The translations under genes were made by a program, and so were the position numbers. Below, one piece after another: positions 1 through 64,000 of a DNA stretch of 64,000 bases. The notes under the pieces are model-generated. The model did not search any database, had not been told where the DNA came from, and saw nothing but the letters and a program-made list of their open reading frames with translations. Every line of letters starts with the position of its first letter. The first letter of the stretch is position 1. The stretch is from positions 62,001 to 126,000 of the IMG/VR virus record IMGVR_UViG_3300046694_000196. One strand, 5' to 3'. This DNA is from a virus.

Positions 1-1
1 G

Positions 2-622
2 ACTCCGCGGCTCAATGAGACAGTAGTCTTCACCTGGGCCAGGATGAACCCCCCGACGGTCGGCCACGAGAAGCTGATCGAGGCTATGCTAGCAGTACCC
101 GGTGACCACGTGGTCCACCTGTCCCACTCTGCCGGCGGCAAGCGCAACCCCCTCTCATACGAAGACAAGCTGGCCTACGCCCGAGAAGCGTTCGGAGACG
201 TCGTGCAAGAGTCGTCATCGACTAACATAGCGTCGTCACTAGTGGCGCTCGGAGAACAGTACGCGAACCTCGTACTCGTGGTCGGTGACGACCGGGTCGC
301 AGAGTTCTCCGAGATGCTAGAGAAGTACAACGAGCGGGACTTCCACTTCGAGTCCTGGCAGGTCCTGTCCGCGGGCGCCCGTCGCCCCAACGGGGTCGCG
401 GTTGAGGGAGTGTCGGCGTCGATGGTCCGAGAGGCCTGCGTGGCCGAGGACCTGGGCACGGTCCGGTGGTGCCTGCCTGACAGGCTCGCGCCATTCGCAG
501 AAGAGATCATCGAGAAGGTCAAGGCCGTCCATACCGTAGAGGAGTCCCTCAAGACGGTACAGTCACTCAAGCGGCGCCAGGCCCGAGACGTGGTCCGGAA
601 GGCAGTGTCCCGCCTGAAGTAA
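2..622 (+). CDS. Nucleotidyltransferase-like protein (5' truncated by window)
   Basis: The frame is open to the left edge, so the true start lies outside; 206 residues are visible. Close to the visible N-terminus a hydrophobic strand (VVFTWAR) runs into NPPTVGH, the (H/T)xGH nucleotide-binding signature of the cytidylyltransferase/NMN-adenylyltransferase fold. A second family motif is weakly visible as GVSASMVREA. Large tailed phages commonly carry such a protein with unknown substrate. Two other HxGH-type proteins in the window (14492 and 46565) belong to NAD synthesis, so a related substrate is possible but inferred. The C-terminus is lysine/arginine rich. A late-type TATAAATA box follows. 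Confidence 0.75.
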   Translation, partial: TPRLNETVVFTWARMNPPTVGHEKLIEAMLAVPGDHVVHLSHSAGGKRNPLSYEDKLAYAREAFGDVVQESSSTNIASSLVALGEQYANLVLVVGDDRVAEFSEMLEKYNERDFHFESWQVLSAGARRPNGVAVEGVSASMVREACVAEDLGTVRWCLPDRLAPFAEEIIEKVKAVHTVEESLKTVQSLKRRQARDVVRKAVSRLK

Positions 623-635
623 GCGGCTCCCGAAA

Positions 636-643
636 TATAAATA
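636..643 (+). promoter_or_regulatory. T4-type late promoter box
   Basis: TATAAATA lies 34 bases before the start of the virion protein at 677. This matches the T4 late promoter consensus, which needs no -35 element. No -35-like hexamer is seen at the right distance, so a purely late promoter is likely. Confidence 0.6.
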
Positions 644-676
644 GGACGAGAAATTCATCCTATCGGGAGAGCGACC

Positions 677-1234
677 ATGCCACTTTGGGGCAATCGAGAC
701 CAGTATTCAGACGCGCCGAAGTTCACGACGCAGGTCACCAATGGCCAGACGGGCCAGCAGCAGTACGGTAACACCGTATTCCTCGCGGACAACGTCGAAG
801 TCTCTGTGAACAAGGCCATCGCGGCACCCGGTTGGGTCAGGCGCACGGTAGGCACCGGCGCGGTGGCCTCCATCACCATCACCTCGGGCGGCACACTCTA
901 CGCGAACGCTGACACCATCACCGTCTCTGGCGGAGCCACGAACGCCGCCGCTAACGTCGTGACCAACGGAAACGGCGTCATCACTGCCGTTAACGTGACC
1001 AACCCCGGCTCCGGCTTCACTTCTGCGCCGACTATCGCGGTCACCACCTCGACCGGCTCCAACGCGACCTTCGCCGCAGTCCTCAACGGCCGCGCAGGAC
1101 GCGTGTCCTGGGAGACCCTGGTGGCTATCTCGGGCCCGATCACTACAGACGCGGTGTCCTTCTCGAACACTTCTACCGCTAACGTGGCAAACTCCACCGG
1201 AACGGCTGACGACTCCGTCCTCCCTGACGCTTAA
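677..1234 (+). CDS. Virion structural protein, Ala/Thr/Gly-rich beta repeats
   Basis: A 185-residue protein starting MPLWGNRDQY, with a GGGAG ribosome site. The start resembles a conserved virion protein of T4-like cyanophages and relatives (MPLWGxxD opening); that family assignment is from memory of the pattern. The middle is rich in Thr, Ala, Asn, Gly and Val in short alternating stretches, typical of beta-structured phage surface proteins. It sits directly behind a late-type TATAAATA box, which fits late synthesis. No signal peptide or membrane segment. Exact position in the particle is unknown. Confidence 0.65.
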   Translation: MPLWGNRDQYSDAPKFTTQVTNGQTGQQQYGNTVFLADNVEVSVNKAIAAPGWVRRTVGTGAVASITITSGGTLYANADTITVSGGATNAAANVVTNGNGVITAVNVTNPGSGFTSAPTIAVTTSTGSNATFAAVLNGRAGRVSWETLVAISGPITTDAVSFSNTSTANVANSTGTADDSVLPDA

Positions 1235-1245
1235 CGGAGGCAGCC

Positions 1246-1518
1246 TTGGCTGACGAACCGAACGAGGGCCTCTTCCTGAGCACGAAGAGGCTCAGCTTCA
1301 TCCTATCGCTCGTCACCATGTCCAGCGTCATCTTCGGGGGCTTCTCGACGGTGACCGGCTACGTCTACCGAGTCCAGAAGATCGAGAGCGACCTCACGGT
1401 GGTCTTCGCGCAGACGTCAAAGATGGTCGACAAGGTCGGGACTCTCAATGACCAGCTCGTGTCACTGACCATCACGGTCAACAGGATAGAAGAGCGACAG
1501 GACATGCGAAACAGATAA
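1246..1518 (+). CDS. Small membrane protein with coiled coil, holin-like
   Basis: 90 residues with a TTG start at 1246 placed 8 bases after GGAGG, the only good ribosome site nearby. Residues ~16-40 form one hydrophobic helix (LSFILSLVTMSSVIFGG), followed by a charged amphipathic segment that looks like a short coiled coil ending in RIEERQDMRNR. One N-terminal transmembrane helix plus a cytoplasmic coiled coil is the layout of several small phage membrane proteins, including XhlA/holin-type proteins, so a lysis role is possible but not shown. Its stop TAA overlaps the next ATG by one base. Confidence 0.6.
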   Translation: MADEPNEGLFLSTKRLSFILSLVTMSSVIFGGFSTVTGYVYRVQKIESDLTVVFAQTSKMVDKVGTLNDQLVSLTITVNRIEERQDMRNR

Positions 1519-1910
1519 TGTATGAACGGCTGGACGACTCAAACTTCATCCTGTACGCGGCGAGGCACTACGACAACCCCCACTGCTTCGACGACGAGGA
1601 GTTCTTTGACGACCTCAAGAGGTTCAAGTACCTCAAGAAGCTGTTCAAGAAGTACCGGGACTCGGGGGTGCTGCGCGAGCGGCTCATCCTGAACCACGTC
1701 ATAGTCATCTACAACTTGTTCGGGCCGGAACCCGCCACCCGGATGCTCTTCAGCAAGATGGACGGCTACTACCCCGAGCTCAAGGCCTGCCTGCTCTTCC
1801 TCAACTACATGCCCCCGAAAGTCTACAACGTCGGCCCCGAGAACTCCACTGTCTCGTCGGCCGACGTCGTCGTAGACGGGCGCATGCTGGAATCGCTGAG
1901 GTCGATATGA
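1518..1910 (+). CDS. Conserved T4-like phage protein of unknown function
   Basis: 130 residues, start ATG overlapping the previous stop. The sequence is rich in Tyr, Phe, Lys and Leu (FKYLKKLFKKYRDSG; LILNHVIVIYNLFG; AACLLFLNYMP-like end) and looks mainly alpha-helical with no signal peptide or transmembrane run. The pattern resembles a small protein conserved in T4-like cyanophages that is coded among virion genes; I know no function for it. It overlaps the next small gene by four bases, so it is translated in one operon with its neighbours. Confidence 0.6.
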   Translation: MYERLDDSNFILYAARHYDNPHCFDDEEFFDDLKRFKYLKKLFKKYRDSGVLRERLILNHVIVIYNLFGPEPATRMLFSKMDGYYPELKACLLFLNYMPPKVYNVGPENSTVSSADVVVDGRMLESLRSI

Positions 1911-2065
1911 GCGAGCCAGTCAACGTCACGGGGAACGTATCGGGCATAGGCTCGCGCGGGGTGGACGACAAGCTGAAGGTACCCAAGTCTGCAGCTGAGA
2001 AATACAAGAAGAGGAACCGGCTAGGGTTCCTCGAGTTCGTCCGTAGAGGCAAGCCCGGCGTCTGA
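1907..2065 (+). CDS. Small hydrophilic protein (52 aa)
   Basis: ATG at 1907 overlaps the previous stop (ATGA). The 52 residues are basic at the C-terminus (KYKKRNRLGFLEFVRRGK). No recognised family. The coupling to the gene before it and the terminator that begins inside its last codons support a real last gene of this operon. Confidence 0.5.
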   Translation: MSEPVNVTGNVSGIGSRGVDDKLKVPKSAAEKYKKRNRLGFLEFVRRGKPGV

Positions 2066-2077
2066 CCGGGCTTTTCT
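2051..2077 (+). terminator. Rho-independent terminator
   Basis: AAGCCCGG pairs with CCGGGCTT (2051-2058 with 2066-2073) around a 7-nt loop and runs into a T-rich tail. It starts within the last codons of the 52-residue gene and closes the first operon before the structured RNA promoter. Confidence 0.75.
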
Positions 2078-2122
2078 GTGCTTACTTTAAGTTAAACGTT
2101 GGTAATGTATGCATTCTATGGG

Positions 2123-2150
2123 TTGACAACTTTTCTAACTTTGGTATAAT
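2123..2150 (+). promoter_or_regulatory. Strong sigma70-type promoter for structured RNA A
   Basis: Consensus TTGACA (2123-2128) and TATAAT (2145-2150) with a 16-base spacer, the best-matching promoter type in the window. The 10 bases before the -35 (ATTCTATGGG) are repeated before the promoter of RNA B at 42345, so promoter and RNA were duplicated together. Start of transcription is expected near 2157. Confidence 0.8.
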
Positions 2151-2156
2151 AGCAAC

Positions 2157-2380
2157 TGCTGCTTCTCATGATAACCACTGAAATTTCGAAGCTTGCTTCG
2201 ACTTGAGCTTGCTCAAGGAAACGACTGAACGCGTAGCGATACGAACCAGTCGTGAACGGGAAGAGAGATGCATGCTCGTCATTTCCGTATCAATGACAAA
2301 GTGTGTCCTCCGGACCCGTGCTCTCCCGCCGGTACTCTGACTCGGTCCCTCCGGGACGGAGCGAGCTCCCGACTTACTGG
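2157..2380 (+). ncRNA. Structured phage RNA A (paralogue of RNA B)
   Basis: About 220 nt without a plausible gene, behind a perfect promoter. Hand folding gives two tandem hairpins with CUUG tetraloops (2187-2200 and 2202-2217), a 7-bp helix ACGACTG/CAGTCGT (2221-2227 with 2247-2253) around a CGC-GTA-GCG hairpin, then a block with a GTCC-TCC-GGAC hairpin, and a second UCC-triloop hairpin GTCCC-TCC-GGGAC (2345-2357). Compared with RNA B the segments 2187-2217 and 2283-2318 are identical, AACGCGTAGCGA is shared, and the 2345-2357 hairpin keeps pairing through an A/T swap. The ends are estimated: promoter on the left, the next promoter on the right. Function unknown. Confidence 0.7.
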
Positions 2381-2409
2381 TTGACACTGTGTCGACTAGG
2401 TGATACTAT
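2381..2409 (+). promoter_or_regulatory. Promoter for the primase gene
   Basis: TTGACA (2381-2386), 17-base spacer, TACTAT (2404-2409). It lies between structured RNA A and the primase start at 2428 and gives the primase operon its own start. Confidence 0.55.
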
Positions 2410-2427
2410 AGACCTTTCCAATCACGA

Positions 2428-3459
2428 ATGGCTTTCATGAGCGACCTCTACGTCGACCAGAAATACGCGTCCATCATCTCCTCTTCCCTCGAGATGGTCA
2501 AGGACAAGTCGGACTCCAAGTTCAAGCTAAACTTTAGGTGTCCGTTCTGCGGGGACTCCAACAAGTCCAAGTACAAGACCCGCGGGTGGCTGTTCGAGTC
2601 AGGAGACCGACTGGCGTACAAGTGCTTCAACTGCGGCGTGTCTCCCCCGTTCGGCAAGGTGATACAGACCGTGTCTCCCCACCTCTACCGGGAGTACTGC
2701 ATCGAGCAGTTCCGCCGAGAACCCCCGAAGCGCGCCGTCAAGACGACCGAGCATCCCTCACCCTTCGAAGAGAAGGCCGAGTTCACCCTCAGGGGAGTCA
2801 CGTCGATCCGTGACCTCTCTGACAACCACCCCGCGAAGCAGTACGTCCTCGGTCGTAAGATTCCCGAGTTCATCCTGGGAGACGTCTACTACGCCCACGA
2901 GTTCTACAAGTGGGTCAATGAGACCCTGGTGCCCGACAAGTTCCGCGTGAGGCGAGACGAGCCCAGGATAGTGTTCACCCTTCGGAGGCGAGACGGCTCG
3001 GTGTTCGGCATACAGGGCCGATCGCTGGACCCGGACTCTACGCTGCGGTACGTCACCGTGCGCACCGAGGACTCTGACGACCCCAAGATATTCGGCGTGG
3101 ACCGGTGGGACCCCGACGTCAAGACGTACGTCGTAGAGGGACCGATCGACTCGCTGTTCCTCCCCAATTGCCTGGCGATGGTGGGCTCGGAGGCCCGACT
3201 TGACCGCGTAGTCAACAAGGAGTTGACCACCGTGGTGCTGGACAACGAGCGGCGCAACCGCGAGATCGTGGCCGTCATGAATAAATACGTACTCGACGGA
3301 TGGCAGGTGTGTATCTGGCCAGACGACTTCAAGCACAAGGACCTCAACGACGCGATCAGAGCGGGGTACAGCCCCGAAGAACTCGAGGGCGTAGTCGCGT
3401 CCAACACCTACCGCGGCGCAGCCGCTGCCCTAAAGATGAAGTATTGGAACAAGACATGA
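2428..3459 (+). CDS. DNA primase, T4 gp61-like
   Basis: 343 residues, the same length as T4 gp61. The N-terminus holds a four-cysteine zinc ribbon, CPFCGD (about residue 38) and CFNCG (about 71), used for template recognition. The central and C-terminal part carries a TOPRIM core with VVEGPIDSLF (Glu ~236) and acidic residues in WPDDF. Gp61 makes short RNA primers for lagging-strand synthesis inside the helicase-primase complex. The start could be ATG 2428 or ATG 2437; neither has a strong ribosome site, so the longer one is given. A promoter at 2381 drives it and the AbrB-like gene follows with an ATGA overlap. Confidence 0.9.
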   Translation: MAFMSDLYVDQKYASIISSSLEMVKDKSDSKFKLNFRCPFCGDSNKSKYKTRGWLFESGDRLAYKCFNCGVSPPFGKVIQTVSPHLYREYCIEQFRREPPKRAVKTTEHPSPFEEKAEFTLRGVTSIRDLSDNHPAKQYVLGRKIPEFILGDVYYAHEFYKWVNETLVPDKFRVRRDEPRIVFTLRRRDGSVFGIQGRSLDPDSTLRYVTVRTEDSDDPKIFGVDRWDPDVKTYVVEGPIDSLFLPNCLAMVGSEARLDRVVNKELTTVVLDNERRNREIVAVMNKYVLDGWQVCIWPDDFKHKDLNDAIRAGYSPEELEGVVASNTYRGAAAALKMKYWNKT

Positions 3460-3680
3460 AGATGTACGTCACGCGCGTCGAGATAGTCGACGGGCAGCTC
3501 TCTATAGTTTTCCCTCCCGGCTTCCTAGACAAGCTGGACCTGAAGCACGACCAGTTCCTGCTCTGGGAAATTTCCGACGAACAAATTTTAATCAAGAAAA
3601 AAATTCAAACAGGAAGCAAGCATGACGCAAAACTCGACCGTCTCGACGACGAAACTACTGTCCGAGGCGAAGTTCTTTGA
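3456..3680 (+). CDS. AbrB/MazE-like swapped-hairpin protein
   Basis: 74 residues, ATG overlapping the primase stop. The first 50 residues show alternating short beta strands with the pattern 'QLSIVFPPGFLDKLDLKHDQ' then 'WEISDEQILIKK', which matches the SpoVT/AbrB/MazE swapped-hairpin fold used for DNA binding. The C-terminal 25 residues are charged and overlap the ribonucleotide reductase gene by 59 bases in another frame. It could be a small transcription regulator or a stand-alone antitoxin-like protein; no toxin gene is next to it. Family assignment rests on pattern only. Confidence 0.55.
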   Translation: MKMYVTRVEIVDGQLSIVFPPGFLDKLDLKHDQFLLWEISDEQILIKKKIQTGSKHDAKLDRLDDETTVRGEVL

Positions 3681-5844
3681 GGCCTACTCGAGGTGGGACG
3701 ACGGTCTAGGGAGGTACGAGACCTGGTCAGAGGCTGTAGGACGCGTCATGACCATGCACAGGAAGAGGTACGCGCGACAGCTCCGTGAGAGCGACGAGCT
3801 CGGTGAGGCGTTCGCGTCTGCCCAGAGCGCCTACGAAGACAAGCTCGTCCTCGGGGCGCAGAGGGCGCTGCAGTTCGGGGGAGAACAGATCCTCAAGAAC
3901 AACATGAAGATGTACAACTGCACCAGCACGTACGCGGACCGCCCCAGGGCCTTCGGAGAGATCTTCTGGGCACTGCTGTCGGGCTCCGGCGTCGGGTTCA
4001 GCGTCCAGAAACAGCACGTCGACAAGCTGCCCGACGTGGCAGAGCGAAAGAAGCAGCCCAAGATATTCGTCATCGCAGACTCTATCGAGGGCTGGGCCGA
4101 CTCACTGGCCGTGCTCATGTCCTCGTTCTTCGTCGGCGGTGGTACGCACCCCGAGTACGAGGGCAGGAGGGTGTTCTTCGACACCACGAAGATCCGTGAC
4201 AAGAACGCGTTCATCTCGGGGGGCTTCAAGGCGCCCGGCCCCGAACCGCTCAGGAGGGCGCTGGACAAGATCGAGCACCTCCTGCAGGGGCTCGTGCTCC
4301 GCGGAGTCAAGAGGCTCGAGCCCATTCACGTCTACGACGTCATCATGCATGCCTCTGACGCGGTGCTCTCAGGCGGCGTCAGACGCTCGGCCACCCTCTG
4401 CATGTTCTCCCTGGGAGACGAGGCGATGATGTCCGCCAAGACCGGTAACTGGTTCGCGGACAACCCCCAGCGCGCTCGCTCAAACAACTCCGTAGTCCTC
4501 ATTCGAGACCGGATCACGCGTGAGCAGTTCGCGGACGTCATGCAGAAGACCCGCGAGTTCGGAGAGCCGGGTTTCCTCTTCACCGAGAAAGAAGACTTCG
4601 CGTACAACCCGTGCGTCGAGGTGTCTATGCTCCCGTTCGACTTCACTACCGGCGAGTCGGGGTTTCAGGGCTGCAACCTCACTGAGATCAACGGCGGGAA
4701 GATGACCTCGAGGCAGACGTTCCTCGCCGCGTGCGAGGCCGCAGCGGTGCTCGGTACTATCCAGGCCGGGTACACTGACTTCCCCTACATGACTCCCGTT
4801 ACCAAGGCCATCTTCGAGCGAGAGGCCCTCCTGGGAGTCTCTATCACGGGCTGGATGAACAACCCCGAAGTGCTGTTCGACGAGGAGCTCCTCCGAGAGG
4901 GTGCCGAGCTCATCAAGAAGGTGAACCGGAGAGTGGCCGCGCTGCTCAACATCAACCCCGCCGCGCGCAGCACCGTCGTGAAGCCGTCTGGCACTGCCTC
5001 TATCATCCTCGAGACCGAGTCGGGCATACACGGCGGGCATTCCGCCAGGTCGTTCCGCAACGCCCAGATGAACAAGGAGTCCGAGGTAGTCCAGCTCATC
5101 CGTGCACAGAACCCCTACATGGTAGAGGAGTCCGTCTGGTCAGCCAACGGCACTGACTACGTGGTGTCCTTCCCGGTCACCGCTCCCCGAGGCACCGTCT
5201 TCAAGCGAGACTTGCTGGGAGTGAAGCTGCTCGAGAAGATACGCCTGGTACAGAACTCCTGGATCGAGGCCGGCACTGACGTCGACCTGTGCGTAGACCG
5301 CGGCCTGAGGCACAACGTGTCGAACACCGTCGACGTGCCCGCCGACAAGTGGGGCGAGGTCGAGGAGTACCTCTTCGAGAACAGGTCGTCCTTCGCGGGC
5401 GTGTCCCTCCTTCCCGCTACCGGTGACAAGGACTTCGCCCAGGCGCCGTTCACCTCGGTGCTCTCTGAGCAAGAGATACTCGACGCGTACGGCACCGCGT
5501 CTTTCTTCGCTTCGGGGCTCATCGTAGACGCGGCGAAGGTGTTCTCTAACCTGTGGCGTGCGATCGACGTCGTGAAGGACTCATCGCGGCAGACACAGGA
5601 GCGGCTCGACGTGCAGACCGACTGGATACGACGCTTCAAGAAGTTCGCAACTAACTACTTCGAGGGTGACGAGAAGAAGGCCGCGTACTGCCTCAAGGAC
5701 GTAGAGCTCCTGCACAAGTGGGAGAAGATACAGTCGAACTTCAAGGACGTCGACTTTGTGAGTAACCTGTCAGCCAAGAAGTTCACTTCGGTAGACACCA
5801 TGGCAGGCGCGGCCTGCTCGGGCGGAAGCTGCGAGTTGTTCTGA
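3622..5844 (+). CDS. nrdJ: Class II (B12-dependent) ribonucleoside-triphosphate reductase
   Basis: 740 residues, the length of the monomeric adenosylcobalamin-dependent enzyme of Lactobacillus (739). It reduces ribonucleotides to deoxyribonucleotides without oxygen or a separate radical subunit. Visible features are an N-terminal region around NMKMYNCTSTY with the active-site cysteine, the finger-loop region NPCVEVSMLPF with CNLTEIN, the phosphate-binding segment KPSGTAS, and a C-terminal CSGGSCELF cysteine pair that re-reduces the active site. Two glutaredoxin-like genes (7148, 7957) may supply electrons. T4 itself uses a class I enzyme, whereas some rhizobial T4-like phages use class II, so this is a host-type clue. 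Confidence 0.92.
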   Translation: MTQNSTVSTTKLLSEAKFFEAYSRWDDGLGRYETWSEAVGRVMTMHRKRYARQLRESDELGEAFASAQSAYEDKLVLGAQRALQFGGEQILKNNMKMYNCTSTYADRPRAFGEIFWALLSGSGVGFSVQKQHVDKLPDVAERKKQPKIFVIADSIEGWADSLAVLMSSFFVGGGTHPEYEGRRVFFDTTKIRDKNAFISGGFKAPGPEPLRRALDKIEHLLQGLVLRGVKRLEPIHVYDVIMHASDAVLSGGVRRSATLCMFSLGDEAMMSAKTGNWFADNPQRARSNNSVVLIRDRITREQFADVMQKTREFGEPGFLFTEKEDFAYNPCVEVSMLPFDFTTGESGFQGCNLTEINGGKMTSRQTFLAACEAAAVLGTIQAGYTDFPYMTPVTKAIFEREALLGVSITGWMNNPEVLFDEELLREGAELIKKVNRRVAALLNINPAARSTVVKPSGTASIILETESGIHGGHSARSFRNAQMNKESEVVQLIRAQNPYMVEESVWSANGTDYVVSFPVTAPRGTVFKRDLLGVKLLEKIRLVQNSWIEAGTDVDLCVDRGLRHNVSNTVDVPADKWGEVEEYLFENRSSFAGVSLLPATGDKDFAQAPFTSVLSEQEILDAYGTASFFASGLIVDAAKVFSNLWRAIDVVKDSSRQTQERLDVQTDWIRRFKKFATNYFEGDEKKAAYCLKDVELLHKWEKIQSNFKDVDFVSNLSAKKFTSVDTMAGAACSGGSCELF

Positions 5845-5845
5845 G

Positions 5846-6178
5846 TTGCTGCGTGAGATAACCCTGGCGGCCGTGATAGCCGCCTCCCCGCACAAGGCGT
5901 CAGCTGAGTGCGGGGTCGCTTCCTGGTACGACCTCGGAGGGAGGACCGCGTCGGGAGAGAAGATGAACGGGAAGAGACGGACCGCCGCGCACCGGACGAT
6001 CAAGTTCGGCACGGTCCTGAGGGTGACCAACCCGGCTAACGGGAAAGTTACCGAAGTAATAGTGAACGACCGGGGACCTTTCACCCGCGGGCGCGTGTTA
6101 GACCTGTCACGTGCCGCCGCGAACGACCTGGGAGTAGTCTCGAAGGGACACGCGAGGGTGTGCTTCTCCCGGCGATAA
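5846..6178 (+). CDS. RlpA-like double-psi beta-barrel protein, exported
   Basis: 110 residues from a TTG start directly behind the reductase. The first ~20 residues look like a signal peptide (ITLAAVIAASPHKASAE). The rest fits the RlpA double-psi barrel: GVASWYDLGGRTASGEKMN, then FGTVLRVTNPANGK, VNDRGPF and RVLDLSRAAA. Bacterial RlpA proteins cut peptidoglycan strands lacking stem peptides. In a phage this suggests a cell-wall role during lysis or entry, but the catalytic activity is inferred. Its stop codon overlaps a GATAAATA late-type box before the next gene. Confidence 0.75.
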   Translation: MLREITLAAVIAASPHKASAECGVASWYDLGGRTASGEKMNGKRRTAAHRTIKFGTVLRVTNPANGKVTEVIVNDRGPFTRGRVLDLSRAAANDLGVVSKGHARVCFSRR

Positions 6179-6181
6179 ATA
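6174..6181 (+). promoter_or_regulatory. Late-type promoter box GATAAATA
   Basis: GATAAATA overlaps the RlpA stop and lies 5 bases before the start ATG at 6186, a very short leader. One mismatch to TATAAATA. With such a short leader a real late transcript would begin inside or near the start codon, so this could also be chance. Confidence 0.3.
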
Positions 6182-6185
6182 TCGC

Positions 6186-6620
6186 ATGGGTGAATGGACA
6201 TACCGGGGCAGCACTTTCACGGCCGACGACGTCGGCGCGCACAAGGCGTTCGTGTACGTCATAACCAACCTCACGGACGGCCGCCGCTACGTCGGCAAGA
6301 AGCTCCTGTGGACCCGCAAAGTCAAGACAGTCAACAAGAAGAAGAAAAAAATCCTCGTCCAGTCTGACTGGCCTTCTTACCACGGGTCTTCTGAAGAGCT
6401 GAAGAGGGACGTGGAGCTCCTCGGGGAAGACAGCTTCTCTCGCGAGATACTCCACCTCTGTGCAGCGCCGGGCGAGGCGTCCTACCTAGAGATGAAGGAG
6501 CAGATACTCCGCGACGTGCTCCTCCGCAAGGACTACTACAACCTGTTCGTCGGCGGGAAGATACACGCGAACCACGTCAAGAACTTGTGGGTGACAGATG
6601 ACAGACCGCCTGCACGTTGA
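6186..6620 (+). CDS. GIY-YIG-like nuclease domain protein
   Basis: 144 residues. The segment AFVYVITNLTDGRRYVGKK matches the GIY-YIG signature (Y-V-Y ... Y-V-G) found in phage nucleases, and a basic stretch (KTVNKKKKK) follows. Then W-P-S-Y-H-G-S-S-E-E-L resembles the conserved middle of T4-like phage GIY-YIG proteins that are not mobile introns, with a late glutamate (YLEMKEQ) as the likely metal ligand. GC content is like the neighbours, in contrast to the AT-rich GIY-YIG genes at 15517 and 57291, so this one looks resident. It overlaps the next gene by 23 bases. Confidence 0.7.
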   Translation: MGEWTYRGSTFTADDVGAHKAFVYVITNLTDGRRYVGKKLLWTRKVKTVNKKKKKILVQSDWPSYHGSSEELKRDVELLGEDSFSREILHLCAAPGEASYLEMKEQILRDVLLRKDYYNLFVGGKIHANHVKNLWVTDDRPPAR

Positions 6621-6828
6621 GATAACTAACGACGACGTCCCGTACGTGGTGGGCGAGTGCTCCGCGTGTCACCGCGGAGAGAACACCCTCATAGTCTACC
6701 ACCAGATGCTCCACCCGAACGTCCGCGAGCGCAAGTCACGGAACAACATCGTCTTCATGCAGTGCGTCGCGTGCGGTTCCAAGTTCAAGTCGACCACAAA
6801 GGACTTGATCGGAGACGGAAAACTCTAG
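6598..6828 (+). CDS. Small zinc-ribbon protein
   Basis: 76 residues starting inside the end of the GIY-YIG gene. Two CxxC pairs, CSACH (about residue 21) and CVACG (about 56), form a zinc ribbon. The rest is short beta-like segments with a basic C-terminal tail. No specific family recognised. The overlap couples it to the nuclease gene, so the two may act together, but that is only a context argument. Confidence 0.55.
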   Translation: MTDRLHVEITNDDVPYVVGECSACHRGENTLIVYHQMLHPNVRERKSRNNIVFMQCVACGSKFKSTTKDLIGDGKL

Positions 6829-6857
6829 TTTACATTCTCGTGAGAATGAGTTATACT
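6829..6857 (+). promoter_or_regulatory. Promoter with palindromic spacer
   Basis: TTTACA (6829-6834), 17-base spacer, TATACT (6852-6857). The spacer holds a perfect 6+2+6 palindrome ATTCTC-GT-GAGAAT (6834-6847), a likely repressor-binding site placed where bound protein would block RNA polymerase. Confidence 0.65.
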
Positions 6858-6887
6858 GTACTTCAATCCCTACAACATGGAGGCGAC

Positions 6888-7151
6888 ATGGCCAAGAAGA
6901 AGAGCAGACCCTCGTACACGTCCAGGGGCACCGGCAAGAGCGTGTCGAACGCGCGTGCAGCCGGCGGCCGCTCCCTCACCTCTCCCATCGACCGGATGCT
7001 CGACAAGCGCGAGGCCTGGGCCAAGGGTCAGAACCCCAACCTGGTCATGGCCAACCCGAACCCCAACGAGACCAACCGGCCCTTCATCAAGCTGAAGGCC
7101 AACGCCGTCTGGGGCGACCCGCGGAAAGTGCGAGGCTACGAGAACCGATGA
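6888..7151 (+). CDS. Small basic protein of unknown function (87 aa)
   Basis: ATG at 6888 follows GGAGG by 5 bases. The 87 residues start MAKKKSRPSY and are rich in Lys, Arg, Ser, Asn and Pro, with a low-complexity NPNLVMANPNPNETN stretch near residue 55. It looks disordered and nucleic-acid binding by composition; no family recognised. It is the first gene after a promoter with a palindromic operator, and the glutaredoxin gene overlaps its stop by four bases. Confidence 0.55.
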   Translation: MAKKKSRPSYTSRGTGKSVSNARAAGGRSLTSPIDRMLDKREAWAKGQNPNLVMANPNPNETNRPFIKLKANAVWGDPRKVRGYENR

Positions 7152-7396
7152 TCCAAGTATACGGCCGCCGCGACCCGCCCTGTGCTTTCTGTGACAGGGC
7201 GAAGGCCCTGCTGGAGAGCAGAGGTTTGGACTACGCTTTCTTATCTATGCCCGAAGACCTCAGCCTCATAGAGTTCCAGGCGAGGTTTCCGGGTCGGAAG
7301 ACCATCCCACAGATAGTAGTGAACGGCCGGCTCCTGGAAGACGGCTACGCGTCACTCGTCGAAGAACTAGACGGAGGCTTCGGCCATGATTTCTAA
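7148..7396 (+). CDS. Glutaredoxin
   Basis: 82 residues with the glutaredoxin fold pattern: IQVYGRRDPPCAFC with the CxxC redox site near residue 12-15, the cis-proline segment KTIPQIVVNG, and a GYASLVEEL helix. Glutaredoxins reduce ribonucleotide reductase and other disulfides using glutathione. The class II reductase lies 1.3 kb upstream in the same direction. The stop overlaps the next gene by 11 bases. Confidence 0.85.
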   Translation: MIQVYGRRDPPCAFCDRAKALLESRGLDYAFLSMPEDLSLIEFQARFPGRKTIPQIVVNGRLLEDGYASLVEELDGGFGHDF

Positions 7397-7736
7397 CGAG
7401 AAGACGCTCGACATGATGTCTAAGGGCATCGTCTACATCGAGTACGAGAAGATGGACGGCACGCTGCGGAAGGCCCACGCGACCCTGCAGCCGGCGATGA
7501 TCCCTGCCCGACACGCCCCGTCAGACGAGGCCGTCGACTCCGTGAACGTCAAGAAGTACACCCGCTACTACGACCTGGACGTCGGTGACTGGCGCGCGTT
7601 CATCAACGACAACCTCAAGAGCGTCGAGTGGTCAGGAAAGACCTTCGTGGTCGCCCGTCCCGAGTTGCTCGACCGAGAAGCGACTGAGTGGGAAGTACCC
7701 GACGACATCGTCCTGGTGGAAGGCCCGGCCTTCTGA
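7386..7736 (+). CDS. DUF2693-like phage protein
   Basis: 116 residues. The middle (GIVYIEYEKMDGTLRKAHATLQP ... VDSVNVKKYTRYYDLDVGDWRAFINDNLKSVE) resembles the DUF2693 family of T4-like phages, small beta-rich proteins of unknown role that recognise nothing I can name. The C-terminal ~30 residues are acidic. Overlaps both neighbours, so it is translated with the two glutaredoxins. Confidence 0.55.
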   Translation: MISNEKTLDMMSKGIVYIEYEKMDGTLRKAHATLQPAMIPARHAPSDEAVDSVNVKKYTRYYDLDVGDWRAFINDNLKSVEWSGKTFVVARPELLDREATEWEVPDDIVLVEGPAF

Positions 7737-7966
7737 TGTGGACTAAGAAGAGCAAGGGCAACGCCAAGGTCTACACTCACCCCGGAATAGACCACGCAAT
7801 CGTAGTCAACCACAACGGCATCTCCTGGAACGGCAACGTGTTTCCTACGTTAGACGCAGCCAAGGCGTGGGCGACGAACTACACTGAGATCGTCGACTCC
7901 CTGGTTGACGTCATCCGCAGAGAAGAAGACCTGAGGGTCTTGGAGGCGTTGAAGAATTGCTCGTAG
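7736..7966 (+). CDS. Small hypothetical protein (76 aa)
   Basis: ATG at 7736 overlaps the previous stop. The 76 residues start MWTKKSKGN and include NHNGISWNGNVFPTLDAAKAWATN followed by an amphipathic helix. No family recognised. It overlaps the second glutaredoxin by ten bases. Confidence 0.5.
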   Translation: MWTKKSKGNAKVYTHPGIDHAIVVNHNGISWNGNVFPTLDAAKAWATNYTEIVDSLVDVIRREEDLRVLEALKNCS

Positions 7967-8175
7967 TCTACGGTGACAGCCGCGGCTGCTTCACATGTGC
8001 AGTCCTCAAGACCCTCCTGAAGTCCTCTAAGATAGACTACCGCTTCTACGAGCTCGACGAAGACTACACTCTGGGAGAGCTCTCCGAACTCTACCCCTCT
8101 TTCTCGGCCGTGCCGTTCATACTTAGAGACGGAGTCGAGGTCCCCCTCCGTGAACTGGAAGAAATGCTGCTATGA
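7957..8175 (+). CDS. Second glutaredoxin-like protein
   Basis: 72 residues from a TTG start. LVVYGDSRGCFTC carries a CxxC redox site, followed by YRFYELDEDYTLGEL and a cis-Pro segment SAVPFILRDG. It is a shorter, diverged relative of the gene at 7148; the two have likely different partners. TTG is chosen because the redox motif is only nine residues in, so no later start is possible. Confidence 0.75.
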   Translation: MLVVYGDSRGCFTCAVLKTLLKSSKIDYRFYELDEDYTLGELSELYPSFSAVPFILRDGVEVPLRELEEMLL

Positions 8176-8420
8176 TCAAAGTCAAGTCAACGTATGCTCC
8201 CGAGAACCTGCAGTACCTGCTCTCTAGGTGCAACATATATCCTCCGATCAAAGTAGCCGCCGCAGCGACGGGCGAAGGCGGCGTCACGACGTATGCGCTG
8301 GCCTCGGACTGGCTACCGTTCGACCTAGACAGCTATTACGAGCTGATCTTCACGACGTGGACCGTGTACGAAAACAGCCCGTCCTACACGACGTGGACCA
8401 TCCGGAAGGTGACAGAATGA
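8172..8420 (+). CDS. Small hypothetical protein (82 aa)
   Basis: ATG overlaps the glutaredoxin stop. 82 residues with an aromatic-rich second half (SDWLPFDLDSYYELIFTT, TVYENSPSYTTWTIRK). No signal peptide, no recognised family. Its stop overlaps the glycosyltransferase start by four bases. Confidence 0.45.
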   Translation: MIKVKSTYAPENLQYLLSRCNIYPPIKVAAAATGEGGVTTYALASDWLPFDLDSYYELIFTTWTVYENSPSYTTWTIRKVTE

Positions 8421-9370
8421 CGCAGATCCTTCGAGGCGAGTTGAAGTACAACGAGCTTACGTCGAACGCCCGTGGCGGCACAGAGCTCATGGCGCGCCGC
8501 ATGGTGGACACGATCCCCCAGGAGCTGCTGAAGGGGTTCCAGATCGTCCACTCGCGCGTCCGAGACCTCGACCCCTCCCTCAAGAAGGTGCTCGTGCTCC
8601 ACGACCTGCCGAACGACCCCGAGTCCGACAGGCTAGCAGACCCGGCCTTCCGTGCGCAGTTCGACAAGATCGTGTGCGTCTCTGACTGGCAGCTCCAGAT
8701 GTACAACGCCTACAAGGGTCTCCCGTACTCGGAAGCGGTCGTCATCAACAACGCGATAGTCCCCATTGACGACTGTCACGACAAGTCGACCGATGAGATC
8801 AACCTCATATACCACACGACGCCCCACCGGGGACTGGCACTGCTGGTCCCCGTGTTCGAGGCCCTCGCGAGGGTGCACGACGACGTCCGCCTGCACGTGT
8901 ACTCGTCCTTCGAGGTCTACGGCTGGGGAGAACGCGACAAGCCCTACGAGCCGCTGTTCCACGCCTGCAAGAACCACCCCAAGATCGAGTACTACGGCGC
9001 GAGGCCCAACGACGAGGTCCGCGCCGCGCTGGCCAAGACAGACGTCTTCGCCTACCCCTGCATCTGGCCCGAGACGTCTTGCCTGGCCGCCATCGAGGCC
9101 TTCAGTGCCCGCAACGTGGTGGTGACCCCCAACTACGCGGGCCTGACTGACACCTGCGCCCGCTGGGCCGACTCCTACGCATGGACTGAAGACGCGCAGG
9201 TGCACGCCAACGTCTTCTACAACAAGCTGAACCACGTCGTCAACCGCGTCCGCGCCGACAGGTCTGCGGCTGACCAGTACCTGGACTCTGCCAAGGCCTA
9301 CTTCGACACGTTCTACAACATCGACAACGTCAAGCACCAGTGGATCGACCTCCTGTCCTCGATAAAGTGA
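8417..9370 (+). CDS. Glycosyltransferase, GT-B type (GT4-like)
   Basis: 317 residues from ATG 8417, which overlaps the previous stop. The N-terminal half has ARGGTELMARRM (Gly-rich nucleotide-sugar loop), VLHDLP and KIVCVSDWQLQMY; the C-terminal half has LIYHTTPHRGLALLVPVFEAL, YGARPNDEVRAALAKTDVFAYPCIWPETSCLAAIEA (donor-binding E-x7-E type segment) typical for GT4 retaining transferases. T4-like phages use glycosyltransferases to decorate modified DNA bases or virion proteins. The acceptor here is unknown. A new promoter follows at 9380. Confidence 0.8.
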   Translation: MTQILRGELKYNELTSNARGGTELMARRMVDTIPQELLKGFQIVHSRVRDLDPSLKKVLVLHDLPNDPESDRLADPAFRAQFDKIVCVSDWQLQMYNAYKGLPYSEAVVINNAIVPIDDCHDKSTDEINLIYHTTPHRGLALLVPVFEALARVHDDVRLHVYSSFEVYGWGERDKPYEPLFHACKNHPKIEYYGARPNDEVRAALAKTDVFAYPCIWPETSCLAAIEAFSARNVVVTPNYAGLTDTCARWADSYAWTEDAQVHANVFYNKLNHVVNRVRADRSAADQYLDSAKAYFDTFYNIDNVKHQWIDLLSSIK

Positions 9371-9379
9371 AAGAATGGG

Positions 9380-9407
9380 TTTACATTCTTTACGAATAGG
9401 ATATTAT
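9380..9407 (+). promoter_or_regulatory. Promoter before the 373-aa gene
   Basis: TTTACA (9380-9385), 16-base spacer with an ATTC-N5-GAAT dyad, TATTAT (9402-9407). The leader after it, 9411-9428, is identical to the leader at 33041-33058. Confidence 0.55.
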
Positions 9408-9433
9408 GGTACCAGGAGCAAAGGAGAATTCCC

Positions 9434-10555
9434 ATGGCACTGCCCAAGGCTAAGAAACAGAAGAAAGCCAGGATGTCCGCCGGAGCGGCGAAGACTTTCT
9501 TCCTCAACAACTTCGGCGGCGAGCCCACTTTCTCGCCTCTCGCCGAGCTCACGAACATGGAGCTCATCAAGGTCTACACCTGGTACTCCAACGTGATGTC
9601 CCGCAAGGACGGAATGCAGTTCCTGTACGACTACCTCGCCAAGCGCGACAAGCCCCTGCTCAAGAAGCTGAGGGCGATCGGCGAGACGAAGGTCTCGATC
9701 AGCTACTGCTGGCTGGCGCGCCTCATCGACAGGGGAGCCCCCCTCTCGGCCGAGACAGTAGCCAAGCTGCCCGCCCACCTCGAAGAGGTCATCGGGCGGT
9801 GGTACGGTAAGGAAGAAGAGACGGAAAAAAAAACTACTTCGGACGAGCCTCCTAGGGTAGACCGGTCGGTCGAGAAGGAGAGGTTCTTCATCGGGGACGT
9901 CGAAGAGATACTCGACCTCGACGGCTCCAAGTCCGTGTACGACTACCTCACGGCCAACGAGGTCCCCAAGGGCTACGCGCCCAAGATCGCGGCCTACTAC
10001 GCGCCGGTCCTGGCCGAGCTGCGAGAGGCCCTCGAGGGCAAGGACCGGGACCTCAAAGAGGGCTACCGGCACCTGTCGAAGGGCAAGCTGCGTGACCTGG
10101 TCAACCGCTACCAGCGAGTAGTAGACGACTGCGAGCGCTACGCCGAGAACAAGACCGTCAAGCGAGTGGTCAAGAAGAAGGCCGTCCCGATCGAGAAGCT
10201 CGTGGGCAACGTGAAGTACATGGCGCGGTTCGACGAGTACCAGCTAGTCTCGAAGCACCCGTCGGTCATCATCGGCGCCAAGGAGTTCTGGGTCTACGAC
10301 GCGCGGTACCGAGACATCATCCGGTACGTGGCCGGGGAAGACGGGTTCACCGTCCGAGGCACCTCTGTCTACGGCTACGACGAGACGCTCTCGGTCAAGA
10401 AATCGACCGGACGTAAGTCCCGGGAAGTGGTCGACGCGCTGATCCGCGAGGGCAAGGTCGGCCTCAAGAAGTTCATGGACAACGTCAAGGCGCCGCCGAG
10501 GGAGCCGAACGGGCGGATCAACGCCAACATGCTGATCGTGAAGGCGATCACCTGA
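9434..10555 (+). CDS. Conserved T4-like phage protein of unknown function (373 aa)
   Basis: 373 residues, highly charged, with AAGGAG ribosome site. The N-terminus is basic (MALPKAKKQKKARMS). Repeated use of Lys, Glu, Leu and Tyr suggests a mostly helical protein with an acidic linker near residue 135. The C-terminal ~130 residues (FDEYQLVSKHPSVIIGAKEFWVYDARYRDIIRYVA) look beta-rich. Similar long charged proteins occur in T4-like cyanophages next to replication genes, but I cannot name a function. It is the only gene on its promoter. Confidence 0.55.
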   Translation: MALPKAKKQKKARMSAGAAKTFFLNNFGGEPTFSPLAELTNMELIKVYTWYSNVMSRKDGMQFLYDYLAKRDKPLLKKLRAIGETKVSISYCWLARLIDRGAPLSAETVAKLPAHLEEVIGRWYGKEEETEKKTTSDEPPRVDRSVEKERFFIGDVEEILDLDGSKSVYDYLTANEVPKGYAPKIAAYYAPVLAELREALEGKDRDLKEGYRHLSKGKLRDLVNRYQRVVDDCERYAENKTVKRVVKKKAVPIEKLVGNVKYMARFDEYQLVSKHPSVIIGAKEFWVYDARYRDIIRYVAGEDGFTVRGTSVYGYDETLSVKKSTGRKSREVVDALIREGKVGLKKFMDNVKAPPREPNGRINANMLIVKAIT

Positions 10556-10562
10556 GGCGGAG

Positions 10563-10570
10563 TATAAATA
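10563..10570 (+). promoter_or_regulatory. T4-type late promoter box
   Basis: TATAAATA between the 373-aa gene and the 120-aa gene at 10606. No -35-like hexamer is visible, matching the late type. Confidence 0.55.
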
Positions 10571-10605
10571 CTGGGTCGGTAACAACGCCGACCCAAGGAT
10601 GCCCA

Positions 10606-10968
10606 ATGTCGAACGTAATCAAGTTCCCCGGTGTCTCCGACCTCCCCCTTGACCAGAACGAGTTCATCGAGAGAGTGCACTCGATACGCACCGAGTACGC
10701 CGAAGAGGCTGCCGAGGAAGCGTTCGAAGCAGTGCTCATGATCGCGAGGAACTACGGCTTCCTGACGCGTCAGGACAAGTTCAACGTCAAGGACATGGTC
10801 GCGATGTCCGACACCATCTTCTCTTCCCTCCTGCGGTACGCCGACGTCCACCACCCGATGCAGGACGTCATAGACCAGGTCATCGAGATAACCGACGACC
10901 GAGACCTGCCCGAGGCGTCTCCCCTCGAAGACTTCTCAGTCGAGATACCCGACCCGGTAAAGGTCTGA
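10606..10968 (+). CDS. Hypothetical protein (120 aa)
   Basis: 120 residues beginning MSNVIKFPG, an opening seen in T4-like phage regulatory or structural small proteins. Mostly helical by composition with an acidic C-terminus (EDFSVEIPDPVKV). Preceded by a late-type TATAAATA box 36 bases upstream. RNase H follows 16 bases later. No family recognised. Confidence 0.5.
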   Translation: MSNVIKFPGVSDLPLDQNEFIERVHSIRTEYAEEAAEEAFEAVLMIARNYGFLTRQDKFNVKDMVAMSDTIFSSLLRYADVHHPMQDVIDQVIEITDDRDLPEASPLEDFSVEIPDPVKV

Positions 10969-10984
10969 AAATTAAGGCTACAAC

Positions 10985-11857
10985 ATGATCCTCTTTGACT
11001 ACTCCCAGGTGTGCATCGCGAACGTGATGGTGCACTATCGAGACCTGCGGGACGACGACGGCGCGCTGTCCCTAGACAAGTTCCGTCGGCTCGTGCTGGC
11101 TACCGTGCGCAAGAACGTCCTGAAGTTCCGCGCCGAGTACGGGCGAGACGTGGTCATAGCGGTGGACTCCGGCCCGTCCTGGCGCAAGGACTACTTCCAG
11201 TACTACAAGGCCAACCGAAAGACGGGCCGCGACGAGTCGACCCTTGACTGGAACTTCATCTTCGACTCCATGCGGGCCGTGAAGGAGGAGCTGAGGGACA
11301 ACTTCCCGTACCGCGTCATCGAGGTGCCCCGCGCAGAGGCCGACGACGTCATAGGCACCATAGCGCACCGCTTCGGCGCCCAGCTCGGCGACGGCGAGCA
11401 CAGGATGCTCATACTCTCGGGCGACAAGGACTTTATCCAGCTGCAGACCTACAGCAACGTGAGGCAGTACGCCCCCGTGGGCATGAAGGTCGGATACGTC
11501 AACGGGGGAGACCCCGACGAGTTCCTGCTCGAGCACGTGATCCGCGGCGACGGCGGCGACGGCGTGCCCAACGCCCTGTCGGCAGACGAGACGTTCATCA
11601 AGCCGGGAGGTCGCAACATGACCCTCAGCGCGAAGCGGATGTCCGCCCTCAAGGACTCCGTCCGCGCCGGCACCTGCACAGAGACGGGTTACTTCCGCAA
11701 CCTGGTGCTCATCGACCTCGCGAGGACCCCCGAGTCCATCAAAGAGGCCATCAACGCGTCGTTCGACTCCCAGGGAGGGAAGACGCGACTCAAGCTCATG
11801 AACTACTTCATCAAGCACAGGCTCGCAGACCTCGTGCAGAACCTATCGGACTACTGA
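10985..11857 (+). CDS. rnh: RNase H / FEN-type 5'-3' exonuclease, T4 Rnh-like
   Basis: 290 residues, close to T4 RNase H (305). Acidic metal ligands are spread as in the FEN family: MILFDYSQV (Asp ~4), VVIAVDSGPSWRKDYF (Asp ~58), EADDVIGTIA (~120) and ILSGDKDFIQLQ (~145), followed by the helical DNA-binding half with GDGGDGVPNA. The enzyme removes RNA primers and 5' flaps of Okazaki fragments. It overlaps no neighbour but is four bases from the next gene, consistent with T4-type clustering of replication genes. Confidence 0.9.
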   Translation: MILFDYSQVCIANVMVHYRDLRDDDGALSLDKFRRLVLATVRKNVLKFRAEYGRDVVIAVDSGPSWRKDYFQYYKANRKTGRDESTLDWNFIFDSMRAVKEELRDNFPYRVIEVPRAEADDVIGTIAHRFGAQLGDGEHRMLILSGDKDFIQLQTYSNVRQYAPVGMKVGYVNGGDPDEFLLEHVIRGDGGDGVPNALSADETFIKPGGRNMTLSAKRMSALKDSVRAGTCTETGYFRNLVLIDLARTPESIKEAINASFDSQGGKTRLKLMNYFIKHRLADLVQNLSDY

Positions 11858-11860
11858 ACC

Positions 11861-12277
11861 ATGGCCATGCTCCACGTATACAAGCACCTCAAGACCGCCG
11901 ACGAGATCAAGGGCCGCAAGGAGAGGATCGAGTTCCTCCGTGCGAACCGGAACTACACGGTCGACAAGCTCCTCGCCCTCACCTACCGCGACGACGTCGA
12001 GTTCGACCTGCCCGACACCCCGCCGCCGTACAAGCCCTCGATATTCGAGGAGTACGGCAACCTACACCAGGAGATCAGGAAGATCGAGCGCACTTTCGTC
12101 AAGGGCTCCGTCCCGGGCTGGCCGCGCCACAAGCGAGAGGCCGTCTTCATCCAGGTGCTGGAGTACGTCGACAAGGACGACTCGACCCTGCTGATCGGCA
12201 TGCTCGCCAAGAAGCTCCCGTTCAAGGGCATCGACAAGAAGCTCGTCCAGGAAGCGCTGCCGGAGCTGTTCGCCTGA
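11861..12277 (+). CDS. Conserved phage protein, DUF6433-like
   Basis: 138 residues. The N-terminal half (ADEIKGRKERIEFLRANRNYTVDKLLALTYRDDVEFDLPD) and the later 'LLIGMLAKKLPFKGIDKKLVQEALPELF' match a T4-like cyanophage family (DUF6433, from memory) that lies near replication genes. Function unknown. One-base coupling with the following gene. Confidence 0.6.
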   Translation: MAMLHVYKHLKTADEIKGRKERIEFLRANRNYTVDKLLALTYRDDVEFDLPDTPPPYKPSIFEEYGNLHQEIRKIERTFVKGSVPGWPRHKREAVFIQVLEYVDKDDSTLLIGMLAKKLPFKGIDKKLVQEALPELFA

Positions 12278-12513
12278 TGCCGAGCTACGACTTCTACGAC
12301 GCAGACGCGGGCGAGTACGTCACGCTCACGATGAAGATCGCCGAGCTGGACGAGTTCAAGGCCGCACACCCCAACATGCGCCAGCAGCTCTCGAGGGTGA
12401 ACGTCTGTGACCCCACTCGAGTGGGCGTCACTACCAAACCGGACTCAGGATTTCGCGACCTCTTGAAGGACATCAAGGGCAAGCACTACGGCTCGGAGAT
12501 CGACACGCACTGA
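12277..12513 (+). CDS. FmdB-like small phage protein
   Basis: 78 residues starting MPSYDFYDADAGEYV, the opening of FmdB-type proteins, but the zinc-binding cysteines of FmdB are absent. The central MKIAELDEFKAAHP and CDPTRVGVTTKPDSGFRDLL patterns are shared with small proteins of T4-like cyanophages. Function unknown. ATG overlaps the previous stop by one base. Confidence 0.55.
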   Translation: MPSYDFYDADAGEYVTLTMKIAELDEFKAAHPNMRQQLSRVNVCDPTRVGVTTKPDSGFRDLLKDIKGKHYGSEIDTH

Positions 12514-12562
12514 CTCCGCCGTCTTCGTCATGTGGTTAACCCTCCAACGATGAGGAACTCAC

Positions 12563-13348
12563 TTGCAGTCTAGGACTTCCCGGAAAGAAAAGCGCAAACA
12601 AGAACAGGGAACCACCGTCGAGAGCGGGCTCAGGCTCGACCCGATAAAGCCTAAGACAGAAAACCAACGAGCGGCGTTCAGGGACTACGAGGCGGGAGAC
12701 ACCCTCTTCCTCCACGGCCTGCCGGGTACGGGCAAGACCTTCGTGGCACTGTACCTCGCGCTCAAGTCAGTGATCAACGAGAAGACCCACAGGCGAGTGG
12801 TCATCGTCAGGTCCGCGGTCCCTACTAGGGACATCGGGTTCCTCCCGGGCTCTGCGGCCGAGAAGATGAGGGCGTACGAGGCGCCCTACGCGGCCATCTG
12901 CGCTGAACTCTTCGGACGCGGCGACGCATACGAGGTGCTCAAGCAGAAGAAGCTGGTGGAGTTCATCCCGACCTCCTTCATCCGGGGCGTCACCATCGAC
13001 GACGCGGTGGTCATCATCGAGGAGGGGCAGAACATGTCCCGCCAGGAGATCAGGTCGGTCGTGACGCGCGTGGGAGAGAACTCCCGGGTGATCGTCGCGG
13101 CGGACGCCTCCCAGGACGACCTGACCTCGAAGAGGTACAGCGAGGAGTCGGGCATCGACTGGTTCATCAAGGTCATGAAGCGGATGCCGTGTGTCTCCTT
13201 CATCGACTTCGTAGTAGAAGACATCGTCCGTTCGGGCTTCGTGAAATCGTTTATCCTGGCAGAGTATGACATCATCATTCCTAGACATGAAGAACAAGAA
13301 GCCGGAGAGAGTCACGCTGACAGACGTCAGGGCGTTCTCGCACTCTGA
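12563..13348 (+). CDS. phoH: PhoH-like P-loop ATPase
   Basis: 261 residues with a TTG start 8 bases after GAGGA. Walker A is LHGLPGTGKT (about residue 52-61), followed by VVIVRSAVPTRDIGFLPG, and Walker B is AVVIIEEGQN with the sensor VIVAADASQDD. This is the PhoH family, common in marine and soil phages; it is an RNA/ATP-binding helicase-like protein, and its phage role is unsettled. The C-terminal ~28 residues overlap the nuclease gene in another frame and are probably not conserved. Confidence 0.85.
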   Translation: MQSRTSRKEKRKQEQGTTVESGLRLDPIKPKTENQRAAFRDYEAGDTLFLHGLPGTGKTFVALYLALKSVINEKTHRRVVIVRSAVPTRDIGFLPGSAAEKMRAYEAPYAAICAELFGRGDAYEVLKQKKLVEFIPTSFIRGVTIDDAVVIIEEGQNMSRQEIRSVVTRVGENSRVIVAADASQDDLTSKRYSEESGIDWFIKVMKRMPCVSFIDFVVEDIVRSGFVKSFILAEYDIIIPRHEEQEAGESHADRRQGVLAL

Positions 13349-13997
13349 GCTCACCTGGCGAGAAGTAGACACCCGCGACATGGAGTACGGTCGCGGGTAC
13401 GTCGTCTCAGAGGACGAGGTGTACCCCTCCATCACCACGATTCTGGGATCGACCGCGGACAAGTCAGGCCTGGACGCCTGGCGGGCCGCGGTGGGCGAGG
13501 AGGAAGCTGCGAGGGTCTCGAAGCGGGCCACCGACAAGGGCACTGCCGTGCACGAGATGTGCGAGCTGTACCTCAAGAACTCACTGGTCGACGTCACGGG
13601 ATACGGCCTCGTCGAGAGAGAATCGTTCCTGCGGCTCAAGCCGGTGATAGACGCCCACGTGACCGACGTCTACGCGCAGGAGACTCCCCTGTACTCGAAG
13701 AGACAGAGGATGGCCGGCCGCGTAGACCTGATCGCCAAGTGGGACGGCGTGCTGTCTATCATCGACTTCAAGACCTCGAACAGGCCGAAGGTCAGGGGCT
13801 GGATAACGGACTACTTCATCCAGGAGACGGCCTACGCGATGATGCTCTACGAGATGACGGGCACTGCTGTCCACCAGGTGGTGACGCTCATCACGGTGGA
13901 AGACGACGACCCCCAGGTCTTCATCGAGAAGCCGCGAGACTGGTTCAACGAGGTCATAGCCCGCCGGAGAAAATTTCGTGAGCTGCGTCAAGTTTGA
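13266..13997 (+). CDS. PD-(D/E)XK exonuclease, RecB/Cas4-like
   Basis: 243 residues. The core shows GTAVHEMCELYL (helix with His and Glu ligands), MAGRVDLIAKWDG and IIDFKTSNRP, giving the Asp, then D-x-K catalytic set of RecB-family nucleases; Y-F-I-Q-E-T-A-Y-A-M-M (QxxxY motif) follows. Such nucleases are common in T4-like phages and may process DNA ends or degrade host DNA. The start at 13266 overlaps phoH by 83 bases; ATG 13287 is an alternative. Followed by a promoter. Confidence 0.8.
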   Translation: MTSSFLDMKNKKPERVTLTDVRAFSHSELTWREVDTRDMEYGRGYVVSEDEVYPSITTILGSTADKSGLDAWRAAVGEEEAARVSKRATDKGTAVHEMCELYLKNSLVDVTGYGLVERESFLRLKPVIDAHVTDVYAQETPLYSKRQRMAGRVDLIAKWDGVLSIIDFKTSNRPKVRGWITDYFIQETAYAMMLYEMTGTAVHQVVTLITVEDDDPQVFIEKPRDWFNEVIARRRKFRELRQV

Positions 13998-13998
13998 G

Positions 13999-14027
13999 TT
14001 TACATCGACCCCGACATAGGATATAAG
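13999..14027 (+). promoter_or_regulatory. Promoter
   Basis: TTTACA (13999-14004), 17-base spacer, TATAAG (14022-14027), just before the small gene at 14034. Confidence 0.5.
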
Positions 14028-14033
14028 GTACTC

Positions 14034-14216
14034 ATGACAAACAAAGTAATCCTGGTCGACGACCAGAACCACACCGTCGCGAACATCGAGCTCGACTCCC
14101 TGGACGAGGTGATCACTTACAACGGTGACTTCTTCGTCAAGCAGGGTGGGCCGTCGCTCGGCGACCTCTCGTGGACGGTCTACAAGAAGACCTTCGCGCG
14201 GACGCTCGACCAATGA
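14034..14216 (+). CDS. Small hypothetical protein (60 aa)
   Basis: 60 residues, MTNKVILVDDQNHTVANIEL..., first gene behind the promoter at 13999 with a leader of only a few bases. No family recognised; beta-like first half. The stop overlaps the next ATG by four bases. Confidence 0.5.
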   Translation: MTNKVILVDDQNHTVANIELDSLDEVITYNGDFFVKQGGPSLGDLSWTVYKKTFARTLDQ

Positions 14217-14449
14217 GGCCTACTGAAGAAATGCTAGAGAAGTTTCACGCGGCGTACGATGACTCTCTGGAGCTGCAGCCGCGCGAGACCAACCAGGCGA
14301 TCTATGACGGCCTCTGTGCCGCGCTGGACGCTATGGGAGAAGTCGCCGACCTGGTAACTCGCCTGCAGAGAAATCTCGACGGGCGGGACGAGTACATCGT
14401 CAGCAAGGGCCTCTGGACTGACTTCGTGGCCGGCCTCAATAGACCATAA
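14213..14449 (+). CDS. Small helical hypothetical protein (78 aa)
   Basis: ATG at 14213 overlaps the previous stop. 78 residues, mostly helical (LCAALDAMGEVADLVTRLQRNLDG). No family recognised. Its stop codon lies inside a CATAAATA late-type box that precedes the NAD gene. Confidence 0.45.
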   Translation: MRPTEEMLEKFHAAYDDSLELQPRETNQAIYDGLCAALDAMGEVADLVTRLQRNLDGRDEYIVSKGLWTDFVAGLNRP

Positions 14450-14452
14450 ATA
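14445..14452 (+). promoter_or_regulatory. Late-type promoter box CATAAATA
   Basis: CATAAATA 40 bases before the NMN adenylyltransferase start; one mismatch to the T4 late consensus. It overlaps the stop of the gene before it. Confidence 0.4.
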
Positions 14453-14491
14453 TTACGTGAATGCATTCTTACGCGTGAAGGAGTTTTGCGC

Positions 14492-15550
14492 ATGATAAAG
14501 TATGACGCCGCCGTCCTCATCGGCAAGTTTTCACCGTTCCACAACGGACACCTCCGAGTAGTCGAGGAGGCCCTCGCGGTCTCAGACTACGTCGTCCTGA
14601 TAGTAGGCTCTGCCAACCGCCCCAGGAACACCTACGTCCCCTTCACTTTCCGAGAACGACTCGCGATCATCCGGGCCTCGCTGCCCGAGTACGCCCTCGA
14701 GCGCGTGGTCATCACTTCCTGTAACGACTACCGTTACAACGACGCTCGCTGGATGGCGGGGGTCCAGAAGGCCGTGACTGACGCCCTGAAGGGCCTGACG
14801 TTCACCAACCGGGGCTTCAAGGACTACAACCACCGCATCGCCCTCGCGGGCATGTACAAGGACGGCACTTCCTACTACCTCAACAGCTTCCCGCAGTGGG
14901 ACAACTCCATCGCGATCCGTCCCGAGGAGTACGCCGGAGAGGTCCTCTCCGCGACGAAGATTCGTCGACAGATATTCACGGGCGAGACCGGCTACGTTAA
15001 CACGATGGCCCCCGCCGCGAAGTTCGTCATGGAGAGCATCATCGACTCGGTCTTCGAGGGCGAGTGGTCCAGGCTGCAGTCCGACTGGGCCTACGAGCAG
15101 AAGTACGAGTCACTCTGGGGCAAGGGCCCCCACGTCACGGTAGACTCCGTGGTAGTCCAGGCCGGCCACGTCCTGCTCATCGAGCGGGGCAACGAGTACG
15201 GTCGCGGACTGCTGGCGATGCCGGGCGGCTTCCTCAACAGGCGCGAGAAGGTGATTGACGGCGCGGTCCGCGAGCTCCGCGAGGAGACCCGCCTCAAGGT
15301 GCCCGAGAAGGTCCTGCGCGGCTCCCTCAAGGACGTCAGGGTCTACGACGACCCTTACCGGTCCAACCGGTCACACATCATCACCCACGCGCACCTGTTC
15401 GAGCTCTCGAACGTCGGCGAGTTGCCGGCAGTCTACGGCTCCGACGACGCCGCGAAGGCCCACTGGTACCCCATCAGCCTGGTCCAGGACATGGAACAGC
15501 TGTTCTTTGAAGACCACTATTCGATACTTGGGGATTTGTTAAGTCTTTGA
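14492..15550 (+). CDS. Bifunctional NMN adenylyltransferase / Nudix hydrolase
   Basis: 352 residues; ATG 14492 is 8 bases after AAGGAG and is preferred over the TTG two codons upstream. The N-terminal half is an NMN adenylyltransferase: IGKFSPFHNGHL holds the HxGH site, and LSATKIRRQIF is the ISxTxxR-type motif near residue 155. The C-terminal half is a Nudix domain with PGGFLNRREKVIDGAVRELREET (the GX5EX7REUXEE box) near residue 250. It joins NMN to ATP to make NAD; the Nudix half likely cleans ADP-ribose or related compounds. With the NAMPT gene 0.6 kb downstream it makes NAD from nicotinamide, as in Vibrio phage KVP40. Confidence 0.92.
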   Translation: MIKYDAAVLIGKFSPFHNGHLRVVEEALAVSDYVVLIVGSANRPRNTYVPFTFRERLAIIRASLPEYALERVVITSCNDYRYNDARWMAGVQKAVTDALKGLTFTNRGFKDYNHRIALAGMYKDGTSYYLNSFPQWDNSIAIRPEEYAGEVLSATKIRRQIFTGETGYVNTMAPAAKFVMESIIDSVFEGEWSRLQSDWAYEQKYESLWGKGPHVTVDSVVVQAGHVLLIERGNEYGRGLLAMPGGFLNRREKVIDGAVRELREETRLKVPEKVLRGSLKDVRVYDDPYRSNRSHIITHAHLFELSNVGELPAVYGSDDAAKAHWYPISLVQDMEQLFFEDHYSILGDLLSL

Positions 15551-16074
15551 CGTTTTTCGGCGACTGTGCGACGCCTTGCAGCACTTATGTTTGCGCGCCA
15601 TTCGTCACTAAATTTTAGGCCTCTTCTTTTCTCAGCGAGAATGGAATAATCCCGGGTTGCATTGTATAATTTTATGCGCTCAGAATTTGACTTAGCTATG
15701 TTAAGTTTACCTTGCTCGGATATAACTGGCTTCTTGTAACTGTCACGCATCTTTTGCTTGGTTTCTTCGGAATGTCTTTTCCCGGCAAATCCTCTAGTTG
15801 TATGACTATCTGGAGATATGTTGTACCACGCTGCGTCGTCAACACAATTATATTGAGAAATGAGTTCTTTCTCTTTCTCGATTAGAAGTTCTTTGGTAGA
15901 GCATTCTATGAGTATGACACGGGAAAAGTTCTCGTTACCATACTTCTTGATGGCTCTCTTGATAGCCTTTCCAGAACCGAGATAGGTTTCCCAATCTCTC
16001 TTACCGTACCGGCACCGGCCTAGGTACCTTTTCTGGTTGACTAAATTTGTAGTAATGTATATAAATCCAAACAT
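15517..16074 (-). CDS. GIY-YIG homing endonuclease (mobile)
   Basis: 185 residues on the minus strand. GFIYITTNLVNQKRYLGRC is the GIY-YIG motif, with an Arg and YLGSGKAIKRAIKKYG typical of phage Seg-type homing enzymes; the C-terminal half (GFAGKRHSEETKQKM, AEKRRGLKFSDEWRANIS) holds NUMOD-like DNA-binding repeats. GC content is clearly lower than the neighbours, and it sits between the two NAD genes in the opposite direction, overlapping the last 34 bases of the first. Its minus-strand leader has AAGGAG and a GATAAATA late box. A recent insertion is likely. Confidence 0.88.
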   Translation of the reverse strand: MFGFIYITTNLVNQKRYLGRCRYGKRDWETYLGSGKAIKRAIKKYGNENFSRVILIECSTKELLIEKEKELISQYNCVDDAAWYNISPDSHTTRGFAGKRHSEETKQKMRDSYKKPVISEQGKLNIAKSNSERIKLYNATRDYSILAEKRRGLKFSDEWRANISAARRRTVAEKRQRLNKSPSIE

Positions 16075-16092
16075 TAGTAGTCTCCTTTCAGA

Positions 16093-16100
16093 TATTTATC
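16093..16100 (-). promoter_or_regulatory. Late-type box for the homing endonuclease
   Basis: On the minus strand this reads GATAAATA, 19 bases upstream of the endonuclease start with AAGGAG in between. It suggests the mobile gene carries its own late-type start. Confidence 0.45.
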
Positions 16101-16148
16101 AGAATGAGACCACTGTGATATCATAACGCTCACAAGAAGGAGTTTCAC

Positions 16149-17591
16149 ATGAGCATCATCAAGCACAACCTCATCCTGCAGTCCGACGCCTACAAGAACT
16201 CGCACCCGTTCATGGTCTCCAAGGACGTCGACGGGCTCACGTCATACATCGAGGCCCGCAAGGGCTGGACGGACGAGCTGGTCTTCTTCGGCCTGCAGGC
16301 GTTCATCCGCGAGTACCTCTCTAAGCCGATCACCGTCGAGGACGTGGCCGAGGCAGCCCGCTACGCGAAGTCCGCCGGCATCCCGTTCCACGGTGACATG
16401 TGGGAGCACGTGGTGTCGCGGCACGGCGGCTTCCTGCCGGTCCTCATCCAGGCGCTCCCGGAAGGCTCGGTAGTCGGACACGGCGTCCCCGTGGTGCAGG
16501 TCACCTCCACCGACGACAAGTACCCCGGCCTGGTCTCGGTCATTGAGACTGCCCTGCTGCGCGCAGTCTGGTACCCGTCTTCGGTGGCTTCCCTCTCGCG
16601 GGCGATCAAGAAGAACATGCAAGCTGCGATCTTGCGGACTTCTGACCTGGCTCCCGACCTGGCCCTGCCGTTCATGCTCAACGACTTCGGCGCCCGAGGC
16701 ACCTCTTCGGGGGAGTCGGCCGCGATCGGCGGGCTCGCTCACCTGGTCAACTTCATGGGCAGCGACACCCTCGAGGCGATAGGCGCTGCGGTGACCTACT
16801 ACGACCACAGCCTCGAGCGAGACGGCCCCGTCCTCCTCTCAGTGCCGGCGACCGAGCACTCGGTGACGACCATCAACGGCGAGGACGGCGAGTGTGACTT
16901 CATCGGGCGGGTCATCGACACGTTCACGGAGCAGGGCTTCCCGATCATCAGCACGGTCGCAGACAGCTACGACATGGACCGGTTCGTGACCGAGTACGTC
17001 GGCGGCGCCCTCAAGGACAAGGTACTGGCACGAGACGGCTGGCTAGTGGTGCGGCCTGACTCCGGCACCCCCTCCGAGGTGGTCCCGCGGGTGCTGGGCC
17101 AGCTCTGGGACTCCTTCGGGGGCACGGTCAACTCCAAGGGCTTCAGGGTCCTCGACCCGCACGTCCGTGTGATCCAGGGAGACGGCGTCAACTACGACAG
17201 CATCAACACCATCCTGTGGGCCGTCGAGCGCGAGGGTTACTCGGCCGAGAACGTGGTCTTCGGCATGGGCGGGCAGCTCCTGCAGGGAGTCATGAGGGAC
17301 GACCACTCCTGGGCCATGAAGACCAACGCCGTGCGACACCGCGGAGACGAGCACTGGAAGGACGTCCAGAAGCGCCCCAAGACAGACATGACGAAGGCGT
17401 CCAAGGCCGGCCGCCAGGCGGTCGTGTACCACGGCGGCGAGTTCCACTCCGTCCGCGAAGAGAACCTGCTCGTCGCGAACGCGGTCGGGCACCACGGGGC
17501 GTACAACTGGCTCGAGGACGTGTGGGACACCGGCGAGACTATCCGGACCACCACTTTCCAGGAAGTCAGGGACCGCGCTGCTCTCACTTAA
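16149..17591 (+). CDS. nadV: Nicotinamide phosphoribosyltransferase
   Basis: 480 residues, the size of bacterial NadV and human NAMPT. Family segments are seen in order: NLILQSDAYKNSHPFM, Y-I-E-A-R-K-G, FFGLQAFIREY, LPFMLNDFGARGTSSGESA (active-site Asp-Phe-Gly-Arg-Arg-like loop), VPATEHSV, ISTVADSYDMDR, VRPDSGTP, VIQGDGVNYDSI and FGMGGQLLQGVMRDD. It makes NMN from nicotinamide and PRPP; the enzyme at 14492 turns NMN into NAD. This pair is the known phage NAD-rebuilding route (KVP40-type; described as an anti-depletion route). GC content matches the phage core. Confidence 0.95.
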   Translation: MSIIKHNLILQSDAYKNSHPFMVSKDVDGLTSYIEARKGWTDELVFFGLQAFIREYLSKPITVEDVAEAARYAKSAGIPFHGDMWEHVVSRHGGFLPVLIQALPEGSVVGHGVPVVQVTSTDDKYPGLVSVIETALLRAVWYPSSVASLSRAIKKNMQAAILRTSDLAPDLALPFMLNDFGARGTSSGESAAIGGLAHLVNFMGSDTLEAIGAAVTYYDHSLERDGPVLLSVPATEHSVTTINGEDGECDFIGRVIDTFTEQGFPIISTVADSYDMDRFVTEYVGGALKDKVLARDGWLVVRPDSGTPSEVVPRVLGQLWDSFGGTVNSKGFRVLDPHVRVIQGDGVNYDSINTILWAVEREGYSAENVVFGMGGQLLQGVMRDDHSWAMKTNAVRHRGDEHWKDVQKRPKTDMTKASKAGRQAVVYHGGEFHSVREENLLVANAVGHHGAYNWLEDVWDTGETIRTTTFQEVRDRAALT

Positions 17592-17649
17592 GCCATTGAG
17601 ATAGTTCTGATATCTCGTGAAACTGGTGAACGGATCACGAAAGAAGAGC

Positions 17650-17688
17650 GGGGGCCGATAGATTATCAGTCCTCGCGTTTTCGTTGAG
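17650..17688 (+). terminator. Possible terminator after NAMPT
   Basis: GCGGGG pairs with CCTCGC around an inner GATA/TATC hairpin, followed by GTTTTC. It lies 60 bases after the NAMPT stop in a gene-free 225-base gap. Weak T-run, so moderate confidence. Confidence 0.4.
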
Positions 17689-17759
17689 AATTGCCTCTCC
17701 AGGCCATTGAGAACGTTACGCGATTTCTTTGAAAATCTCAAGAGTTCATCACTTTGACG

Positions 17760-17788
17760 TTTACAAGGCATTCTCGACTTGATATACT
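17760..17788 (+). promoter_or_regulatory. Promoter with duplicated leader
   Basis: TTTACA (17760-17765), 17-base spacer, TATACT (17783-17788). The leader 17793-17811 is identical to that at 63728-63746 before another small gene. Confidence 0.6.
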
Positions 17789-17816
17789 GTTCTTGATCAA
17801 CGGAAAGGATCGAGAA

Positions 17817-18149
17817 ATGGAAAAGGTAGAAATCCTGGTAGAAGCCTACAACGACGATGAGCGGCACTGGAGCGGCGACTACGTCGCAAGGGTCATCTTG
17901 CTTGATGTCAATGAAGACGGTTCTAAGACCATCCGTGACATCCTAGAGATGGTCATGGACAGCGAGCTCAAGAACGCCCGCCGCGTCGCCGGCATCGCGC
18001 TCGGCCATACAGACGACAGGGAAGTAGTCATCTTGGGTGACTACGACTTCGGAAAGAAGAGCGCCCTGGTCTCACGCCTCGACGAGGCGGTCAAGCAGAC
18101 CGTCGCCGCCCGCAAGGTAAAGGACGCTCTCGATGCGGCTGCTAACTAA
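17817..18149 (+). CDS. Hypothetical protein (110 aa)
   Basis: ATG at 17817 after GGAAAGGA. 110 residues, MEKVEILVEAYNDDERHW..., mixed alpha/beta with an Ala/Lys-rich C-terminal helix (VAARKVKDALDAAAN). No family recognised. Ends inside the next gene by 17 bases. Confidence 0.5.
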   Translation: MEKVEILVEAYNDDERHWSGDYVARVILLDVNEDGSKTIRDILEMVMDSELKNARRVAGIALGHTDDREVVILGDYDFGKKSALVSRLDEAVKQTVAARKVKDALDAAAN

Positions 18150-18420
18150 GGGCGAGGCCCTGAACTACGCCTGCCGCGTCCTGTCACTGGACCACGGTTT
18201 CTTCAGGATAGCGGGGAAGCACTCGACGTCCCTCTACTACACGAGGCGAGGGACGTCGCACAAGATACGCATCTCGGACCACGTAGACCCCTTCCGGAAC
18301 GACGACGTGCGGGCCGAGGTCATCATAGGCGACTCGACGATCGAGGCCGACGTGAAGTACCGCGTGGCGAAGGCCGTGGCCGAGTTCGCGGTCCGAGACA
18401 GGAACAGGGTGACTCGATGA
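18133..18420 (+). CDS. Hypothetical protein (95 aa)
   Basis: 95 residues overlapping the previous gene. Basic, with SLYYTRRGTSHKIRISDH in the middle, then acidic beta-like segments. No family recognised. Stop overlaps the next ATG. Confidence 0.5.
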   Translation: MRLLTKGEALNYACRVLSLDHGFFRIAGKHSTSLYYTRRGTSHKIRISDHVDPFRNDDVRAEVIIGDSTIEADVKYRVAKAVAEFAVRDRNRVTR

Positions 18421-18569
18421 AGAAGCTGAAGGATTTCTGGGTGAAGTACGACTTTTGGGTGATGTACCCCTTCGCGTGCGCCGCTGCTTTCGCCATCACT
18501 TACGGCTTCGCCCTGCTTGGGGAGCCTCGCTCTCTGTGGGTGATGCGTCTCCTGGGACTGCTGTCATGA
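18417..18569 (+). CDS. Small membrane protein (50 aa)
   Basis: ATG at 18417 overlaps the previous stop. Residues ~15-34 form one hydrophobic helix (MYPFACAAAFAITYGFALLG); the N-terminus is lysine rich (MKKLKDFWVKY). Coupled by ATGA overlaps to both neighbours. Role unknown. Confidence 0.5.
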   Translation: MKKLKDFWVKYDFWVMYPFACAAAFAITYGFALLGEPRSLWVMRLLGLLS

Positions 18570-18943
18570 GTGACTACGCGAGAGACGACTCGTTCGATTG
18601 CTTCGACCTGGTCTGGGACGCGGAGTACTCCGCGTGGGACCTCGTCCACCAGTCTACGGGCCAGCACTACTTTCCCGGAGAACTGCTGTTCCTGTTCACC
18701 GACTGCGCGGACTACGACTTCCTGCGCTTCCGTAAGAATTCCGCCGACTACGCGTTCAACGAGATGGGCGGCGAGTTCTACCGTGCGTGGCTCGTCAAGA
18801 TGCACGCCGCCTACGTGCTGTGGTTCGCGGAGACCAGACGCGTGGAGTACCTCGAACAGAACCCCGGCAAGGGGAAACAGGCCGAGAGGGCCTACGCGGA
18901 AGCGATGGCCGAGGCCGAGAATTTCTACAGGAGGATGAAGTGA
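18566..18943 (+). CDS. Hypothetical acidic/aromatic protein (125 aa)
   Basis: ATG 18566 overlaps the previous stop. 125 residues rich in Asp, Phe, Tyr and Trp in the first half (FDCFDLVWDAEYSAWDLV), then a long helix with Ala/Glu at the end. No family recognised. The end overlaps the GTG start of the peptidyl-tRNA hydrolase. Confidence 0.5.
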   Translation: MSDYARDDSFDCFDLVWDAEYSAWDLVHQSTGQHYFPGELLFLFTDCADYDFLRFRKNSADYAFNEMGGEFYRAWLVKMHAAYVLWFAETRRVEYLEQNPGKGKQAERAYAEAMAEAENFYRRMK

Positions 18944-19374
18944 CAGAACCCAAGAGACCCGGAGGGGACGCGGTCCTCTTCATCGTCATGAGGACGGACC
19001 TGAAGTCAATGGTTCCGGGCAAGGCCATCGCGCAGGGCTCACACGCCGCCAACGCGGCCGCTAAGCACGCCGAGGCCTCCGCGCCCGAGCTCTACCGTGC
19101 GTGGTCGACGTCCACCATGCAGCACTTCGGGACGGTCCTCGTGCTCGACGGCGGCAAGAGCATCGACGCGATCGAGGACCTCGTCGCGGAGGCCTCTGCC
19201 ATGTCCGCAGTCCGCGGCCAGGAAGCGGTCACGGGCATGGTCTTCGACCCGACCTACCCCGTCCGAGACGGCGAGGCGACGCACTACGTCCCGGTCACGA
19301 CCTGTGCCTACCTCATGTGCTACAGGGACAGCGAGGCGCACAAGGTCATCAAGCAACTGAAGCTTCACCCATGA
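18940..19374 (+). CDS. Peptidyl-tRNA hydrolase, Pth2 type
   Basis: 144 residues with a GTG start overlapping the previous stop. AVLFIVMRTDLKSMVPGKAIAQGSHAANAA is the archaeal/eukaryotic Pth2 signature (D-L-K, G-K, A-x-Q-x-S-H-A), and THYVPVTTCAYLMCYRD follows with the second conserved strand. Pth2 frees tRNA from stalled peptidyl-tRNA. In a phage with about 40 tRNA-like genes this could protect its tRNA pool; that link is inferred. Sequence between residues 60 and 110 is less conserved. Confidence 0.78.
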   Translation: MTEPKRPGGDAVLFIVMRTDLKSMVPGKAIAQGSHAANAAAKHAEASAPELYRAWSTSTMQHFGTVLVLDGGKSIDAIEDLVAEASAMSAVRGQEAVTGMVFDPTYPVRDGEATHYVPVTTCAYLMCYRDSEAHKVIKQLKLHP

Positions 19375-19556
19375 GCATAGTGCAGTTTCTCGACAGGGGC
19401 TGGGAGGTCTACGACGAGGGCGTCCGGGTCACAGACATGCTCTGGGAGGCCGTCTTCGAGGAGGAGTCCCCATTCGAGGTCTACAGCAAGAGCCAGTGCG
19501 AGATGCTGGTGAAGTTCGTGCAGGACAACGACATCGACTACGCGAGGGTAGCATGA
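19371..19556 (+). CDS. Small hypothetical protein (61 aa)
   Basis: ATG 19371 overlaps the previous stop. 61 acidic residues (FLDRGWEVYDEGVRVTD ... MLVKFVQDNDIDYARVA). No family recognised. Confidence 0.45.
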   Translation: MSIVQFLDRGWEVYDEGVRVTDMLWEAVFEEESPFEVYSKSQCEMLVKFVQDNDIDYARVA

Positions 19557-19771
19557 AGGTAACAGATGTAGTAGGGAAAGACAAGGTATGCCGGTTCTCA
19601 CACTTCGTGAACAGCGAGCTGTGGTACGAGGCCGAGAACGGTTTCCTGTTCCCCGTGACCACTTACGACGCCGGGACGGCTCGCTTCAACGCCGAAGAGA
19701 AGAGCGTCCTGCTCATGCGGTGGGTCCGACAGCACCTCAAGAAAATCGAGGAAGCCCGTGAAGAAGTTTGA
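19553..19771 (+). CDS. Small hypothetical protein (72 aa)
   Basis: ATG 19553 overlaps the previous stop. 72 residues with aromatic beta-like segments and a C-terminal charged helix (MRWVRQHLKKIEEAREEV). No family recognised; overlaps the RNase H-like gene by 14 bases. Confidence 0.45.
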   Translation: MKVTDVVGKDKVCRFSHFVNSELWYEAENGFLFPVTTYDAGTARFNAEEKSVLLMRWVRQHLKKIEEAREEV

Positions 19772-20258
19772 CATAGACGAGGTCCGCGCCTTCATCGCGA
19801 AGCAGTCGCGCTCGACCAAGATATACATAGGGTGTGACTCCTACCGCTTCAAGCGGGAGGGCGTGTGGCACGCGCGGTACACGACCGTCTGCATCGTGCA
19901 CATCAACGGCAAGAACGGTTGCGCCATCTTCGGTGACATCGACACCGAGCGTGACTATGACCAGAAGAAGAACGCACCGCGCATGAGGATGATGAACGAG
20001 GTCTACCGTTCTGTCGGCATGTACCTGAAGCTCGCAGAGGTCATCGGAGACCGCGAGATGGAGCTCCACGTCGACATCAACCCCTCGAAGCTGCACGGCT
20101 CCAACGTGGCGTACGCCGAGGCCGCCGGGTACATCCGGGGCGTCACGGGCGTCACGCCTAAGTTCAAGCCTGAAGCATTGGCGTCGTCGTTCGGCGCGGA
20201 CCACTTCCGCACCTACGGCGGCAAGAAAGAGAAGGCCAAGGAGGCCGAGTTGTCATGA
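19758..20258 (+). CDS. RNase H-fold protein, DUF458/YkuK-like
   Basis: 166 residues, GTG start. KIYIGCDSYRF carries the first-strand aspartate of an RNase H fold, followed by HARYTTVCIVHINGKNGCAIF (beta hairpin), LHVDINPSKLHGSN (second Asp) and the late helix AAGYIRGVTG with an Asp in SFGADHF. This matches the DUF458 family (B. subtilis YkuK), predicted RNase H-like nucleases of unknown target. In this RNA-rich phage a role in RNA processing is possible. Confidence 0.7.
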   Translation: MKKFDIDEVRAFIAKQSRSTKIYIGCDSYRFKREGVWHARYTTVCIVHINGKNGCAIFGDIDTERDYDQKKNAPRMRMMNEVYRSVGMYLKLAEVIGDREMELHVDINPSKLHGSNVAYAEAAGYIRGVTGVTPKFKPEALASSFGADHFRTYGGKKEKAKEAELS

Positions 20259-20479
20259 GCGCTGCGGCCTGGTACCTGATACTCAACCTGGGCTCGGTCT
20301 CGTCTGCAGTGATCGTGCCGCAGACGTACCCTGACGAAGACACGTGCCGGAGAGCGGCCATCATCGCTGTAGAGCGCTACAACACATCCACGAACACTGA
20401 CTCGATGTCGTACGTGAAGTACGCGTGCATACCCAACGCGGAGGCCGTCAAGAAAGAAATCGAGGACCTCCCGGAATAG
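20255..20479 (+). CDS. Small Cys-containing protein, family of three
   Basis: 74 residues with a hydrophobic N-terminus (AAAWYLILNLGSVSSAVIV) and a DTCRRAAIIAVERY segment, then YACIPNAEA. Similar architecture, a hydrophobic start, a Cys followed by a helix, then a second Cys, is seen in the genes at 33802 and 45088, so these look like one small family, perhaps membrane or periplasmic. Function unknown. Stop lies just before the tRNA promoter. Confidence 0.5.
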   Translation: MSAAAWYLILNLGSVSSAVIVPQTYPDEDTCRRAAIIAVERYNTSTNTDSMSYVKYACIPNAEAVKKEIEDLPE

Positions 20480-20483
20480 ACGG

Positions 20484-20514
20484 TTGACAAACCGGTCGGA
20501 TCGTGGTATAAATA
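20484..20514 (+). promoter_or_regulatory. Dual early/late promoter of the first RNA array
   Basis: TTGACA (20484-20489) and TATAAA (20507-20512) with a 17-base spacer; the -10 is part of TATAAATA (20507-20514), the T4 late box. The same combination precedes tRNA arrays at 52308 and 59837, so these RNAs may be made in both phases. Confidence 0.7.
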
Positions 20515-20518
20515 TCAC

Positions 20519-20837
20519 ACGATCAAGCGGGAAGCCGCTTGTCAACGAGAAATGACTCTCGACGCAGGTAGCCACAGGAAATATTATAGTGGTGAGGGGC
20601 GCCGGGAACGTACGCAGGGCCCGTCCTGGTACCGGAGACGTCCGGTCGCACAAACCAGGCATTTCTCGACTCTATACGCCTGCAGACCTCTCCGGACAGG
20701 AGAGTAGCTAACTCCGGGTCTAAGTGAAGCAAGAGACAACGCGTCATGTCTGGGTTCTACTCCCAGATGCTGATAACAGCGCGGCGCCATGCTGCCTTGT
20801 CTCCCTAGAACACGACGGTCTGCAGGCGTATAGAGTC
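20519..20837 (+). ncRNA. Large multi-domain structured RNA ending at a tRNA
   Basis: About 320 nt with no credible gene. Hand folding: a 7-bp hairpin CAAGCGG/CCGCTTG (20524-20541); domain 1 closed by a perfect 9-bp helix (20546-20554 with 20660-20668), holding CCTGGT/ACCAGG around an ACCGG/CCGGT hairpin; domain 2 closed by a perfect 21-bp helix (20668-20688 with 20817-20837), holding a TCTCC/GGAGA hairpin, a 7-bp helix GAGACAA/TTGTCTC (20733-20739 with 20797-20803), and inside it TCTGGG-TTCTACT-CCCAGA, a T-arm-sized hairpin with 7-nt loop. It stops 2 bases before a tRNA gene, so RNase P would free its 3' end. Not RNase P RNA or tmRNA by motif; function unknown. Confidence 0.7.
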
Positions 20838-20839
20838 AA

Positions 20840-20921
20840 GCACCCTTATCGTCCCCGCCTTCTAAGCGGTCGTTAACGACGTAGACGGAGTAGGCTGGTT
20901 CGAGTCCAGCAGGGTGCTCCA
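20840..20921 (+). tRNA. tRNA-Arg(TCT)-like, rearranged D-arm
   Basis: Acceptor GCACCCT/AGGGTGC, encoded CCA, T-arm GCTGG-TTCGAGT-CCAGC. A hairpin with loop CTTCTAA gives anticodon TCT, but only 7 nt separate it from the acceptor. The segment CGTC there pairs with GACG after the anticodon arm, so the arm lies inside the D-stem. Same layout as 22785, 22868 and 61203. Confidence 0.65.
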
Positions 20922-20924
20922 CTA

Positions 20925-21030
20925 TTTCCGCTGGTGAGACTGCCGCGTACGGGCAAGTCACCGGTCTCGGGGCATAGAGGCCGGCTGCAGAGGCAGTCGC
21001 TGGTGCGAGTCCAGCCCGTTAAGGAAACCA
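20925..21030 (+). ncRNA. tRNA-like RNA with T-loop TGCGAGT and CCA end
   Basis: A 5-bp end helix TTTCC/GGAAA with an encoded CCA tail, GGTGA/TCACC, GGTCTC/GAGGCC, and GGCTGC-AGAG-GCAGTC hairpins, and a T-arm-like GCTGG-TGCGAGT-CCAGC in which T55 is G. No anticodon-like loop with T33 is seen. It is about 106 nt, longer than a tRNA, and could be a Y-RNA-like or decoy RNA. Confidence 0.5.
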
Positions 21031-21112
21031 TTTCTGATCGTGACGGGGAGCGCGCTAACGCCCTCGTCGCCTTTGCGCAGCAGGTCGCGGACTCCTTTAG
21101 CGGGGAGCCCTA
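21031..21112 (+). other. Structured spacer between tRNA-like genes
   Basis: 82 bases with a GACG-GGG/CCC-CGTC hairpin and a GC-rich second half. No CCA end and no T-loop. Probably part of the transcript that is trimmed away. Confidence 0.35.
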
Positions 21113-21190
21113 GACCTGAGTCGGAATCGTCCAACTTGGATAGGACACTGCCGTCTAGGTGGAAACCAGGTTCAAATCCTGACCGACGTC
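21113..21190 (+). tRNA. Divergent tRNA, anticodon uncertain (TCT or CTA), no CCA
   Basis: GTCGG/CCGAC acceptor core with a mismatch, D-arm GTCC-AACTTGGATA-GGAC, and T-arm AGG-TTCAAAT-CCT with near-normal T-loop. The middle arm reads CTGC-CGTCTAG-GTGG, so the triplet could be TCT, or CTA if the loop shifts by one. CTA would read amber codons. No CCA is encoded. Weak support. Confidence 0.4.
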
Positions 21191-21201
21191 TGCAACAATT
21201 C

Positions 21202-21283
21202 GCGGCTGTGGTGTAACGGTAGCCACGCAAGGTCGAGAGCCTTGTTCTTCGGAGTGAGAGTTCGAGTCTCTCCAGCCGCACCA
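21202..21283 (+). tRNA. tRNA-Leu(GAG), C33
   Basis: Acceptor GCGGCTG/CAGCCGC, A-CCA encoded, T-arm GAGAG-TTCGAGT-CTCTC. Anticodon arm CAAGG-TCGAGAG-CCTTG places GAG with C instead of the nearly universal T at position 33. The variable region (TTCTTCGGAGT) forms a tiny UUCG hairpin, fitting a class II Leu tRNA. Confidence 0.7.
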
Positions 21284-21288
21284 AGTTT

Positions 21289-21375
21289 GATCGTGTCACC
21301 TTAGCGGCGATAGGTTCCGGCTCTTAACCGGATGATGAAAGTCCACCGTGGGTTCGAGTCCCACCGCGATCACCA
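21289..21375 (+). tRNA. tRNA-Lys(CTT)
   Basis: Acceptor GATCGTG/CGCGATC, A-CCA encoded, anticodon arm TCCGG-CTCTTAA-CCGGA, T-arm GTGGG-TTCGAGT-CCCAC. The variable region is 15 nt, long for a Lys tRNA. Confidence 0.8.
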
Positions 21376-21398
21376 AATCCCTACACAATGGAGAAATC

Positions 21399-21920
21399 AT
21401 GACCACGAACTGGAATTCACCGATCGCTGAAGTGAACCCGACCGAGGGCAGGAAAGACTTCCTCCTGAACATCGGCGACGTGGTGCTGTACAACTACCTC
21501 GGGTACAAGCGGTACGACTCGTTCGACAAGTCGCGGTCCCTCGAAGTCATCGAGGTGTCTACGGGCCCCACGGGGAACGTCATCTTCCGCGGAAAGCAAC
21601 AGAAGAACGTCCGGTACAACACGAACGGCACAGCTCCAGCCGGGTGGCTCGAGACGCCGTTCCTGTCTTCGAAGTACTTCCGAGTGGTCACTCCCGCAGT
21701 GCCCGTAGAGTCGTTGAAGGGCTCACCTCAGCCCCTCCCGGTCGACACCCTGATCGTCGACGCGACCACCCTGAAGGTGCTGAAGGCCTGCAACAACATC
21801 AACCAGAAGAGTGAAGTCGAGGCCATCCTCCGCAGGGACATGAACCAGAAGCTGTTCGTGTTCGCGCGAGTCGCAGAAGTGTCGGTCGGCGAGCTGCCCG
21901 TGAAGTGGGACTGGAAATGA
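21399..21920 (+). CDS. Hypothetical protein (173 aa)
   Basis: ATG 21399 after GGAGAAATC, directly behind the Lys tRNA, so it shares the tRNA transcript. 173 residues, beta-rich first half (DVVLYNYLGYKRYDSFDKSRSLEVIEV) and a C-terminal helical segment with VEAILRRDMNQKLFVFARV. No signal peptide and no family recognised. Overlaps the next gene by four bases. Confidence 0.5.
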   Translation: MTTNWNSPIAEVNPTEGRKDFLLNIGDVVLYNYLGYKRYDSFDKSRSLEVIEVSTGPTGNVIFRGKQQKNVRYNTNGTAPAGWLETPFLSSKYFRVVTPAVPVESLKGSPQPLPVDTLIVDATTLKVLKACNNINQKSEVEAILRRDMNQKLFVFARVAEVSVGELPVKWDWK

Positions 21921-22156
21921 GCCTCTTCCTCATACGTGACGTGCTGTCCGGGGAGTACCTGGACCAGAACACCGTCATGTTCGTGGCGGACCCTGAGAAG
22001 GCCCGCGCGAAGTTCAACTCTCGCCAAGCCGCCGAGAAGAAGATCGCGTTCGTAGTCAAGGAGAACACACGGTTCAACAGGTACTACGACTACGAGCGAA
22101 ACCCGGTGCAGTTCGAGCCCGTAGAATTCAGACTGGTGGAGGTGACTCATGAGTGA
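21917..22156 (+). CDS. Small hypothetical protein (79 aa)
   Basis: ATG 21917 overlaps the previous stop. 79 residues, MSLFLIRDVLSGEYL..., with a basic middle (KARAKFNSRQAAEKKIAFVVKEN). Ends within the YqeY-like gene by 8 bases. No family recognised. Confidence 0.45.
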   Translation: MSLFLIRDVLSGEYLDQNTVMFVADPEKARAKFNSRQAAEKKIAFVVKENTRFNRYYDYERNPVQFEPVEFRLVEVTHE

Positions 22157-22568
22157 GCTGCTCAAGACTATCAAGGCCGACTTCCTGGCAGCGCGCAAGG
22201 CGCGAGAAGCCTCGACCGCCTCTTTCCTCTCGGGGCTCGTGGGCACTATCGAGCAGGAGTTCGCGGGGAGAGCCACGGGCGACGCGACCGACGAGAAAGT
22301 CATCGCGGTCATCAAGCAGTTCCTCAAGAAGAACGAGGCGCTGCTGGCCATCGAGAACCTGCCGCAAAACGCGATCGACATGGTTGAGTTCGAGACCAGG
22401 ATCATCGAGAAGTACCTGCCGGTCCAGATGACCGAGGACAAGATACGCGAGGTCTTTACTGAGCTCGACGCGTCCAACCTGGGCCTCATGATGAAGCACC
22501 TCAAGGAGAACTTCGCGGGTCTCTACGACGGAGCACTGGCGTCGAAGGTCGCAAGGGAGTTCCTGTGA
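22149..22568 (+). CDS. YqeY/GatB-like domain protein
   Basis: 139 residues, close to free-standing YqeY (about 147). The N-terminal helical pair (LLKTIKADFLAARKAREASTASFLSGLVG) and the later VIKQFLKKNEALLAIENLP ... EKYLPVQMTEDKI match the two-domain YqeY fold, homologous to the tail of GatB that holds tRNA during amidation. The stand-alone protein probably binds tRNA or an aminoacyl-tRNA complex; its exact role is unknown. It sits between tRNA genes here, which fits a tRNA-linked role. Confidence 0.75.
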   Translation: MSELLKTIKADFLAARKAREASTASFLSGLVGTIEQEFAGRATGDATDEKVIAVIKQFLKKNEALLAIENLPQNAIDMVEFETRIIEKYLPVQMTEDKIREVFTELDASNLGLMMKHLKENFAGLYDGALASKVAREFL

Positions 22569-22750
22569 AAGACACGTGGTTCACTATGAGGCCCGTGGGC
22601 GACGTCTTCATCGTCGAGTCACACGTCAGAAAGTTCTCGGCATTCGAGAAATGTGAGACGACTTACAAGAACTACGTCGGTACTTTCGCGAACAGGCTAG
22701 AAGCAGCCGAGGCTATAGACGCAGTGAAGAAACGCCTCGGCATCGGTTGA
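22565..22750 (+). CDS. Small hypothetical protein (61 aa)
   Basis: GTG 22565 overlaps the YqeY stop. 61 residues, MKDTWFTMRPVGDVFIVESH..., mixed beta and a C-terminal helix (NRLEAAEAIDAVKKRLGIG). No family recognised. Confidence 0.45.
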   Translation: MKDTWFTMRPVGDVFIVESHVRKFSAFEKCETTYKNYVGTFANRLEAAEAIDAVKKRLGIG

Positions 22751-22773
22751 CGTCTCGGTGCTTTCTCGATAAA
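22747..22773 (+). promoter_or_regulatory. Possible promoter before the Arg tRNA pair
   Basis: TTGACG (22747-22752) and GATAAA (22768-22773), spacer 15. GATAAATA also resembles a late box. Both Arg tRNA-like genes follow within 12 bases. Confidence 0.4.
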
Positions 22774-22784
22774 TAAATTTCTAT

Positions 22785-22866
22785 GCACATGTATCCGCCG
22801 GGCTTGCGAAGCTCGAGTCAGGTAACTGGATGGAAGATATGGGTTCGAGTCCCATCATGTGCTCCA
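22785..22866 (+). tRNA. tRNA-Arg(GCG)-like, rearranged D-arm
   Basis: Acceptor GCACATG/CATGTGC, T-CCA encoded, T-arm ATGGG-TTCGAGT-CCCAT. A perfect 5-bp anticodon arm with loop TTGCGAA follows the acceptor after only 7 nt. ATCC there pairs with GGAT after the anticodon arm, with CAGGTAACT (a D-loop-like GG) between. So the anticodon arm sits inside the D-arm. Confidence 0.65.
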
Positions 22867-22867
22867 T

Positions 22868-22959
22868 GCACCCGTATCCCGCTGCGCTTCGAACGCAGAC
22901 AAAGGTAATCGGAAGTGGCCGCGAGGCTGATGCAGGTTCGAGTCCTGTCGGGTGCTCCA
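22868..22959 (+). tRNA. tRNA-Arg(TCG)-like, rearranged D-arm
   Basis: Acceptor GCACCCG/CGGGTGC, T-CCA encoded, T-arm GCAGG-TTCGAGT-CCTGT, anticodon arm CTGCG-CTTCGAA-CGCAG. Again 7 nt before the anticodon arm, then AAAGGTAAT and CGG (pairing with CCG upstream), then a GGCC-GCGA-GGCT hairpin as variable arm. Starts one base after the previous tRNA end. Confidence 0.65.
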
Positions 22960-22969
22960 AATTTTATCG

Positions 22970-22997
22970 TTGACACTCTTCTCATTCTTGATATTAT
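22970..22997 (+). promoter_or_regulatory. Promoter
   Basis: TTGACA (22970-22975), 16-base spacer, TATTAT (22992-22997), before the DUF4031-like gene. Confidence 0.5.
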
Positions 22998-23017
22998 CGA
23001 AAGACAGTAATGGAAAT

Positions 23018-23338
23018 ATGGCTGAACGAGTGGTACACGAACGGGATATCATACCTGGCGACAGTCAACCTTCTCTACCTGGAGAGCCTCGTGAGGCTCC
23101 TCGGCTGAGGTACTTCGGAGACAGGATGCGGCACCTAGTGTGCGTGCCCTACTCCGTCGAGAACCTCCACGAGATGGCACGGGACCTGGGAGTAAAGGGG
23201 TGCTGGTACCACGCGAGGCCGCACCCGCACTACGACATGCCCAAGAGGGCGGTCGCGGAGTTGTCGGAGAGAGTCGAGATGGTCTCTCCGAGGGTAATCA
23301 TGAGGATCATACGGGATGCGCAACTCTCTGGTGATTGA
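23018..23338 (+). CDS. DUF4031-like protein (start uncertain)
   Basis: 106 residues from ATG 23018. The C-terminal 70 residues (RYFGDRMRHLVCVPYSVENLHEMARDLGVKG ... HPHYDMPKRAVAEL) fit DUF4031, a short family of unknown role. The family opens near 'YFGDRMRH', so the first ~28 residues may not be real. An overlapping 32-residue hydrophobic peptide (23010-23108) starts 8 bases earlier in another frame and could be the first cistron; ATG 23126 after GGAG is then an alternative start for this gene. Confidence 0.6.
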   Translation: MAERVVHERDIIPGDSQPSLPGEPREAPRLRYFGDRMRHLVCVPYSVENLHEMARDLGVKGCWYHARPHPHYDMPKRAVAELSERVEMVSPRVIMRIIRDAQLSGD

Positions 23339-23525
23339 CCTCGAACGGTGGAACTCACTCAAGTCCCGCTACTTCGAGCTGGAAGCGATGCTGGACCTGA
23401 TAGTGATCACGGACGGGACGGACTCGTTCTTCGTGAAGAAGAACAGGTACACCGACGACGAGCTTGGACAGCGCTCCGGTTCTCTCGGAGAATACGTGAA
23501 GAAATACAGTGCCGGGTTAGTGTAG
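23316..23525 (+). CDS. Small hypothetical protein (69 aa)
   Basis: 69 residues, MRNSLVIDLERWNSLKSRY..., overlapping the DUF4031-like gene by 23 bases. Its last codons and TAG stop lie inside the His tRNA gene (starting 23511). No family recognised. Confidence 0.45.
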   Translation: MRNSLVIDLERWNSLKSRYFELEAMLDLIVITDGTDSFFVKKNRYTDDELGQRSGSLGEYVKKYSAGLV

Positions 23526-23587
23526 CTGGATGTGCAAGCGCCGTTGTGAACGGCGAAGAGTCGGTTCGATCCCGACACCCGGTTCCA
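23511..23587 (+). tRNA. tRNA-His(GTG)
   Basis: Acceptor GCCGGGT/ACCCGGT, T-CCA encoded, anticodon arm CGCCG-TTGTGAA-CGGCG, T-arm GTCGG-TTCGATC-CCGAC. Regular layout. The stop of the previous gene lies within its 5' side. Confidence 0.9.
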
Positions 23588-23606
23588 GTTTGTTATGGAG
23601 ACGAAG

Positions 23607-23882
23607 ATGGAAGACGACGGCAACATAGGTCTGTTGAAGACCGAGCTCGTGAAGGTGATCACCGCGTACGAGAAATCGATCGCGGACTACATCGAAGAGA
23701 ACGGCGTCCCGAAATACCTGACCGCAGACGAGGTGAGTGCTTACCAGTTCAGCGTTGACCGCGACGGGGTGCCCTACGCGGCCGGCCACGCCGAGGACAC
23801 GTACGGCTCGGGATACGACAACGGGCTGACAGAGGGCGAGGCCATGCTGGCCTACCGACTCCTGGACATCCTCGGAGAGTAG
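23607..23882 (+). CDS. Hypothetical protein (91 aa)
   Basis: ATG 23607 is 7 bases after GGAG and is preferred over ATG 23595, which has no ribosome site. 91 acidic residues: a first helix (LLKTELVKVITAYEKSIADYI), then GVPKYLTADEVSAYQ and a Gly/Tyr-rich loop before a final helix. No family recognised. Directly behind the His tRNA. Confidence 0.5.
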   Translation: MEDDGNIGLLKTELVKVITAYEKSIADYIEENGVPKYLTADEVSAYQFSVDRDGVPYAAGHAEDTYGSGYDNGLTEGEAMLAYRLLDILGE

Positions 23883-23883
23883 A

Positions 23884-23946
23884 GTGCTGCTCTTCCTGGT
23901 AATAGTGGCCTTCATACTCATCGCGTCCCATAAATACGACGAATAA
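23884..23946 (+). CDS. Very small membrane peptide (20 aa)
   Basis: GTG start one base after the previous stop; LLFLVIVAFILIA forms one hydrophobic helix followed by SHKYDE. The stop abuts the next tRNA exactly. The end overlaps a CATAAATA late box. Low confidence because of size. Confidence 0.3.
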   Translation: MLLFLVIVAFILIASHKYDE

Positions 23947-24017
23947 CAGTCTAGATTAGCTGGTGCTTTTCCGCGGTCCGGAGCCGTAGAGGCGTGGTTC
24001 GATCCCACGTAGACTGA
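23947..24017 (+). tRNA. tRNA-Pro(CGG), C33, no CCA
   Basis: Acceptor CAGTCTA/TAGACTG, T-arm CGTGG-TTCGATC-CCACG. Anticodon arm GCGG-TCCGGAG-CCGT gives CGG with C33. The gene abuts the next tRNA with no spacer, so CCA must be added later. Short D-arm (AGC-TGGT-GCT). Confidence 0.65.
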
Positions 24018-24092
24018 GGGCTGCAAGTCAAATGGCGCGACGCCTGCACGACACGCAGTAGACAGGAGGTTCGATTCCTCCGCAGCCCACCA
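24018..24092 (+). tRNA. tRNA-Val(GAC), C33
   Basis: Acceptor GGGCTGC/GCAGCCC, A-CCA encoded, T-arm GGAGG-TTCGATT-CCTCC, D-stem GTC/GAC. Anticodon arm CTGC-ACGACAC-GCAG gives GAC with C33. Confidence 0.7.
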
Positions 24093-24098
24093 ATACCT

Positions 24099-24172
24099 GC
24101 CCGGTTCGTTCAATGGTAGGACACCGTCTTTACATGGCGAGGACAACAGTTCGATTCTGTTACTGGGTACCA
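24099..24172 (+). tRNA. tRNA-Val(TAC)
   Basis: Acceptor GCCCGGT/ACTGGGT with wobble pairs, A-CCA encoded, D-arm GTTC-AATGGTA-GGAC, anticodon loop TTTACAT, T-arm AACAG-TTCGATT-CTGTT. Normal layout. Confidence 0.85.
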
Positions 24173-24177
24173 AAACT

Positions 24178-24330
24178 ATGACAGACCTGTTCCGGTACAA
24201 GATAGGTAAGCTGACTGCCCAGAGAGACGGCGCAGAAGCAGCGGGAGAATACGGTGAGGCTCTTCGCCTGACGGACGAGATCTTGCAGGTCATCGCGAGA
24301 CAGAAGAAGATGCTCAGCATTGGGAAATAG
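24178..24330 (+). CDS. Small hypothetical protein (50 aa)
   Basis: ATG 24178 just after the Val tRNA. 50 residues, charged helix-rich (MTDLFRYKIGKLTAQ ... LRLTDEILQVIARQKK). Its TAG stop is inside the 5' end of the Gln tRNA, so the mRNA would be cut by RNase P near its stop. No family recognised. Confidence 0.45.
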   Translation: MTDLFRYKIGKLTAQRDGAEAAGEYGEALRLTDEILQVIARQKKMLSIGK

Positions 24331-24395
24331 TCTAATGGTAGGACGCCTCATTCTGAGTGAGGATGGTGTACGTTCGAGTCGTACTTTCCCAGCCA
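24321..24395 (+). tRNA. tRNA-Gln(CTG)
   Basis: Acceptor TGGGAAA/TTTCCCA, G-CCA encoded, D-stem GTC/GAC, anticodon arm CCTCA-TTCTGAG-TGAGG, T-arm GTACG-TTCGAGT-CGTAC. Regular. Confidence 0.9.
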
Positions 24396-24400
24396 AATTT

Positions 24401-24487
24401 GGAAGGTGAAGCAGCCAGGTGGCTGCGTCGGTTTGCTAAACCTGACGGACCTCACGGTCTGCGTTTCGAGTACGCCGCCTTCCTCCA
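24401..24487 (+). tRNA. tRNA-Ser(GCT)
   Basis: Acceptor GGAAGGT/GCCTTCC, T-CCA encoded, anticodon loop TTGCTAA, long variable arm (GGACC-TCAC-GGTC), T-arm GCGT-TTCGAGT-ACGC. Typical class II Ser tRNA. Confidence 0.85.
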
Positions 24488-24499
24488 CGCATTCGAGAA

Positions 24500-24523
24500 A
24501 GGGGCCTTCGGGCTCCTTTTCTT
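24500..24523 (+). terminator. Rho-independent terminator of the first tRNA array
   Basis: AGGGGCC-TTCG-GGCTCCT stem with a UUCG tetraloop, followed by TTTCTTG. It closes the array after Ser(GCT), directly before the promoter at 24525. Confidence 0.8.
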
Positions 24524-24524
24524 G

Positions 24525-24553
24525 TTTACACGGCATCGAGAATGTGTTATACT
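24525..24553 (+). promoter_or_regulatory. Promoter
   Basis: TTTACA (24525-24530), 17-base spacer, TATACT (24548-24553), starting the small-gene operon at 24578. Confidence 0.6.
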
Positions 24554-24577
24554 CTATCAAGTAACACAGGAGCGGAC

Positions 24578-24838
24578 ATGGACCTCATTCGTAACGGACC
24601 CGGCGACTACGACCTCTCCACGAACGGCGTGGTGACGCACAAGATCGCGTCGATCAGGGTACCCGCTGCTGCCGGCACGCAGTACAGGAACGGTGCGAGG
24701 CCGACCCACGTCACCAAGTGGGTGTTCCGCGCGGTGAACGGCACCTACGAGAAGTGCCAGAAGTTCGCCTCGCTAGACGACCTGCTGAGCGTGGCCTTCC
24801 CGGCGCGGGTCATCAAGCTCACGCGGATGACGACATGA
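24578..24838 (+). CDS. Hypothetical protein (86 aa)
   Basis: ATG 24578 after AGGAGCGGAC. 86 residues, MDLIRNGPGDYDLSTNGV..., beta-like with Arg-rich segments (YRNGARPTHVTKWVFRAVNG). First gene of a promoter; no family recognised. Confidence 0.5.
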   Translation: MDLIRNGPGDYDLSTNGVVTHKIASIRVPAAAGTQYRNGARPTHVTKWVFRAVNGTYEKCQKFASLDDLLSVAFPARVIKLTRMTT

Positions 24839-25038
24839 CCCTCGAAGAGAAATTACGATCAGCACGCGCGAAGCTCCGAGAATTGCAGGTCACCCTCAAC
24901 TACATCCACTCGTTCGGCGCTGCCACTGAGTGGCGCGAGCCTGGCCTGTTGAAAGAGCTGCGCGAGTTTGTAGAGAAGTGGCGCCGCGCTGCCGTAGACT
25001 ACAACCGGTTGGAACGAGAGTTCCTGGAGTCACTGTGA
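24835..25038 (+). CDS. Small coiled-coil protein (67 aa)
   Basis: ATG 24835 overlaps the previous stop. 67 residues with two charged helices (LEEKLRSARAKLRELQVTL; LREFVEKWRRAAVDYNRLER), likely a helical hairpin or coiled coil. Function unknown. Confidence 0.5.
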   Translation: MTLEEKLRSARAKLRELQVTLNYIHSFGAATEWREPGLLKELREFVEKWRRAAVDYNRLEREFLESL

Positions 25039-25286
25039 TGAACACGCTGAGACAGGTAATTCGGGGGTGCGGCTACTTACCTCACGTCGGTGAGCATCCC
25101 GGCACGATCCCGCTGGTCGTCTTGACTGTGATGATCACTGCCGCCGTAGGAGTCTTCGGACCGATCGGCATAGCGGCCGGTTTCATCATTTCTGTGGCTT
25201 TCAACGGCGCGCTGTACCTCCGCGGCGCATACGAGCGTGCAGAGTTGAGTGACTCGATAGAAAAGAGGACGACTCGCTATGAGTAA
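25038..25286 (+). CDS. Small membrane protein (82 aa), two helices
   Basis: ATG 25038 overlaps the previous TGA. Two hydrophobic segments (TIPLVVLTVMITAAVGVFG; GIAAGFIISVAFNGALYL) in residues ~23-60. The C-terminus is charged. No family recognised. Confidence 0.5.
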   Translation: MNTLRQVIRGCGYLPHVGEHPGTIPLVVLTVMITAAVGVFGPIGIAAGFIISVAFNGALYLRGAYERAELSDSIEKRTTRYE

Positions 25287-25587
25287 GCACCTCTTTGAGA
25301 TCTACGTGCCAACCCAGAAGAACTGCGGCAAGCCCATCAGGACTCGCCAGCACAGGGAGTGGGACCGTCGCGTGAGGAAGATCACGGGCGGGCTGACCGT
25401 GTACAAGCCCGTGAAGGGCCAGTGGGTCGACAAGTCCGACGACAGGCTCTACGCGGAGAGGATGATACCCGTGAGGGTGGTCGCGACCGACCAGGAGATG
25501 CGCTGCATCGCGGACCTCACCAAGAAGTTCTACGAGCAGATAACGGTGCTCTACTACAAGCTGTCGTCGGAGGTTCACTTCGCATGA
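25279..25587 (+). CDS. Hypothetical basic protein (102 aa)
   Basis: 102 residues overlapping the previous gene by 8 bases. Rich in Arg/Lys (PIRTRQHREWDRRVRKI) with beta-like middle and a C-terminal helix. No family recognised; stop overlaps the next ATG. Confidence 0.45.
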   Translation: MSKHLFEIYVPTQKNCGKPIRTRQHREWDRRVRKITGGLTVYKPVKGQWVDKSDDRLYAERMIPVRVVATDQEMRCIADLTKKFYEQITVLYYKLSSEVHFA

Positions 25588-25898
25588 GTATATGGAAAGA
25601 AGAGTGGCCGGTCAAGAAGTCTAGTTCCTTGAAGAGGCTGCTGTGCCTCCTAGGGAAACACCACTGGGTACAGGGAAAGCACCGAAAGACCGGCTCCGTG
25701 GTCGCTCACCTCATCTTTCCCGTACACGAGATGGAAGCAGACTACCGGTGCAAGCACTGCCTCAAGGATACAGTCAAGTCCGGGCTGTCGTCAAGTCCGC
25801 TGCGCGCCTTCTCACCCAGAGACTTCCCGATCGATCCGGTTGACGGATGGCCGCTTGACTCTGAAGGCAACCGACTACCATTCAAGAGGAAGACATGA
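25584..25898 (+). CDS. Hypothetical protein with CxxC (104 aa)
   Basis: ATG 25584 overlaps the previous stop. 104 residues; LLCLLGKHHWVQGKH near the start and ADYRCKHCLKD near residue 57, a single CxxC that with upstream Cys/His residues could bind zinc. C-terminus is Pro/Arg rich. No family recognised. Confidence 0.45.
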   Translation: MSIWKEEWPVKKSSSLKRLLCLLGKHHWVQGKHRKTGSVVAHLIFPVHEMEADYRCKHCLKDTVKSGLSSSPLRAFSPRDFPIDPVDGWPLDSEGNRLPFKRKT

Positions 25899-26068
25899 GA
25901 GACCTGTTCAAGGAAATCGCTTTCGACACGCTGGTACACTCCGCGATCTTCGCGGTGGTGTTCGGGCTGGCTTACTTTCTGCAGGTGCACGGTTTGTGGC
26001 TGTTCATCGGATTGTGGATGCTCGCGTCAGGGACGTACAGCGGCTACGGGAAATGGGCAGGCCGATGA
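25895..26068 (+). CDS. Small membrane protein (57 aa)
   Basis: ATG 25895 overlaps the previous stop. Two hydrophobic segments (SAIFAVVFGLAYFLQV; LWLFIGLWMLASG). Not longer than 57 residues. Function unknown. Confidence 0.5.
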   Translation: MRDLFKEIAFDTLVHSAIFAVVFGLAYFLQVHGLWLFIGLWMLASGTYSGYGKWAGR

Positions 26069-26226
26069 CCGAGAAAGAATACCGCGTCAAGTCGGCGTAC
26101 GACGGGTGCTACTACGTGCAGCACCGAAAGGCATTCCTGGGTCTCTCCTTCTGGTGGACTCTCGGGATAGCGAGAGACACTGAAGAGATCAAGGCCCTGG
26201 TCGAGCACCACCGCACGAGACTGTAG
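26065..26226 (+). CDS. Small hypothetical protein (53 aa)
   Basis: ATG 26065 overlaps the previous stop. 53 residues, basic and aromatic (YRVKSAYDGCYYVQHRKAFLG). No family recognised. Confidence 0.45.
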   Translation: MTEKEYRVKSAYDGCYYVQHRKAFLGLSFWWTLGIARDTEEIKALVEHHRTRL

Positions 26227-26236
26227 GAGGAATGAC

Positions 26237-26890
26237 ATGACGCTGCCGAATTTTCGAGTACGCGAAGACATCATCGACGGCCTCGGGCCGTGGCACTGGC
26301 CGATCGAAGACTCGGGCGCATGGGACGGCCCCGTTGATGACTGGGTGACGTCCCACCGGGCTATCATCGAGGCCCTGCCGAACCGTCGCGGGTGCGTCCA
26401 GGCGGGCGGCAACTGCGGCCTCTACCCGGCGCTGCTGTCGAAGATGTTCGAGCGAGTGTACACCCTCGAGCCCGACTCTGACAACTTCAAGTTCCTGACG
26501 CACAACGTCGAGGCGCACTCCGGCGACAACGTCTTCTACCGCGAGGGCGCGGTCGGTGACTCGTCCAAGAAAGTCGGACTGCGCCGGCTGACTCCCCACA
26601 ACGTCGGGATGCACCAGGTAGTGGACGTGCCCGACGGGGACATCGAGATGCACGCCATCGACGACCTGCTGTCCCTAGAGGACGGGCCGATCGACCTGAT
26701 ATGGCTGGACATCGAGGGCGGCGAGTACCTGGCACTGCTGGGCGCCATGGAGACGATCAAGACCTGGCTCCCCGTCATCGGGGTCGAGCGGGCGTCACAG
26801 TCGATACGAGACCTGCTGCGTCCCCTGGGCTACAGGGAGTACGCGGAGTCCAAGATGGACACTTTCTTCAAGATAGGAGACCTGACGTGA
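26237..26890 (+). CDS. FkbM-family methyltransferase
   Basis: 217 residues. SAM-binding motif is GCVQAGGNCGLYPALLSKMF (motif I, about residue 52) with the acidic end of the next strand in VYTLEPDSDNFKFL; later LIWLDIEGGEYLALLGA matches FkbM motif IV. FkbM enzymes O-methylate sugars or other small groups; the phage substrate is unknown and might be a glycan or a DNA-base sugar, given the glycosyltransferase at 8417. AGGAGG ribosome site upstream. Confidence 0.85.
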   Translation: MTLPNFRVREDIIDGLGPWHWPIEDSGAWDGPVDDWVTSHRAIIEALPNRRGCVQAGGNCGLYPALLSKMFERVYTLEPDSDNFKFLTHNVEAHSGDNVFYREGAVGDSSKKVGLRRLTPHNVGMHQVVDVPDGDIEMHAIDDLLSLEDGPIDLIWLDIEGGEYLALLGAMETIKTWLPVIGVERASQSIRDLLRPLGYREYAESKMDTFFKIGDLT

Positions 26891-27363
26891 CTTTCACCGT
26901 GAAGAGAGACTCGTGGCATTACAGGTGGCTCCTGTGGTACTCCGCCACGCGAGACATCGACTACTACGACGCACAGGACCTCGTAAGCCTCAATGCAGTC
27001 GAGAAAAATTTCATGATCTTTGACCGACTGCCCACAGACTTCTGTGCTTACTGGCGTCGGGTCCTCCTGTGGCCGGCGATCCGGATCGGGCTTAACCTGC
27101 TATGCTACGTCCCGCTCGGCGTCGCGATCGCAGTCACGGGCGTGTCTGGCCTGGCCGGTCTAGGATGGGTCCTGGCATCGGCCGTCACTCTGGGCCTGTT
27201 CGGCCTGGTGCTGGGCGCCGGCATGTGGGCGATCGACGCGGTAAAGAAGAAATTCACCCGCAAGACTGCCCGGAACGGGGACGAGTTCATCGCCCACGTC
27301 GCAGAATCGATGCACGGCAAGTTCTGCTCTCGCGTCGAGTACGAGGAAAAGTCCGATGCGTAA
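26887..27363 (+). CDS. Membrane protein (158 aa)
   Basis: GTG 26887 overlaps the previous stop. Central residues ~68-120 hold two or three hydrophobic helices (IGLNLLCYVPLGVAIAV; GLGWVLASAVTLGLFGLVLGAGMW). N- and C-terminal parts are soluble. No family recognised. Confidence 0.5.
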   Translation: MTFTVKRDSWHYRWLLWYSATRDIDYYDAQDLVSLNAVEKNFMIFDRLPTDFCAYWRRVLLWPAIRIGLNLLCYVPLGVAIAVTGVSGLAGLGWVLASAVTLGLFGLVLGAGMWAIDAVKKKFTRKTARNGDEFIAHVAESMHGKFCSRVEYEEKSDA

Positions 27364-27610
27364 GACACTCAACGTTCTCAACCTGCTGTTCTTCAGCTTC
27401 GAGACCAAGGCGATCGTCGGCTTCATCACGTTCCTGTACGTCTTGTTCGCGATGGGCGGCGCTGTCACCCTGGGACGCACGACGACGGGTTACACTACTA
27501 AGACGATGGCGTGCTTCCTCCCACCGAAGAAAGCCACAGACGTCCCGCAGGACGAGCTCCTCAACGAGACCTGGACCTGTGACGTGAGGGAGAAGAAAGT
27601 TGACTTCTAA
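27356..27610 (+). CDS. Small membrane protein (84 aa)
   Basis: 84 residues, overlapping the previous gene by 8 bases. One helix (IVGFITFLYVLFAMGGAVTLG) after a Leu/Phe-rich N-terminus, then an outside-type soluble tail with two cysteines. Function unknown. Confidence 0.45.
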   Translation: MRKTLNVLNLLFFSFETKAIVGFITFLYVLFAMGGAVTLGRTTTGYTTKTMACFLPPKKATDVPQDELLNETWTCDVREKKVDF

Positions 27611-27932
27611 GCCAGTACCGTTCAAGGGAGAACTCTGTCACGTCCGCAGTTCCGTGCGGCCCGCCGAGCTGGGATACGTCACCGAGCGGACCACTACCAC
27701 CGTCACGGTCCAGTTTCGCGGGGGCGTGATCGGGAAGTACGACATCGCGAAGAACGAGTTCACGCGGGTCAACGTCTTTCCAGGTGAGGACTGGTACGGG
27801 CTCACGATCGACGAGCGGATAGACGCGGTCGACAAGAACCTGTACACCGCCGCGCGGTCACCGTCTAGAGCGCCGTGCTCGTCACGGGAGCCTCACGACG
27901 TCCGAGAGTGGCTCGACGGGCTGGAGGACTGA
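27600..27932 (+). CDS. Hypothetical beta-barrel-like protein (110 aa)
   Basis: TTG start inside the end of the previous gene. 110 residues; RPAELGYVTERTTTTVTVQFRGG forms a small beta barrel-like stretch (SH3-like by feel), followed by helical C-terminus. No firm family. Confidence 0.45.
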   Translation: MTSKPVPFKGELCHVRSSVRPAELGYVTERTTTTVTVQFRGGVIGKYDIAKNEFTRVNVFPGEDWYGLTIDERIDAVDKNLYTAARSPSRAPCSSREPHDVREWLDGLED

Positions 27933-27933
27933 G

Positions 27934-28293
27934 ATGAAGCCGTGGTCACACGCGAGGGCGTCTGCCAAGAGGTACGGCGGCAGGCCCGAAGATTACGTGG
28001 CTGTCCATGACTGGTTTGATAGCACCAAGTCAGCCTACGCCGATACTCGTCACCGGGCCATCTTACACAACACTTTTGGTATCTTCCTGGCCGAGCAGCT
28101 CTTTGGTCACGTGATCGTGAACAGTGACGGCAAGGAAGTTCACGTGAGGAACATCGCAGAGGACCATGTAGTGGAAGACTGCGGGTTCATACCGACGATC
28201 GAGAAGTGGCTAGAGGGCATTCCGACTGAAGACTGGATGCGTGGCCGCGGCATGAAGAAACGACTCAACGAGCTGGGGATAGAGTATGACTAA
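27934..28293 (+). CDS. DUF6915-like protein
   Basis: 119 residues. The stretch SAKRYGGRPEDYVAVHDWFDSTKSAYADTRHRAILHNTFGIFLAEQLFG with two histidine-rich positions matches the DUF6915 family of phages and bacteria (from memory). Function unknown; the conserved His/Asp residues suggest a metal site. Overlaps the next gene by 8 bases. Confidence 0.65.
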   Translation: MKPWSHARASAKRYGGRPEDYVAVHDWFDSTKSAYADTRHRAILHNTFGIFLAEQLFGHVIVNSDGKEVHVRNIAEDHVVEDCGFIPTIEKWLEGIPTEDWMRGRGMKKRLNELGIEYD

Positions 28294-28813
28294 AGTCGAC
28301 AAGAGCGCATTCAAGAAAACCTATGATAACCTGCAGAAAGAGATAGCTTCTCTACAGGAACGGGTGAAGATCGAGAGCCAGAAAATGGTCGATGGTGTCT
28401 TCGCGAAATTTCTGGAAGACAACCCTAAAGTTCACGGAGTGGGTTGGACACAGTACACTCCGAGCTGGAATGACGGCGAGGAGTGTTACTTCTCTGTCAA
28501 CGAGCTCCATTACTACTTCAGTCAGGACTCGTGGGAAGACATCGGTCCTCACGAGGGTGACGACGAGATCACGTACTACCTGAAGTACGCAAAGGGTCAA
28601 GAGCTCATTGATGACACCGCGAAGGCGAAAGCTTCACTGGAAGAATTCGGTCTCGACCTAGACTCTGTGAAAACCGTCAATGATGACTTCAATGCCCTGA
28701 GGGAGACGATAGCGTCGATCGACGACTCCTACATGGAGATGATCTTTGGCAACCACGTCAAGGTTTACTACACCCGCGACGGCTTCGAGGTCGAAGAGCA
28801 CTCGCATGACTGA
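28286..28813 (+). CDS. Hypothetical protein (175 aa)
   Basis: 175 residues with a helical N-terminus (TYDNLQKEIASLQERVKIESQKMVDG), an acidic aromatic middle and an acidic C-terminus. No signal peptide or membrane helix. Codon use is somewhat less GC-rich than the neighbours. No family recognised; overlaps the next gene by 8 bases. Confidence 0.45.
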   Translation: MTKVDKSAFKKTYDNLQKEIASLQERVKIESQKMVDGVFAKFLEDNPKVHGVGWTQYTPSWNDGEECYFSVNELHYYFSQDSWEDIGPHEGDDEITYYLKYAKGQELIDDTAKAKASLEEFGLDLDSVKTVNDDFNALRETIASIDDSYMEMIFGNHVKVYYTRDGFEVEEHSHD

Positions 28814-29015
28814 CGTGACGACCGGGGACTTCGTGGTGCTAGACCCGGAGTCCCGTTTCTTTGACGAGTACCTCCCGGAACTGGGCACAGACTCGCTGCG
28901 AGTGTACAGGGTGCGGTACGAGTACAGCCCGTGGGTCTCAGGCGAGGTGTGCGAGTACCAACTGTGGAGAGGCTTCTGGAGGGCAGAGGCGTTTAGGAAG
29001 GTGACAGATGAGTGA
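28806..29015 (+). CDS. Small hypothetical protein (69 aa)
   Basis: ATG 28806 inside the end of the previous gene. 69 residues, acidic/aromatic (FFDEYLPELG, YRVRYEYSPW). No family recognised. Overlaps the macrodomain start by 8 bases. Confidence 0.45.
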   Translation: MTDVTTGDFVVLDPESRFFDEYLPELGTDSLRVYRVRYEYSPWVSGEVCEYQLWRGFWRAEAFRKVTDE

Positions 29016-29580
29016 AGAACTGAGGATAACGCTAGCCGACTACAATGACGACCTGGTCGCCGAGTGGAAGAAGGCTACGCACTACGACTTCCACCATGGT
29101 GACATCTTTGAGCTGTCGGGTGACGCCATAGTCTCGCCGGCGAACTCTTTCGGGTTCATGGACGGCGGCATAGACCTGGTCTACGTGCACAGGTTCGGGA
29201 AGCGGGTCGAGAAGGCCCTGCAGGACAAGATCAAGGGGCTGCCGTTCCAGGAGCTGCTTGTGGGACAGGCCGTCACGGTCCCCACGGGAGACGAGAAGTT
29301 CCCGCACATGATCTCGGCCCCGACTATGCGGGTGCCCATGCAGATCACAGACCCCAACGCGGTGCGCCTCGCCATGAGGGCCGCTGTGTGGCAGGCCGAG
29401 CTCCAAGGACTCGACAGCATAGTGACTCCCGGACTCGGCACACTGACCGGGATGATGCGTCCGGACTGGGCCGTCGCGATGATGCTGGCCGGCATCGACG
29501 ACGCGCTATATCAGCCGCCGTTCCCTTCGTCGGTCCGCGAAGCGGTCGACAGGACAGTAGCCGCTTACGTGAAGGCTTAG
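29008..29580 (+). CDS. Macrodomain (ADP-ribose-binding) protein
   Basis: 190 residues. Macrodomain motifs: ISGDAIVSPANSFGFMDGGID (ADP-ribose diphosphate loop, residues ~37-58), later PTMRVPMQI and GLDSIVTPGLGTLTGMM, the second binding loop. Macrodomains remove ADP-ribose from proteins or RNA or hydrolyse ADP-ribose-1''-phosphate. A second macrodomain lies at 42782 and an ADP-ribosyltransferase at 59336. It converges with the minus-strand tail-fibre gene and overlaps it by four bases. Confidence 0.85.
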   Translation: MSEELRITLADYNDDLVAEWKKATHYDFHHGDIFELSGDAIVSPANSFGFMDGGIDLVYVHRFGKRVEKALQDKIKGLPFQELLVGQAVTVPTGDEKFPHMISAPTMRVPMQITDPNAVRLAMRAAVWQAELQGLDSIVTPGLGTLTGMMRPDWAVAMMLAGIDDALYQPPFPSSVREAVDRTVAAYVKA

Positions 29581-30419
29581 ACTCGTCCGCGGTTGAGCGT
29601 GAGTGCGTAACCGGCGGCGTTCACCTTCTGGAGCTCGTCGTCGTTGAGGTACCTGTTGTAGACAGCGAGGGAGTCGATAGTTATGATTCCCGTCCTGGTG
29701 TTCTGGTGGATCGCACCGGCCCGTACAGGGATAGAAGACACGAAGACTGAGCTGCTGTTAGTGGCCATGGCCACTGCGTTAGCCGTCCAGCCCGCGCGGG
29801 TCGAGCGACCCGTAGCGCCGTCGAAGTCCATGACTGAGAAGTTACCGGCGCCGTCGTGTCTGAGGAAAGACGTGCGCGTGTAGCCCCACCTAGCGGTCCA
29901 GGGCTTCATGGTCTGCCCCGCTGAGACCTGGGTGCCGTTCTGGTAGTAGACGCCGTAGGCCCCGTGCAGGTCTCCTACCGCGTGGGGCTGGCCTGCTGTC
30001 TCCAACCCGTTGAACCACCAGGTGCCGCGCGAGAAGCTGTCGCCGAACGCGAAGAGACCCATCGAGGTGCTGTTGTTGGCCACGTTGGCGGTGGCTCCGG
30101 TGAGGGCTATGGTCCACGCGCTCACGATGTTGGCGGAGGGGCCCGTGAGTGCTTTCCACCCCTTCATGACGATGCCGCCGTTGGCCGAGGCCGAAGTGGT
30201 GGAGTTGTTGCTGTCTGAGGGCAGCCCCTCGAAGTTGTACACCTGACCAGTTACGGTGTCCGCGGTGCCGTTCGTGAAGTCTGTCTCGGAGAACTTGAAG
30301 AGGTTAGACAGGCCGAACGACGGGAAGTTGTCGGACGTCCGGAGGGGGACCAAACGAGTACCCGCGCCGTTGTTGGGCGCTGGGACCAGGGTCTTTTCTA
30401 CTAGTGTGGTGTTGGCCAT
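29577..30419 (-). CDS. Tail-fibre-associated protein, lectin-like C-terminus
   Basis: 280 residues on the minus strand. Ser/Asn/Thr/Gly-rich, ending in ITIDSLAVYNRYLNDDEL, a pattern typical of the end of concanavalin A/LamG-like phage domains. It follows the long fibre gene by one base in the same transcript and could be an adhesin, a chaperone or a second fibre segment. Minus-strand location sets it apart from almost all other genes. Confidence 0.65.
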   Translation of the reverse strand: MANTTLVEKTLVPAPNNGAGTRLVPLRTSDNFPSFGLSNLFKFSETDFTNGTADTVTGQVYNFEGLPSDSNNSTTSASANGGIVMKGWKALTGPSANIVSAWTIALTGATANVANNSTSMGLFAFGDSFSRGTWWFNGLETAGQPHAVGDLHGAYGVYYQNGTQVSAGQTMKPWTARWGYTRTSFLRHDGAGNFSVMDFDGATGRSTRAGWTANAVAMATNSSSVFVSSIPVRAGAIHQNTRTGIITIDSLAVYNRYLNDDELQKVNAAGYALTLNRGRV

Positions 30420-32830
30420 CAGGACGTCCTAACGCTCTTGGTGAAGTTGATGCAGAAGTTGTTGAGGGGGTAGTACTTGCCCTGGTGCGAACCGTACGAG
30501 GTGTCGGTGAACTTGTACATTGACCTGGTAGGGTCGCTGTCCATGATGGTGCCGGTACCGAAGACCGAGTACACGTTGAAGCCGTCAGATGCCACGTTAA
30601 CGGGGGCACCGAAGCTCACTGCCTCGCCCCGGAGGACCGTGGTATTGGTCCCCGAGTCGTAGCGAGCGTCGCGTATGATGGGGTTCGTTGTAGAGCTGGC
30701 CTGGTACATGCGGAAGCAGCCGTTTCGCAGGCACGGAGTGAACGTGCTGAGGATGTTCCCGGCGTACACTATCTCTTTCGAAGCGAGGCCGTTGGGGTAC
30801 GGTGAGCCGTCACGGTACGCCGCTACCGGCTGGGTCACGCCGAACGCGAAAGTCTCTTCACCGTAGGTCACCACGAAGTTCCCGTTCGCAGTGATCGGGC
30901 TGTACATCGCGATCGAGATGGTGTCATCAGAGATGATGTTGACGGTGTTGATCGACAGCTGGTTAGACGTGTTCGAGAAACCGTCGAGAGTCCCGGGGAA
31001 CACTCTGAGGCCCGCGAGTCGTACCGGGAAGGTCCACGTAGTGTCGAACTGCAGGGGCTTTACGGGGACGTGGAACTTGATCTGTATCTCGTCGTCCTTG
31101 ACCCTGTACACGTCTGTGGGGTACAGGGGCTGCCACGGCTTACCGTCTCTGAGGACGGTGTTCATGACCTTGCCGATGTGCTCACCGCACCACCTGTTGC
31201 CGTCTGCAGACATGTGCAGGATGTCACCGTGGTAGCGGCCGAGAGCGTCTGTCGCGGGGTTGAGAGTGGAATTGAACGCGTTGGGTGCGAAGTAGTTCGG
31301 CCCGACGACATAGACGTGTTCGTCGGCCGCCGCTACCTGGGTCAGCGCCTCACCGAGCAGCCCGTAGCGACCTACCATCGCGAACATCGGCATGTCACGC
31401 GTCTGTCCAGTGATCGTCTGCACGTCTGTCTGCATAGACGCGCGCAATGAGATGAGGTTGTTGGCCCAGTTGTCACGGACCTGGCTGAACGAGAAAGTAG
31501 CGCTGTTCGAAGAGAGCTTCAGCGAGCTGGCCTCGCTCTCGCCCTGCGCGAAGACTACGCCGCCGAAGCCGTATGACCAGCCCTTCTCGAGGGCCTTCTT
31601 CTTGGCGCGGGCGATGTCGTCCTTGAAGAGGTTGTAGTACCCGGCGCCCTCAGTGTCAGAGGGGAGCATGGTAGAGAGATAGATGCCGCCCGTCGTCGGG
31701 CTAGACATGAGCATGTGTGGCGCCGCGAACTTGATGCCGCCGGGGTTGTACCTGTTGCCTAGGTGCGAGGCCTTGAACTGCCCCGTGATCCCGGTGCTGT
31801 AGAACTCACCCTGCCCATTTCCGTAGTCTCGCTCGTACATCGGGACGATGTCGAACATGGCATCTCCGCGTCCCGCGGGGCCAGAAAAGTTGGTGCTCCA
31901 GATGAAGTTCCAGGTCTGCATGCCCATCGCGAAGCTGACGTTTCCTAGGTCCTGGTTGGCGTTAGACACCGGGGGCAGAGCGTCGGCGCCGCCGGCGTTA
32001 GACTGTCCGTAGATAGACCAGTGATACAGGTCGGGGAAGTCAGCGACCCTCTCGTGGCCGCGGACGTGTACCCTCGAGCCGTCCCGCGGGACGCCGAGAG
32101 CGAGCTGGTTGGTGTCTCCCCAGGTGACCGCGTAGTTGTACTCGGGGGCGTTGACTATGTCGTGCCGGCCCGTGTCGAAAGTTATGCCCTCTACCGTGCG
32201 GCCGCCGAGGAGCGTCATGTCCGAAGCGGTGGTCACTGACAGGAGGTTCATGTCGGCGTACGTGAGGTTCGCGGAGTTGTTCGCGACGTCCTGCTTGCCT
32301 GACTGCAGCGCGCTTATCTTGGTGTTGAGAGCAGAGGTGTCCGCGAACTGGGTGAACGTGATGTTAGACGTGCCGACCGTGATCGGGCCGGGGGTGTTGC
32401 AGACGAACTGCTTGCCGGCGTTGACCGTGCCGGTGTTGACGAACACCGCGGCGTTGAGGAGCTGTACGCCGGTGTTGGCGTCGAGTGCCCGTGACCACAC
32501 GCCGGTGTTCGAGACCCATACGCCGTTCTGGTTGGCGAAGGCCTGGTCCTTGACGAGGACGCGCGAGAGGCTCGTGAGCACCCCGTCGATGGTCTGCTCG
32601 CCTGAGAACGACGATATGCTGTTGGTCGACGCCACGTTGACCGCGGTCTTCCACTGCACGCCCACCGTGGTGATGTTGAGCACGTCCTGCTGGAACTTGC
32701 GGATGGAGGCCACGCTCACGCCGTTGGACGTGACGTAGACCGTGTTGGCGTCGCCGTTCACCCAAGAGTCGACGCGCTCCTCGTTGGTCTTGAAGCGAGG
32801 TATCGCGGTGAGGAGGGGCAGCTGCGTCAT
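30419..32830 (-). CDS. Tail fibre with SGNH/sialate acetylesterase-like domain
   Basis: 803 residues. The N-terminus (to ~residue 190) shows repeats of beta type found in phage fibres, with LVKDQAFANQNGVWV and GVWSRALDANTG, a known tail-fibre segment. From about residue 270 a carbohydrate esterase follows: YGQSNAGG (Ser nucleophile block), FAQGESEAS (Gly/Glu block) and GDILHMSADG (Asp-x-x-His), fitting the SGNH/SASA fold that strips acetyl groups from surface sugars. The C-terminus is beta rich. Suggests binding and trimming of acetylated host polysaccharide. Confidence 0.82.
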   Translation of the reverse strand: MTQLPLLTAIPRFKTNEERVDSWVNGDANTVYVTSNGVSVASIRKFQQDVLNITTVGVQWKTAVNVASTNSISSFSGEQTIDGVLTSLSRVLVKDQAFANQNGVWVSNTGVWSRALDANTGVQLLNAAVFVNTGTVNAGKQFVCNTPGPITVGTSNITFTQFADTSALNTKISALQSGKQDVANNSANLTYADMNLLSVTTASDMTLLGGRTVEGITFDTGRHDIVNAPEYNYAVTWGDTNQLALGVPRDGSRVHVRGHERVADFPDLYHWSIYGQSNAGGADALPPVSNANQDLGNVSFAMGMQTWNFIWSTNFSGPAGRGDAMFDIVPMYERDYGNGQGEFYSTGITGQFKASHLGNRYNPGGIKFAAPHMLMSSPTTGGIYLSTMLPSDTEGAGYYNLFKDDIARAKKKALEKGWSYGFGGVVFAQGESEASSLKLSSNSATFSFSQVRDNWANNLISLRASMQTDVQTITGQTRDMPMFAMVGRYGLLGEALTQVAAADEHVYVVGPNYFAPNAFNSTLNPATDALGRYHGDILHMSADGNRWCGEHIGKVMNTVLRDGKPWQPLYPTDVYRVKDDEIQIKFHVPVKPLQFDTTWTFPVRLAGLRVFPGTLDGFSNTSNQLSINTVNIISDDTISIAMYSPITANGNFVVTYGEETFAFGVTQPVAAYRDGSPYPNGLASKEIVYAGNILSTFTPCLRNGCFRMYQASSTTNPIIRDARYDSGTNTTVLRGEAVSFGAPVNVASDGFNVYSVFGTGTIMDSDPTRSMYKFTDTSYGSHQGKYYPLNNFCINFTKSVRTS

Positions 32831-32982
32831 GGGTTACCTACGTCGTTGGGCAGGTCTACGTTGACCGTCGTGTTGAGCTGGTCCTCGAGTTGCGAGAACG
32901 CCGCGAGGAGTTCCAGGAGCTCGAGTATCCACTGGTCCTGGTCACGGCGGAAGCCGTCTATCTTGTAGGCGAGTTTCTGCAA
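32827..32982 (-). CDS. Small coiled-coil protein upstream of the fibre gene
   Basis: Minus strand, 51 residues from a TTG start; QKLAYKIDGFRRDQDQWI then LELLELLAAFSQLEDQLN make a coiled coil. The stop overlaps the fibre start (ATGA). No ATG is available, so the start is tentative. Probably a small fibre or baseplate linker; unsure. Confidence 0.4.
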   Translation of the reverse strand: MQKLAYKIDGFRRDQDQWILELLELLAAFSQLEDQLNTTVNVDLPNDVGNP

Positions 32983-33008
32983 TTTTCGGAGTTTCTCAAA
33001 CTTTATCG

Positions 33009-33037
33009 TTTACATCGTGGCTTGCATTATTTATACT
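33009..33037 (+). promoter_or_regulatory. Promoter, divergent from the fibre operon
   Basis: TTTACA (33009-33014), 17-base spacer, TATACT (33032-33037). The 18-base leader at 33041-33058 is identical to 9411-9428. Confidence 0.6.
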
Positions 33038-33062
33038 GATACCAGGAGCAAAGGAGAAACCC

Positions 33063-33575
33063 ATGCAGAAGACCTTCACCTCGACCGAACACGACCGCAC
33101 GGTAAAGTGGATAGAGGGGGGTCGGATCATCCACTGCGACCTCGCCGGTCGCGTGCTGGCAGTCGAAGACTACTCGAAGAGCGCTATCTCGAAGATCCTC
33201 AAGTTCTTCGAGCGGGGAGCCGCTGCGAAGCCGATGAAAGTGGCTACGTTCAACGCCGCGGCCCAGGAGGTCCTCCGAGACATCGAGGGCTTCGAGGTGG
33301 ACTTCGCCGACGGGAAGATCACCGCGCGGGCGACGTCCCGAGAGAAGTCCACCAACAAGGTCTTCCGCGGCGCCGACACGCGCTACAACAGCAAGTACGA
33401 GAACACCATCCTCTACACGAGGAAGGGTGACGGCTTCGCGGAGAACACCCGGTACTCGGTCGTGTTCCACTCCGACGGCCTGGTCGAGTTCGAAGAGTTC
33501 GAGAAGATCTCGTGTGAGAACCTGAACGTGCGGCACGACCAGCCGCTGCTCAGCGTGTACGTTACGGAGGGCTGA
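33063..33575 (+). CDS. Hypothetical protein (170 aa)
   Basis: 170 residues after AAAGGAG. MQKTFTSTEHDRTVKWIEGG..., beta-rich at both ends with a basic middle (FFERGAAAKPMK). No family recognised. First gene of a promoter whose leader is shared with the 373-aa gene at 9434. Confidence 0.5.
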   Translation: MQKTFTSTEHDRTVKWIEGGRIIHCDLAGRVLAVEDYSKSAISKILKFFERGAAAKPMKVATFNAAAQEVLRDIEGFEVDFADGKITARATSREKSTNKVFRGADTRYNSKYENTILYTRKGDGFAENTRYSVVFHSDGLVEFEEFEKISCENLNVRHDQPLLSVYVTEG

Positions 33576-33808
33576 TGGTAGAGGTAGTAGGGCGAGACGA
33601 GAAAGCCAAGAGGCGGGTCACGCACAGTAGGTGCGGCATGATCCTCGAGTACTACGACAGGGAAGTCAGGTCGCAGCGCTACACCGACTACGGAGGCGGC
33701 TCTGAGACCTACTACTTCATCGTGTGCCCGGAGTGTTTCTCGGGAGACGCGGACGCGCCTGCGTGCGCGATCAGTTCAAACGCGAAAGTGGAGGTGGAGT
33801 CGTGCTAG
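33575..33808 (+). CDS. Small zinc-binding protein (77 aa)
   Basis: ATG overlaps the previous stop by one base. 77 residues with HSRCGM near the start and VCPECF near residue 50, plus another Cys near the end; a split zinc site is likely. Function unknown. Confidence 0.5.
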   Translation: MVEVVGRDEKAKRRVTHSRCGMILEYYDREVRSQRYTDYGGGSETYYFIVCPECFSGDADAPACAISSNAKVEVESC

Positions 33809-33981
33809 TCAAGGCTGCGATCATGATCATCCTGACACAGTCTGGCACTTTCTCGGTGGAGAGGTTTGACTCTCTCCGTGAGTGCGAGTCTGCCAGGACA
33901 GTGCTCATTGAGAACGCGAACGAGATGTTCTCGACCTGGTTCGACAAGGCGAGACTGTTTCGTTGCAGGGAGATCGACTGA
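33802..33981 (+). CDS. Small Cys-containing protein, family of three
   Basis: GTG 33802. 59 residues: hydrophobic start (VKAAIMIILTQSG), then RECESARTVLIE and FRCREID. Same architecture as 20255 and 45088. Probably membrane-associated; unknown role. Confidence 0.5.
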   Translation: MLVKAAIMIILTQSGTFSVERFDSLRECESARTVLIENANEMFSTWFDKARLFRCREID

Positions 33982-35129
33982 TGGAAGTGATCTGGATATC
34001 GTTCACCCTATGGGCGTTCCTGGGGTTCGCCTGGTGGGTACGGAGGTCTCACGACCCCGACACAAGGCACTCTTTCTACGCCTACGTCGCGTCCCTCGTG
34101 GTCGTGCTGGCGGTCGCCTACGGCGTCACCTACACCACCCAGTTCGCGGTCACTACCGACACCGAGACCTGGAACGGCGCTGTCTCCAAGAAAGTCAACG
34201 ACGTGAGGCAGTGTCCTGCTGGCTGGCAGACCTCCGAGGACAGTTTCTGCGAGGTCTACGACACGCGCAGCGTCTATGACGGTCAGGACTGCACCACCGA
34301 CTCCAAGGGAGACAGGTCCTGCGTCGACAAGTACCACACCGAGTACCGGTACGTCTTCCCGTGGGAGGGCAAGTGGTTCATAGAGTCGGCAGACCTGGGC
34401 GAGGTCTGGGAAGTAGACCGCGTAGACCGGCAGGGCGCTCTGAAGCCTCCGCTCTACGCCTCTACTCACGAGGGGGACCCGGTCTCGTCCGTCCACCGCT
34501 ACACCAACTGGGTGAGGGCGGCGTCCGACAGCCTGTTCAACGAGGGCTACTACAGGGACCGTTACGACGCCCACCTGCCTGCGTACCCGCAGGAAACTTA
34601 CGACCTCTTCAAGATGGACCGGGTGGTGCAGGTGGGCCTGGACCTCCCCGAAGATCAACTGCGCGAGTACGACCGGCTGCTGTCGGTGGCCCTGGCCGAG
34701 CTCGGGCCCAAGAGACAGATGAACGCGATAGTCGTCCTCCTGGACGCGCGGGTCGCTGACGTCGACTACCCACCGGCACTGCGCAGGGCCTGGAAGGGCT
34801 TCAAGAAGAACGACGCGGTCCTGTTTGTCGCCGTGAACGATGGGCTGGTAGACTGGGTGGACGTGATGTCCTGGTCCAAGGACGACTCCTTCAACGTGCT
34901 CCTGCGCGACGACCTCGCGAATATGCGCGGGAAGGAGCTCGACTTCAAATGGGTAGCGCTCAGGCTCTATTCACGGGGCATGGAGCACTACGTCCGACGG
35001 CCCATGGCCGAGTTCGAGTACCTGCGAGACGACCTCCCGACTCCCTGGTACGCCATACTGCTGACCTACGCGCTCCAGGCAGGAGCGGTGTTCGGTGTCC
35101 CTCAACTCATCAAGAAGGTGAAGAAATGA
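33981..35129 (+). CDS. Membrane protein with TPM-like C-terminal region
   Basis: ATG 33981 overlaps the previous stop by one base. 382 residues with an N-terminal pair of hydrophobic helices (WISFTLWAFLGFAWWV; FYAYVASLVVVLAVAYGV), a cysteine-containing soluble domain (CPAGW, FCEVY, DCTTD), then QMNAIVVLLDARVADVDYP and NDAVLFVAVNDG reminiscent of the TPM fold, and a C-terminal helix. Probably faces the periplasm. Paired with the LemA-like gene by ATGA overlap; LemA and TPM-type proteins often occur together. Confidence 0.6.
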   Translation: MEVIWISFTLWAFLGFAWWVRRSHDPDTRHSFYAYVASLVVVLAVAYGVTYTTQFAVTTDTETWNGAVSKKVNDVRQCPAGWQTSEDSFCEVYDTRSVYDGQDCTTDSKGDRSCVDKYHTEYRYVFPWEGKWFIESADLGEVWEVDRVDRQGALKPPLYASTHEGDPVSSVHRYTNWVRAASDSLFNEGYYRDRYDAHLPAYPQETYDLFKMDRVVQVGLDLPEDQLREYDRLLSVALAELGPKRQMNAIVVLLDARVADVDYPPALRRAWKGFKKNDAVLFVAVNDGLVDWVDVMSWSKDDSFNVLLRDDLANMRGKELDFKWVALRLYSRGMEHYVRRPMAEFEYLRDDLPTPWYAILLTYALQAGAVFGVPQLIKKVKK

Positions 35130-35671
35130 TCAAGTACGTAATCGCGGGTCTCGGCGCGTTCGCACTCGTCGCCGCAGGCATATCCTACTTCAACGCGGCG
35201 TCGTACGGCAACCGGGCCGAGGCCGGCCTCAAGGCACAGTACGAGCAGAACCAGAACGCGCTCAGCGAGTACTCGCTCAAGGTAGCGGAGGCCGCGCAGG
35301 TCCCGGGCGTCGCCAAGGACCACATCATCGAGGTCACCAAGGCTGCGATGTCTGCGCGGTACGGCTCCGAGGGCTCCAAGGCCGTCATCCAGGCCATCAC
35401 TGAGGCCTACCCGGGCACGGTAGACCCCGCGCTCTACGCCAAGGTCCAGACCATCATCGAGTCGGGCCGTCGGCAGTTCAGCGTCGAGCAGGAGAAGCTC
35501 ATCGACAAGAAGCGGGTCTACGAGACCGCGCTCGGCGCTCCGTGGAGCGGTATGTGGCTCACCCTGGCTGGGTACCCGAGAGTAGACCTGGAGAAATACC
35601 TGGTCATCAAGTCGGACTACGCCAAGGACGCCTTCGGCTCTGGGGTTGACGCCGGCGTCAAGCTGAAATAA
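35126..35671 (+). CDS. LemA-family-like protein
   Basis: ATG 35126 overlaps the previous stop. 181 residues: one N-terminal membrane anchor (IAGLGAFALVAAGISYF), then helical NALSEYSLKVAEAAQVPG and QKYLVI-type patterns (FSVEQEKLIDKKRVYE) that fit the LemA family of membrane-anchored helical proteins. Function unknown. LemA genes often sit next to TPM-domain genes in bacteria, which matches the neighbour here. Confidence 0.6.
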   Translation: MIKYVIAGLGAFALVAAGISYFNAASYGNRAEAGLKAQYEQNQNALSEYSLKVAEAAQVPGVAKDHIIEVTKAAMSARYGSEGSKAVIQAITEAYPGTVDPALYAKVQTIIESGRRQFSVEQEKLIDKKRVYETALGAPWSGMWLTLAGYPRVDLEKYLVIKSDYAKDAFGSGVDAGVKLK

Positions 35672-35695
35672 ATTCGAGAAATCAGGAGAAGAGAC

Positions 35696-35908
35696 ATGGA
35701 AATAATCACCGACCGCGTCACCGTCAAGAACGGTGAATACATCATACTGCTCGACTACGTTAACGACGCAGCGACGATCTCTAACATGTGCGGCGAGCTC
35801 TACATCGACGACATTCACGACCTCAAGACGCTCGCCGAGGTGATCAATGCCGCGACGAAGCTGATCGAGGAACGTATGTTGAACACCGATGAGCGGCCGG
35901 TGATCTGA
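35696..35908 (+). CDS. Small acidic protein (70 aa)
   Basis: 70 residues after AGGAGAAGAGAC. MEIITDRVTVKNGEYIILL..., beta then helix (LKTLAEVINAATKLIEE). No family recognised. Confidence 0.45.
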   Translation: MEIITDRVTVKNGEYIILLDYVNDAATISNMCGELYIDDIHDLKTLAEVINAATKLIEERMLNTDERPVI

Positions 35909-36213
35909 TGAAGAAGACCCTGAGGATGACCATCGACGTGGTGGTCGAAGACATGTCTGAAGCAGACCGCCGAGAAATCTGGGAGGGCATGTGCCTCGTC
36001 CCGGGAGAAGACGAGCTCGAAGACATCAATGACTTCAGCGCGTACGGCATAGCCGACGCCGTCGCAGCCTTCCTGAATGAAGACACCTCTAACGACATAC
36101 TCGAGGGCAGTGACTACGTCGTCTCACTGGTGGCCGCGGACGTCTTTGAAGCGGAATGGGTGTCAGATGCAGAGGGCGAACCTGCCCGAAGGAAATTTGG
36201 AGACGACGAATGA
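35908..36213 (+). CDS. Hypothetical acidic protein (101 aa)
   Basis: ATG overlaps the previous stop by one base. 101 acidic residues with MKKTLRMTIDVVVEDM at the start, an internal FLNEDTSNDILEGSDYVV pattern seen in small phage proteins. Unknown. Stop overlaps the ligase start by four bases. Confidence 0.5.
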   Translation: MKKTLRMTIDVVVEDMSEADRREIWEGMCLVPGEDELEDINDFSAYGIADAVAAFLNEDTSNDILEGSDYVVSLVAADVFEAEWVSDAEGEPARRKFGDDE

Positions 36214-37334
36214 GGACGCTCTACAAGGTAGACGAGAACGAGAACGTCCGGACCTGGTCCATGGAGACCGACGGCCCCAACTTCCGCACCCACTCCGGCG
36301 TGCTGGACGGGAAGATCGTCGTGTCCGGCTGGAAGACAGCGAAGGCCAAGAACGTCGGCCGGGCGAACGCCACGACTCCCGAGGAGCAGGCCGTCCTAGA
36401 GGTAGACAGGAAGTACCTGGACCAGCTAGAGACGGGCGGCTACTACGAGACGATCGAGGCGGCCCGCGAGGGAGTCACGGCGTACTTTGACTGCATGCTC
36501 GCCCATAGGTGGGGCGACGAGAAGCACCGGGTCACGTTCCCGGTCTACGAGCAGCCGAAGCTGGACGGCATCCGGTGCATCGCCACGGTTGACGGCCTCA
36601 AGACCCGCAACGGCAAGCGCCTCGTCGCGACGCCGCACATCGAAGAACAGCTGGAGAGGCTCCACCGTGAGCGACCGCGGGTCACCCTCGACGGCGAGCT
36701 CTACAACCACGAGCTCAAGGCCGACTTCGAGCAGATCGTGTCACTCGTGCGACGCACCAAGCCCGACGAGCTCGACTTCATCAAGTCCCGCGAGATGGTT
36801 CAGTACCACGTCTACGACGTGTACGACGCGGACCGGCCGGGTCTCACGACTGGACAGCGCTCGCGGCTCCTGTACGAGCTCTTCGAGGAGTACTTCGGCG
36901 AGCTTTCACACGTCAGGCACGTCGAGGCCCACCTCGTGTACGACCAGGAGGCCCTCGACGAGTGCTACGGTAACCACATCGAGGACGGATACGAGGGTCA
37001 GATGGTCCGGCTCGACGCGCCCTACGAGCAGAAGCGCTCGCGGAACCTCCTCAAGCGCAAGGAGTTCGAGGACGCGGAGTTCCGGATCGAGCGGGTCGAG
37101 AGCGGAGTCGGGAACTGGAACGGCTACGCCAAGCGCGTGTACGTCCGCCTCGAAGACGAGACGGTCCAGCGGGCCGGCACCCGCGGCAACCAGCCATTCC
37201 TGAAGAAAGTGCTGGAGGACGCCGACTCGTACGTCGGGACGGAAGTGACCGTAAGGTTCCAGAACCGGACCGCGGACGGCAAGCTGAGGTTCCCCGTCGT
37301 GACCAAGTTCTGGCACGGCGCCCGAGACCTCTGA
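36210..37334 (+). CDS. ATP-dependent DNA ligase with WGR-like N-terminus
   Basis: ATG 36210 overlaps the previous stop. 374 residues. The first ~90 (LYKVDENENVRTWSMETDGPN ... GWKTAKAKNVGRANATTPEEQA) look like a WGR domain, a nucleic-acid-binding module known from PARPs and some phage ligases. The catalytic core follows: YEQPKLDGIRCI (motif I, KLDG), LDGELYNHELKADFEQIV (motif III) and EGQMVRLDAPYE then LKRKEFEDAEF (motifs IV/V). The C-terminal OB part carries EVTVRFQNRTADGKLRFP. Seals nicks after Okazaki processing; similar WGR-ligase proteins are seen in other large phages. Confidence 0.85.
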   Translation: MRTLYKVDENENVRTWSMETDGPNFRTHSGVLDGKIVVSGWKTAKAKNVGRANATTPEEQAVLEVDRKYLDQLETGGYYETIEAAREGVTAYFDCMLAHRWGDEKHRVTFPVYEQPKLDGIRCIATVDGLKTRNGKRLVATPHIEEQLERLHRERPRVTLDGELYNHELKADFEQIVSLVRRTKPDELDFIKSREMVQYHVYDVYDADRPGLTTGQRSRLLYELFEEYFGELSHVRHVEAHLVYDQEALDECYGNHIEDGYEGQMVRLDAPYEQKRSRNLLKRKEFEDAEFRIERVESGVGNWNGYAKRVYVRLEDETVQRAGTRGNQPFLKKVLEDADSYVGTEVTVRFQNRTADGKLRFPVVTKFWHGARDL

Positions 37335-37369
37335 AATCAGACTATTTTTGGTACATCGGTAAATTTTAG

Positions 37370-37417
37370 TTGACACGTGAAAGAGGCGTTGACATCGCTT
37401 TCCGGTTTGGATATACT
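37370..37417 (+). promoter_or_regulatory. Promoter region with two -35 boxes
   Basis: TTGACA at 37370-37375 and again at 37389-37394; the second is 17 bases before TATACT (37412-37417). The first may serve a second start or a competing site. Confidence 0.55.
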
Positions 37418-37513
37418 GAACCGGACGGTTACCAGGCGTGCCGTTGTCGAGGAACGTGGGGTCCCTTCGACGAACACAGAAAAGGAAACGTGTCAACAAC
37501 CGGAGTAACGAGT

Positions 37514-37810
37514 ATGTCACGCAATGCAATGTGGAAAGACCGAGATTTCGTGCTGCGACAGCTAAAGCTGCTCAGCCGAGGCCGCAAGATGGAGGCGTCT
37601 TACCACGTCTCCAGAGTAATGGAGGACAACGGGTTCATCAAGGCCCAGTTCGTCCGGCCCGAGGGCAAGGGGAGGACCGTCAAGGAGTACGTCCCCTTCG
37701 GCCGCGGGAAGATCATGCTGACCGCTGAGGCGAAGCGGAGGGCCCGAGACAGGGCACGGAAGGCAGAAGAGAGGTCGGTCAGTATCCCAAGTGACCAGGT
37801 CTCAAAGTAG
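37514..37810 (+). CDS. Small basic protein (98 aa)
   Basis: ATG 37514 after CGGAGTAACGAGT; the longer frame to 37370 covers the promoter and is unlikely. 98 residues, very basic with KIMLTAEAKRRARDRARKAEE at the end; the central FVRPEGKGRTVKEYVPFGRGK may bind nucleic acid. No family recognised. A terminator follows 20 bases after the stop. Confidence 0.5.
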   Translation: MSRNAMWKDRDFVLRQLKLLSRGRKMEASYHVSRVMEDNGFIKAQFVRPEGKGRTVKEYVPFGRGKIMLTAEAKRRARDRARKAEERSVSIPSDQVSK

Positions 37811-37830
37811 GCCGCGCAGGAGCGATTTCA

Positions 37831-37856
37831 GGGGGAGTCTTCGGGCTCCCCTTTTC
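37831..37856 (+). terminator. Rho-independent terminator
   Basis: GGGGAG pairs with CTCCCC (37832-37837 with 37846-37851), then TTTTC. It ends the unit that started at 37412. Confidence 0.75.
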
Positions 37857-37858
37857 TG

Positions 37859-37887
37859 TGTTTACTTCTCTCGAGAAATGGTATACG
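37859..37887 (+). promoter_or_regulatory. Promoter with palindromic spacer
   Basis: A TTTACT -35-like hexamer at 37861-37866 and TATACG -10 at 37882-37887, spacer 15. The spacer holds CTCTCGAGAAA, a partial copy of the ATTCTC...GAGAAT palindrome. Confidence 0.45.
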
Positions 37888-37910
37888 CTTAAGGTAGAAG
37901 GAGAATGGCC

Positions 37911-38102
37911 ATGATTAAGTTCTATGATAAGTTCGAGCCCCCACGCGTCTGGTACGACGCCGAGCACTACCAGAAGCTGGGCGCAGACCGGTTTGGCGTC
38001 CTCTCGGGCATCACCGACGTAGACGAGTGGGTAGAGTGGGCGGCCTTCACGGCTCGCTCCTACCAGGCCGCCCGGACGCTGGCGGGAGTGATCGACGAAT
38101 GA
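37911..38102 (+). CDS. Small hypothetical protein (63 aa)
   Basis: ATG 37911 is 7 bases after AAGGAG and is preferred over ATG 37905, which is too close. 63 residues, MIKFYDKFEPPRVWYD... with an acidic C-terminal helix. No family recognised. Confidence 0.45.
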   Translation: MIKFYDKFEPPRVWYDAEHYQKLGADRFGVLSGITDVDEWVEWAAFTARSYQAARTLAGVIDE

Positions 38103-38398
38103 CGATGTACGGGATGCACTACGACTGGGTGCTGCAGGAGATCACGGGTGTTGAGCTAGACGGCAAGACGTACACCGAGGAGCAGCTCGCCGAGGTCATC
38201 AAGGCCTACGAGAAGGCGCGTGAGACAGAAGATGAGCTGGACCGGGCACGGAGAGAACTCTCTGCACTCGAGGCGGCGTACTCTTCGGTCCTGAGAGACG
38301 CCGCCTACGAGCTGGTCGCATGCAAGAACGAGGGGTACGAGACCGGTTTTGATGCCGGCTACAGCGAAGGGAGAGAAGATGCGCGACGCTTCCCATAG
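38099..38398 (+). CDS. Coiled-coil protein (99 aa)
   Basis: ATG 38099 overlaps the previous stop. 99 residues with a long charged helix (EKARETEDELDRARRELSALEAAYS), then a Gly/Tyr-rich end (YETGFDAGYSEGREDARRFP). No family recognised; the next gene starts 20 bases before its end. Confidence 0.5.
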   Translation: MTMYGMHYDWVLQEITGVELDGKTYTEEQLAEVIKAYEKARETEDELDRARRELSALEAAYSSVLRDAAYELVACKNEGYETGFDAGYSEGREDARRFP

Positions 38399-38570
38399 GT
38401 ACGCGGTAGAGGCGAAGACGGGTGACGGGAACGTCGTCCACGTCCTGAACCCCGAGACCCACGGCGTGACATTCGAGAGTCACTCGTCGGCGGCCAGGAC
38501 GGCCGAGACGATCGGGAAGCTCCTCGAGCACTCCGCGAGGGTGTCAGTAGTGACGGTGACGATGCACTGA
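38379..38570 (+). CDS. Small hypothetical protein (63 aa)
   Basis: ATG 38379 after GGGAGAGAAG. 63 residues, mixed alpha/beta (YAVEAKTGDGNVVHVLNPETHG). No family recognised. Confidence 0.4.
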   Translation: MRDASHRYAVEAKTGDGNVVHVLNPETHGVTFESHSSAARTAETIGKLLEHSARVSVVTVTMH

Positions 38571-38589
38571 ACATTCTTGAAAATAGTAG

Positions 38590-38618
38590 TTTACATTCTC
38601 TCCGGAATGGTATATCTT
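38590..38618 (+). promoter_or_regulatory. Promoter with palindromic spacer
   Basis: TTTACA (38590-38595), -10 candidates TATATC (38611) or TATCTT (38613). The spacer has ATTCTCTCCGGAAT, an ATTC-N6-GAAT dyad. Confidence 0.5.
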
Positions 38619-38648
38619 AGAATTATCAAATCGGAAAGGAACACCGCA

Positions 38649-38897
38649 ATGCTGACTTTCAAAGAATTCCAGGACACCAAGGTCTTCTACGAGGACCTCG
38701 CGACAGTCATGACCGACTACGACGAGGAGCTCCGCGGGGTCGCAGGGTACGTCTACGCAGGCTACCTCTACATCGACAGGGACTCGGACGAATATCACCT
38801 GATACTCTGCTGTGACGAGTACTGGGACAAAGAGCTCGGAGTGCTTGAGAAGACGCTGTACGACGAGTGGTACGCGCCGGAACACGAGGGAGAGTGA
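38649..38897 (+). CDS. Small acidic protein (82 aa)
   Basis: ATG 38649 after GGAAAGGAACACCGCA. 82 residues with two acidic helices and a Tyr-rich middle (YVYAGYLYIDRDSDEYH). No family recognised. Confidence 0.45.
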   Translation: MLTFKEFQDTKVFYEDLATVMTDYDEELRGVAGYVYAGYLYIDRDSDEYHLILCCDEYWDKELGVLEKTLYDEWYAPEHEGE

Positions 38898-38898
38898 C

Positions 38899-39228
38899 AT
38901 GACGAACTACCCTACTGCAGCGATGATCGTGGAGCGCCTCATCGTGAAGCGAGTGATCGCCGACCTGCTCGAGAAGTATCCGGGACCGATCACCGTGAAC
39001 GACGGTGAGGAAGACGTGCTCACTTCTCGGTCTGAGTCGGAGATATACGCTGCGATGTTCTCGACCTACGAAGACATCCTGCTCTTTGACGTGAAAGACG
39101 ACCCCTGGAGCTTCGTACACTTCATCTACGGCAATGACGGTACCGACGTCATCCACGACTACGGGATGCGCATAGAGGGCGTGATGGCTCCCATCAACGC
39201 CTGGATCGACGGAGGGATGGGCACGTGA
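38899..39228 (+). CDS. Hypothetical protein (109 aa), tandem paralogue
   Basis: ATG 38899. 109 residues; residues ~30-80 (YPGPITVNDGEEDVLTSRSESEIYAAMF ... LLFDVKDDPWSF) resemble the next protein's ITVDGEEFIRCPRGDDYASAF ... LMVYDPRAGF, so these two genes look like a tandem duplication. Function unknown. Overlaps the next GTG by four bases. Confidence 0.5.
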   Translation: MTNYPTAAMIVERLIVKRVIADLLEKYPGPITVNDGEEDVLTSRSESEIYAAMFSTYEDILLFDVKDDPWSFVHFIYGNDGTDVIHDYGMRIEGVMAPINAWIDGGMGT

Positions 39229-39572
39229 CCGGCTTCACATACAGGCCTCCCCTGGCCATGACAGACCGACACGTAGTAGACATGGCCCGTGCCCTGCTCG
39301 ACATGCGAGAGGTGGAGGTGACTCCCGCGTCCATGTTCGAGGCAGTAGAAGCCGTCCTCGACGACCTCTTCGCTGCGCTGGACGACGAGCCCTGGGCGAT
39401 CATCACGGTCGACGGCGAGGAGTTCATCCGCTGCCCTCGGGGCGATGACTACGCGTCCGCCTTCGACGACACCGTGGCCCGCGTCGGCGGCGAGGTGTCC
39501 CTGATGGTGTACGACCCTAGAGCAGGTTTCCACGTGCGGCAGGTCACTACGGTGACGGCGCACAAGTCATAG
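39225..39572 (+). CDS. Hypothetical protein (115 aa), tandem paralogue
   Basis: GTG start overlapping the previous stop. 115 residues; shares the 'TVxDGEE' core and downstream layout with the gene before it. No family recognised. Confidence 0.5.
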   Translation: MTGFTYRPPLAMTDRHVVDMARALLDMREVEVTPASMFEAVEAVLDDLFAALDDEPWAIITVDGEEFIRCPRGDDYASAFDDTVARVGGEVSLMVYDPRAGFHVRQVTTVTAHKS

Positions 39573-39582
39573 GAGAAGAGAC

Positions 39583-39642
39583 GTGGACGACACGGCGATC
39601 AGAGACATCTTCGTCAAGAAGATCATGGAGTCAGGCGAGTGA
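39583..39642 (+). CDS. Very small peptide (19 aa)
   Basis: GTG after AGGAGAAGAGAC; 19 residues (DDTAIRDIFVKKIMESGE). Its stop overlaps the next GTG. It may be a leader that couples translation rather than a functional protein. Confidence 0.25.
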   Translation: MDDTAIRDIFVKKIMESGE

Positions 39643-40145
39643 CCAAGACACGAGAAGAACTCAAGGCGGCGGCGATCAGCGTCATACGGGGCTGCGGCTG
39701 GAAAGCCGGCGACCGCTTGTCACTGCACTCGGTGTCGGAACTCATGGTCGCCCTTGCCTGGCAGCTGCAGGATAATCTTGACGAAGATGTCGAAGTCACT
39801 GTCTTGAAGAAAGCTGCGCGGGTCGCCCGGGACTTCGGAGACGAAGAATTCAGGACGGGCGAGAAGGGGTTCATCCGGGGAGTAGCCTACGCCTCTGAGT
39901 CGATCGCGCTGGCGATAGAGGACCTCTCGGGATCAGATCTCGACTCTCCTGACGTAACAGAGCAGCTGCGAGACAGGGTCGAGGGACTCGAGGCAGACCT
40001 CGACAGTGCCGTGGCGGTTGCCTGGTGCAGGGGAGCGATTGACTGGGTGAAACTCAACTACCCGTCTCACGCCGCCCGCCTGGAAGAGACATTCCCGTCT
40101 GCGGGCGTAGAGTACGAATACCTACCGAGAGGACGACTGACATGA
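39639..40145 (+). CDS. Hypothetical protein (168 aa)
   Basis: GTG 39639. 168 residues, helical with Ala/Leu repeats and an acidic C-terminal part (LRDRVEGLEADLDSAVAVAWCRG). No family recognised. Confidence 0.45.
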   Translation: MTKTREELKAAAISVIRGCGWKAGDRLSLHSVSELMVALAWQLQDNLDEDVEVTVLKKAARVARDFGDEEFRTGEKGFIRGVAYASESIALAIEDLSGSDLDSPDVTEQLRDRVEGLEADLDSAVAVAWCRGAIDWVKLNYPSHAARLEETFPSAGVEYEYLPRGRLT

Positions 40146-40522
40146 ACGAGCACATAGAGCTAGAAGACCTATTACTGATCCCTAAAGAACTGACGGATGA
40201 GGAATGGGCCAAAGTAAAGTACAATGTTGATCGAAAGGCAAATCCTGATATCCCACTGTGGCGCATTCAGGAAGCAGTCAAGTACGCGGAGTTCATCGCA
40301 GGGCATCGGGGACAGGCAATGCTCAACAAAGCTCTTTCTTCACAGAATGCTGCCAAACGTCACTTCTACGATGACGCCGAGGACTTCGCCTACATGACCG
40401 GTGACTACGCCTCGCGGGCCGAAGTTGTCTTCCTGCGAGACATCGACGGGACCGGCAGCATGCACCCCTGTGCCGAAGGCGACTCGGGTGCCGTAGAATA
40501 CGTACCTAGAGAGGACGACTGA
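40142..40522 (+). CDS. Hypothetical protein (126 aa)
   Basis: ATG overlaps the previous stop. 126 residues, charged; middle is less GC-rich in codon use. No family recognised. Confidence 0.4.
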   Translation: MNEHIELEDLLLIPKELTDEEWAKVKYNVDRKANPDIPLWRIQEAVKYAEFIAGHRGQAMLNKALSSQNAAKRHFYDDAEDFAYMTGDYASRAEVVFLRDIDGTGSMHPCAEGDSGAVEYVPREDD

Positions 40523-40523
40523 C

Positions 40524-40934
40524 ATGAACAAGTACGTGCAGACACTGCGAGGCCTCCAGGAAGCGAGGCGCGCCAACCGCACGGTCGATGTGCACAGCGT
40601 AGTGAAGGCCGTCGTCGACGCCATCGCTGACTCTGTAGAGACTCCCCAGGCCGCCTGGTACGAAGACAGCACGGGCTGCTTCCACCTGAGCCTCGACGTC
40701 GCCATCATCGAAGAGAACGCCGCGGAGAACGGACACCGGGTTCACTACCTGTACGGACGACCCGTCGAGCCCGCGGTGCGCGAGGACGACATCGAGAACG
40801 TAGAGGAAGCGGTCATGGGAATGGACTGGTTAGGAACTGGCTCCGACTCCGCGTCCGCTGACAGGGAGAGAGCGGCTGCTGAACGCAGCTGGGAAAAGAT
40901 CAAGGCGTACCTGCGGGGAGGCGATCATGGCTAA
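40524..40934 (+). CDS. Hypothetical protein (136 aa)
   Basis: 136 residues starting two bases after the previous stop. Helical with an acidic C-terminus and HSVVKAVVDAIADS helix near residue 25. The end overlaps the next ATG by 8 bases. No family recognised. Confidence 0.45.
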   Translation: MNKYVQTLRGLQEARRANRTVDVHSVVKAVVDAIADSVETPQAAWYEDSTGCFHLSLDVAIIEENAAENGHRVHYLYGRPVEPAVREDDIENVEEAVMGMDWLGTGSDSASADRERAAAERSWEKIKAYLRGGDHG

Positions 40935-41103
40935 GGTCCTTCACCTGTTGAGTGCCGGCCTGATGGCCCTGCTGATGATAGTCCTGCTGCTCACTTTCGC
41001 GGCGCCTCACACGTACAGCGTCAAGTGTGGTGCTGAACAGGGAGCCTGCCAGGAAGTGATCAGCTACGGCTGGTTCTGGGTGACGTCGGGAGGAGATCGA
41101 TGA
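40927..41103 (+). CDS. Small exported/membrane protein (58 aa)
   Basis: ATG 40927. Residues ~9-28 form a hydrophobic helix (SAGLMALLMIVLLLTFAAP), then a short tail with two cysteines (VKCGAEQGACQEV). Could be a single-pass or signal-anchored protein. Unknown. Confidence 0.45.
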   Translation: MAKVLHLLSAGLMALLMIVLLLTFAAPHTYSVKCGAEQGACQEVISYGWFWVTSGGDR

Positions 41104-41426
41104 GCGTGACTCGACTGAGAGAACTCGTCACGTCCTGGAGAGACAAGCACGGAGACCCGAACGGCGCTCCGTACGAGCAGGGCCAGTGGGACATGGCACA
41201 GAGGGTCCTGGGCAGCCTCCGAGAGGAAGGGTACTCGATGCGGCCGATCACCGAGGCTCCCCGTGACAGGACCGTGCTCGGGTGGGGGCCGCACATAGGC
41301 TTCTCGCTGGTGTACTGGGACAGGCACGGCGACCAGTTCCAGAAAGTAGACCTGGGCTCGCCGTACCGCTTCGGCAAGGATGCCGTCACCCACTTCACCC
41401 TGCTGCCCGAGAAACCCGAACTCTGA
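41100..41426 (+). CDS. Hypothetical protein (108 aa)
   Basis: ATG overlaps the previous stop. 108 residues; SMRPITEAPRDRTVLGWGPHIGFSLVYWDRHGDQF resembles DUF551-type phage proteins that carry P-x-x-E-x-P and a conserved Trp. Function unknown. Confidence 0.5.
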   Translation: MSVTRLRELVTSWRDKHGDPNGAPYEQGQWDMAQRVLGSLREEGYSMRPITEAPRDRTVLGWGPHIGFSLVYWDRHGDQFQKVDLGSPYRFGKDAVTHFTLLPEKPEL

Positions 41427-41436
41427 GAGAATAACT

Positions 41437-42006
41437 ATGACGATAAGTGACGCGATGATAAAGGCGCTGGAGTGGAGGCCCGTCGAACCCTATGATTTTT
41501 GTAAGGCTAGATGGTTCGCGATACATGCATATGGCGGCTATCACATTGAGGAGCGCGATACGAACGGCATGGGGCGCATACGCTACTTCACGATCCCTGT
41601 CAAAGCTCTTACCGAATACCTCACATTCGATGAAGCCGTTGCATCTGTTCAGGCCGACTACGAACAGCGCATCCGCTCCGCTCTCTCCACATCCCAAAGC
41701 GGCCCCTCACACATAAATCCTGAACTGGAACCAGGCGAATACGTCGTCACAATCGCTACCAAAGGCGGCGCGGTCCAGATTAATGGACAGGTCAATCCTG
41801 CGCCTGAGGTGGCTGCGCTTAGGGCTGAGAACGAGCGGCTGCGGGATGCACTCCGCAAGATCATTCGACAAGATGACACCGGACCCATGGTCTACAAACC
41901 CAGTAGAAACGGTCCTTCGCAAGCAATCGGTGGATCGAAAGGAAAGTTTGCGGCAATCGCCCGGACTGCCCTCGATGAACGTGAGGGCCGAGTCGATGGC
42001 GACTAA
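41437..42006 (+). CDS. Phage protein resembling rhizobial prophage genes (189 aa)
   Basis: ATG 41437. 189 residues with lower GC and different codon choice from its neighbours. N-terminal WRPVEPYDFCKARWF and the block YFTIPVKALTEYLTFDEAVASVQADYEQRI, then VAALRAENERLRDALRKII (coiled coil), resemble small proteins of rhizobial temperate phages; that is from pattern memory. Likely acquired. Overlaps the HNH gene by 11 bases. Confidence 0.5.
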   Translation: MTISDAMIKALEWRPVEPYDFCKARWFAIHAYGGYHIEERDTNGMGRIRYFTIPVKALTEYLTFDEAVASVQADYEQRIRSALSTSQSGPSHINPELEPGEYVVTIATKGGAVQINGQVNPAPEVAALRAENERLRDALRKIIRQDDTGPMVYKPSRNGPSQAIGGSKGKFAAIARTALDEREGRVDGD

Positions 42007-42280
42007 CCCGCGCGCCAAGTGGCGTGACCGGTTACGAGAACTCCGAGGCTCGAAGTGCTGCTACTGCGAGCGCGAGACCGTCCCCAACGTGCACGGGGCT
42101 CCCGAGCCGCTCTCTGAGACGCTCGAGCACCTGCACAGGGTCGAAGACGGCGGCGTCACCGAGCTGCACAACCTGACCATAGCGTGCTGGGAGTGCAACT
42201 CCGGCCGCGGACGCATCGACTGGCTGGTCTACAAGTCCTACAGGATGGGAGAGCTCACGGAGATCTGTGAGCTGGTATAG
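41996..42280 (+). CDS. HNH endonuclease
   Basis: 94 residues. CCYCERE (about residue 22), EHLHRVEDGGVTELHNLTIACWECN (His, Asn, His of the HNH core with a closing Cys pair) match HNH nucleases. Small free-standing HNH genes may be homing enzymes or packaging nucleases. Together with the gene before it, it may be an imported pair. Confidence 0.82.
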   Translation: MATNPRAKWRDRLRELRGSKCCYCERETVPNVHGAPEPLSETLEHLHRVEDGGVTELHNLTIACWECNSGRGRIDWLVYKSYRMGELTEICELV

Positions 42281-42344
42281 TGACATATGAGTAACAGTCG
42301 TCGAGAATCGTACAGAAATAGTGTAACGATCTGAATTCTATGGG

Positions 42345-42373
42345 TTGACAGGCTTTTCAGGTAGTGGTATAAT
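42345..42373 (+). promoter_or_regulatory. Strong promoter of structured RNA B
   Basis: TTGACA (42345-42350), 17-base spacer, TATAAT (42368-42373). The 10 bases before TTGACA match those of the RNA A promoter at 2123. Confidence 0.8.
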
Positions 42374-42379
42374 AGACCC

Positions 42380-42600
42380 ATCGTCTAGGCTGAATGACTC
42401 CGACAGAAGTACGAAGCTTGCTTCGACTTGAGCTTGCTCAAGCAGGCGACGTAAACGCGTAGCGAAAGACGAGCCGTAGCAACCGAGTAGCTGAAGCAGT
42501 CTGATTGACTTCCGTATCAATGACAAAGTGTGTCCTCCGGACCCGCATTCAACCGCGACTCGCGACCCTCCGGGTCGGGCTCCGCCAACGCTGGTGTAAC
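42380..42600 (+). ncRNA. Structured phage RNA B (paralogue of RNA A)
   Basis: About 220 nt with no credible gene. The segments 42412-42442 (two tandem CUUG hairpins) and 42510-42545 are identical to RNA A (2187-2217 and 2283-2318), and AACGCGTAGCGA (42454-42465) is shared. Between them sequence differs but a helix around AACGCGTAGCGA is still possible (GGC-CGT/ACG-GCC). The UCC-triloop hairpin is GACCC-TCC-GGGTC (42564-42576), a compensated A/T change against RNA A. Ends are estimated. Function unknown. Confidence 0.7.
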
Positions 42601-42678
42601 ATGATATCTCTGATAGGAGTGGTCACCCTCGTGGCCGCGGCGTACTTCATAGTGACCGACCCGAAGAGGGACAGGTGA
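42601..42678 (+). CDS. Very small membrane peptide (25 aa)
   Basis: ATG 42601; MISLIGVVTLVAAAYFIV forms one hydrophobic helix, then TDPKRDR. Directly behind RNA B. Stop overlaps the next ATG. Low confidence because of size. Confidence 0.35.
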   Translation: MISLIGVVTLVAAAYFIVTDPKRDR

Positions 42679-42785
42679 TGCTCGAATTGCTGATCGTCGT
42701 TCTCGCAGCAACCGTGTTCGTCGTGTTGTTCTCCAAGTTTCTGGACTGGTTCTTGGACTGGTTTTTCTTTGGAGGCCCGATGTGA
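42678..42785 (+). CDS. Small membrane peptide (35 aa)
   Basis: ATG overlaps the previous stop by one base. LELLIVVLAATVFVVLF helix followed by an aromatic amphipathic segment (FLDWFLDWFFFGG). Its end overlaps the macrodomain GTG start. Function unknown. Confidence 0.4.
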   Translation: MLELLIVVLAATVFVVLFSKFLDWFLDWFFFGGPM

Positions 42786-43276
42786 TAACCTACGAGACCG
42801 GAGACATCACCTCCACCTACTGTCACGCGATAGCCCACGGCTGTAACATGCGAGGCAAGATGGGCGCCGGAGTGGCCCTGGCCATACGTCAGAAGTACCC
42901 TCGGGCGTACGACGAGTACCTCCGGTTACTCCCTGGCAGGAGCCTGGGCGACGTCATCACGGCCGAGTGTGACGGTAAGCTCATCGGCAACCTCCTCACG
43001 CAGGACCAGATCGGCCGTGACGGGAAACGGTACGCTTCTTACCCAGCAGTGTACAGGTCACTCATGGTGTTCACCACCTACTACAAGATGACCGGCGCAT
43101 CCACGACTGTAGACTCGTCACTGTCGCCCATCGCTATACCGAAGGTCGGCTGCGGGCTGGGAGGCCTCAGGTGGGACTACGGACAAGTCGGCGTGAAGCG
43201 CATAGTCGAGGAAGTGTCCCGCCTGACGGGAGTCGACTTCGTAGTGTACTCAGACCGCCGAGAAGACTGGAAATGA
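42782..43276 (+). CDS. Macrodomain protein, Poa1p/TARG1-like
   Basis: 164 residues, GTG start inside the end of the membrane peptide gene. YETGDITSTYCHAIAHGCNMRGKMGAGVALAIRQKYP is the ADP-ribose loop of the Poa1p/TARG1 branch, and PIAIPKVGCGLGGLRWDYGQV is the second loop. This branch removes ADP-ribose from acidic residues or hydrolyses ADP-ribose phosphate. Complements the other macrodomain at 29008. Confidence 0.9.
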   Translation: MITYETGDITSTYCHAIAHGCNMRGKMGAGVALAIRQKYPRAYDEYLRLLPGRSLGDVITAECDGKLIGNLLTQDQIGRDGKRYASYPAVYRSLMVFTTYYKMTGASTTVDSSLSPIAIPKVGCGLGGLRWDYGQVGVKRIVEEVSRLTGVDFVVYSDRREDWK

Positions 43277-43280
43277 ACGG

Positions 43281-43307
43281 TTGACATTCTCGACGCAGCT
43301 TGATACA
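43281..43307 (+). promoter_or_regulatory. Promoter
   Basis: TTGACA (43281-43286); GATACA (43302-43307) is the best -10, spacer 15. ATTCTCGA lies in the spacer. Confidence 0.45.
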
Positions 43308-43335
43308 GCTGGTACGAGAAACGGAAAGGACGACA

Positions 43336-43899
43336 ATGTTTCAGAGAGTAGACTTCACCGAGGCGCAGCTCGCGAACATCGAGAAGCTGCGTGCTTTCCT
43401 GCAGGACCTACCGGGCCGTAACTTCGATCACAGTTACTGGAACGGGTGGTCCGGGGCTAGCGACCACGCTCCCGTCGTCGTGGAGGACGTCAACGTCTGT
43501 GGCACGTCGGCGTGCATCGGCGGCTGGGCGGTCATAGTGGGTGAACTCGCTCCATACGCGGTCGTCGGCAATGAGGTCGTCTTTCTGGACAGGGTAAATT
43601 TCGGAAAGGTCGCCGGCGAGTGGCTCGGCCTGACCGACAGGCGCAGCCAGACAGCTCTGTTCTGGCCCATGGACGCCTACGACCTCGTCCGTAACTTGCC
43701 GATGACTTACTTCAGTGAGATCGGTTCTCGCGAGCGCGAAGAGATCATTGAGCTGCAGTATGGCGGCTTCCTACACAGTGACACGACTCCGCAGCAGGCC
43801 GCGGCATTCCTCGCGAGGATGGCCGCAGAGGGAGGCGTCGACATCGCCTGGTGGAGAGACATCAAGAAGGACAACGGGGAGACTCAAAGTGACCACTAG
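43336..43899 (+). CDS. Hypothetical protein (187 aa)
   Basis: ATG 43336 after GGAAAGGACGACA. 187 residues with VCGTSACIGGWAV (a Cys-Gly-rich loop) at about residue 57, and two helical C-terminal blocks. The loop resembles the CCLGVAG loop of the two genes after it, so they may share ancestry. Function unknown. Confidence 0.5.
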   Translation: MFQRVDFTEAQLANIEKLRAFLQDLPGRNFDHSYWNGWSGASDHAPVVVEDVNVCGTSACIGGWAVIVGELAPYAVVGNEVVFLDRVNFGKVAGEWLGLTDRRSQTALFWPMDAYDLVRNLPMTYFSEIGSREREEIIELQYGGFLHSDTTPQQAAAFLARMAAEGGVDIAWWRDIKKDNGETQSDH

Positions 43900-44254
43900 A
43901 GAACAAGACGAGAACATCAGGGTCTGGGTCGCCGCCCTGCGGTCGGGTGAATACAAGCAGGGCCGAGGCACCCTCTTCAACCCCAATGAATTTGGAGCAG
44001 ATGCTGGTCACTGCTGCCTCGGCGTCGCCGGGCGAGTGGTGTGTCATATCGATGACGTCACCCTGGCCGAAGGCGGGGGCTACGGCCAGGTAATGGACGC
44101 TGTGGGTCTGTCTTCGACGCTGGGGTTCTTCAGTGACAAAGACGGGCGAAGACTGTCTCTGGCCCTGCTCAATGACTTCAATGACGATCGACGCCTGAAC
44201 TTCAACCAGATCGCAGACCTCATCGAGTCGCGGCCGAAGGGACTTTTCATATGA
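43889..44254 (+). CDS. Hypothetical protein (121 aa), tandem paralogue
   Basis: GTG 43889. Shares its opening (TTREQD) and the CCLGVAG and FxxIADLIESRPxGLF blocks with the next gene, so these two arose by tandem duplication. Function unknown. Confidence 0.55.
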   Translation: MTTREQDENIRVWVAALRSGEYKQGRGTLFNPNEFGADAGHCCLGVAGRVVCHIDDVTLAEGGGYGQVMDAVGLSSTLGFFSDKDGRRLSLALLNDFNDDRRLNFNQIADLIESRPKGLFI

Positions 44255-44622
44255 CCACACGAGAACAAGACGTGAAGATCGAGGCGTGGGTGGAGGCGCT
44301 CCGTTCCGGCAAGTACGCCCAGACACGCGGCGAGCTCTGCAGGATCCGCGACGACGGCTCACCCTCTTACTGCTGCCTCGGCGTCGCTGGTTCTCTCCTG
44401 GGAATCGCTGACGAGGCCATGCAGCGCGGTCTAGACGTCGAGATCGGCACGATAGGACCGAACGAGACTTACGAGAAGGTCAAGGACGCTTACGGCCTGA
44501 CTTCTACTCTGGGTAGGTATGCCAGAAGTGCGCTCTACACCCACAACGATACCCACCAGTGGACCTTCGAAGAGATCGCGGACCTCATCGAGTCACGCCC
44601 GGAGGGTCTCTTCGTTGACTGA
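44251..44622 (+). CDS. Hypothetical protein (123 aa), tandem paralogue
   Basis: ATG overlaps the previous stop. Second copy of the duplicated pair; SYCCLGVAGSLLG and FEEIADLIESRPEGLFVD match the copy before it. Function unknown. Confidence 0.55.
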   Translation: MTTREQDVKIEAWVEALRSGKYAQTRGELCRIRDDGSPSYCCLGVAGSLLGIADEAMQRGLDVEIGTIGPNETYEKVKDAYGLTSTLGRYARSALYTHNDTHQWTFEEIADLIESRPEGLFVD

Positions 44623-45040
44623 CCTCCTCTACGCGCAGACCGGCCGGGCCATAACTGAAGCCATCGCTGCCGGGGAGTACTCGATCAAGTTCGTCGACCT
44701 CAATGACTACTGGCCAGAGCTCCTCTTGACCCTCCCGAAGTCCAAGTCATGGAACAGCGTGAGGGTCACTGCCACACTCCGATGGGACCACCTGCGGCTG
44801 AACTGGTTCTACGGTTGGAATGAGGGCAACCCGATATTCTCGACGGTCGACGTCAAGTTCGGTCTCTTCTCGAGTTACGAGCTCGAGCGTGAATTACTGT
44901 TCGACGTGGTACAGCTGACGATGATCGAGCGTGCCCTCTACGACGCGCTTGCCCGTAAGAACTCTGAGCTGGAGGCCGCGCACAAGGTCCGGGACCTCTC
45001 GATCGCCCGACGCCTGCAGAAATCTTTCGGTATCAGTTGA
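44615..45040 (+). CDS. Hypothetical protein (141 aa)
   Basis: TTG 44615 overlapping the previous stop by 8 bases. 141 residues, Trp/Leu-rich middle and a long charged C-terminal helix (ALYDALARKNSELEAAHKVRDLSIARR). No family recognised. Confidence 0.45.
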   Translation: MTDLLYAQTGRAITEAIAAGEYSIKFVDLNDYWPELLLTLPKSKSWNSVRVTATLRWDHLRLNWFYGWNEGNPIFSTVDVKFGLFSSYELERELLFDVVQLTMIERALYDALARKNSELEAAHKVRDLSIARRLQKSFGIS

Positions 45041-45063
45041 CACGCATCTAGAATTGGTATAGG
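45037..45063 (+). promoter_or_regulatory. Promoter
   Basis: TTGACA (45037-45042) overlaps the previous stop; TATAGG -10 at 45058-45063, spacer 15. Confidence 0.45.
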
Positions 45064-45087
45064 CTGGTAACAACAACGGAGGGTGAC

Positions 45088-45264
45088 ATGGTATTCGTAG
45101 TCATGACTGTGGCGTACCTCGGGCACGTCGAGCAGTTCAAGTTCCGCTCGAGAGACGTCGAGACCTGCGAGGGCAACCGGGCCTACGTGACCCGCCTCGT
45201 GGAGTCACAGGTCACGGACTCGAGGGTCTCTTACTCCTGCGAGGTCGAAGATGCAGCGCATTGA
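45088..45264 (+). CDS. Small Cys-containing protein, family of three
   Basis: ATG 45088 after GGAGGGTGAC. 58 residues with VVMTVAYLG, then VETCEGNRAYVTRL and YSCEVED: the same layout as 20255 and 33802. Probably membrane-linked. Overlaps the next tiny gene by 14 bases. Confidence 0.5.
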   Translation: MVFVVMTVAYLGHVEQFKFRSRDVETCEGNRAYVTRLVESQVTDSRVSYSCEVEDAAH

Positions 45265-45334
45265 CCTCTACTGGGTGTGCGTCGGCATAACCTTCGCTAT
45301 CATCGTCGTCTCCTGCCTGGTGCTGAGCTCATGA
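45251..45334 (+). CDS. Very small membrane peptide (27 aa)
   Basis: ATG inside the end of the previous gene. YWVCVGITFAIIVVSCLVLSS is one hydrophobic helix. Overlaps the next ATG by four bases. Confidence 0.4.
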   Translation: MQRIDLYWVCVGITFAIIVVSCLVLSS

Positions 45335-45480
45335 ACAAGTACTTCACTTTCGCGCTCGCGATCGCCATCAGTTTCGTCCTGTGCCTGCTGCTCGGGACAC
45401 CCATCGACGCCCGCTTGACCGGAGGCTTCGTCTTCGGGGGAGCCTACGCGTTCTTCCTTTCCTGGCTGGAGACACGATGA
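45331..45480 (+). CDS. Small membrane protein (49 aa)
   Basis: ATG 45331 overlaps the previous stop. Two hydrophobic segments (FALAIAISFVLCLLLG; GGFVFGGAYAFFLSWL). Part of a run of five tiny membrane genes before PnuC. Confidence 0.45.
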   Translation: MNKYFTFALAIAISFVLCLLLGTPIDARLTGGFVFGGAYAFFLSWLETR

Positions 45481-45632
45481 GAAACCTGCTCTACACGTAC
45501 CTCTCGGGAGCGGCCGGCATGGTCATAGCGTACTTCATGCTGGGTATCTTCGATCCGTCATACGTCATCGGGTTCGTAACGGGAGCGGCCATCCTCGCTT
45601 TCACGATCCGTACGGAGCTGTTTGGCCCATGA
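45477..45632 (+). CDS. Small membrane protein (51 aa)
   Basis: ATG 45477 overlaps the previous stop. Two helices (LSGAAGMVIAYFMLGIF; VIGFVTGAAILAFTI). Similar size and layout to the gene before it; perhaps paralogues. Confidence 0.45.
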   Translation: MRNLLYTYLSGAAGMVIAYFMLGIFDPSYVIGFVTGAAILAFTIRTELFGP

Positions 45633-45760
45633 GACGCCTAGGCTTCCTCGTTCTCGCGGTCGCAGTGGCGTTCACCGCGGTCTTCACCCTGATCGCCCGC
45701 TCTGAGCGACCGCTCAGCATGTCTCTCAATGCTTACCTAGAGGAGCAATCACTTGAATAG
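45629..45760 (+). CDS. Small membrane peptide (43 aa)
   Basis: ATG 45629 overlaps the previous stop. One N-terminal helix (GFLVLAVAVAFTAVFTLI), then a soluble tail. Overlaps the PnuC TTG start by 8 bases. Confidence 0.4.
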   Translation: MRRLGFLVLAVAVAFTAVFTLIARSERPLSMSLNAYLEEQSLE

Positions 45761-46568
45761 GTTCCTGTTCTCCCTGGCGCTCGGCGCCGTGCTGACCGCA
45801 GCCTCGTACGGTGCAGGCTACGCCCTCGGACTCATCGACTCGGTGTCCTGGCTCGAGGCCTTCGCGGTCTGGACTTCCTACAGCTGCACGTACCTCTGCG
45901 TCAAGCAGACCCGCTGGAACTACCCGGTCGGGGTCGTCACGACTGCTGCCTGGTCGGCTGTCTTCTGGCAGACGGGTGCTCCCGCTCTCGCGGCGTTCAA
46001 CCTCTACCTGGTGTTCTCCCTGGCCTACGGCTGGTTCCGGTGGAGGCCCGACTCGGAGACGCGCCCCGTGACCGACACGCCCCTGAAGTCCTGGCCGCTC
46101 TACGCTCTGCTCGGTGTCGGCGTGACCGCCCTCTTCCTGGGCGCCAACTGGGCCTTCAACCACACGTTGTCTTTCTATGACGCGACCTCTCTCCTGAGCC
46201 CCATCGACGTGGGCCTCGCAGCTTTCTCGGGAGTGGCGCAGTTCCTGCTCGACAACAAGAAGAGCTCCAACTGGCTCGTGTGGATCGGAGTCGACGTGGT
46301 CTCGATCCCCTACATGTTCTCGCTCGGGCTTCCCGTGACGGCCTTCCAGTACGTGCTCTTCACGGCCAACGCAGTCTGGGGCTACTACGAGTGGAGGAAG
46401 TCCATGAGGGTGGACGAACCAGTGCAGGATCTCCGTGGTGATACATGGCCTTACGGCGGCGCCTGGGGTGGACTGGGCAAGGACGACGCGAACCACCCAA
46501 AGTGGTCACCGCTCACGGAGTGTAACTACCGCCGCAAGGACGGCCTTGACTGGGAGGACTCGTATTGA
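45753..46568 (+). CDS. pnuC: Nicotinamide riboside transporter, PnuC-like
   Basis: 271 residues, TTG start after AGAGGAG. About seven hydrophobic helices. The PnuC core is seen as VSWLEAFAVWTSYSCTYLCVKQTRWNYPVGVV with a long aromatic block before the membrane helices, and later VWIGVDVVSIPYMFSLGL and AFQYVLFTANAVWGYYEW. PnuC lets nicotinamide riboside diffuse in. Its gene overlaps the NadR-like gene by four bases, so uptake and phosphorylation are linked. Confidence 0.88.
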   Translation: MNRFLFSLALGAVLTAASYGAGYALGLIDSVSWLEAFAVWTSYSCTYLCVKQTRWNYPVGVVTTAAWSAVFWQTGAPALAAFNLYLVFSLAYGWFRWRPDSETRPVTDTPLKSWPLYALLGVGVTALFLGANWAFNHTLSFYDATSLLSPIDVGLAAFSGVAQFLLDNKKSSNWLVWIGVDVVSIPYMFSLGLPVTAFQYVLFTANAVWGYYEWRKSMRVDEPVQDLRGDTWPYGGAWGGLGKDDANHPKWSPLTECNYRRKDGLDWEDSY

Positions 46569-47590
46569 CCAACGGAGTGATCCTCATGACCGCGCTAGTC
46601 CCGACCAAGGGTCACGCGGCGCTCATCGACTTCGCGCGAGAATTCGTGGGGCCTAACGGTATCGTTGACGTGATCGTCAGCACCCGGTCCCACGAGCCGG
46701 TCGCGGGCTCACTCAGAGTGATGACACTCAAGGAGCACTACTCCCGAGACAACGTCTTCATCATCGAGCACGCCGACGACTTCGCTCCCCAGAACCCCTC
46801 CAGTCGCCATGACTGGAATTACTGGCGGGACGTAGTGGTCGGACACGGCGAGTACGAGTATGACTACCTCTTCGCGAGCGAGCCCTACGGGGCGAAGATG
46901 GCCGAGCTGATCGGGGCAGAGTTCATCCCGTTCGATCCGGGTCGCGTCTTCGAGACCGTCAAGGGCACTGACGTTCGAAAGCACCTCGAGTACAGGTTCG
47001 ACGACCTGCTGCCCGAGTTCGGTCGTCGAGTGTCCAAGAAGGTCGTCTTCTTCGGCCAGGAGTCCTGCGGCAAGACCACGATGACCCGTGAGATGGCGGC
47101 TGAGTACTGCTCCTACATGACTGACGAGTGGGCCAGGCCCTACCTCGAGTCCATGGACGACAAGACCGTCACCGACGAGAAGATGCACCGGATAGCCGAG
47201 GGCCAGTACGCACTGCAGAGGGTCGCACGGTCCAAGGGCGACCGTCCGTTCGTGTTCCACGACACCGACCTGCTGTCCACTATAGGCTACGGGCGTATCT
47301 ACGGCGGCGAGCCCCACCCGCGGATCGAAGACTGGTTCCGCGTGACCAAGGCCGACCTCTACGTCGTGATGAACGACGCGGTGCCGTTCGTGCCCGACCC
47401 CCTTCGCTACGGCGGGGACGTTCGAGAGTCCACCCGGCAGTTCTGGGTAGACCTGCTCGAGGAGTACGGCTGTCGCTATCACCTGGTAGAGTCGACGGGC
47501 TACGACGAGACCCTCCAGGAGCTCTACCGAGTGGTAGACGACCTCTTCGGAGAGACCTGGAAGCCCATACGAGAATTCGAGAGAGAATGA
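46565..47590 (+). CDS. nadR: NadR-like NMN adenylyltransferase / ribosylnicotinamide kinase
   Basis: 341 residues, TTG start overlapping pnuC. The N-terminal half is an adenylyltransferase with PTKGHAALI (a TxGH variant of HxGH) and VKGTDVRKH (the ISxTxxR-type site). From residue ~165 a P-loop kinase follows: VVFFGQESCGKTTMTR, MTDEWARPY, FHDTDLLSTIGYG and a late Arg/Asp set (NDAVPFVPDPLR). This is the NadR layout without the N-terminal repressor domain. It would phosphorylate nicotinamide riboside to NMN and then make NAD. Confidence 0.88.
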   Translation: MTNGVILMTALVPTKGHAALIDFAREFVGPNGIVDVIVSTRSHEPVAGSLRVMTLKEHYSRDNVFIIEHADDFAPQNPSSRHDWNYWRDVVVGHGEYEYDYLFASEPYGAKMAELIGAEFIPFDPGRVFETVKGTDVRKHLEYRFDDLLPEFGRRVSKKVVFFGQESCGKTTMTREMAAEYCSYMTDEWARPYLESMDDKTVTDEKMHRIAEGQYALQRVARSKGDRPFVFHDTDLLSTIGYGRIYGGEPHPRIEDWFRVTKADLYVVMNDAVPFVPDPLRYGGDVRESTRQFWVDLLEEYGCRYHLVESTGYDETLQELYRVVDDLFGETWKPIREFERE

Positions 47591-47781
47591 TGAACAAGCA
47601 CGAAGAGAAGCCGTTCACCATCGGGGTGGACGAGCAGAGGAGCTGCCTCGAGAACAACGGCTACAGGGTGTCCTGGGCGCGGGACAGGTGGATCTACAAG
47701 TACGACCTCGACCCGCAACAGATCGCGCGCACGACCGAAGAGGCCATGACCGAGGTGCTGACACGGAGGGGGATACTTTGA
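47587..47781 (+). CDS. Small hypothetical protein (64 aa), paralogue of 47978
   Basis: ATG 47587 overlaps the NadR stop. LENNGYRVSWARDRWIYKY and a C-terminal helix (TEEAMTEVLTRRG) match the layout of the gene at 47978 (LRANGYREHWVPGNWVH; TEAVFRELLRKS). Function unknown. Confidence 0.5.
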   Translation: MMNKHEEKPFTIGVDEQRSCLENNGYRVSWARDRWIYKYDLDPQQIARTTEEAMTEVLTRRGIL

Positions 47782-47981
47782 CGGACTTCCTGCACAACGA
47801 GCTCGCGGTCGGTGACACGGTGGTGCTCATCGCTCCCGGCTACCGGCACCTGGTGAAAGCGGAGATCACGGCCTTCACTCCCCAGAAAGTCCGCGTGAGG
47901 TTCATGAACACCTGGAACTACGGCTTTCCGGGTTACGAGACTCACTTCCTGCAGGACCCCGAACAGCTGGTCAAGATATGA
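47778..47981 (+). CDS. Small hypothetical protein (67 aa)
   Basis: TTG 47778 overlaps the previous stop. 67 residues; VGDTVVLIAPGYRHLVKAEITAFTPQKVRVRF looks like a small SH3/KOW-type beta barrel. Function unknown. Confidence 0.45.
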   Translation: MTDFLHNELAVGDTVVLIAPGYRHLVKAEITAFTPQKVRVRFMNTWNYGFPGYETHFLQDPEQLVKI

Positions 47982-48151
47982 CCTTTTCTTTCACGCATGA
48001 ACAGGTTGAAGCTGCCCTAAGAGCAAACGGGTATCGTGAACATTGGGTGCCCGGAAACTGGGTTCATGAAAGTGATCAGAGACCTGATACCTCTGGTAGA
48101 AATACAGAGGCGGTATTTCGAGAATTGTTAAGAAAATCTAATCTATTGTAG
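47978..48151 (+). CDS. Small AT-rich protein (57 aa), paralogue of 47587
   Basis: ATG 47978. 57 residues, lower GC and a divergent copy of the gene at 47587. Perhaps a duplicated copy under relaxed selection, or an import. Function unknown. Confidence 0.45.
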   Translation: MTFSFTHEQVEAALRANGYREHWVPGNWVHESDQRPDTSGRNTEAVFRELLRKSNLL

Positions 48152-48161
48152 GAGCGCGATC

Positions 48162-49256
48162 ATGTCACGTAAGCTGGCGACCGTCCGTCGCATCACTTCC
48201 CTGTCGCCCATCGAGGGCGCCGACCGCATCGAAGTCGCCCAGGTCGACGGCTGGAAAGTCGTCACCCAGAAGGGCATCCACCGAGTCGGAGACCTGGCCG
48301 TCTACTTCGAGATAGACAGCCTGCTCCCGGAGCTGCCCGAGTTCGAGTTCCTCCGGAAGACCTCTTACGTCAAGACGTCCCAGGAGGGCTCGGGCTTTCG
48401 ACTGAAGACCATTCGCATGCGGGGGCAGGTGTCCCAGGGCCTCATCGTGCCCATTCGAGAGCTCACACAGTACCTCTGTGCCGACCCGGCAGACCCCTAC
48501 GACCAACGAGACCTCAACGAGGACTGGCTTGAAGAGGGGCAGGACGTCACCGAGCTCCTAGGAGTCAAGAAGTATGAGCGCGTCATCCCGGCACAGCTCG
48601 CCGGCAAGGTCCGCGGCAACTTCCCGGGCTTCCTCCGCAAGACAGACCAGGAGCGAATCCAGAACTACATCGGTACTTTCATGCGCAAGTACCGGGACCA
48701 CACCTGGGAGTGCTCCCTGAAGCTCGACGGTTCTTCCATGACCGTCTACTACTACGCACCTGAGGACCGCTTCGGCGTCTGCTCGCGGAACCTCGACCTC
48801 ATCGAGACCGACGACAACGCGTTCTGGACAGTCGCGCGCAAGTTCAATCTCGAAGAAAAGCTCCGCGCGGCCCACGCGTATCATGGCTGCGGGTCGAGCT
48901 ACGCCATACAGGGTGAGCTCGTTGGCCCGGGCATCCAGGGCAACCGCGAGGGACTGAAGGAACTCTATTTCTTCGTCTTCGACGTGTGGGACATCGACCA
49001 GCAAGTCTACCTAGACAGTGAGACCCGCCGGTCTCTCGTAGAAGACGAGCTCGGACTGAAGCACGTCCCGGTCTACGAGACCTGCACCTACGGCTTCGAC
49101 TCTGCTGACGGCTTCCTGGAGTACGCCGAGTACGCGTTCGACGGCGGGTCTATCAACCACCCCGAGCGTGAGGGCCTCGTCTTCAAGTCTCTCGACGACC
49201 CGAACGTCTCGTTCAAGGCGATCAGCAACGCGTTCTTGCTCAAAGGAGGCGACTGA
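48162..49256 (+). CDS. RNA ligase, Rnl2/DRB0094-like
   Basis: 364 residues. The first ~130 residues form an OB-type domain (LATVRRITSLSPIEGADRIEVAQVDGWKVV ... VYFEIDSLLPELPEF) as in the Deinococcus RNA ligase family; the nucleotidyltransferase core then has CSLKLDGSSMTVYY (motif I, KLDG), FGVCSRNLDL (motif Ia/III), IQGELVGPGIQGN and GLVFKSLD (motif V). It seals 3'-OH/5'-phosphate nicks in RNA, e.g. in damaged tRNA. A second RNA ligase lies at 55307. Confidence 0.88.
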   Translation: MSRKLATVRRITSLSPIEGADRIEVAQVDGWKVVTQKGIHRVGDLAVYFEIDSLLPELPEFEFLRKTSYVKTSQEGSGFRLKTIRMRGQVSQGLIVPIRELTQYLCADPADPYDQRDLNEDWLEEGQDVTELLGVKKYERVIPAQLAGKVRGNFPGFLRKTDQERIQNYIGTFMRKYRDHTWECSLKLDGSSMTVYYYAPEDRFGVCSRNLDLIETDDNAFWTVARKFNLEEKLRAAHAYHGCGSSYAIQGELVGPGIQGNREGLKELYFFVFDVWDIDQQVYLDSETRRSLVEDELGLKHVPVYETCTYGFDSADGFLEYAEYAFDGGSINHPEREGLVFKSLDDPNVSFKAISNAFLLKGGD

Positions 49257-49549
49257 TGGTTGACTTCAGAGAGGTCAGGAAACACCTCAAGGAGATGAAG
49301 TTCGGGCGAGAGGTCGACGCCATCGCCGGCCCTCGAAAGTACGAGACAGTCAAGCTCAAGGCGGCCGAGTGGTACAAGTGCCCTGTCTGTGAGGGCACGG
49401 GTTCGTACGAGATGTCGGGAGACCTACACAAGTCAGGCGGCATCGTGCCGTGCAACCGCTGCTCGGGCGGCGTCGTGAAGTCCGAGGTTCGAGAAATTAA
49501 GCGGCGCGTACGAGTGAAGGCGACGTCAATAAAGTTGACAAACGTCTAG
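49256..49549 (+). CDS. DnaJ-type zinc-finger protein (97 aa)
   Basis: 97 residues overlapping the ligase stop by one base. YKCPVCEGTGSYEM and VPCNRCSGGV are two CxxCxGxG-like zinc motifs as in DnaJ, without a J domain. The C-terminus is basic and beta-like. Possibly RNA or protein binding; role unknown. Confidence 0.6.
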   Translation: MVDFREVRKHLKEMKFGREVDAIAGPRKYETVKLKAAEWYKCPVCEGTGSYEMSGDLHKSGGIVPCNRCSGGVVKSEVREIKRRVRVKATSIKLTNV

Positions 49550-49562
49550 AACGCGTTATAAA
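49535..49562 (+). promoter_or_regulatory. Promoter
   Basis: TTGACA (49535-49540), 16-base spacer, TATAAA (49557-49562). Confidence 0.55.
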
Positions 49563-49589
49563 TTAACTCTAATCAGAAACGGAGAGACG

Positions 49590-50294
49590 ATGCTCAAGGT
49601 AATCGAGAAAGAATTCAACGAGGCCGTAGAGATACGCCAGGAGCTCAACAACGTCCTCTGGAAGGACTACAACGCGCTCAAGGACGTCTTCGACGCCCTC
49701 TTCGGCGAGACGGGCGGGCTCCTCAAGAAACTCGCCGACCTCAACTACTACACCGGCGGCTACCCCGGAGAGAACTCCCCCGCCAAGGTGGACGCCACGT
49801 TCTCCGCGGTCGGCAAGGTTGCCAAGTACTACGCCGTACGGGGACGCCTGGAGGAACTCAACGACTACCTCCGTCCACACGGCGTGCGCCTCGAGAAGAC
49901 CGCGGACGTCGTCCTCATGGACCCGGCGCTGCTGAACGCGAACGACAAGAAGCTCATCCGGGCCCTACGGCGCGTCAAGGACCGGTACCCCGACTTCGAC
50001 ACTCGGGGCGAGGCTGCGGACGTGATCGAGTGGTTCCTCGACAAGACGCACGACCTCCAGTCGGTCATCTGCTCGAGGGCCGACGAGATCAAGATCAACA
50101 TCTTCAACAAGGTGGAGCTGCTGAACTCCGACATCGACAAGGGCGGCTTCGTAGGGGCCGTCAACCGCTCCGCGGCCAAGAAGACCAAGGTGGAAGCTGG
50201 CAAGGACACCGAGGGCCTGGTCGAGAAGACCATGGAGAAGGCCGAGACCCTCCGCGCGAACGGTGAGCTCCTCGAGGAGACCATCAACCGATGA
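49590..50294 (+). CDS. Hypothetical helical protein (234 aa)
   Basis: 234 residues after GGAGAGACG. Long charged helices throughout (FNEAVEIRQELNNVLWKDYNALKDVF; VEAGKDTEGLVEKTMEKAETLRA). No signal peptide, no known motif. Overlaps the SLOG gene by four bases. Confidence 0.45.
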   Translation: MLKVIEKEFNEAVEIRQELNNVLWKDYNALKDVFDALFGETGGLLKKLADLNYYTGGYPGENSPAKVDATFSAVGKVAKYYAVRGRLEELNDYLRPHGVRLEKTADVVLMDPALLNANDKKLIRALRRVKDRYPDFDTRGEAADVIEWFLDKTHDLQSVICSRADEIKINIFNKVELLNSDIDKGGFVGAVNRSAAKKTKVEAGKDTEGLVEKTMEKAETLRANGELLEETINR

Positions 50295-50779
50295 AGTCAT
50301 ACGCCGGGATAGGCTCTCGCGACACGCCTCCGTCGATGCTCAACCACATGCAGAAACTGGCCACGCGGCTCCGGGAACAGGGGTACGTCCTCTATTCCGG
50401 GGGAGCCGCGGGCGCTGACTCGGCGTTCGAGGCGGGTGCCGGAGAAGCGAAGAAGATCTTCCTGCCTCGAGACGGCTTCAACGGCCGGAGAGTAGACGGC
50501 GAGAAGTTCTTCCTCTACTCACCCGCAGCGGTCGAGGTGGCGAAGACGGTGCACCCGGTGTGGGACAAGCTCATCCAGTCTCACCGGGACTTTCACTCCC
50601 GCAACGTCCACCAGGTGCTGGGCGAGGACCTAGAGTCTCCCGTAGACTTCGTCCTCTACTGGTCCGAGGGAGACGTGAAGGGCGGGACGTCCACTGCCGT
50701 GAACCTGGCCAGGCGCCTGCTCATACCGACGTTCAACCTGAGGACCACCACATTCAACGGAGTACTGACATGTTTCTGA
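50291..50779 (+). CDS. SLOG-fold protein, YspA/DprA-like
   Basis: 162 residues. KSYAGIGSRDTPPSML and YVLYSGGAAGADSAFEAGA form the nucleotide-binding GxxS and GGAxGxD loops of the SLOG superfamily (YspA/cpYpsA branch). SLOG proteins bind nucleotides such as ADP-ribose derivatives and are common in NAD-linked conflict systems; here it may sense a nucleotide signal in the NAD-rich context. Mechanism unknown. Confidence 0.78.
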   Translation: MKSYAGIGSRDTPPSMLNHMQKLATRLREQGYVLYSGGAAGADSAFEAGAGEAKKIFLPRDGFNGRRVDGEKFFLYSPAAVEVAKTVHPVWDKLIQSHRDFHSRNVHQVLGEDLESPVDFVLYWSEGDVKGGTSTAVNLARRLLIPTFNLRTTTFNGVLTCF

Positions 50780-51210
50780 CTAACGAAGAGCTGCACGACC
50801 TCCAGCAAGACATCTTCGACCGTGTCTACCTCGGCCTGAAGGGCCAGGGTTTCCGGCCGTCCGTGACGCTAGACAACCCCGGCTGCGCGTATCGCGGCGC
50901 CGAAGGCCTTAAGTGCGCTGCCGGTCACCTCATACCTGATGACGACTACCGAGAGTCGATGGAGGGTTACCCGGCTTCAGACCTAGACTTCTTCAAGAAG
51001 AAATACGACTCGGAAGTCATGAAGTTCATCGACACCCTCCAGGAGGCCCATGACGGGGGCTTCGGGCGAGTCATCGACGACGGAGTAGTCGTAGACCTCT
51101 TCTACTTCTGTTCAAATGTCGCACCCACGCCCGAGGGAGTCAAAGAGAACCTGGAAGTCGCCGCGATGTACTTCGGCCTCACAGTACCGACGGAGGAAGA
51201 CCATGCCTAA
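50770..51210 (+). CDS. Hypothetical protein (146 aa), paralogue of 51532
   Basis: ATG 50770. YLGLKGQGFRPSVTLDNPGCAYRG and GLKCAAGHLIPDDDY match the gene at 51532 (YLGLKGQGFQLSRTD; GLKCAVGHLISDDDY). The Cys/His/Asp block could bind metal. Function unknown. Confidence 0.55.
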   Translation: MFLTNEELHDLQQDIFDRVYLGLKGQGFRPSVTLDNPGCAYRGAEGLKCAAGHLIPDDDYRESMEGYPASDLDFFKKKYDSEVMKFIDTLQEAHDGGFGRVIDDGVVVDLFYFCSNVAPTPEGVKENLEVAAMYFGLTVPTEEDHA

Positions 51211-51535
51211 GCTGCTCACACAAGTCTGGAAGACCACTTTCGGTTCTTTCTTTGAGACGGAACAAGAAGCCGTCGACGCGGAGGCCCTGCGCTACCTGGA
51301 AGAGGGCCTCGAAGCGGCCCGCCTCCGGGCACTGGACAAGGCCATGTTGGCCTACCGCGCAGACCTGGAAGAATGGAAAGTGGCGCGCGCAGTGGACAAG
51401 TGGGGCAACTTCCCGCGCCGTCCGCAAAACCCGCTGGACTCGTACCCGTTTCCCGACGGGCTCGTGCCGTTCCTCAAGGAAGAGCTCAACAAGAACGGCT
51501 ACAGACTGGTCCGCGTTGACGAGGGCAACTCGTGA
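51203..51535 (+). CDS. Hypothetical protein (110 aa)
   Basis: ATG 51203. 110 residues; a long charged helix (TEQEAVDAEALRYLEEGLEAARLRALDKAM) then a Pro-rich end. Sits between the two paralogues and overlaps both. Confidence 0.45.
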   Translation: MPKLLTQVWKTTFGSFFETEQEAVDAEALRYLEEGLEAARLRALDKAMLAYRADLEEWKVARAVDKWGNFPRRPQNPLDSYPFPDGLVPFLKEELNKNGYRLVRVDEGNS

Positions 51536-51936
51536 CAGAGCAAGAGATATTCAACGAGGCCTACCTCGGCCTGAAGGGCCAGGGGTTCCAGCTGTCACGG
51601 ACAGATACTCCTTCGGGTTTCGGAGTACGATGCATGTACCGCGGGCCGAACGGCCTGAAGTGCGCCGTCGGCCACCTGATCTCAGACGATGACTACAATC
51701 CCCTCTTCGAGGGTGCGCCGGCCCTGGACCTGCCCCTAATCTCCGCTCACTTCGGCGCGTATCGAAAGCTGATCCAGTCCCTGCAGGCCGCACACGACGG
51801 CAACGCGTATCACTATGCGGGTGAGCACATCTTGCGCACGGTTAACATGACACCCGACCTGCTCGAGCAGCGTCTCTCAGCAGTGGCCGCCGCGTTCGGG
51901 CTGAAAATTCCAGTTGACATCCGGCCCGGAGCCTGA
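51532..51936 (+). CDS. Hypothetical protein (134 aa), paralogue of 50770
   Basis: GTG 51532 overlaps the previous stop. See 50770 for the shared core; the C-terminus diverges. Its last codons overlap a promoter for the Arg tRNA. Confidence 0.55.
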   Translation: MTEQEIFNEAYLGLKGQGFQLSRTDTPSGFGVRCMYRGPNGLKCAVGHLISDDDYNPLFEGAPALDLPLISAHFGAYRKLIQSLQAAHDGNAYHYAGEHILRTVNMTPDLLEQRLSAVAAAFGLKIPVDIRPGA

Positions 51937-51942
51937 TAAATA
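51914..51942 (+). promoter_or_regulatory. Promoter of tRNA-Arg(CCT)
   Basis: TTGACA (51914-51919) inside the end of the previous gene, and GATAAATA (51935-51942), 15-base spacer. The -10 region overlaps a late-type box. Confidence 0.5.
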
Positions 51943-51955
51943 TCTTGCATTCAAT

Positions 51956-52032
51956 GCGGTCCTAGTTCAACAGGACAGAACGTCTCCCTCCTAAGGAGAA
52001 GGTTACCGGTTCGAGTCCGGTGGATCGCGCCA
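51956..52032 (+). tRNA. tRNA-Arg(CCT)
   Basis: Acceptor GCGGTCC/GGATCGC, G-CCA encoded, D-arm GTTC-AACAGGACA-GAAC, anticodon arm TCTCC-CTCCTAA-GGAGA, T-arm ACCGG-TTCGAGT-CCGGT. Fully regular, in contrast to the other Arg genes. Confidence 0.92.
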
Positions 52033-52054
52033 TCACAGCAGAAGGAACTGCGTC

Positions 52055-52330
52055 ATGCTCGCCTAGCCCGTCAATGCCAAGGAATGCGTCTTTCACTTCA
52101 ACCGCGCGCACCTGGCCGACCCCGGCATCCCTATGTGGGTGCTCAAGTTCGGCGGTGAGACCCACTACGTCAAGCACGTAGACGTCGACTGTCCGTTCTC
52201 CACCAAGGAGACCCCGGACAACCCGCACACCAAGGGCTCGATCAAGTTCAAGCGGTGCACGGTCACGATAGACGAGGAAATGAACGCGAAGATTTCTCGA
52301 CAGACGGTTGACAAGTCCTCCGTTTCTTGA
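52055..52330 (+). CDS. Protein with in-frame amber at codon 4 (91 codons)
   Basis: ATG 52055 lies after AAGGAACTGCGTC but codon 4 (52064-52066) is TAG; the frame then stays open to 52330 with normal phage codon use and conserved-looking sequence (AHLADPGIPMWVLKFGGETHYVKH). The next in-frame ATG (52133) has no ribosome site. Options are amber read-through, a suppressor tRNA, a broken gene, or a CAG to TAG sequencing or point change. Confidence 0.45.
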
Positions 52331-52338
52331 TATAAATA
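52308..52338 (+). promoter_or_regulatory. Dual early/late promoter of the second tRNA array
   Basis: TTGACA (52308-52313), 17-base spacer, TATAAATA (52331-52338). Confidence 0.7.
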
Positions 52339-52347
52339 CAGAGTAAC

Positions 52348-52387
52348 CTCGGACGGTCCCTGACGACCATTGCGCACACCGTCCGAG
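52348..52387 (+). ncRNA. Leader hairpin of the second tRNA array
   Basis: A perfect 10-bp inverted repeat (52348-52357 with 52378-52387) around a 20-nt loop, starting just after the promoter. It may stabilise or separate the transcript 5' end. Confidence 0.5.
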
Positions 52388-52393
52388 CAAGAT

Positions 52394-52467
52394 GCGGGTC
52401 TGGTATATAGGCTGTGCCCTTGGTTTCCAGCCAAGAGAAACCGGTTCGAGTCCGGTGGCCCGTTCCA
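52394..52467 (+). tRNA. tRNA-Gly(TCC)
   Basis: Acceptor GCGGGTC/GGCCCGT with wobble, T-CCA encoded, anticodon arm CTTGG-TTTCCAG-CCAAG, T-arm ACCGG-TTCGAGT-CCGGT. Confidence 0.85.
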
Positions 52468-52479
52468 AAATTTGCTTAA

Positions 52480-52558
52480 CTGGGTGTAGGGGAGTTTGGC
52501 CGTCCCTACCTGCTTTGGAAGCAGGGGATCACTGGTTCAAATCCAGTCACCCGGACCA
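52480..52558 (+). tRNA. tRNA-Pro(TGG)
   Basis: Acceptor CTGGGTG/CACCCGG, A-CCA encoded, D-arm GGGG..CCCT, anticodon arm CCTGC-TTTGGAA-GCAGG, T-arm ACTGG-TTCAAAT-CCAGT. Regular. Confidence 0.9.
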
Positions 52559-52562
52559 ATCT

Positions 52563-52639
52563 GCGCCTGTAGACCAACGGCAGGAGTCACACGTTTCAGA
52601 AACGTGGTAGTGGGAGTTCGAATCTCCCCAGGCGTACCA
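52563..52639 (+). tRNA. tRNA-Leu(CAG), short variable arm
   Basis: Acceptor GCGCCTG/CAGGCGT, A-CCA encoded, anticodon arm CACGT-TTCAGAA-ACGTG, T-arm GGGAG-TTCGAAT-CTCCC. The variable region is only 5 nt (GTAGT), whereas bacterial Leu tRNAs are class II. Confidence 0.8.
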
Positions 52640-52644
52640 TAATC

Positions 52645-52718
52645 GCGTGTATAGTTCAATGGTAGAATTTCTGAGCGCCACTCAGAGGACGAAGGTTCGA
52701 TTCCTTCTACCCGCGCCA
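52645..52718 (+). tRNA. tRNA-Gly(GCC), C33
   Basis: Acceptor GCGTGTA/TACCCGC with one mismatch, G-CCA encoded, anticodon arm TCTGA-GCGCCAC-TCAGA with C33, T-arm GAAGG-TTCGATT-CCTTC. Confidence 0.78.
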
Positions 52719-52723
52719 AACCC

Positions 52724-52806
52724 ACCCGAGTGACTCAGCCAAACGGAACAGGCAGCGGCCTCAAGCACCGTAGTTTATGAGGGTTCGAGTCCCTCCTCGG
52801 GTACCA
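52724..52806 (+). tRNA. tRNA-Leu(CAA)
   Basis: Acceptor ACCCGAG/CTCGGGT, A-CCA encoded, T-arm GAGGG-TTCGAGT-CCCTC, anticodon loop CTCAAGC with one mismatched top pair. Long D region and a 7-nt variable region. Confidence 0.7.
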
Positions 52807-52818
52807 CTAGGACTCGTC

Positions 52819-52929
52819 ATGAAGCTGGCCCTCCTCGCACTCACCCTGTTCATGCTCTCATCATGCGCCTCCCAGGACGCGGCCTACTGGTCGTCTGTCT
52901 CGAAGGGCGTCTCAACTCTGGAGAAGTGA
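52819..52929 (+). CDS. Small lipoprotein (36 aa)
   Basis: ATG 52819. Signal LALLALTLFML with lipobox LSSC at residues 13-16, then a 20-residue tail (ASQDAAYWSSVSKGV). Small lipoproteins next to lysis genes are often outer-membrane spanin subunits (Rz1-like); the next gene is a membrane protein, but no classical Rz is evident. Confidence 0.5.
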   Translation: MKLALLALTLFMLSSCASQDAAYWSSVSKGVSTLEK

Positions 52930-53538
52930 ATGTTCACTCTAGTACTAGGGCTCAGTCTGCTGAGCGTATTCCTCGACCTGATACTGCTCGCGTCACTCGT
53001 CAGCATCACCGAGGCAGAGGCCTTCCCGGCCTTCCCGTTCGCCGTAGCGGGTGCCGGGGCGCTGCTGTACTTCGGCTTCGGCGTCGACGTCCTCACTGCC
53101 CTGAAGTCGGTCGAGTTCTCTACCTACCTCTTCTCGGTCCTCGGCTACGTCGCCGTAGGCTCACTGTGGTCGGTCTTCAAGTGGTGGAGGTACTCCGTAT
53201 CTTCTGCCGACGCGATAGCGGCCGGCTGGGCCAAGTTCAAGGACAGCGAGAACCGTTCTTTCTCTAAAGCCGAGGCCGACACGTCCATCCTGAAGCCGTC
53301 CGGCGCTCTGCTCGCGAAGTTCCACGCCTCGGCGGTCTACAACCCGCTCTGGAGAGACGGCATCAGCCTGTCCAACGGGAACAACTGGAAGATCGTCAAC
53401 TGGGCCGTGCTCTGGCCGACGTCGGTCGTCTGGACCGCCCTGCGCGGCGTCACGGTAGACCTGGGCCGCGCGATCCTCCGCGCCTTCGGAAGGGTCTACG
53501 ACGGCATAACTAAGTCGGCTCTGTCGAACCTGGACTGA
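52930..53538 (+). CDS. Membrane protein (202 aa)
   Basis: ATG directly follows the lipoprotein stop. Residues ~1-75 hold three hydrophobic helices; then WSVFKWWRY and a long soluble part with WAKFKDSENRSFSKAEADTS and WRDGISLSNGNNWKIVNWAVLWPTSVVWTALRG. Similar membrane proteins occur in T4-like phages, but I cannot name a role. Confidence 0.55.
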   Translation: MFTLVLGLSLLSVFLDLILLASLVSITEAEAFPAFPFAVAGAGALLYFGFGVDVLTALKSVEFSTYLFSVLGYVAVGSLWSVFKWWRYSVSSADAIAAGWAKFKDSENRSFSKAEADTSILKPSGALLAKFHASAVYNPLWRDGISLSNGNNWKIVNWAVLWPTSVVWTALRGVTVDLGRAILRAFGRVYDGITKSALSNLD

Positions 53539-53547
53539 ACTTTTCAG

Positions 53548-53576
53548 TTTACAACGCATTCTAGATGTAATACCAT
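53548..53576 (+). promoter_or_regulatory. Promoter
   Basis: TTTACA (53548-53553), -10 TACCAT (53571-53576) at 17, or TAATAC closer. GCATTCTAGAT in the spacer. Confidence 0.4.
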
Positions 53577-53606
53577 GGGACCATCGGAAACGGAGGTCCC
53601 ATTCTC

Positions 53607-54197
53607 ATGGAACGCGATAATTTATACGGCGTAGCAGCCCATTCTGCCCGGTGCATGGAGTGGTCGGAGATAGTGGCCAACGCCACTCGCGGCCCGTACG
53701 AGTACTTCTACTGCAATCCCGTAGTGTCGGACTCCCTCAGGGCAGTCATCTACCGTGCGGCCGAGTTCTTCGAGCCGGACGAGGTGGCGGACGTCAGCGT
53801 CACGATGGACAACTTCCCGTTTCCCGGCGGTGCGTACTACCCCGACGAGAAGGCAGTCAGGCTGTCTCTGCACCTGGCGTTCTCCGACCCAGCCGACGTC
53901 TTGTTCGTGGTCATCCATGAACTCCGACACCACGTCCAGTACAGCCGCGGCATGTTGAAGCTGGACAAGGTCGAGGAAACCAACGTCTGGAGAGACGGAT
54001 ACACCGTGCCCATCAGCGACATACTCGTCATGCTCCATGACTGCTCGGGCAGGTCCGACGACCTCTACGTCCAGCTCCCCTGGGAGGCAGACGCGAACGG
54101 CTACGCCCACCACGCGATGTCTTCCTACGTCCCGAAGGACCCCTTCCTGGCCAACGCGGTCAAGTTCTGCACTCTCCCCGAGGAGTTCACTCGATGA
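53607..54197 (+). CDS. HExxH metalloprotease-like protein
   Basis: 196 residues. VLFVVIHELRHHVQYSRG is an HExxH zinc site (about residue 108), and LPWEADANGYAHHAMSSY (about residue 155) offers the third ligand. The layout is shared with the next protein, so they form a pair of putative metallopeptidases. Targets unknown. Overlaps the next gene by four bases. Confidence 0.65.
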   Translation: MERDNLYGVAAHSARCMEWSEIVANATRGPYEYFYCNPVVSDSLRAVIYRAAEFFEPDEVADVSVTMDNFPFPGGAYYPDEKAVRLSLHLAFSDPADVLFVVIHELRHHVQYSRGMLKLDKVEETNVWRDGYTVPISDILVMLHDCSGRSDDLYVQLPWEADANGYAHHAMSSYVPKDPFLANAVKFCTLPEEFTR

Positions 54198-54637
54198 GCT
54201 TCGACGCGGAAGAGACACGGATCATCGAGAAGTGCCTGCAGATAGCCGCTGACGTGGGACCGATAGAAGTGGTCTTCCACGACGCCCTCGATCCCGGCAA
54301 CGGCAGGTACGACATACTGAACGACCTGGTGCGCATGAGCTCTTCGTACGGCGCGTACAGGGACTTCGAGTTCTGCCTGCTCCACGAGCTGCACCACGCC
54401 CGTCAGATGCGTTCAGGCCGGCTGCGGCTGATCGAGGGCATCGTTCTAGAGTGGCAGGGGCACATCGCCACGACGCTCTACATGATGCGCTTTCTGGACT
54501 ACGACGGGTACAGGGCGCTGCCCTGGGAGGCAGAAGCCAACAACTACGCCTACAGCGTCACGGGAGACTTCGAGCCCGAGACCGGCCCGATCGAACGCAC
54601 GCTGTCTTACATCAAGCACGGGACGTGTTACGCGTAA
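54194..54637 (+). CDS. Second HExxH metalloprotease-like protein
   Basis: ATG overlaps the previous stop. 147 residues with FEFCLLHELHHARQMRSG and LPWEAEANNYAYSV, the same two motifs as its neighbour. Tandem paralogue; shorter N-terminus. Confidence 0.65.
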   Translation: MSFDAEETRIIEKCLQIAADVGPIEVVFHDALDPGNGRYDILNDLVRMSSSYGAYRDFEFCLLHELHHARQMRSGRLRLIEGIVLEWQGHIATTLYMMRFLDYDGYRALPWEAEANNYAYSVTGDFEPETGPIERTLSYIKHGTCYA

Positions 54638-54662
54638 CAAATTCGAGAAAAGGATATACATC

Positions 54663-55310
54663 ATGGATGACATCTCGCGAGAAATCGCAGTGAAGGTGCT
54701 GGAGACCGTAGACGCAGGCCTCGTCGCGGGTCTGGGACGGCCAGTCCCTGGACAGATGTGCGTAGAGGCCGCGGTGTGCTACGCCATGGGACTGCCTCAC
54801 GGCGACGACCCGTCGTGCGTGGCCGAAGCTCTGCGTGCTTTCAAGATACGACTCAACGACAGCAGCTGGTCGTCTGAGGCGGCGCGCGCTAAGGGCATGC
54901 GCCGCCTGGCGCTCGTTCAGCTAGGCAGTGAGGGTCACCTACACGAGTACCGCTTCGCACGAGAAGTGTCTAGACTGGCTCTGGAAGCCGCACTCAAAGC
55001 TGAGCTCGAACACGTGACAGACCCCACACTAGCAACGCGAGATGTCTCGGGATCGGTATCGTTCGCCGTCTCGGCAGCCTCTAATGCAGTTACGCTGTCA
55101 GTACAGGGTGAGCACATCCTCGCTGCTCACCAGGCTGCGAGTTCTATGGTTTCCCTAGTAGAAGGAGCTACCTGGAACGTCGATGACATCAAGGCCGCGA
55201 GAGACAGAGGTCTCTCGGACTTCGCAGAAACCGTAGTGCAGCTGCTCGTCAAGTTAGGAGTCCCGGGCGCGCAGTGGCTCGACCTGGCACCGTACGAGGC
55301 CCACCCGTGA
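54663..55310 (+). CDS. Hypothetical protein (215 aa)
   Basis: ATG 54663 after AAGGATATACATC. 215 residues; the N-terminal GRPVPGQMCVEAAVCYAMGLPHGDDPSCV ... FKIRLNDSSWSSEAARAKGMRRLALVQLGS resembles a widespread phage/bacterial protein of unknown role. The C-terminal ~90 residues are Ala/Ser-rich with repeats. Overlaps the RNA ligase GTG by four bases. Confidence 0.55.
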   Translation: MDDISREIAVKVLETVDAGLVAGLGRPVPGQMCVEAAVCYAMGLPHGDDPSCVAEALRAFKIRLNDSSWSSEAARAKGMRRLALVQLGSEGHLHEYRFAREVSRLALEAALKAELEHVTDPTLATRDVSGSVSFAVSAASNAVTLSVQGEHILAAHQAASSMVSLVEGATWNVDDIKAARDRGLSDFAETVVQLLVKLGVPGAQWLDLAPYEAHP

Positions 55311-56488
55311 ACTACACGTTCCCTACCATCACCCACATAGACCAGGTCCGAGACGCGATAGCAGGCCGCTCTGAGTTCATCGAGGCGGACCGCGGCGACC
55401 ACGTCATCTTCAACTACCTGGTGAACTTCGAGGACACCTTCCCGCCGGTCACCGACGAGCGCAGCGCGATCCTTCGCGAGTGTCGCGGACTGGTGTTCGA
55501 TCGCGAGACCGGGAAGGTCATCGGCCGCCGCTTCCACAAGTTCTTCAACCTCGGTGAGAGAACAGAGACACGGTTCATCGATTTTTCTGAGCCGCACGTC
55601 ATCCTCGAGAAGCTCGACGGGAGCATGATTAACTTCTTCCAGACCAGTGAAGGCCGCATTGTGTGCGGCACTAAGATGGGCGACACTGACGTGGCCAAGA
55701 ACGCCGCGGCCTTCGTAGAGGCCCGCTTCGACTACGGCGAGTTCGTGCGGGACATGGTCTCCATCAAGGCCAGCGCGATGTTCGAGTGGTGCTCACGGAA
55801 GAACAGGATCGTGGTGGACTACCCGGAAGACCGGTTAGTGCTGACCGCCATGCGGGACAACGAGACCGGCGCGTACCTGGACTACGACTCCATGGTCGTG
55901 TTCGCGCGGATGTATGACTTAGAAGTGATCAAGAAGTTCGACCTCACGATAGACGAGGCCGCTGAGTCTCTCTCGAGCATCGAGGACGAGGGCTACGTGG
56001 TGCGCTTCGACGACGGACACATGCTCAAGATGAAGGGCTCGCACTACGTGCAGCTGCACAAGACGATGGAGCACATGCAGCACGAGAAGGACCTAATCCG
56101 CCTGATCGTGGACGACAAGCTCGACGACGCGAAGCCGTTCCTGCCCGAAGACCTGGTGTCTAGGCTGGACGAGTTCGGCTTTTCTTTCTTCAAGAATTTG
56201 AAGGCGACGGCCGACGACATAGCCTGGGAAGTCATCCAAGACACGGTGACGACTCTCGGGTCCAAGAAAGAATTCGCGATGCTGGTACGGGGCAAGGAAG
56301 AGACCAAGGTCCGCTTTCGCGCGTACGACTACCTGAACGACACCCTCGGCGGGCTCGAGGGGAGGGACATCGCCCTCGAGCGCTTCGTGTACGACGAGCT
56401 GGTCGCGAGGGTCAAGGGCAGCCTGGGCACGTCCACTAAGGTGGACTCTGTACGCCACCTCTGGGGAGGACTGAGATGGGAAACGTGA
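55307..56488 (+). CDS. RNA ligase 1-like (T4 Rnl1 family)
   Basis: 393 residues, GTG start overlapping the previous stop. Nucleotidyltransferase motif I is VILEKLDGSMINFF (KLDGS; T4 Rnl1 has KEDGS), with RECRGLVFD before it and motifs III-V as FEWCSRKNRIVVDY, DEGYVVRFDDGHMLKMKGSHY (Lys-x-Lys). Rnl1 joins broken RNA ends, in T4 restoring tRNA cut by host anticodon nuclease. The kinase gene overlaps its end by 13 bases, forming a ligase-kinase unit. Confidence 0.88.
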   Translation: MNYTFPTITHIDQVRDAIAGRSEFIEADRGDHVIFNYLVNFEDTFPPVTDERSAILRECRGLVFDRETGKVIGRRFHKFFNLGERTETRFIDFSEPHVILEKLDGSMINFFQTSEGRIVCGTKMGDTDVAKNAAAFVEARFDYGEFVRDMVSIKASAMFEWCSRKNRIVVDYPEDRLVLTAMRDNETGAYLDYDSMVVFARMYDLEVIKKFDLTIDEAAESLSSIEDEGYVVRFDDGHMLKMKGSHYVQLHKTMEHMQHEKDLIRLIVDDKLDDAKPFLPEDLVSRLDEFGFSFFKNLKATADDIAWEVIQDTVTTLGSKKEFAMLVRGKEETKVRFRAYDYLNDTLGGLEGRDIALERFVYDELVARVKGSLGTSTKVDSVRHLWGGLRWET

Positions 56489-57003
56489 AGACGTTCAGCA
56501 TGCTCGTGGGACTCCCCGCAAGCGGCAAGAGTACTTTCCGGTCGAGTTCCTGGTGGAGTGAACCCGGGACGGACGCCCCCGTGGTCGTCTCGTCCGACGA
56601 CTACATCGAGGCGATAGCCCGAGACGAGGGGAGCACTTACGACGCCGTGTGGTCTCACCGCACTGCCAAGCTCGCCCAGCGCTGGTGTGAAGACACAGCC
56701 GCGTTCGCGTTCATCGACGGGCTCGACGTGGTCTGGGACCAGACCAACCTGACCGTGAAGTCCCGCGCTTCTAAGCTGCGCATGGTCCCTGAGGGCTACA
56801 AGAAAGCCGCCTACGTGTTCGACGTCCCTGACGCCCACGAGCACGCCTGCAGGCTCGAGCGTCCCGGCAAGACGATACCGATCGGAGTGCTGGCGTCCAT
56901 GACGATGACGTTCGTCACGCCGTCCTACGACGAGGGCTTCGACGAGGTCTGGAAAGTAAGTGCAGTCGACTCAAAATTTACGTTGACAAAAGTCGAGAAA
57001 TGA
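56476..57003 (+). CDS. Polynucleotide-kinase-like P-loop protein
   Basis: 175 residues overlapping the ligase end. SMLVGLPASGKSTF is Walker A; VVVSSDDYIEAIA (Asp that activates the 5'-OH), VVWDQTNLTVKSRA and a lid RLERPGKTIPIG match the kinase half of T4 Pnk. The 3'-phosphatase HAD half is absent. It would phosphorylate 5'-OH RNA ends for the adjacent ligase; 3' end healing would need another enzyme. Confidence 0.82.
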   Translation: MGNVKTFSMLVGLPASGKSTFRSSSWWSEPGTDAPVVVSSDDYIEAIARDEGSTYDAVWSHRTAKLAQRWCEDTAAFAFIDGLDVVWDQTNLTVKSRASKLRMVPEGYKKAAYVFDVPDAHEHACRLERPGKTIPIGVLASMTMTFVTPSYDEGFDEVWKVSAVDSKFTLTKVEK

Positions 57004-57011
57004 GTTATACT
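56983..57011 (+). promoter_or_regulatory. Promoter
   Basis: TTGACA (56983-56988) within the end of the kinase gene, 17-base spacer, TATACT (57006-57011). Confidence 0.6.
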
Positions 57012-57040
57012 GTACTCCTAATGACGGAAAGGAAACGGTC

Positions 57041-57214
57041 ATGAAGAACAGCAAGTGGGTGGTCATCCGGGCACTCAAAGTCGGCGAAGACGTCCTGGTC
57101 CAGAACACCATCGTGCCCTTCGAGGCCCTGCGGAACCTCCGCTCGGCCATGAAGGCCAACCTGGTCTCGAAGGTCGAGTACAACGGCACGCGAGTTTACC
57201 GCCTCGCCGCCTGA
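57041..57214 (+). CDS. Small hypothetical protein (57 aa)
   Basis: ATG 57041 after GGAAAGGAAACGGTC. 57 residues, MKNSKWVVIRALKVGEDVLV..., beta then helix. No family recognised. Followed by a late-type TATAAATA box. Confidence 0.5.
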   Translation: MKNSKWVVIRALKVGEDVLVQNTIVPFEALRNLRSAMKANLVSKVEYNGTRVYRLAA

Positions 57215-57221
57215 GACCGCG

Positions 57222-57229
57222 TATAAATA
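57222..57229 (+). promoter_or_regulatory. T4-type late promoter box
   Basis: TATAAATA upstream of the mobile GIY-YIG gene at 57291; no -35-like element at the right place. Confidence 0.55.
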
Positions 57230-57290
57230 TACCATCTGCTGACCGAGCAGCAAGAGGCGGGACCACCCGTCACTCGGAAGAAACAAGACA

Positions 57291-57812
57291 ATGATAGCTT
57301 TCTCTGATAAAGAAAACGAAGTATTTCGCGTTCTCGTAAAGTGGAACCATTTGCCTGAAGATGGAACGTTTCTAGTAACAGAAGATTTGATCTCTAATTA
57401 TAGACATATTTATGATCAGAGATTTCTGTTAAACAGAGACGTAAAAACACCTTCGGCGCTGCGTTACAGACGCAAGTTAGCAGCAGTGTCTCTCATGAAA
57501 CTTAATCGTGAAAGAGAGAAGATTGGAAAACAGATAGAAGTTAAGACAAAGCTGAAATCAGGTTTTGTCTACGTCATTAGTAATCCAATGTTTGATGGTT
57601 TCTACAAAGTTGGTTTTACACGTGATGTTAATGCTAGGCTAAGTACGTATCAGACATACGACCCAAATCGTGGGTTTATGTTAGAGTTCTCCAAATTTTT
57701 CTCGAATGGTCGAGAAAAGGAGAAGGAAGTACTGAATAAATTTGCTGACGCAGTTCACAGTGGTGAATGGGTGCGCGCAAGCAAAGAGCAGTTGATATCT
57801 GCTCTAGAATAA
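57291..57812 (+). CDS. GIY-YIG (T5orf172/MUG113-type) protein, AT-rich
   Basis: 173 residues. KSGFVYVISNPMFDGFYKVGFTRDVNARLSTYQTYDP is the MUG113/T5orf172 GIY-YIG variant, with EKEVLNKF and SGEWVRA at the end. Base composition is markedly lower in GC than around it and codon use differs, so it is probably mobile. It sits next to the tRNA array, a common insertion place, and is behind a late-type box. Confidence 0.8.
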   Translation: MIAFSDKENEVFRVLVKWNHLPEDGTFLVTEDLISNYRHIYDQRFLLNRDVKTPSALRYRRKLAAVSLMKLNREREKIGKQIEVKTKLKSGFVYVISNPMFDGFYKVGFTRDVNARLSTYQTYDPNRGFMLEFSKFFSNGREKEKEVLNKFADAVHSGEWVRASKEQLISALE

Positions 57813-57816
57813 ACAT

Positions 57817-57890
57817 GCTCCATAACGCCAACGGTTAGCGGCGTGATTTTCACTCACGTGGACCGGGTTCGACTCCCGGATGGAGTACCA
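57817..57890 (+). tRNA. tRNA-Glu(TTC)
   Basis: Acceptor GCTCCAT/ATGGAGT, A-CCA encoded, anticodon arm CGTGA-TTTTCAC-TCACG, T-arm CCGGG-TTCGACT-CCCGG. Confidence 0.88.
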
Positions 57891-57951
57891 GTCTGGGGCC
57901 AACTGCCCAACGGGAGGTCACTCCTTCCTGACTGATGGAAAGACATCACTT
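57891..57951 (+). other. Unassigned RNA segment between Glu and Ala tRNAs
   Basis: 61 bases, GCCC pairing possible with GGGC at 57952. No T-loop or CCA of its own. Probably a processed spacer. Confidence 0.3.
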
Positions 57952-58025
57952 GGGCTTCGCAATGGGGTTGCGGTCGATCCTTGCAAGATTGATGTCGACG
58001 GGTTCGATTCCCGTGAGGTCCACCA
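57952..58025 (+). tRNA. tRNA-Ala(TGC), compressed D-arm
   Basis: Acceptor GGGCTTC/GAGGTCC, A-CCA encoded, D-arm CGCAA-TGGGG-TTGCG tight against the acceptor, anticodon arm CGATC-CTTGCAA-GATTG, T-arm ACGGG-TTCGATT-CCCGT. Confidence 0.75.
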
Positions 58026-58055
58026 ACTATGTGCTTACCGAAGATGGAGGCTCTC

Positions 58056-58193
58056 ATGAAGAACGTGATGGCAGCCTCTCTGAGGCTCAAGCAGTACGCG
58101 AAGAAGGTTGTGAAGTCCAAGAAGGACTACGACCGGAAGAAAGATAAGCCGGTGGGTAGGTCGGGTGACCTAAGTCTCCTCATAAGGGACTAA
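58056..58193 (+). CDS. Small basic peptide nested with tRNA-Met
   Basis: ATG 58056 after GGAGGCTCTC. 45 residues, very basic (LRLKQYAKKVVKSKKDYDRKKDK). Its last 15 codons are the 5' half of the Met tRNA, so the gene and tRNA cannot both be expressed intact from one molecule. The good ribosome site favours a real gene. Confidence 0.45.
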   Translation: MKNVMAASLRLKQYAKKVVKSKKDYDRKKDKPVGRSGDLSLLIRD

Positions 58194-58222
58194 TCGTTGT
58201 TCGAGTCAACGCTCCGGCACCA
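58148..58222 (+). tRNA. tRNA-Met(CAT)
   Basis: Acceptor GCCGGTG/CTCCGGC with one mismatch, A-CCA encoded, anticodon arm GTCTC-CTCATAA-GGGAC, T-arm CGTTG-TTCGAGT-CAACG. CAT could also be Ile after lysidine modification. Confidence 0.78.
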
Positions 58223-58226
58223 GAGT

Positions 58227-58300
58227 GCCCTGTTAGTTAAGTGGTATAACGATGCCTTTGTAACGCATCATCCGGCGTTCGATTCGCCGCCAGGGCTCCA
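58227..58300 (+). tRNA. tRNA-Thr(TGT)
   Basis: Acceptor GCCCTGT/CCAGGGC with one mismatch, T-CCA encoded, D-arm GTTA-AGTGGTA-TAAC, anticodon loop TTTGTAA, T-arm CGGCG-TTCGATT-CGCCG. Confidence 0.85.
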
Positions 58301-58308
58301 AGATTTAC

Positions 58309-58405
58309 GCGGTGCGCGAGTGCACAGCGGCTGTGCCGGTCGGACTTGATCACCCTTCTGGCCTCCTCGCCAAGTGACGGCCTGCAAAGACCGTCCACCG
58401 CTCCA
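58309..58405 (+). ncRNA. tRNA-like RNA without a standard T-loop, CCA end
   Basis: 6-bp end helix GCGGTG/CACCGC with T-CCA, then GCACAG-CGG-CTGTGC, GGT/ACC, CTT-TGGC/GCCA-AAG and GACGG/CCGTC hairpins. No TTCRA loop and no T33 anticodon loop. It lies in a row of normal tRNAs and probably is processed like one; role unknown. Confidence 0.5.
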
Positions 58406-58411
58406 GTTAAT

Positions 58412-58487
58412 GCCTATGTAGCTCAGGTGGTAAGAGCGGCTCCCTCGTAAAGAGCAGGATCGCGTTCGACTCGCGACTTAGGCACCA
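58412..58487 (+). tRNA. tRNA-Thr(CGT)
   Basis: Acceptor GCCTATG/CTTAGGC with one mismatch, A-CCA encoded, D-arm GCTC..GAGC, anticodon loop CTCGTAA, T-arm TCGCG-TTCGACT-CGCGA. Confidence 0.85.
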
Positions 58488-58494
58488 AGTTAAT

Positions 58495-58568
58495 GCCCCG
58501 TTAGTTCAACGGCAGAATGCCTCTGTGGTATGGAGGAGACAGAAGTTCGACACTTCTACGGGGCTCCA
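58495..58568 (+). tRNA. tRNA-Thr(GGT)
   Basis: Acceptor GCCCCGT/ACGGGGC, T-CCA encoded, D-arm GTTC..GAAT, anticodon arm CCTCT-GTGGTAT-GGAGG, T-arm AGAAG-TTCGACA-CTTCT. Confidence 0.88.
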
Positions 58569-58574
58569 AGTTAT

Positions 58575-58659
58575 GTGCGCGCGATAGAGTTGGAGAGCTA
58601 TGACCGGCTGTAACCCGGTTCCGTACGGTGAAGAGGTTCGAATCCTCTGGCGCACACCA
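58575..58659 (+). tRNA. tRNA-Tyr(GTA)
   Basis: Acceptor GTGCGC/GCGCAC, A-CCA encoded, D-stem ATAG/CTAT, anticodon arm ACCGG-CTGTAAC-CCGGT, variable arm with CCGTACGG, T-arm AGAGG-TTCGAAT-CCTCT. Class II as expected for bacterial Tyr. Confidence 0.85.
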
Positions 58660-58666
58660 AGTTCAA

Positions 58667-58740
58667 GTCCCGTTCGGTCAATGGTAGGCCGCTTGGTTCT
58701 CAGCCAGGAAACGAGGGTTCAATTCCCTCACGGGGTACCA
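58667..58740 (+). tRNA. tRNA-Glu(CTC)
   Basis: Acceptor GTCCCGT/ACGGGGT with wobble, A-CCA encoded, D-arm GGTC..GGCC, anticodon arm CTTGG-TTCTCAG-CCAGG, T-arm GAGGG-TTCAATT-CCCTC. Confidence 0.85.
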
Positions 58741-58772
58741 GTTAGCCGTGACTCTCCGTTGAGGACTTTGTG

Positions 58773-58955
58773 ATGATGACAGTGATGGTATCGGCCGTGT
58801 TCCTCGTCACCTGGACGCTCCTGGGCGTCATGTACCTGCTTACCCGTCTGGGTGACAAGCACGCCGGCCGCGACCCGTGGTGGGTCTACGTCCTCACTCT
58901 CCCGGCGATGGCCCTCGCGTTGCTCGTCGGCGCACTGACCAACCTCAACAAGTAA
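58773..58955 (+). CDS. Small membrane protein (60 aa)
   Basis: ATG 58773 is 7 bases after GAGGA. Two hydrophobic helices (VFLVTWTLLGVMYLL; WWVYVLTLPAMALALLVGAL). On the tRNA transcript, before the SpeD-like gene. Function unknown. Confidence 0.5.
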   Translation: MMTVMVSAVFLVTWTLLGVMYLLTRLGDKHAGRDPWWVYVLTLPAMALALLVGALTNLNK

Positions 58956-58964
58956 GGACTCGAC

Positions 58965-59339
58965 ATGCAGAGCTGGGGACAGCACCTCATCATCGACGGG
59001 TACACCAAGTCCAAGACGCTCGTCCAGGACAAGGAAGTCGTCCGGTCATTCTTCGAGCGCCTCGTGGCAGACATCGACATGGTCCCGTACGGTGACCTCT
59101 GGGTCGAGCGGTTCGCCACCCACGACCCAGACAAGGCGGGCATCAGCGCGTTCCAGATGATCGAAACTTCCAACGTCTCCGGTCACTTCTGTGACAACTC
59201 GGGCGACCTGTACGTCGACGTCTTCTCCTGTAAGGACTTCAGCGTCCGCAAGGTTATCGACCTCGTCGTCTACTACTTCGGCGCAGAAGAGAAGGACCTC
59301 GTCGTCCGCGTCCTGCAGCGCCAGGCCTTCCGCCATTGA
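58965..59339 (+). CDS. AdoMet decarboxylase-like protein (SpeD/SpeH)
   Basis: 124 residues. MIETSNVSGHFCDNSGDLYVDVFSCKDF is the S-adenosylmethionine decarboxylase region (ESSH-type self-cleavage site replaced by a SNVSGHF block as in phage versions) with the catalytic Cys in FSCKDF, then VYYFGAEEKDLVVRVLQRQAF. Would supply decarboxylated SAM for spermidine; T4-like cyanophages carry similar genes. The self-cleavage serine is not certain. Overlaps the ADP-ribosyltransferase by four bases. Confidence 0.7.
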   Translation: MQSWGQHLIIDGYTKSKTLVQDKEVVRSFFERLVADIDMVPYGDLWVERFATHDPDKAGISAFQMIETSNVSGHFCDNSGDLYVDVFSCKDFSVRKVIDLVVYYFGAEEKDLVVRVLQRQAFRH

Positions 59340-59836
59340 CGGCCAAGTACGTCATAGGCACGCCGGAGTTCATCGCGAACCTCGACGGCTGGCTCTTCAA
59401 GAATGACCAGCGGCACGCCGACTACCTCAGGAGGGTCCGGTCCAAGGTCCCTCCGATGTTCACCAAGTACGACGGCTTCCTCTACCGGGGCATGACCGTC
59501 GACGCCTCGGTGCTCGAGTCGGGAGTCATCACCATCGACAGGTACAGCTCCTGGGCCAAGTCCGAGAAGGCCGCGCGACGGTTCGCAGAGGACAAGAAGT
59601 ACTCGCTGTCGAACGGCCTCGTCCCGGGCGTCAAGGTGCTCCTGAAGAAACGGGTGCCCTCCTCGAAGGTGGTGCTCGACGTGCACGGGTTCGTCCTGTT
59701 CATGGGCGGCACGCAGCTGGAGATGCTGGGCATGGACCCGTCGTCTGTAGACAGCGCAGTCAACGAGGAAGAAGTGCTGTGTGACCGCGGAGTGAGCGTA
59801 CACGCTACCGAGATAGTCAGGCTCGATAAAATTTAG
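59336..59836 (+). CDS. ADP-ribosyltransferase (R-S-E type)
   Basis: 166 residues, TTG start overlapping the previous stop. GFLYRGMTVD gives the Arg that holds NAD, YSSWAKSEKAA the Ser-Thr-Ser-like strand, and NEEEVLCDRG the Glu-x-Glu catalytic loop. T4 Alt, ModA and ModB use the same R-S-E set; ModB can link NAD-capped RNA to proteins. Targets here are unknown. Part of an ADP-ribose theme with two macrodomains. Confidence 0.78.
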   Translation: MTAKYVIGTPEFIANLDGWLFKNDQRHADYLRRVRSKVPPMFTKYDGFLYRGMTVDASVLESGVITIDRYSSWAKSEKAARRFAEDKKYSLSNGLVPGVKVLLKKRVPSSKVVLDVHGFVLFMGGTQLEMLGMDPSSVDSAVNEEEVLCDRGVSVHATEIVRLDKI

Positions 59837-59866
59837 TTGACAACGTCGAGAAACCTGATATAAATA
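59837..59866 (+). promoter_or_regulatory. Dual early/late promoter of the third RNA array
   Basis: TTGACA (59837-59842), 16-base spacer, TATAAATA (59859-59866), one base after the transferase stop. Confidence 0.7.
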
Positions 59867-59885
59867 TACCATTACTGAATTTCAT

Positions 59886-59960
59886 ACGCGTGTGTCTGAT
59901 TGGATAGGAGCGCCCCTGATGAGGGTGATCAAAGAGGTTCGATTCCTCTCACGCGTACCA
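59886..59960 (+). tRNA. tRNA-Ile(GAT)
   Basis: Acceptor ACGCGTG/CACGCGT, A-CCA encoded, anticodon arm CGCCC-CTGATGA-GGGTG, T-arm AGAGG-TTCGATT-CCTCT. Confidence 0.9.
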
Positions 59961-59967
59961 ACACCAT

Positions 59968-60043
59968 GGGTCTATAGTATAACGGCCATTACGGCAGACT
60001 TTTAATCTGTGCGATCGGAGTTCGAATCTCCGTGGACCCACCA
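59968..60043 (+). tRNA. tRNA-Lys(TTT)
   Basis: Acceptor GGGTCTA/TGGACCC, A-CCA encoded, anticodon arm GCAGA-CTTTTAA-TCTGT, T-arm CGGAG-TTCGAAT-CTCCG. Confidence 0.9.
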
Positions 60044-60086
60044 ACTGCCTAAGCAAGCTCACGAGGGCTTTCTCAGTTAGTTGTAT

Positions 60087-60182
60087 GGAAGATGAACCGA
60101 TCAGGTGGTCGGACTCGCCTTGAAAGCGATGGGAACGCAGCGCGAACTGCGTTTGGGTTTCGAGTACGCCCGTCTTCCGCCA
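60087..60182 (+). tRNA. tRNA-Ser(TGA)
   Basis: Acceptor GGAAGAT/GTCTTCC, G-CCA encoded, anticodon loop CTTGAAA, long variable arm AACGCAG..CTGCGTT, T-loop TTCGAGT but the T-stem has a mismatch. Confidence 0.75.
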
Positions 60183-60189
60183 GTCATAT

Positions 60190-60276
60190 GGATGAGTAAC
60201 CGGTCAGGTGGCCGGGACTGCTTCGAAAGCAGATCGCACCGAGAGGTGTGGGTTTCGAGTACTCACTCATCCTCCA
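60190..60276 (+). tRNA. tRNA-Ser(CGA)
   Basis: Acceptor GGATGAG/CTCATCC, T-CCA encoded, anticodon loop TTCGAAA, variable arm GCACC-GAGA-GGTGT, T-arm GGGT-TTCGAGT-ACTC. Confidence 0.85.
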
Positions 60277-60277
60277 C

Positions 60278-60366
60278 GGATGCATGAACCGGGCGGGGTC
60301 CGGCCTCGCTTGGAAAGCGAGTGGGTCCTTAACGGGACTGTGGATCGAGACCACCTTCATCCTCCA
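60278..60366 (+). tRNA. tRNA-Ser(GGA), T-loop ATCGAGA
   Basis: Acceptor GGATGCA/TTCATCC with one mismatch, T-CCA encoded, anticodon arm CTCGC-TTGGAAA-GCGAG, variable arm GGTCC..GGGACT. T-arm GTGG-ATCGAGA-CCAC has A in place of T54. Confidence 0.75.
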
Positions 60367-60368
60367 CT

Positions 60369-60391
60369 TTCTCCTTCGGGAGCGTTCTTTG
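60369..60391 (+). terminator. Possible terminator after the Ser tRNAs
   Basis: CTCC-TTCG-GGAG hairpin followed by a short T run (GTTCTTTG). Weak stem; may also be a processing hairpin. Confidence 0.4.
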
Positions 60392-60396
60392 ACAAC

Positions 60397-60495
60397 GAAT
60401 TCTTTTGCTGATCACAAGCCAAGCAAGGTGCAGGGACCCGACTGTTAATCGGTGTTTAGCCCGGTTCGATTCCGGGGTGATCAGCAAAAGAATTC
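60397..60495 (+). repeat. 19-bp inverted repeat enclosing tRNA-Asn
   Basis: Positions 60397-60415 and 60477-60495 are perfect reverse complements. Seven of the base pairs are the Asn acceptor stem; 12 more extend it outward, so the tRNA would sit at the end of a long RNA helix. Confidence 0.75.
60409..60484 (+). tRNA. tRNA-Asn(GTT), extended acceptor
   Basis: Acceptor TGATCAC/GTGATCA, anticodon arm CCGA-CTGTTAA-TCGG, T-arm CCGG-TTCGATT-CCGG. No CCA (GCA follows). The acceptor stem continues into a 19-bp helix. Confidence 0.78.
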
Positions 60496-60505
60496 AAGAA
60501 ATCAG

Positions 60506-60534
60506 TTGACAGTCCGGTCGTTTCTCGATAGACT
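60506..60534 (+). promoter_or_regulatory. Internal promoter of the third array
   Basis: TTGACA (60506-60511), 17-base spacer, TAGACT (60529-60534). Confidence 0.5.
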
Positions 60535-60544
60535 GTCATGACAA

Positions 60545-60618
60545 CGCCGGGTAGCTCAATTGCAGAGCAACGCTATTGAACGCGAAAGACGATGGTTCGT
60601 TACCATCCCCGGCGGCCA
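60545..60618 (+). tRNA. Divergent tRNA, anticodon unclear, T-loop TTCGTTA
   Basis: Acceptor CGCCGGG/CCCGGCG, G-CCA encoded, D-arm GCTC..GAGC, T-arm GATGG-TTCGTTA-CCATC (A58 replaced by T). The anticodon arm is CGC-TATTGAAC-GCG with an 8-nt loop containing TTG. Possibly Gln. Confidence 0.5.
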
Positions 60619-60620
60619 GA

Positions 60621-60692
60621 ATTCAGGTGCCGCCATCCGGAGAGCCGGTGGGAAGGTGCAAATGCGTAGAGTAGCTGCTACGCCGCCTGAAT
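60621..60692 (+). ncRNA. tRNA-like RNA without T-loop
   Basis: 7-bp end helix ATTCAGG/CCTGAAT, CCA-CCGG/CCGG-TGG hairpin and GCGTAG/CTACGC hairpin with an 8-nt loop. No anticodon or T-loop motif and no CCA. Lies between tRNA genes. Confidence 0.45.
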
Positions 60693-60696
60693 ACAT

Positions 60697-60767
60697 GCAC
60701 GGGTCGTATAAGTAGTACAGGGGTCATTGGACCCCAGGTGGTGGTTCATGTCCACCCCGGTGCACCA
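60697..60767 (+). tRNA. Divergent tRNA, T-loop TTCATGT, 8-nt anticodon loop
   Basis: GCAC-x-GG/CC-x-GTGC acceptor with a G.G mismatch, A-CCA encoded, D-stem GTA/TAC, middle arm GGGG-TCATTGGA-CCCC with 8-nt loop, T-arm GGTGG-TTCATGT-CCACC. Identity not determined. Confidence 0.5.
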
Positions 60768-60778
60768 AGTTTAGTTAT

Positions 60779-60851
60779 GCGCGGACAAGCCCTGGTGGGC
60801 TATGCGGTCTCATAAGCCGTAGTATGGCGAGTTCGATTCTCGACCTGCGCA
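60779..60851 (+). tRNA. Second tRNA-Met(CAT), no CCA
   Basis: GCGCGG/CTGCGC acceptor, anticodon arm GCGGT-CTCATAA-GCCGT, T-loop TTCGATT with 4-bp T-stem. Followed by A-AGG, so no encoded CCA. May be Ile2 or elongator. Confidence 0.68.
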
Positions 60852-60852
60852 A

Positions 60853-60926
60853 GGGTCATTGATGTAGTGGCAGCATACGAGATTGTCTATCTCAGAGCGG
60901 GAGTTCAATTCTCCCATGACCCGCCA
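60853..60926 (+). tRNA. tRNA-Asp(GTC)
   Basis: Acceptor GGGTCAT/ATGACCC, G-CCA encoded, D-stem ATG/CAT, anticodon loop TTGTCTA, T-arm GGGAG-TTCAATT-CTCCC. Starts two bases after the previous gene. Confidence 0.85.
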
Positions 60927-61126
60927 TTTCACACTAAGTCCGGAGCAACGGGACAACCGGACTGAACTGCGACAAGATGCTGGAAAATCCGAGAAATGCT
61001 CTCCCGAGCGGTGCATCTAGCAGAGAGTGAAGCCGAGGTACTAGGGTGCAGTGCACTTGATGTCTCCATAGGAGGCGTACAACGGCCGGTTAGTGAGGGT
61101 ACCGGAACACCTCACACAGTTTGCAT
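60927..61126 (+). ncRNA. Structured spacer RNA (200 nt)
   Basis: No gene. An AGTCCGG/CCGGACT 7-bp hairpin, a GATGC/GCATC helix, CTAG/CTAG and TGCA/TGCA pairings, a CTCC-ATA-GGAG hairpin and GTGAGG/CCTCAC near the end. The length and hairpins suggest a separate structured RNA freed by tRNA processing on both sides. Confidence 0.45.
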
Positions 61127-61202
61127 GCAGTCTAAGCTAACCTAGTGGAAGCGCTGGTCTGAAAAGCCAGAGACCTTGGAGCGTAACCAAGAGGCTGCAC
61201 CA
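61127..61202 (+). tRNA. tRNA-Phe(GAA), T-loop AGCGTAA
   Basis: Acceptor GCAGTCT/AGGCTGC, A-CCA encoded, anticodon arm CTGGT-CTGAAAA-GCCAG, T-stem CTTGG/CCAAG but loop AGCGTAA, so both T54 and T55 are replaced. Confidence 0.75.
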
Positions 61203-61288
61203 TGCCCAGTTCGTTTATGTAGTAAGACTCCTCTATAGTCACGTGACGAACGGAGGAAACGTGGGTGCGATACCCGCGACGGGCACCG
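61203..61288 (+). tRNA. Arg(TCT)-like tRNA, rearranged D-arm, C33
   Basis: TGCCC/GGGCA ends, TTCGT pairs with ACGAA after the anticodon hairpin GACT-CCTCTAT-AGTC, T-arm GTGGG-TGCGATA-CCCGC with T55 replaced. Same nesting as 20840, 22785 and 22868. Abuts the Phe tRNA. Confidence 0.5.
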
Positions 61289-61294
61289 TTCTCA

Positions 61295-61423
61295 AGGATA
61301 GAAACAGCAACCAATAAATCAGAGCGAGGCGAAGTGTGGAGTCTACGGACCGTGAAGCACAGCCGCAGATACGGGCTCATACCCGTCGATCTAGGTCCCG
61401 TAAGGATCAACCGCTATCCTGCA
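61295..61423 (+). ncRNA. tRNA-like RNA of 129 nt
   Basis: 7-bp end helix AGGATAG/CTATCCT, a hairpin ACGGG-CTCATA-CCCGT whose loop includes CAT, and a GGC-TGTG/CACA-GCC extension. No normal T-loop. About 50 nt longer than a tRNA. Confidence 0.4.
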
Positions 61424-61431
61424 CTTTCTAG

Positions 61432-61460
61432 TTGACAAGACCGTCGGGACGACATATACT
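61432..61460 (+). promoter_or_regulatory. Promoter of the Ro-like locus
   Basis: TTGACA (61432-61437), 17-base spacer, TATACT (61455-61460). Confidence 0.65.
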
Positions 61461-61466
61461 GACGAT

Positions 61467-61820
61467 AACGAATACAGAGTTACCCGGAAAGCCCCGGGTC
61501 GCTCCTTTCCGAAGCAGGCTTGACGGCACCCAGAGGGTGCACCTTTCCAGAGTGCTCACAGCAACTCAACAATTTCATTGGCGAAAACCCGGGTGACACC
61601 GGAGCACTCTGGAAAGGTCCTAACAGCAGAAACCGCTATGTAAGACCGGAGCCTTCGGGCAACTGCAGGTGCGAGTCCTGCCGACCGTCCCATCCTATGA
61701 CGGTCGTGGCGAAACCAGTAGACGCGCCGGTAGCAAAAGAACGGACCTTGCAGTAACCAGCCTGCGAGTTACATGCCAGATTTCACACGAAACGCGGTGT
61801 AACTCGCAGGCTGGTTCGTC
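61467..61820 (+). ncRNA. Y-RNA-like structured leader of the Ro-like gene
   Basis: About 355 nt. Hairpins: ACCCGG/CCGGGT (61482-61499), GCACCC-AGA-GGGTGC (61526-61540), a perfect 17-bp helix (61541-61557 with 61602-61618), a tRNA-like unit closed by AAGGTCC/GGACCTT (61614-61620 with 61743-61749) that holds a UUCG hairpin, a T-arm-like GCAGG-TGCGAGT-CCTGC (61665-61681) and GACCGTC/GACGGTC, and a perfect 19-bp helix (61755-61773 with 61798-61816) just before the ribosome site. The 17-bp arm and the AAGGTCC strand overlap, so two folds compete. Bacterial Y RNAs are often coded beside Ro genes and carry a tRNA-like module; this is the basis for the call. Confidence 0.6.
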
Positions 61821-61843
61821 TTGAATTGAGAGGGAACATCGAC

Positions 61844-63253
61844 ATGAACGCACTCGCGCAGGCACTCACCCGGGACTCTACCACCACGCTCACCGAGAAC
61901 GGCGACAAGACGTACAGCACGTCCCTGGACGCCTGCGTGGACCTGTTCTTCAAGGTCGGCGCCGTCCGCGGACAGGGCGCCGGCCGTGTCACTTCCCTGT
62001 TCGACGCGGCCTACGCGCAGGACCCCGACCTCGCGTCGAGGATCATGCTCTGGGCACGCGACGTGCGCGGGGGCGCCGGCGAGCGCCAGGTCTTCCGTGA
62101 CGTGCTGGTACACCTTGAGCGCCGCGACCCGACCCGCCTGGCCCGAGTGCTCCCGTCAGTGCCGGCAGTCGGCAGGTGGGACGACCTGTTCGCGCTCACT
62201 TCCGAGGCCGGCAAGACCGCGGCGTACGCCATGTTCGCCTACGCCCTCCACGACGGCCAGGGACTCGCTGCGAAGTGGGCCCCTCGCGAGTCGTCAAAGA
62301 ACCGGGCATTCGCCAAGGGCCTCCGTGAGTTCATGGGACTCACCCCGCGTGACTACCGCAAGATGGTGTCGCGCCTGTCTGACACGGTCGAGCAGAAGAT
62401 GTGCTCCCGCGATTGGTCAGCGATAGAGTTCTCGCGGGTCCCGTCCGTGGCCGCGGCCCGCTACTCGAACGCGTTCCTCAAGAGGCAGCCCGAGCGCTAC
62501 GCGGAGTTCACTGCGGCCGCACTCAGGGGCGAAGAAAAGATCAACGCCGGGGCTCTGTTCCCGTACGACGTCACCAAGTCAAGCGTGGACAGGGCGACCG
62601 CTGACGCACTCTGGGCATCTCTGCCAGATTACGTCCCGGAAGGGGTCTCCTTCCTGCCCGTGGTAGACGTCTCGGGGTCGATGACCTCGATGGTGGGTTC
62701 TTCGGGCGTGTCGTGCCTCGACGTGGCGGTCTCGCTGGGCATCTACCTGGCCGAGCGCAACAAGTCGGCGTTCGAGGGCCTCGGAGTCACGTTCACTTCT
62801 GTACCGACTCTCTTCAGGGTCCCGAAGACCTCCAGCATACGCGACCGAGTGAACTACGTCACGGGCCGGGACTGGGGAATGTCTACGGACCTGGACGCCG
62901 CGATGCAGCTGATAGTCACCACCGCGGTAGAGAACGACGTGCCGGCGAGTGACGTGCCCAAGTTCCTGATAGTCATAAGCGACATGGAGTTCGACTCCGG
63001 CTGTGAACACGGCAAGACGTCAGCGTCTGAGCGCACGAAGTCCTACTTCGAAGCGGCGGGCTACGACGTACCGGGCATCGTCTGGTGGAACGTCGAGTCA
63101 CGGGGAGACACGACCCCTGTCCGCTACGACGAGAGCGGCATGGTGCTGGTGTCGGGCCTCTCGCCCGCAGTAGTAAAGTCAGTGCTGGGCGGGGACGTCA
63201 ACCCGGTCTCGGCCATGCTCAAGACCGTCATGGTGGAGAGATATGACCACTGA
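61844..63253 (+). CDS. Ro60-like (DUF2828/TROVE-vWA) RNA-binding protein
   Basis: 469 residues from ATG 61844 after GAGAGG; an earlier TTG at 61826 is possible. TENGDKTYSTSLDACVDLFF and ARDVRGGAGERQVFRDVLVHL then VGRWDDLFAL fit the DUF2828 helical-repeat region, related to the TROVE ring of Ro60. The C-terminal vWA domain carries the MIDAS DVSGSMTS (about residue 280), DWGMSTDLDAAM, IVISDMEFDSG and IVWWNVESRGDTTPVR. Ro proteins bind Y RNA and misfolded RNA. A structured RNA precedes it on the same transcript. Target RNA unknown. Confidence 0.82.
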   Translation: MNALAQALTRDSTTTLTENGDKTYSTSLDACVDLFFKVGAVRGQGAGRVTSLFDAAYAQDPDLASRIMLWARDVRGGAGERQVFRDVLVHLERRDPTRLARVLPSVPAVGRWDDLFALTSEAGKTAAYAMFAYALHDGQGLAAKWAPRESSKNRAFAKGLREFMGLTPRDYRKMVSRLSDTVEQKMCSRDWSAIEFSRVPSVAAARYSNAFLKRQPERYAEFTAAALRGEEKINAGALFPYDVTKSSVDRATADALWASLPDYVPEGVSFLPVVDVSGSMTSMVGSSGVSCLDVAVSLGIYLAERNKSAFEGLGVTFTSVPTLFRVPKTSSIRDRVNYVTGRDWGMSTDLDAAMQLIVTTAVENDVPASDVPKFLIVISDMEFDSGCEHGKTSASERTKSYFEAAGYDVPGIVWWNVESRGDTTPVRYDESGMVLVSGLSPAVVKSVLGGDVNPVSAMLKTVMVERYDH

Positions 63254-63288
63254 GTTTACTCGGGGGTGAATGGTCGGCCTTCAATAGG

Positions 63289-63717
63289 GTGCTGAATTAT
63301 CTAAACACCCTAGAAGATCGTGTTACTAAGAAATCCATTATTTATGCCGACATCATGGAAATGAGACCGGTAGCGTACTCGAGGAGATATCAATCTATGA
63401 TAGAGACCAAGGAGCAGTTCAAGGAGCTCTACTTCGACGGGTACCTCGTAGAGGTCCACCAGGAGATAGACGACTCCTGGCGACACGGCAACATCTACGA
63501 GACCGTGTTCGAGTACGTACCCGTAGACGAGGACGGAGTCGAGGTACCCGGAGGAGAAATCACCTACTGGGAAGCGTCCTACCGAGTTTCGGGAGACGGC
63601 GAGTGGCACGGCATCCGTGAAGACGAGTTCAGTTACGCCCAGGTGTGGCCACACAAGAAAGTGATAGAGACGACGGTGTGGTTGAGAAAACCAGTTGACA
63701 CCGCCGAGCAATCTTGA
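63289..63717 (+). CDS. Hypothetical protein (142 aa)
   Basis: GTG 63289 or a later ATG 63354. 142 residues, acidic and beta-rich (YETVFEYVPVDEDGVEVPGGEITYWEASYRV). The first ~25 residues come from an AT-richer stretch and may not be real. No family recognised. Confidence 0.45.
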   Translation: MLNYLNTLEDRVTKKSIIYADIMEMRPVAYSRRYQSMIETKEQFKELYFDGYLVEVHQEIDDSWRHGNIYETVFEYVPVDEDGVEVPGGEITYWEASYRVSGDGEWHGIREDEFSYAQVWPHKKVIETTVWLRKPVDTAEQS

Positions 63718-63723
63718 TAAACT
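63695..63723 (+). promoter_or_regulatory. Promoter with duplicated leader
   Basis: TTGACA (63695-63700), 17-base spacer, TAAACT (63718-63723). The leader 63728-63746 is identical to 17793-17811. Confidence 0.5.
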
Positions 63724-63751
63724 GTACTTGATCAACGGAAAGGATCACGGC

Positions 63752-64000
63752 ATGTTTACCAAGAAAGAACTCATCACCTTCATCACGGGCGACGACTCTG
63801 ACGAGTTCCACGATCTGGTTTCTTCTGACGAGGGAGCAGAGATCGAAGAGTTTCTCGCTTCTCACTTGGTCGAGATCGACATCTCCGCGTATGACCCTGA
63901 GATGTCGGTAGACGACATGATCTTCTCGTCGTACGTCGGAGACTGGCTGATCGACATGTCCGAAGAGGCGAAGTCTCAGGTGATCGAAGCTGCCATCGTC
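63752..64000 (+). CDS. Acidic hypothetical protein (3' truncated by window)
   Basis: ATG 63752 after GGAAAGGATCACGGC. 83 codons are visible with no stop to the window end. Very acidic (DDSDEFHDLVSSDEGAEIEEF). No family recognised. Confidence 0.5.
   Translation, partial: MFTKKELITFITGDDSDEFHDLVSSDEGAEIEEFLASHLVEIDISAYDPEMSVDDMIFSSYVGDWLIDMSEEAKSQVIEAAIV

What the first reader, a model, noticed from the sequence alone, without database searches (positions are those of the whole stretch)
61432..63253. Phage Ro60-like protein with an upstream tRNA-mimicking structured RNA
A DUF2828/vWA protein related to Ro60 follows a promoter and ~355 nt of structured RNA holding perfect 17- and 19-bp helices and a T-arm-like hairpin with loop TGCGAGT inside a unit closed by a 7-bp acceptor-like helix. 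Bacterial Y RNAs are coded beside rsr genes and carry tRNA-like modules, so this looks like an independent Ro-Y RNA pair. The mutually exclusive folds (17-bp arm versus acceptor-like helix) could also make a switch for translation of the Ro-like gene.
Basis: partly seen in the sequence, partly recalled or inferred. Interest (0 to 1): 0.88.

Follow-up and report, generated by a model that had tools for sequence, protein, structure and literature searches.

The report
Phage Ro60-like protein with Y RNAs
This virus of bacteria carries a gene for a ring-shaped RNA-binding protein related to the human autoantigen Ro60 and, just before it, genes for at least three small partner RNAs of the 'Y RNA' type, one of them built like an inside-out tRNA; the same protein-RNA pairing, with one invariant sequence signature, turns up beside related genes in many bacteria and phages.

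Summary
The 61844-63253 gene (phrog_850; Pfam DUF2828+DUF7788) has a Ro60-like fold: all 12 PDB fold hits with E<1e-3 are Ro60/Rsr/TROVE structures. The region before it encodes three Y-RNA-like elements sharing one signature: a perfect 7-bp stem, two bases, ACAGCA(A), a variable interior, then the stem's other strand. They lie at 61295-61420 (Y1, before the promoter), 61549-61610 (Y2, inside the 17-bp helix) and 61614-61749 (Y3). Y3 encloses a circularly permuted tRNA-like module (T-arm, acceptor closed by a loop, D-arm), the layout of bacterial YrlA RNA; Rfam's YrlA model finds the same module in the closest relatives. A translation switch is not supported: related elements often lie downstream of the gene. 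The element recurs beside 16 of 27 phage and 60 of 80 prokaryotic DUF2828 genes (160 elements, 159 sense strand; control hexamers about 3), with exact spacing, but not beside TROVE genes of 8 genomes. Ro-Y RNA pairs, also in phages, are known; this signature class on the DUF2828 lineage, absent from Rfam, appears to be a new variant. RNA binding is untested.

The parts
61295..61420 (+). Y1: Y-RNA-like element; 7-bp stem AGGATAG/CTATCCT, 2 nt, ACAGCAAC; interior conserved in L002
   Evidence: L002 counterpart with 2 of 7 pairs changed on both sides; 82% identity over 57 nt of the interior
61432..61460 (+). Promoter TTGACA-17-TATACT between Y1 and Y2; expected start near 61467
   Evidence: -35 and -10 conserved in L002
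61477..61540 (+). Conserved structured 5' part of the leader: hairpin 61477-61504, GGCTTGACGGC, hairpin 61527-61540
   Evidence: 74% identity to L002 over 231 nt; folds in both with differing stem letters; role unknown
61541..61618 (+). Y2: Y-RNA-like hairpin; 17-bp stem, signature core 61549-61610 (AGAGTGC TC ACAGCAAC ... GCACTCT)
   Evidence: best hit in 64 kb of a model trained only on bacterial elements (21.4 bits, E 0.0035); stem kept in L002
61614..61749 (+). Y3: Y-RNA-like element with tRNA-like module; basal stem AAGGTCC/GGACCTT, 2 nt, ACAGCAG
   Evidence: 5' half, E 0.51; L002 counterpart at 4861-4982 with 2 of 7 basal pairs changed on both sides
61665..61725 (+). Permuted tRNA-like module in Y3: T-arm 61665-61681 (loop TGCGAGT), acceptor-like helix 61682-61689/61699-61706, D-arm-like 61709-61725
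   Evidence: single hit in window; constrained fold -43.2 vs free -45.5 kcal/mol (the free fold covers 4 nt more); L002 counterpart hit by Rfam YrlA RF02553; 3 of 7 acceptor pairs changed on both sides
61755..61816 (+). 19-bp perfect hairpin without the ACAGCAA signature; not in L002; role unknown
61844..63253 (+). Ro60-like protein, 469 aa (phrog_850; DUF2828 + DUF7788); start ATG with GAGAGGGA before it

Best explanation
The locus encodes a Ro60-type ribonucleoprotein of the phage: a ring-plus-vWA protein of the DUF2828/DUF7788 lineage and at least three cognate Y-RNA-like noncoding RNAs encoded next to it in the same direction. In each RNA the 7-bp basal stem followed by two bases and ACAGCAA is, by inference, the docking site for the Ro-like ring; the rest is an effector part. 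In Y3 that part is a circularly permuted tRNA-like module, as in bacterial YrlA. The likeliest action, by analogy with Deinococcus Rsr-Y RNA-PNPase, is that the Y RNAs hold or gate the ring and bring a partner (a nuclease or a tRNA-handling enzyme) to RNAs during infection, i.e. RNA quality control, decay or repair. Shown: fold relationship, the RNA elements, their conservation and their association with the gene family. Inferred: binding, processing out of the transcript, and function.
For: Protein: the AlphaFold model (pLDDT 74, pTM 0.67) has only Ro60/TROVE/Rsr structures among its 12 PDB hits with E<1e-3, including Thermus phage phiLo Ro60 (4.6e-9), 2i91 (TM 0.63) and D. radiodurans Rsr; MIDAS-type DxSxS, T and D are invariant in the family. 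RNA: three stem+2 nt+ACAGCA elements before the gene; only one other in the 126-kb record. In 13 phage records the elements cluster by the Ro-like gene in 12. Across 27 phage loci: 44 elements near the gene, all sense, in 16 loci; anagram controls about 0.7. Across 80 prokaryotic loci: 160 elements in 60, 159 sense; controls about 2.7; gap 2 gives 160, gaps 3-6 give 6-10. A model built only from bacterial elements finds Y2 as top hit in the window, and in whole bacterial genomes 9 of 10 hits with E<0.03 lie at the DUF7788 locus. tRNA-like module: Rfam YrlA finds it in L001/L002 and beside Ro-like genes of Sinorhizobium, Mycobacterium, Vibrio and Campylobacter phages.
Against: No sequence match to Pfam TROVE, and vWA_Ro60 only below cut-off. 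The window's own Y3 is not found by Rfam YrlA; its T-loop (TGCGAGT) and D-loop (no GG) are degenerate. No phage relative exceeds the YrlA gathering score. 11 of 27 phage and 20 of 80 prokaryotic loci showed no perfect element near the gene, and in Cronobacter phage GAP32 the elements lie 200 kb away in a tRNA array. No expression or binding data for this phage.
Confidence: 0.82

Rival explanations
1. The leader is a cis-acting switch or autoregulatory 5' UTR of the Ro-like gene: the protein binds its own leader, or two folds compete, to set translation.
For: The Y2/Y3 region is co-oriented with the gene and probably shares its transcript from the promoter at 61432; the Y2 and Y3 helices overlap by 5 nt.
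Against: In FelixO1-like, mycobacterial and staphylococcal phages the elements lie downstream of the gene; in GAP32 they are 200 kb away. The predicted fold leaves the ribosome-binding site largely unpaired. Bacterial loci carry several copies up to about 800 nt upstream.
Confidence: 0.1
2. The tRNA-like module is a true circularly permuted tRNA gene, spliced or processed into a working tRNA.
For: Order T-arm, acceptor 3' strand, loop, acceptor 5' strand, D-arm; in the window and L002 the acceptor loop starts with or contains CCA.
Against: Other members lack CCA in that loop, no anticodon can be read because the ends run into the basal stem, and the ACAGCAA stem is shared with elements lacking any tRNA part.
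Confidence: 0.05
3. Decayed tRNA pseudogenes and chance hairpins in a tRNA array.
For: The region ends a long tRNA array; Y3's T- and D-loops are degenerate.
Against: Stems kept through paired changes between window and L002; register-exact signature across bacteria and phages against anagram controls.
Confidence: 0.03

Closest known systems
Bacterial Rsr-YrlA/YrlB (Salmonella rsr-yrlBA-rtcBA; Deinococcus Rsr-Y RNA-PNPase 'RYPER')
   Same: Ro60-fold protein; RNAs encoded beside it; stem closed by the RNA ends; permuted tRNA-like module in one RNA (PMC8394870, PMC7790460)
   Different: Protein is DUF2828/DUF7788, not detectable as TROVE by sequence; RNAs carry stem-NN-ACAGCAA, whereas the Rfam YrlA consensus has AUGC after the stem; below the YrlA gathering score
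Phage Ro-like proteins and Y RNAs (Chen et al. 2014, cited in PMC12282133; mycobacteriophage 'Ro-like RNA binding protein')
   Same: Same idea, and for mycobacteriophages Crossroads and MsGreen the same protein family and RNA signature
   Different: Whether the 2014 study saw this signature or the bacterial DUF2828 loci could not be checked (paper not held)
Listeria phage CKA15 CKA15_055 and its abundant upstream RNAs (PMC12282133)
   Same: Ro sixty-related protein by HHpred, found in virions; authors proposed Y RNAs upstream; relatives cka14/16/17 carry three signature elements just upstream of the family's gene
   Different: The abundant region named there (26,236-26,727) lies about 1 kb further upstream than the signature elements, if coordinates transfer
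Thermus phage phiLo Ro60 (PDB 9l5y)
   Same: Phage-encoded Ro60 fold, second-best structural match
   Different: Its RNA partners were not examined here

Membership tests
Ro60/Rsr (TROVE ring + vWA) | Alpha-helical ring fused to a vWA domain | tested here: met
   All 12 PDB fold hits with E<1e-3 are Ro60/Rsr/TROVE, over the full length; model moderately confident
Ro60/Rsr (TROVE ring + vWA) | Sequence match to Pfam TROVE (PF05731) | tested here: not met
   No TROVE hit at E<=1 in any of 9 members; vWA_Ro60 below cut-off in the window protein
Ro60/Rsr (TROVE ring + vWA) | MIDAS metal-site residues in the vWA domain | tested here: met
   D275, S277, S279, T348 and D380 invariant in 9 members
Ro60/Rsr (TROVE ring + vWA) | Binds Y RNA and misfolded RNA | not testable with these tools
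   Needs pull-down or gel shift
YrlA-type bacterial Y RNA (RF02553) | Stem formed by the 5' and 3' ends | tested here: met
   7-bp stems of Y1-Y3, 17 bp for Y2
YrlA-type bacterial Y RNA (RF02553) | tRNA-like module with T-, acceptor- and D-arms | tested here: met
   Y3, degenerate loops; canonical loops in L002 and other phages
YrlA-type bacterial Y RNA (RF02553) | Score above Rfam's gathering threshold | tested here: not met
   Best relative 44.7 of 69 bits; L002 24.5; window Y3 not listed
YrlA-type bacterial Y RNA (RF02553) | Encoded beside a Ro60-type gene | tested here: met
   Elements 95 to 424 nt upstream of the gene
YrlA-type bacterial Y RNA (RF02553) | tRNA-type modification; binding to PNPase | not testable with these tools
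   Needs RNA mass spectrometry and binding assays; U55 of the T-loop is G in Y3
ACAGCAA-type Y-like RNA of DUF2828/DUF7788 genes (proposed here) | 7-bp stem, exactly 2 nt, ACAGCA, near the gene on the sense strand | tested here: met
   Three in the window; class supported
Permuted tRNA gene | Readable anticodon and conserved CCA in the intervening loop | tested here: not met
   No anticodon loop; CCA missing in that loop of MsGreen, Crossroads and phiM12

The most novel reading that the evidence does not exclude
DUF2828/DUF7788 proteins are a second, separate lineage of Ro60-type proteins that uses its own class of Y RNAs, marked by a 7-bp stem, two bases and ACAGCAA. The pair occurs in gut Firmicutes, Synergistes and other bacteria and in many large phages, and the protein at least also in giant viruses; this class has not been described as such.
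Probability: 0.5. Interest if true: 0.76.

Novelty: new variant of a known kind. Interest (0 to 1): 0.63.

Why it matters
It gives a testable biochemical role to two 'domains of unknown function' found in hundreds of phages and many bacteria: they would be Ro60-type proteins with their own RNA partners. A short invariant signature lets anyone find the RNAs from sequence, which Rfam cannot do now. Why large phages keep a Ro-Y RNA complex inside their tRNA arrays, sometimes near RNA ligases, bears on the open questions of what bacterial Y RNAs do and how phages protect, repair or degrade RNA during infection.

Tried and rejected
Pattern search of viral contigs with the 16-nt arm of Y2 gave nine chance matches; only L015 matters, a 217-kb contig whose tRNA array holds three signature elements. 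Rfam on the window leader: no family above threshold, only chance microRNA-like matches to long hairpins. Aligning hairpins of different lengths misplaced the 3' stems, so the model was built from bacterial elements of 52-55 nt. Equating the abundant Listeria CKA15 RNAs with these elements: rejected as unproven because coordinates differ. Mycobacteriophage Bxz1 as a TROVE-type comparison: record not in the collection; 8 proteobacterial genomes with TROVE hits were used instead and showed no stem-flanked ACAGCA within the DNA held, about 1.5 kb each side, a small sample. One automated covariation count for Y2 was off by one base and was redone. The high anagram control (CAGCAA, 78) is the true motif shifted by one base. 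Rfam YrlA at E<=1 also rings in 13 of 14 control genomes, so only strong hits, or hits at independently predicted places, were used.

Full report
The window is bases 62001-126000 of a 126-kb virus record, with a dense tRNA array: 23 tRNA genes by ARAGORN, and further ones by Rfam. The finding lies at the end of that array.

Observation. The leader 61467-61843 folds at -157.2 kcal/mol, 6.6 standard deviations below dinucleotide shuffles. The nearest relatives, IMG/VR contigs L001 and L002 (protein 68% identical), keep the array, the promoter's two hexamers and most of the leader (74% identity over 231 nt).

Protein. The 469-aa product matches Pfam DUF7788 and DUF2828 and PHROG 850 'RNA-binding protein'; 681 phage records hold a homologue. 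Pfam TROVE is not matched by sequence. The predicted structure matches Ro60, Rsr and TROVE structures as its only PDB hits with E<1e-3. Others already call family members Ro-like: mycobacteriophage records, Ochrobactrum phage OC by HHpred to 2NVO, and Listeria phage CKA15 (PMC12282133).

The RNA elements. Reading L002 beside the window showed a T-arm, an acceptor helix closed by a short loop, and a D-arm, in that order: a circularly permuted tRNA-like module, as in YrlA. A detector for this order finds it once in the window (61665-61725). Rfam's YrlA model independently marks the same module in L001/L002 (24.5 bits; E 9e-5 in G002) and modules beside the Ro-like genes of phages phiN3, phiM12, MsGreen, Crossroads, BUCT194 and CPX. 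Reading those loci showed a recurring ACAGCAA. A systematic scan then found a uniform element: a perfect 7-bp stem, exactly two bases, ACAGCA, a variable interior (mostly 30-120 nt), and the second stem strand. The window has three: Y1 61295-61420, Y2 61549-61610 (the core of the 17-bp helix) and Y3 61614-61749, which encloses the tRNA-like module.

Is it chance? In 13 phage records the elements cluster beside the Ro-like gene in 12; elsewhere their number is about that of 59 anagram hexamers. The exception, GAP32, has a cluster of about eight in its tRNA array, 200 kb from the gene. Over 27 phage loci there are 44 elements near the gene, all on the sense strand, in 16 loci. A scan of GTDB genomes gave 80 prokaryotic loci of the family: 60 have elements within 1.5 kb, 160 in all, 159 sense and 156 upstream; anagrams average about 3; gap 2 gives 160 against 6-10 for gaps 3-6. 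The perfect pairing of the stems follows from the search rule; the anagram, gap, strand and position contrasts do not. A covariance model from 19 bacterial elements has Y2 (E 0.0035) and Y3's 5' half (E 0.51) as its only hits with E<=10 in 64 kb, and recovers many phage elements. In six whole bacterial genomes, 9 of 10 hits with E<0.03 lie at the DUF7788 locus; two of those genomes (G316, G317) did not contribute to the model. Between the window and L002 the Y1 and Y3 basal stems each have two pairs changed on both sides, the acceptor helix three, and the Y2 stem one (plus two one-sided changes and one break).

How it probably works. Shown: a Ro60-type fold and a family of RNAs that travels with it. 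Inferred: the stem-NN-ACAGCAA part docks on the ring, the interior is an effector, and Y3 mimics tRNA. In Deinococcus, Y RNA tethers Rsr to PNPase (PMC7790460, PMC8394870), so RNA decay or quality control during infection is the leading idea; a decoy for tRNA-cutting nucleases is another, proposed for YrlA in PMC7790460. Some homologues sit near RNA ligases (XbC2; GAP32; LMTA-34). The Listeria CKA15 homologue is found in virions, so delivery with the phage is possible.

Rivals. A translation switch is disfavoured because elements often lie downstream or far away. A permuted tRNA gene is disfavoured because no anticodon can be read and CCA is not conserved. Chance or decay is made very unlikely by the controls.

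Novelty. Ro-Y RNA pairs in bacteria and phages are known. The signature, its exact register, its link to DUF2828/DUF7788 genes across bacteria and phages, and its absence from the TROVE loci of eight genomes tested were not found in the papers or families available here. The key 2014 paper could not be read, so priority is uncertain.

Noticed in passing
window 61127-61749: Three neighbouring T-loops (tRNA 61127, tRNA-like 61204-61290, and Y3) have G instead of U at position 55, while the 26 other tRNA T-loops examined have U; in L002 the matching tRNA-Phe loop has U.
   Followed up: partly
window 61204-61290: A tRNA-like sequence (TGCCC...GGGCA, T-loop TGCGATA) that neither ARAGORN nor Rfam calls.
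   Followed up: no
window 61755-61816: Perfect 19-bp hairpin just before the ribosome-binding site; no ACAGCAA, absent from the nearest relative; perhaps a degenerate fourth Y-like element or an RNase III site.
   Followed up: partly
window 61477-61540 and L002 4713-4780: Conserved structured RNA between the promoter and Y2: hairpin whose loop AAAGCC could pair with downstream GGCTT (possible pseudoknot), then a second covarying hairpin; no Rfam match.
   Followed up: partly
L002 4176-4258: Another 17-bp hairpin between tRNA genes with AGCAGCAA in place of ACAGCAA, perhaps a further Y-like element.
   Followed up: no
L015 1576-4959: A 217-kb viral contig with three stem-flanked ACAGCAA elements in a tRNA array and a 21-nt match to Y2's 3' arm; whether it encodes a Ro-like protein was not checked.
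   Followed up: partly
GAP32 (NC_019401.1) 306435-311927: About eight signature elements in the tRNA array, 200 kb from the phage's Ro-like gene.
   Followed up: partly
G014 C5:54267-54321: Strong model hit (E 2.2e-5) 44 kb from the bacterium's DUF7788 gene on the same contig.
   Followed up: no
BFVD fold hits: Giant viruses (Pithovirus, Marseillevirus, Cafeteria roenbergensis virus) carry DUF2828/DUF7788 proteins of the same fold; whether they have Y-like RNAs is open.
   Followed up: no
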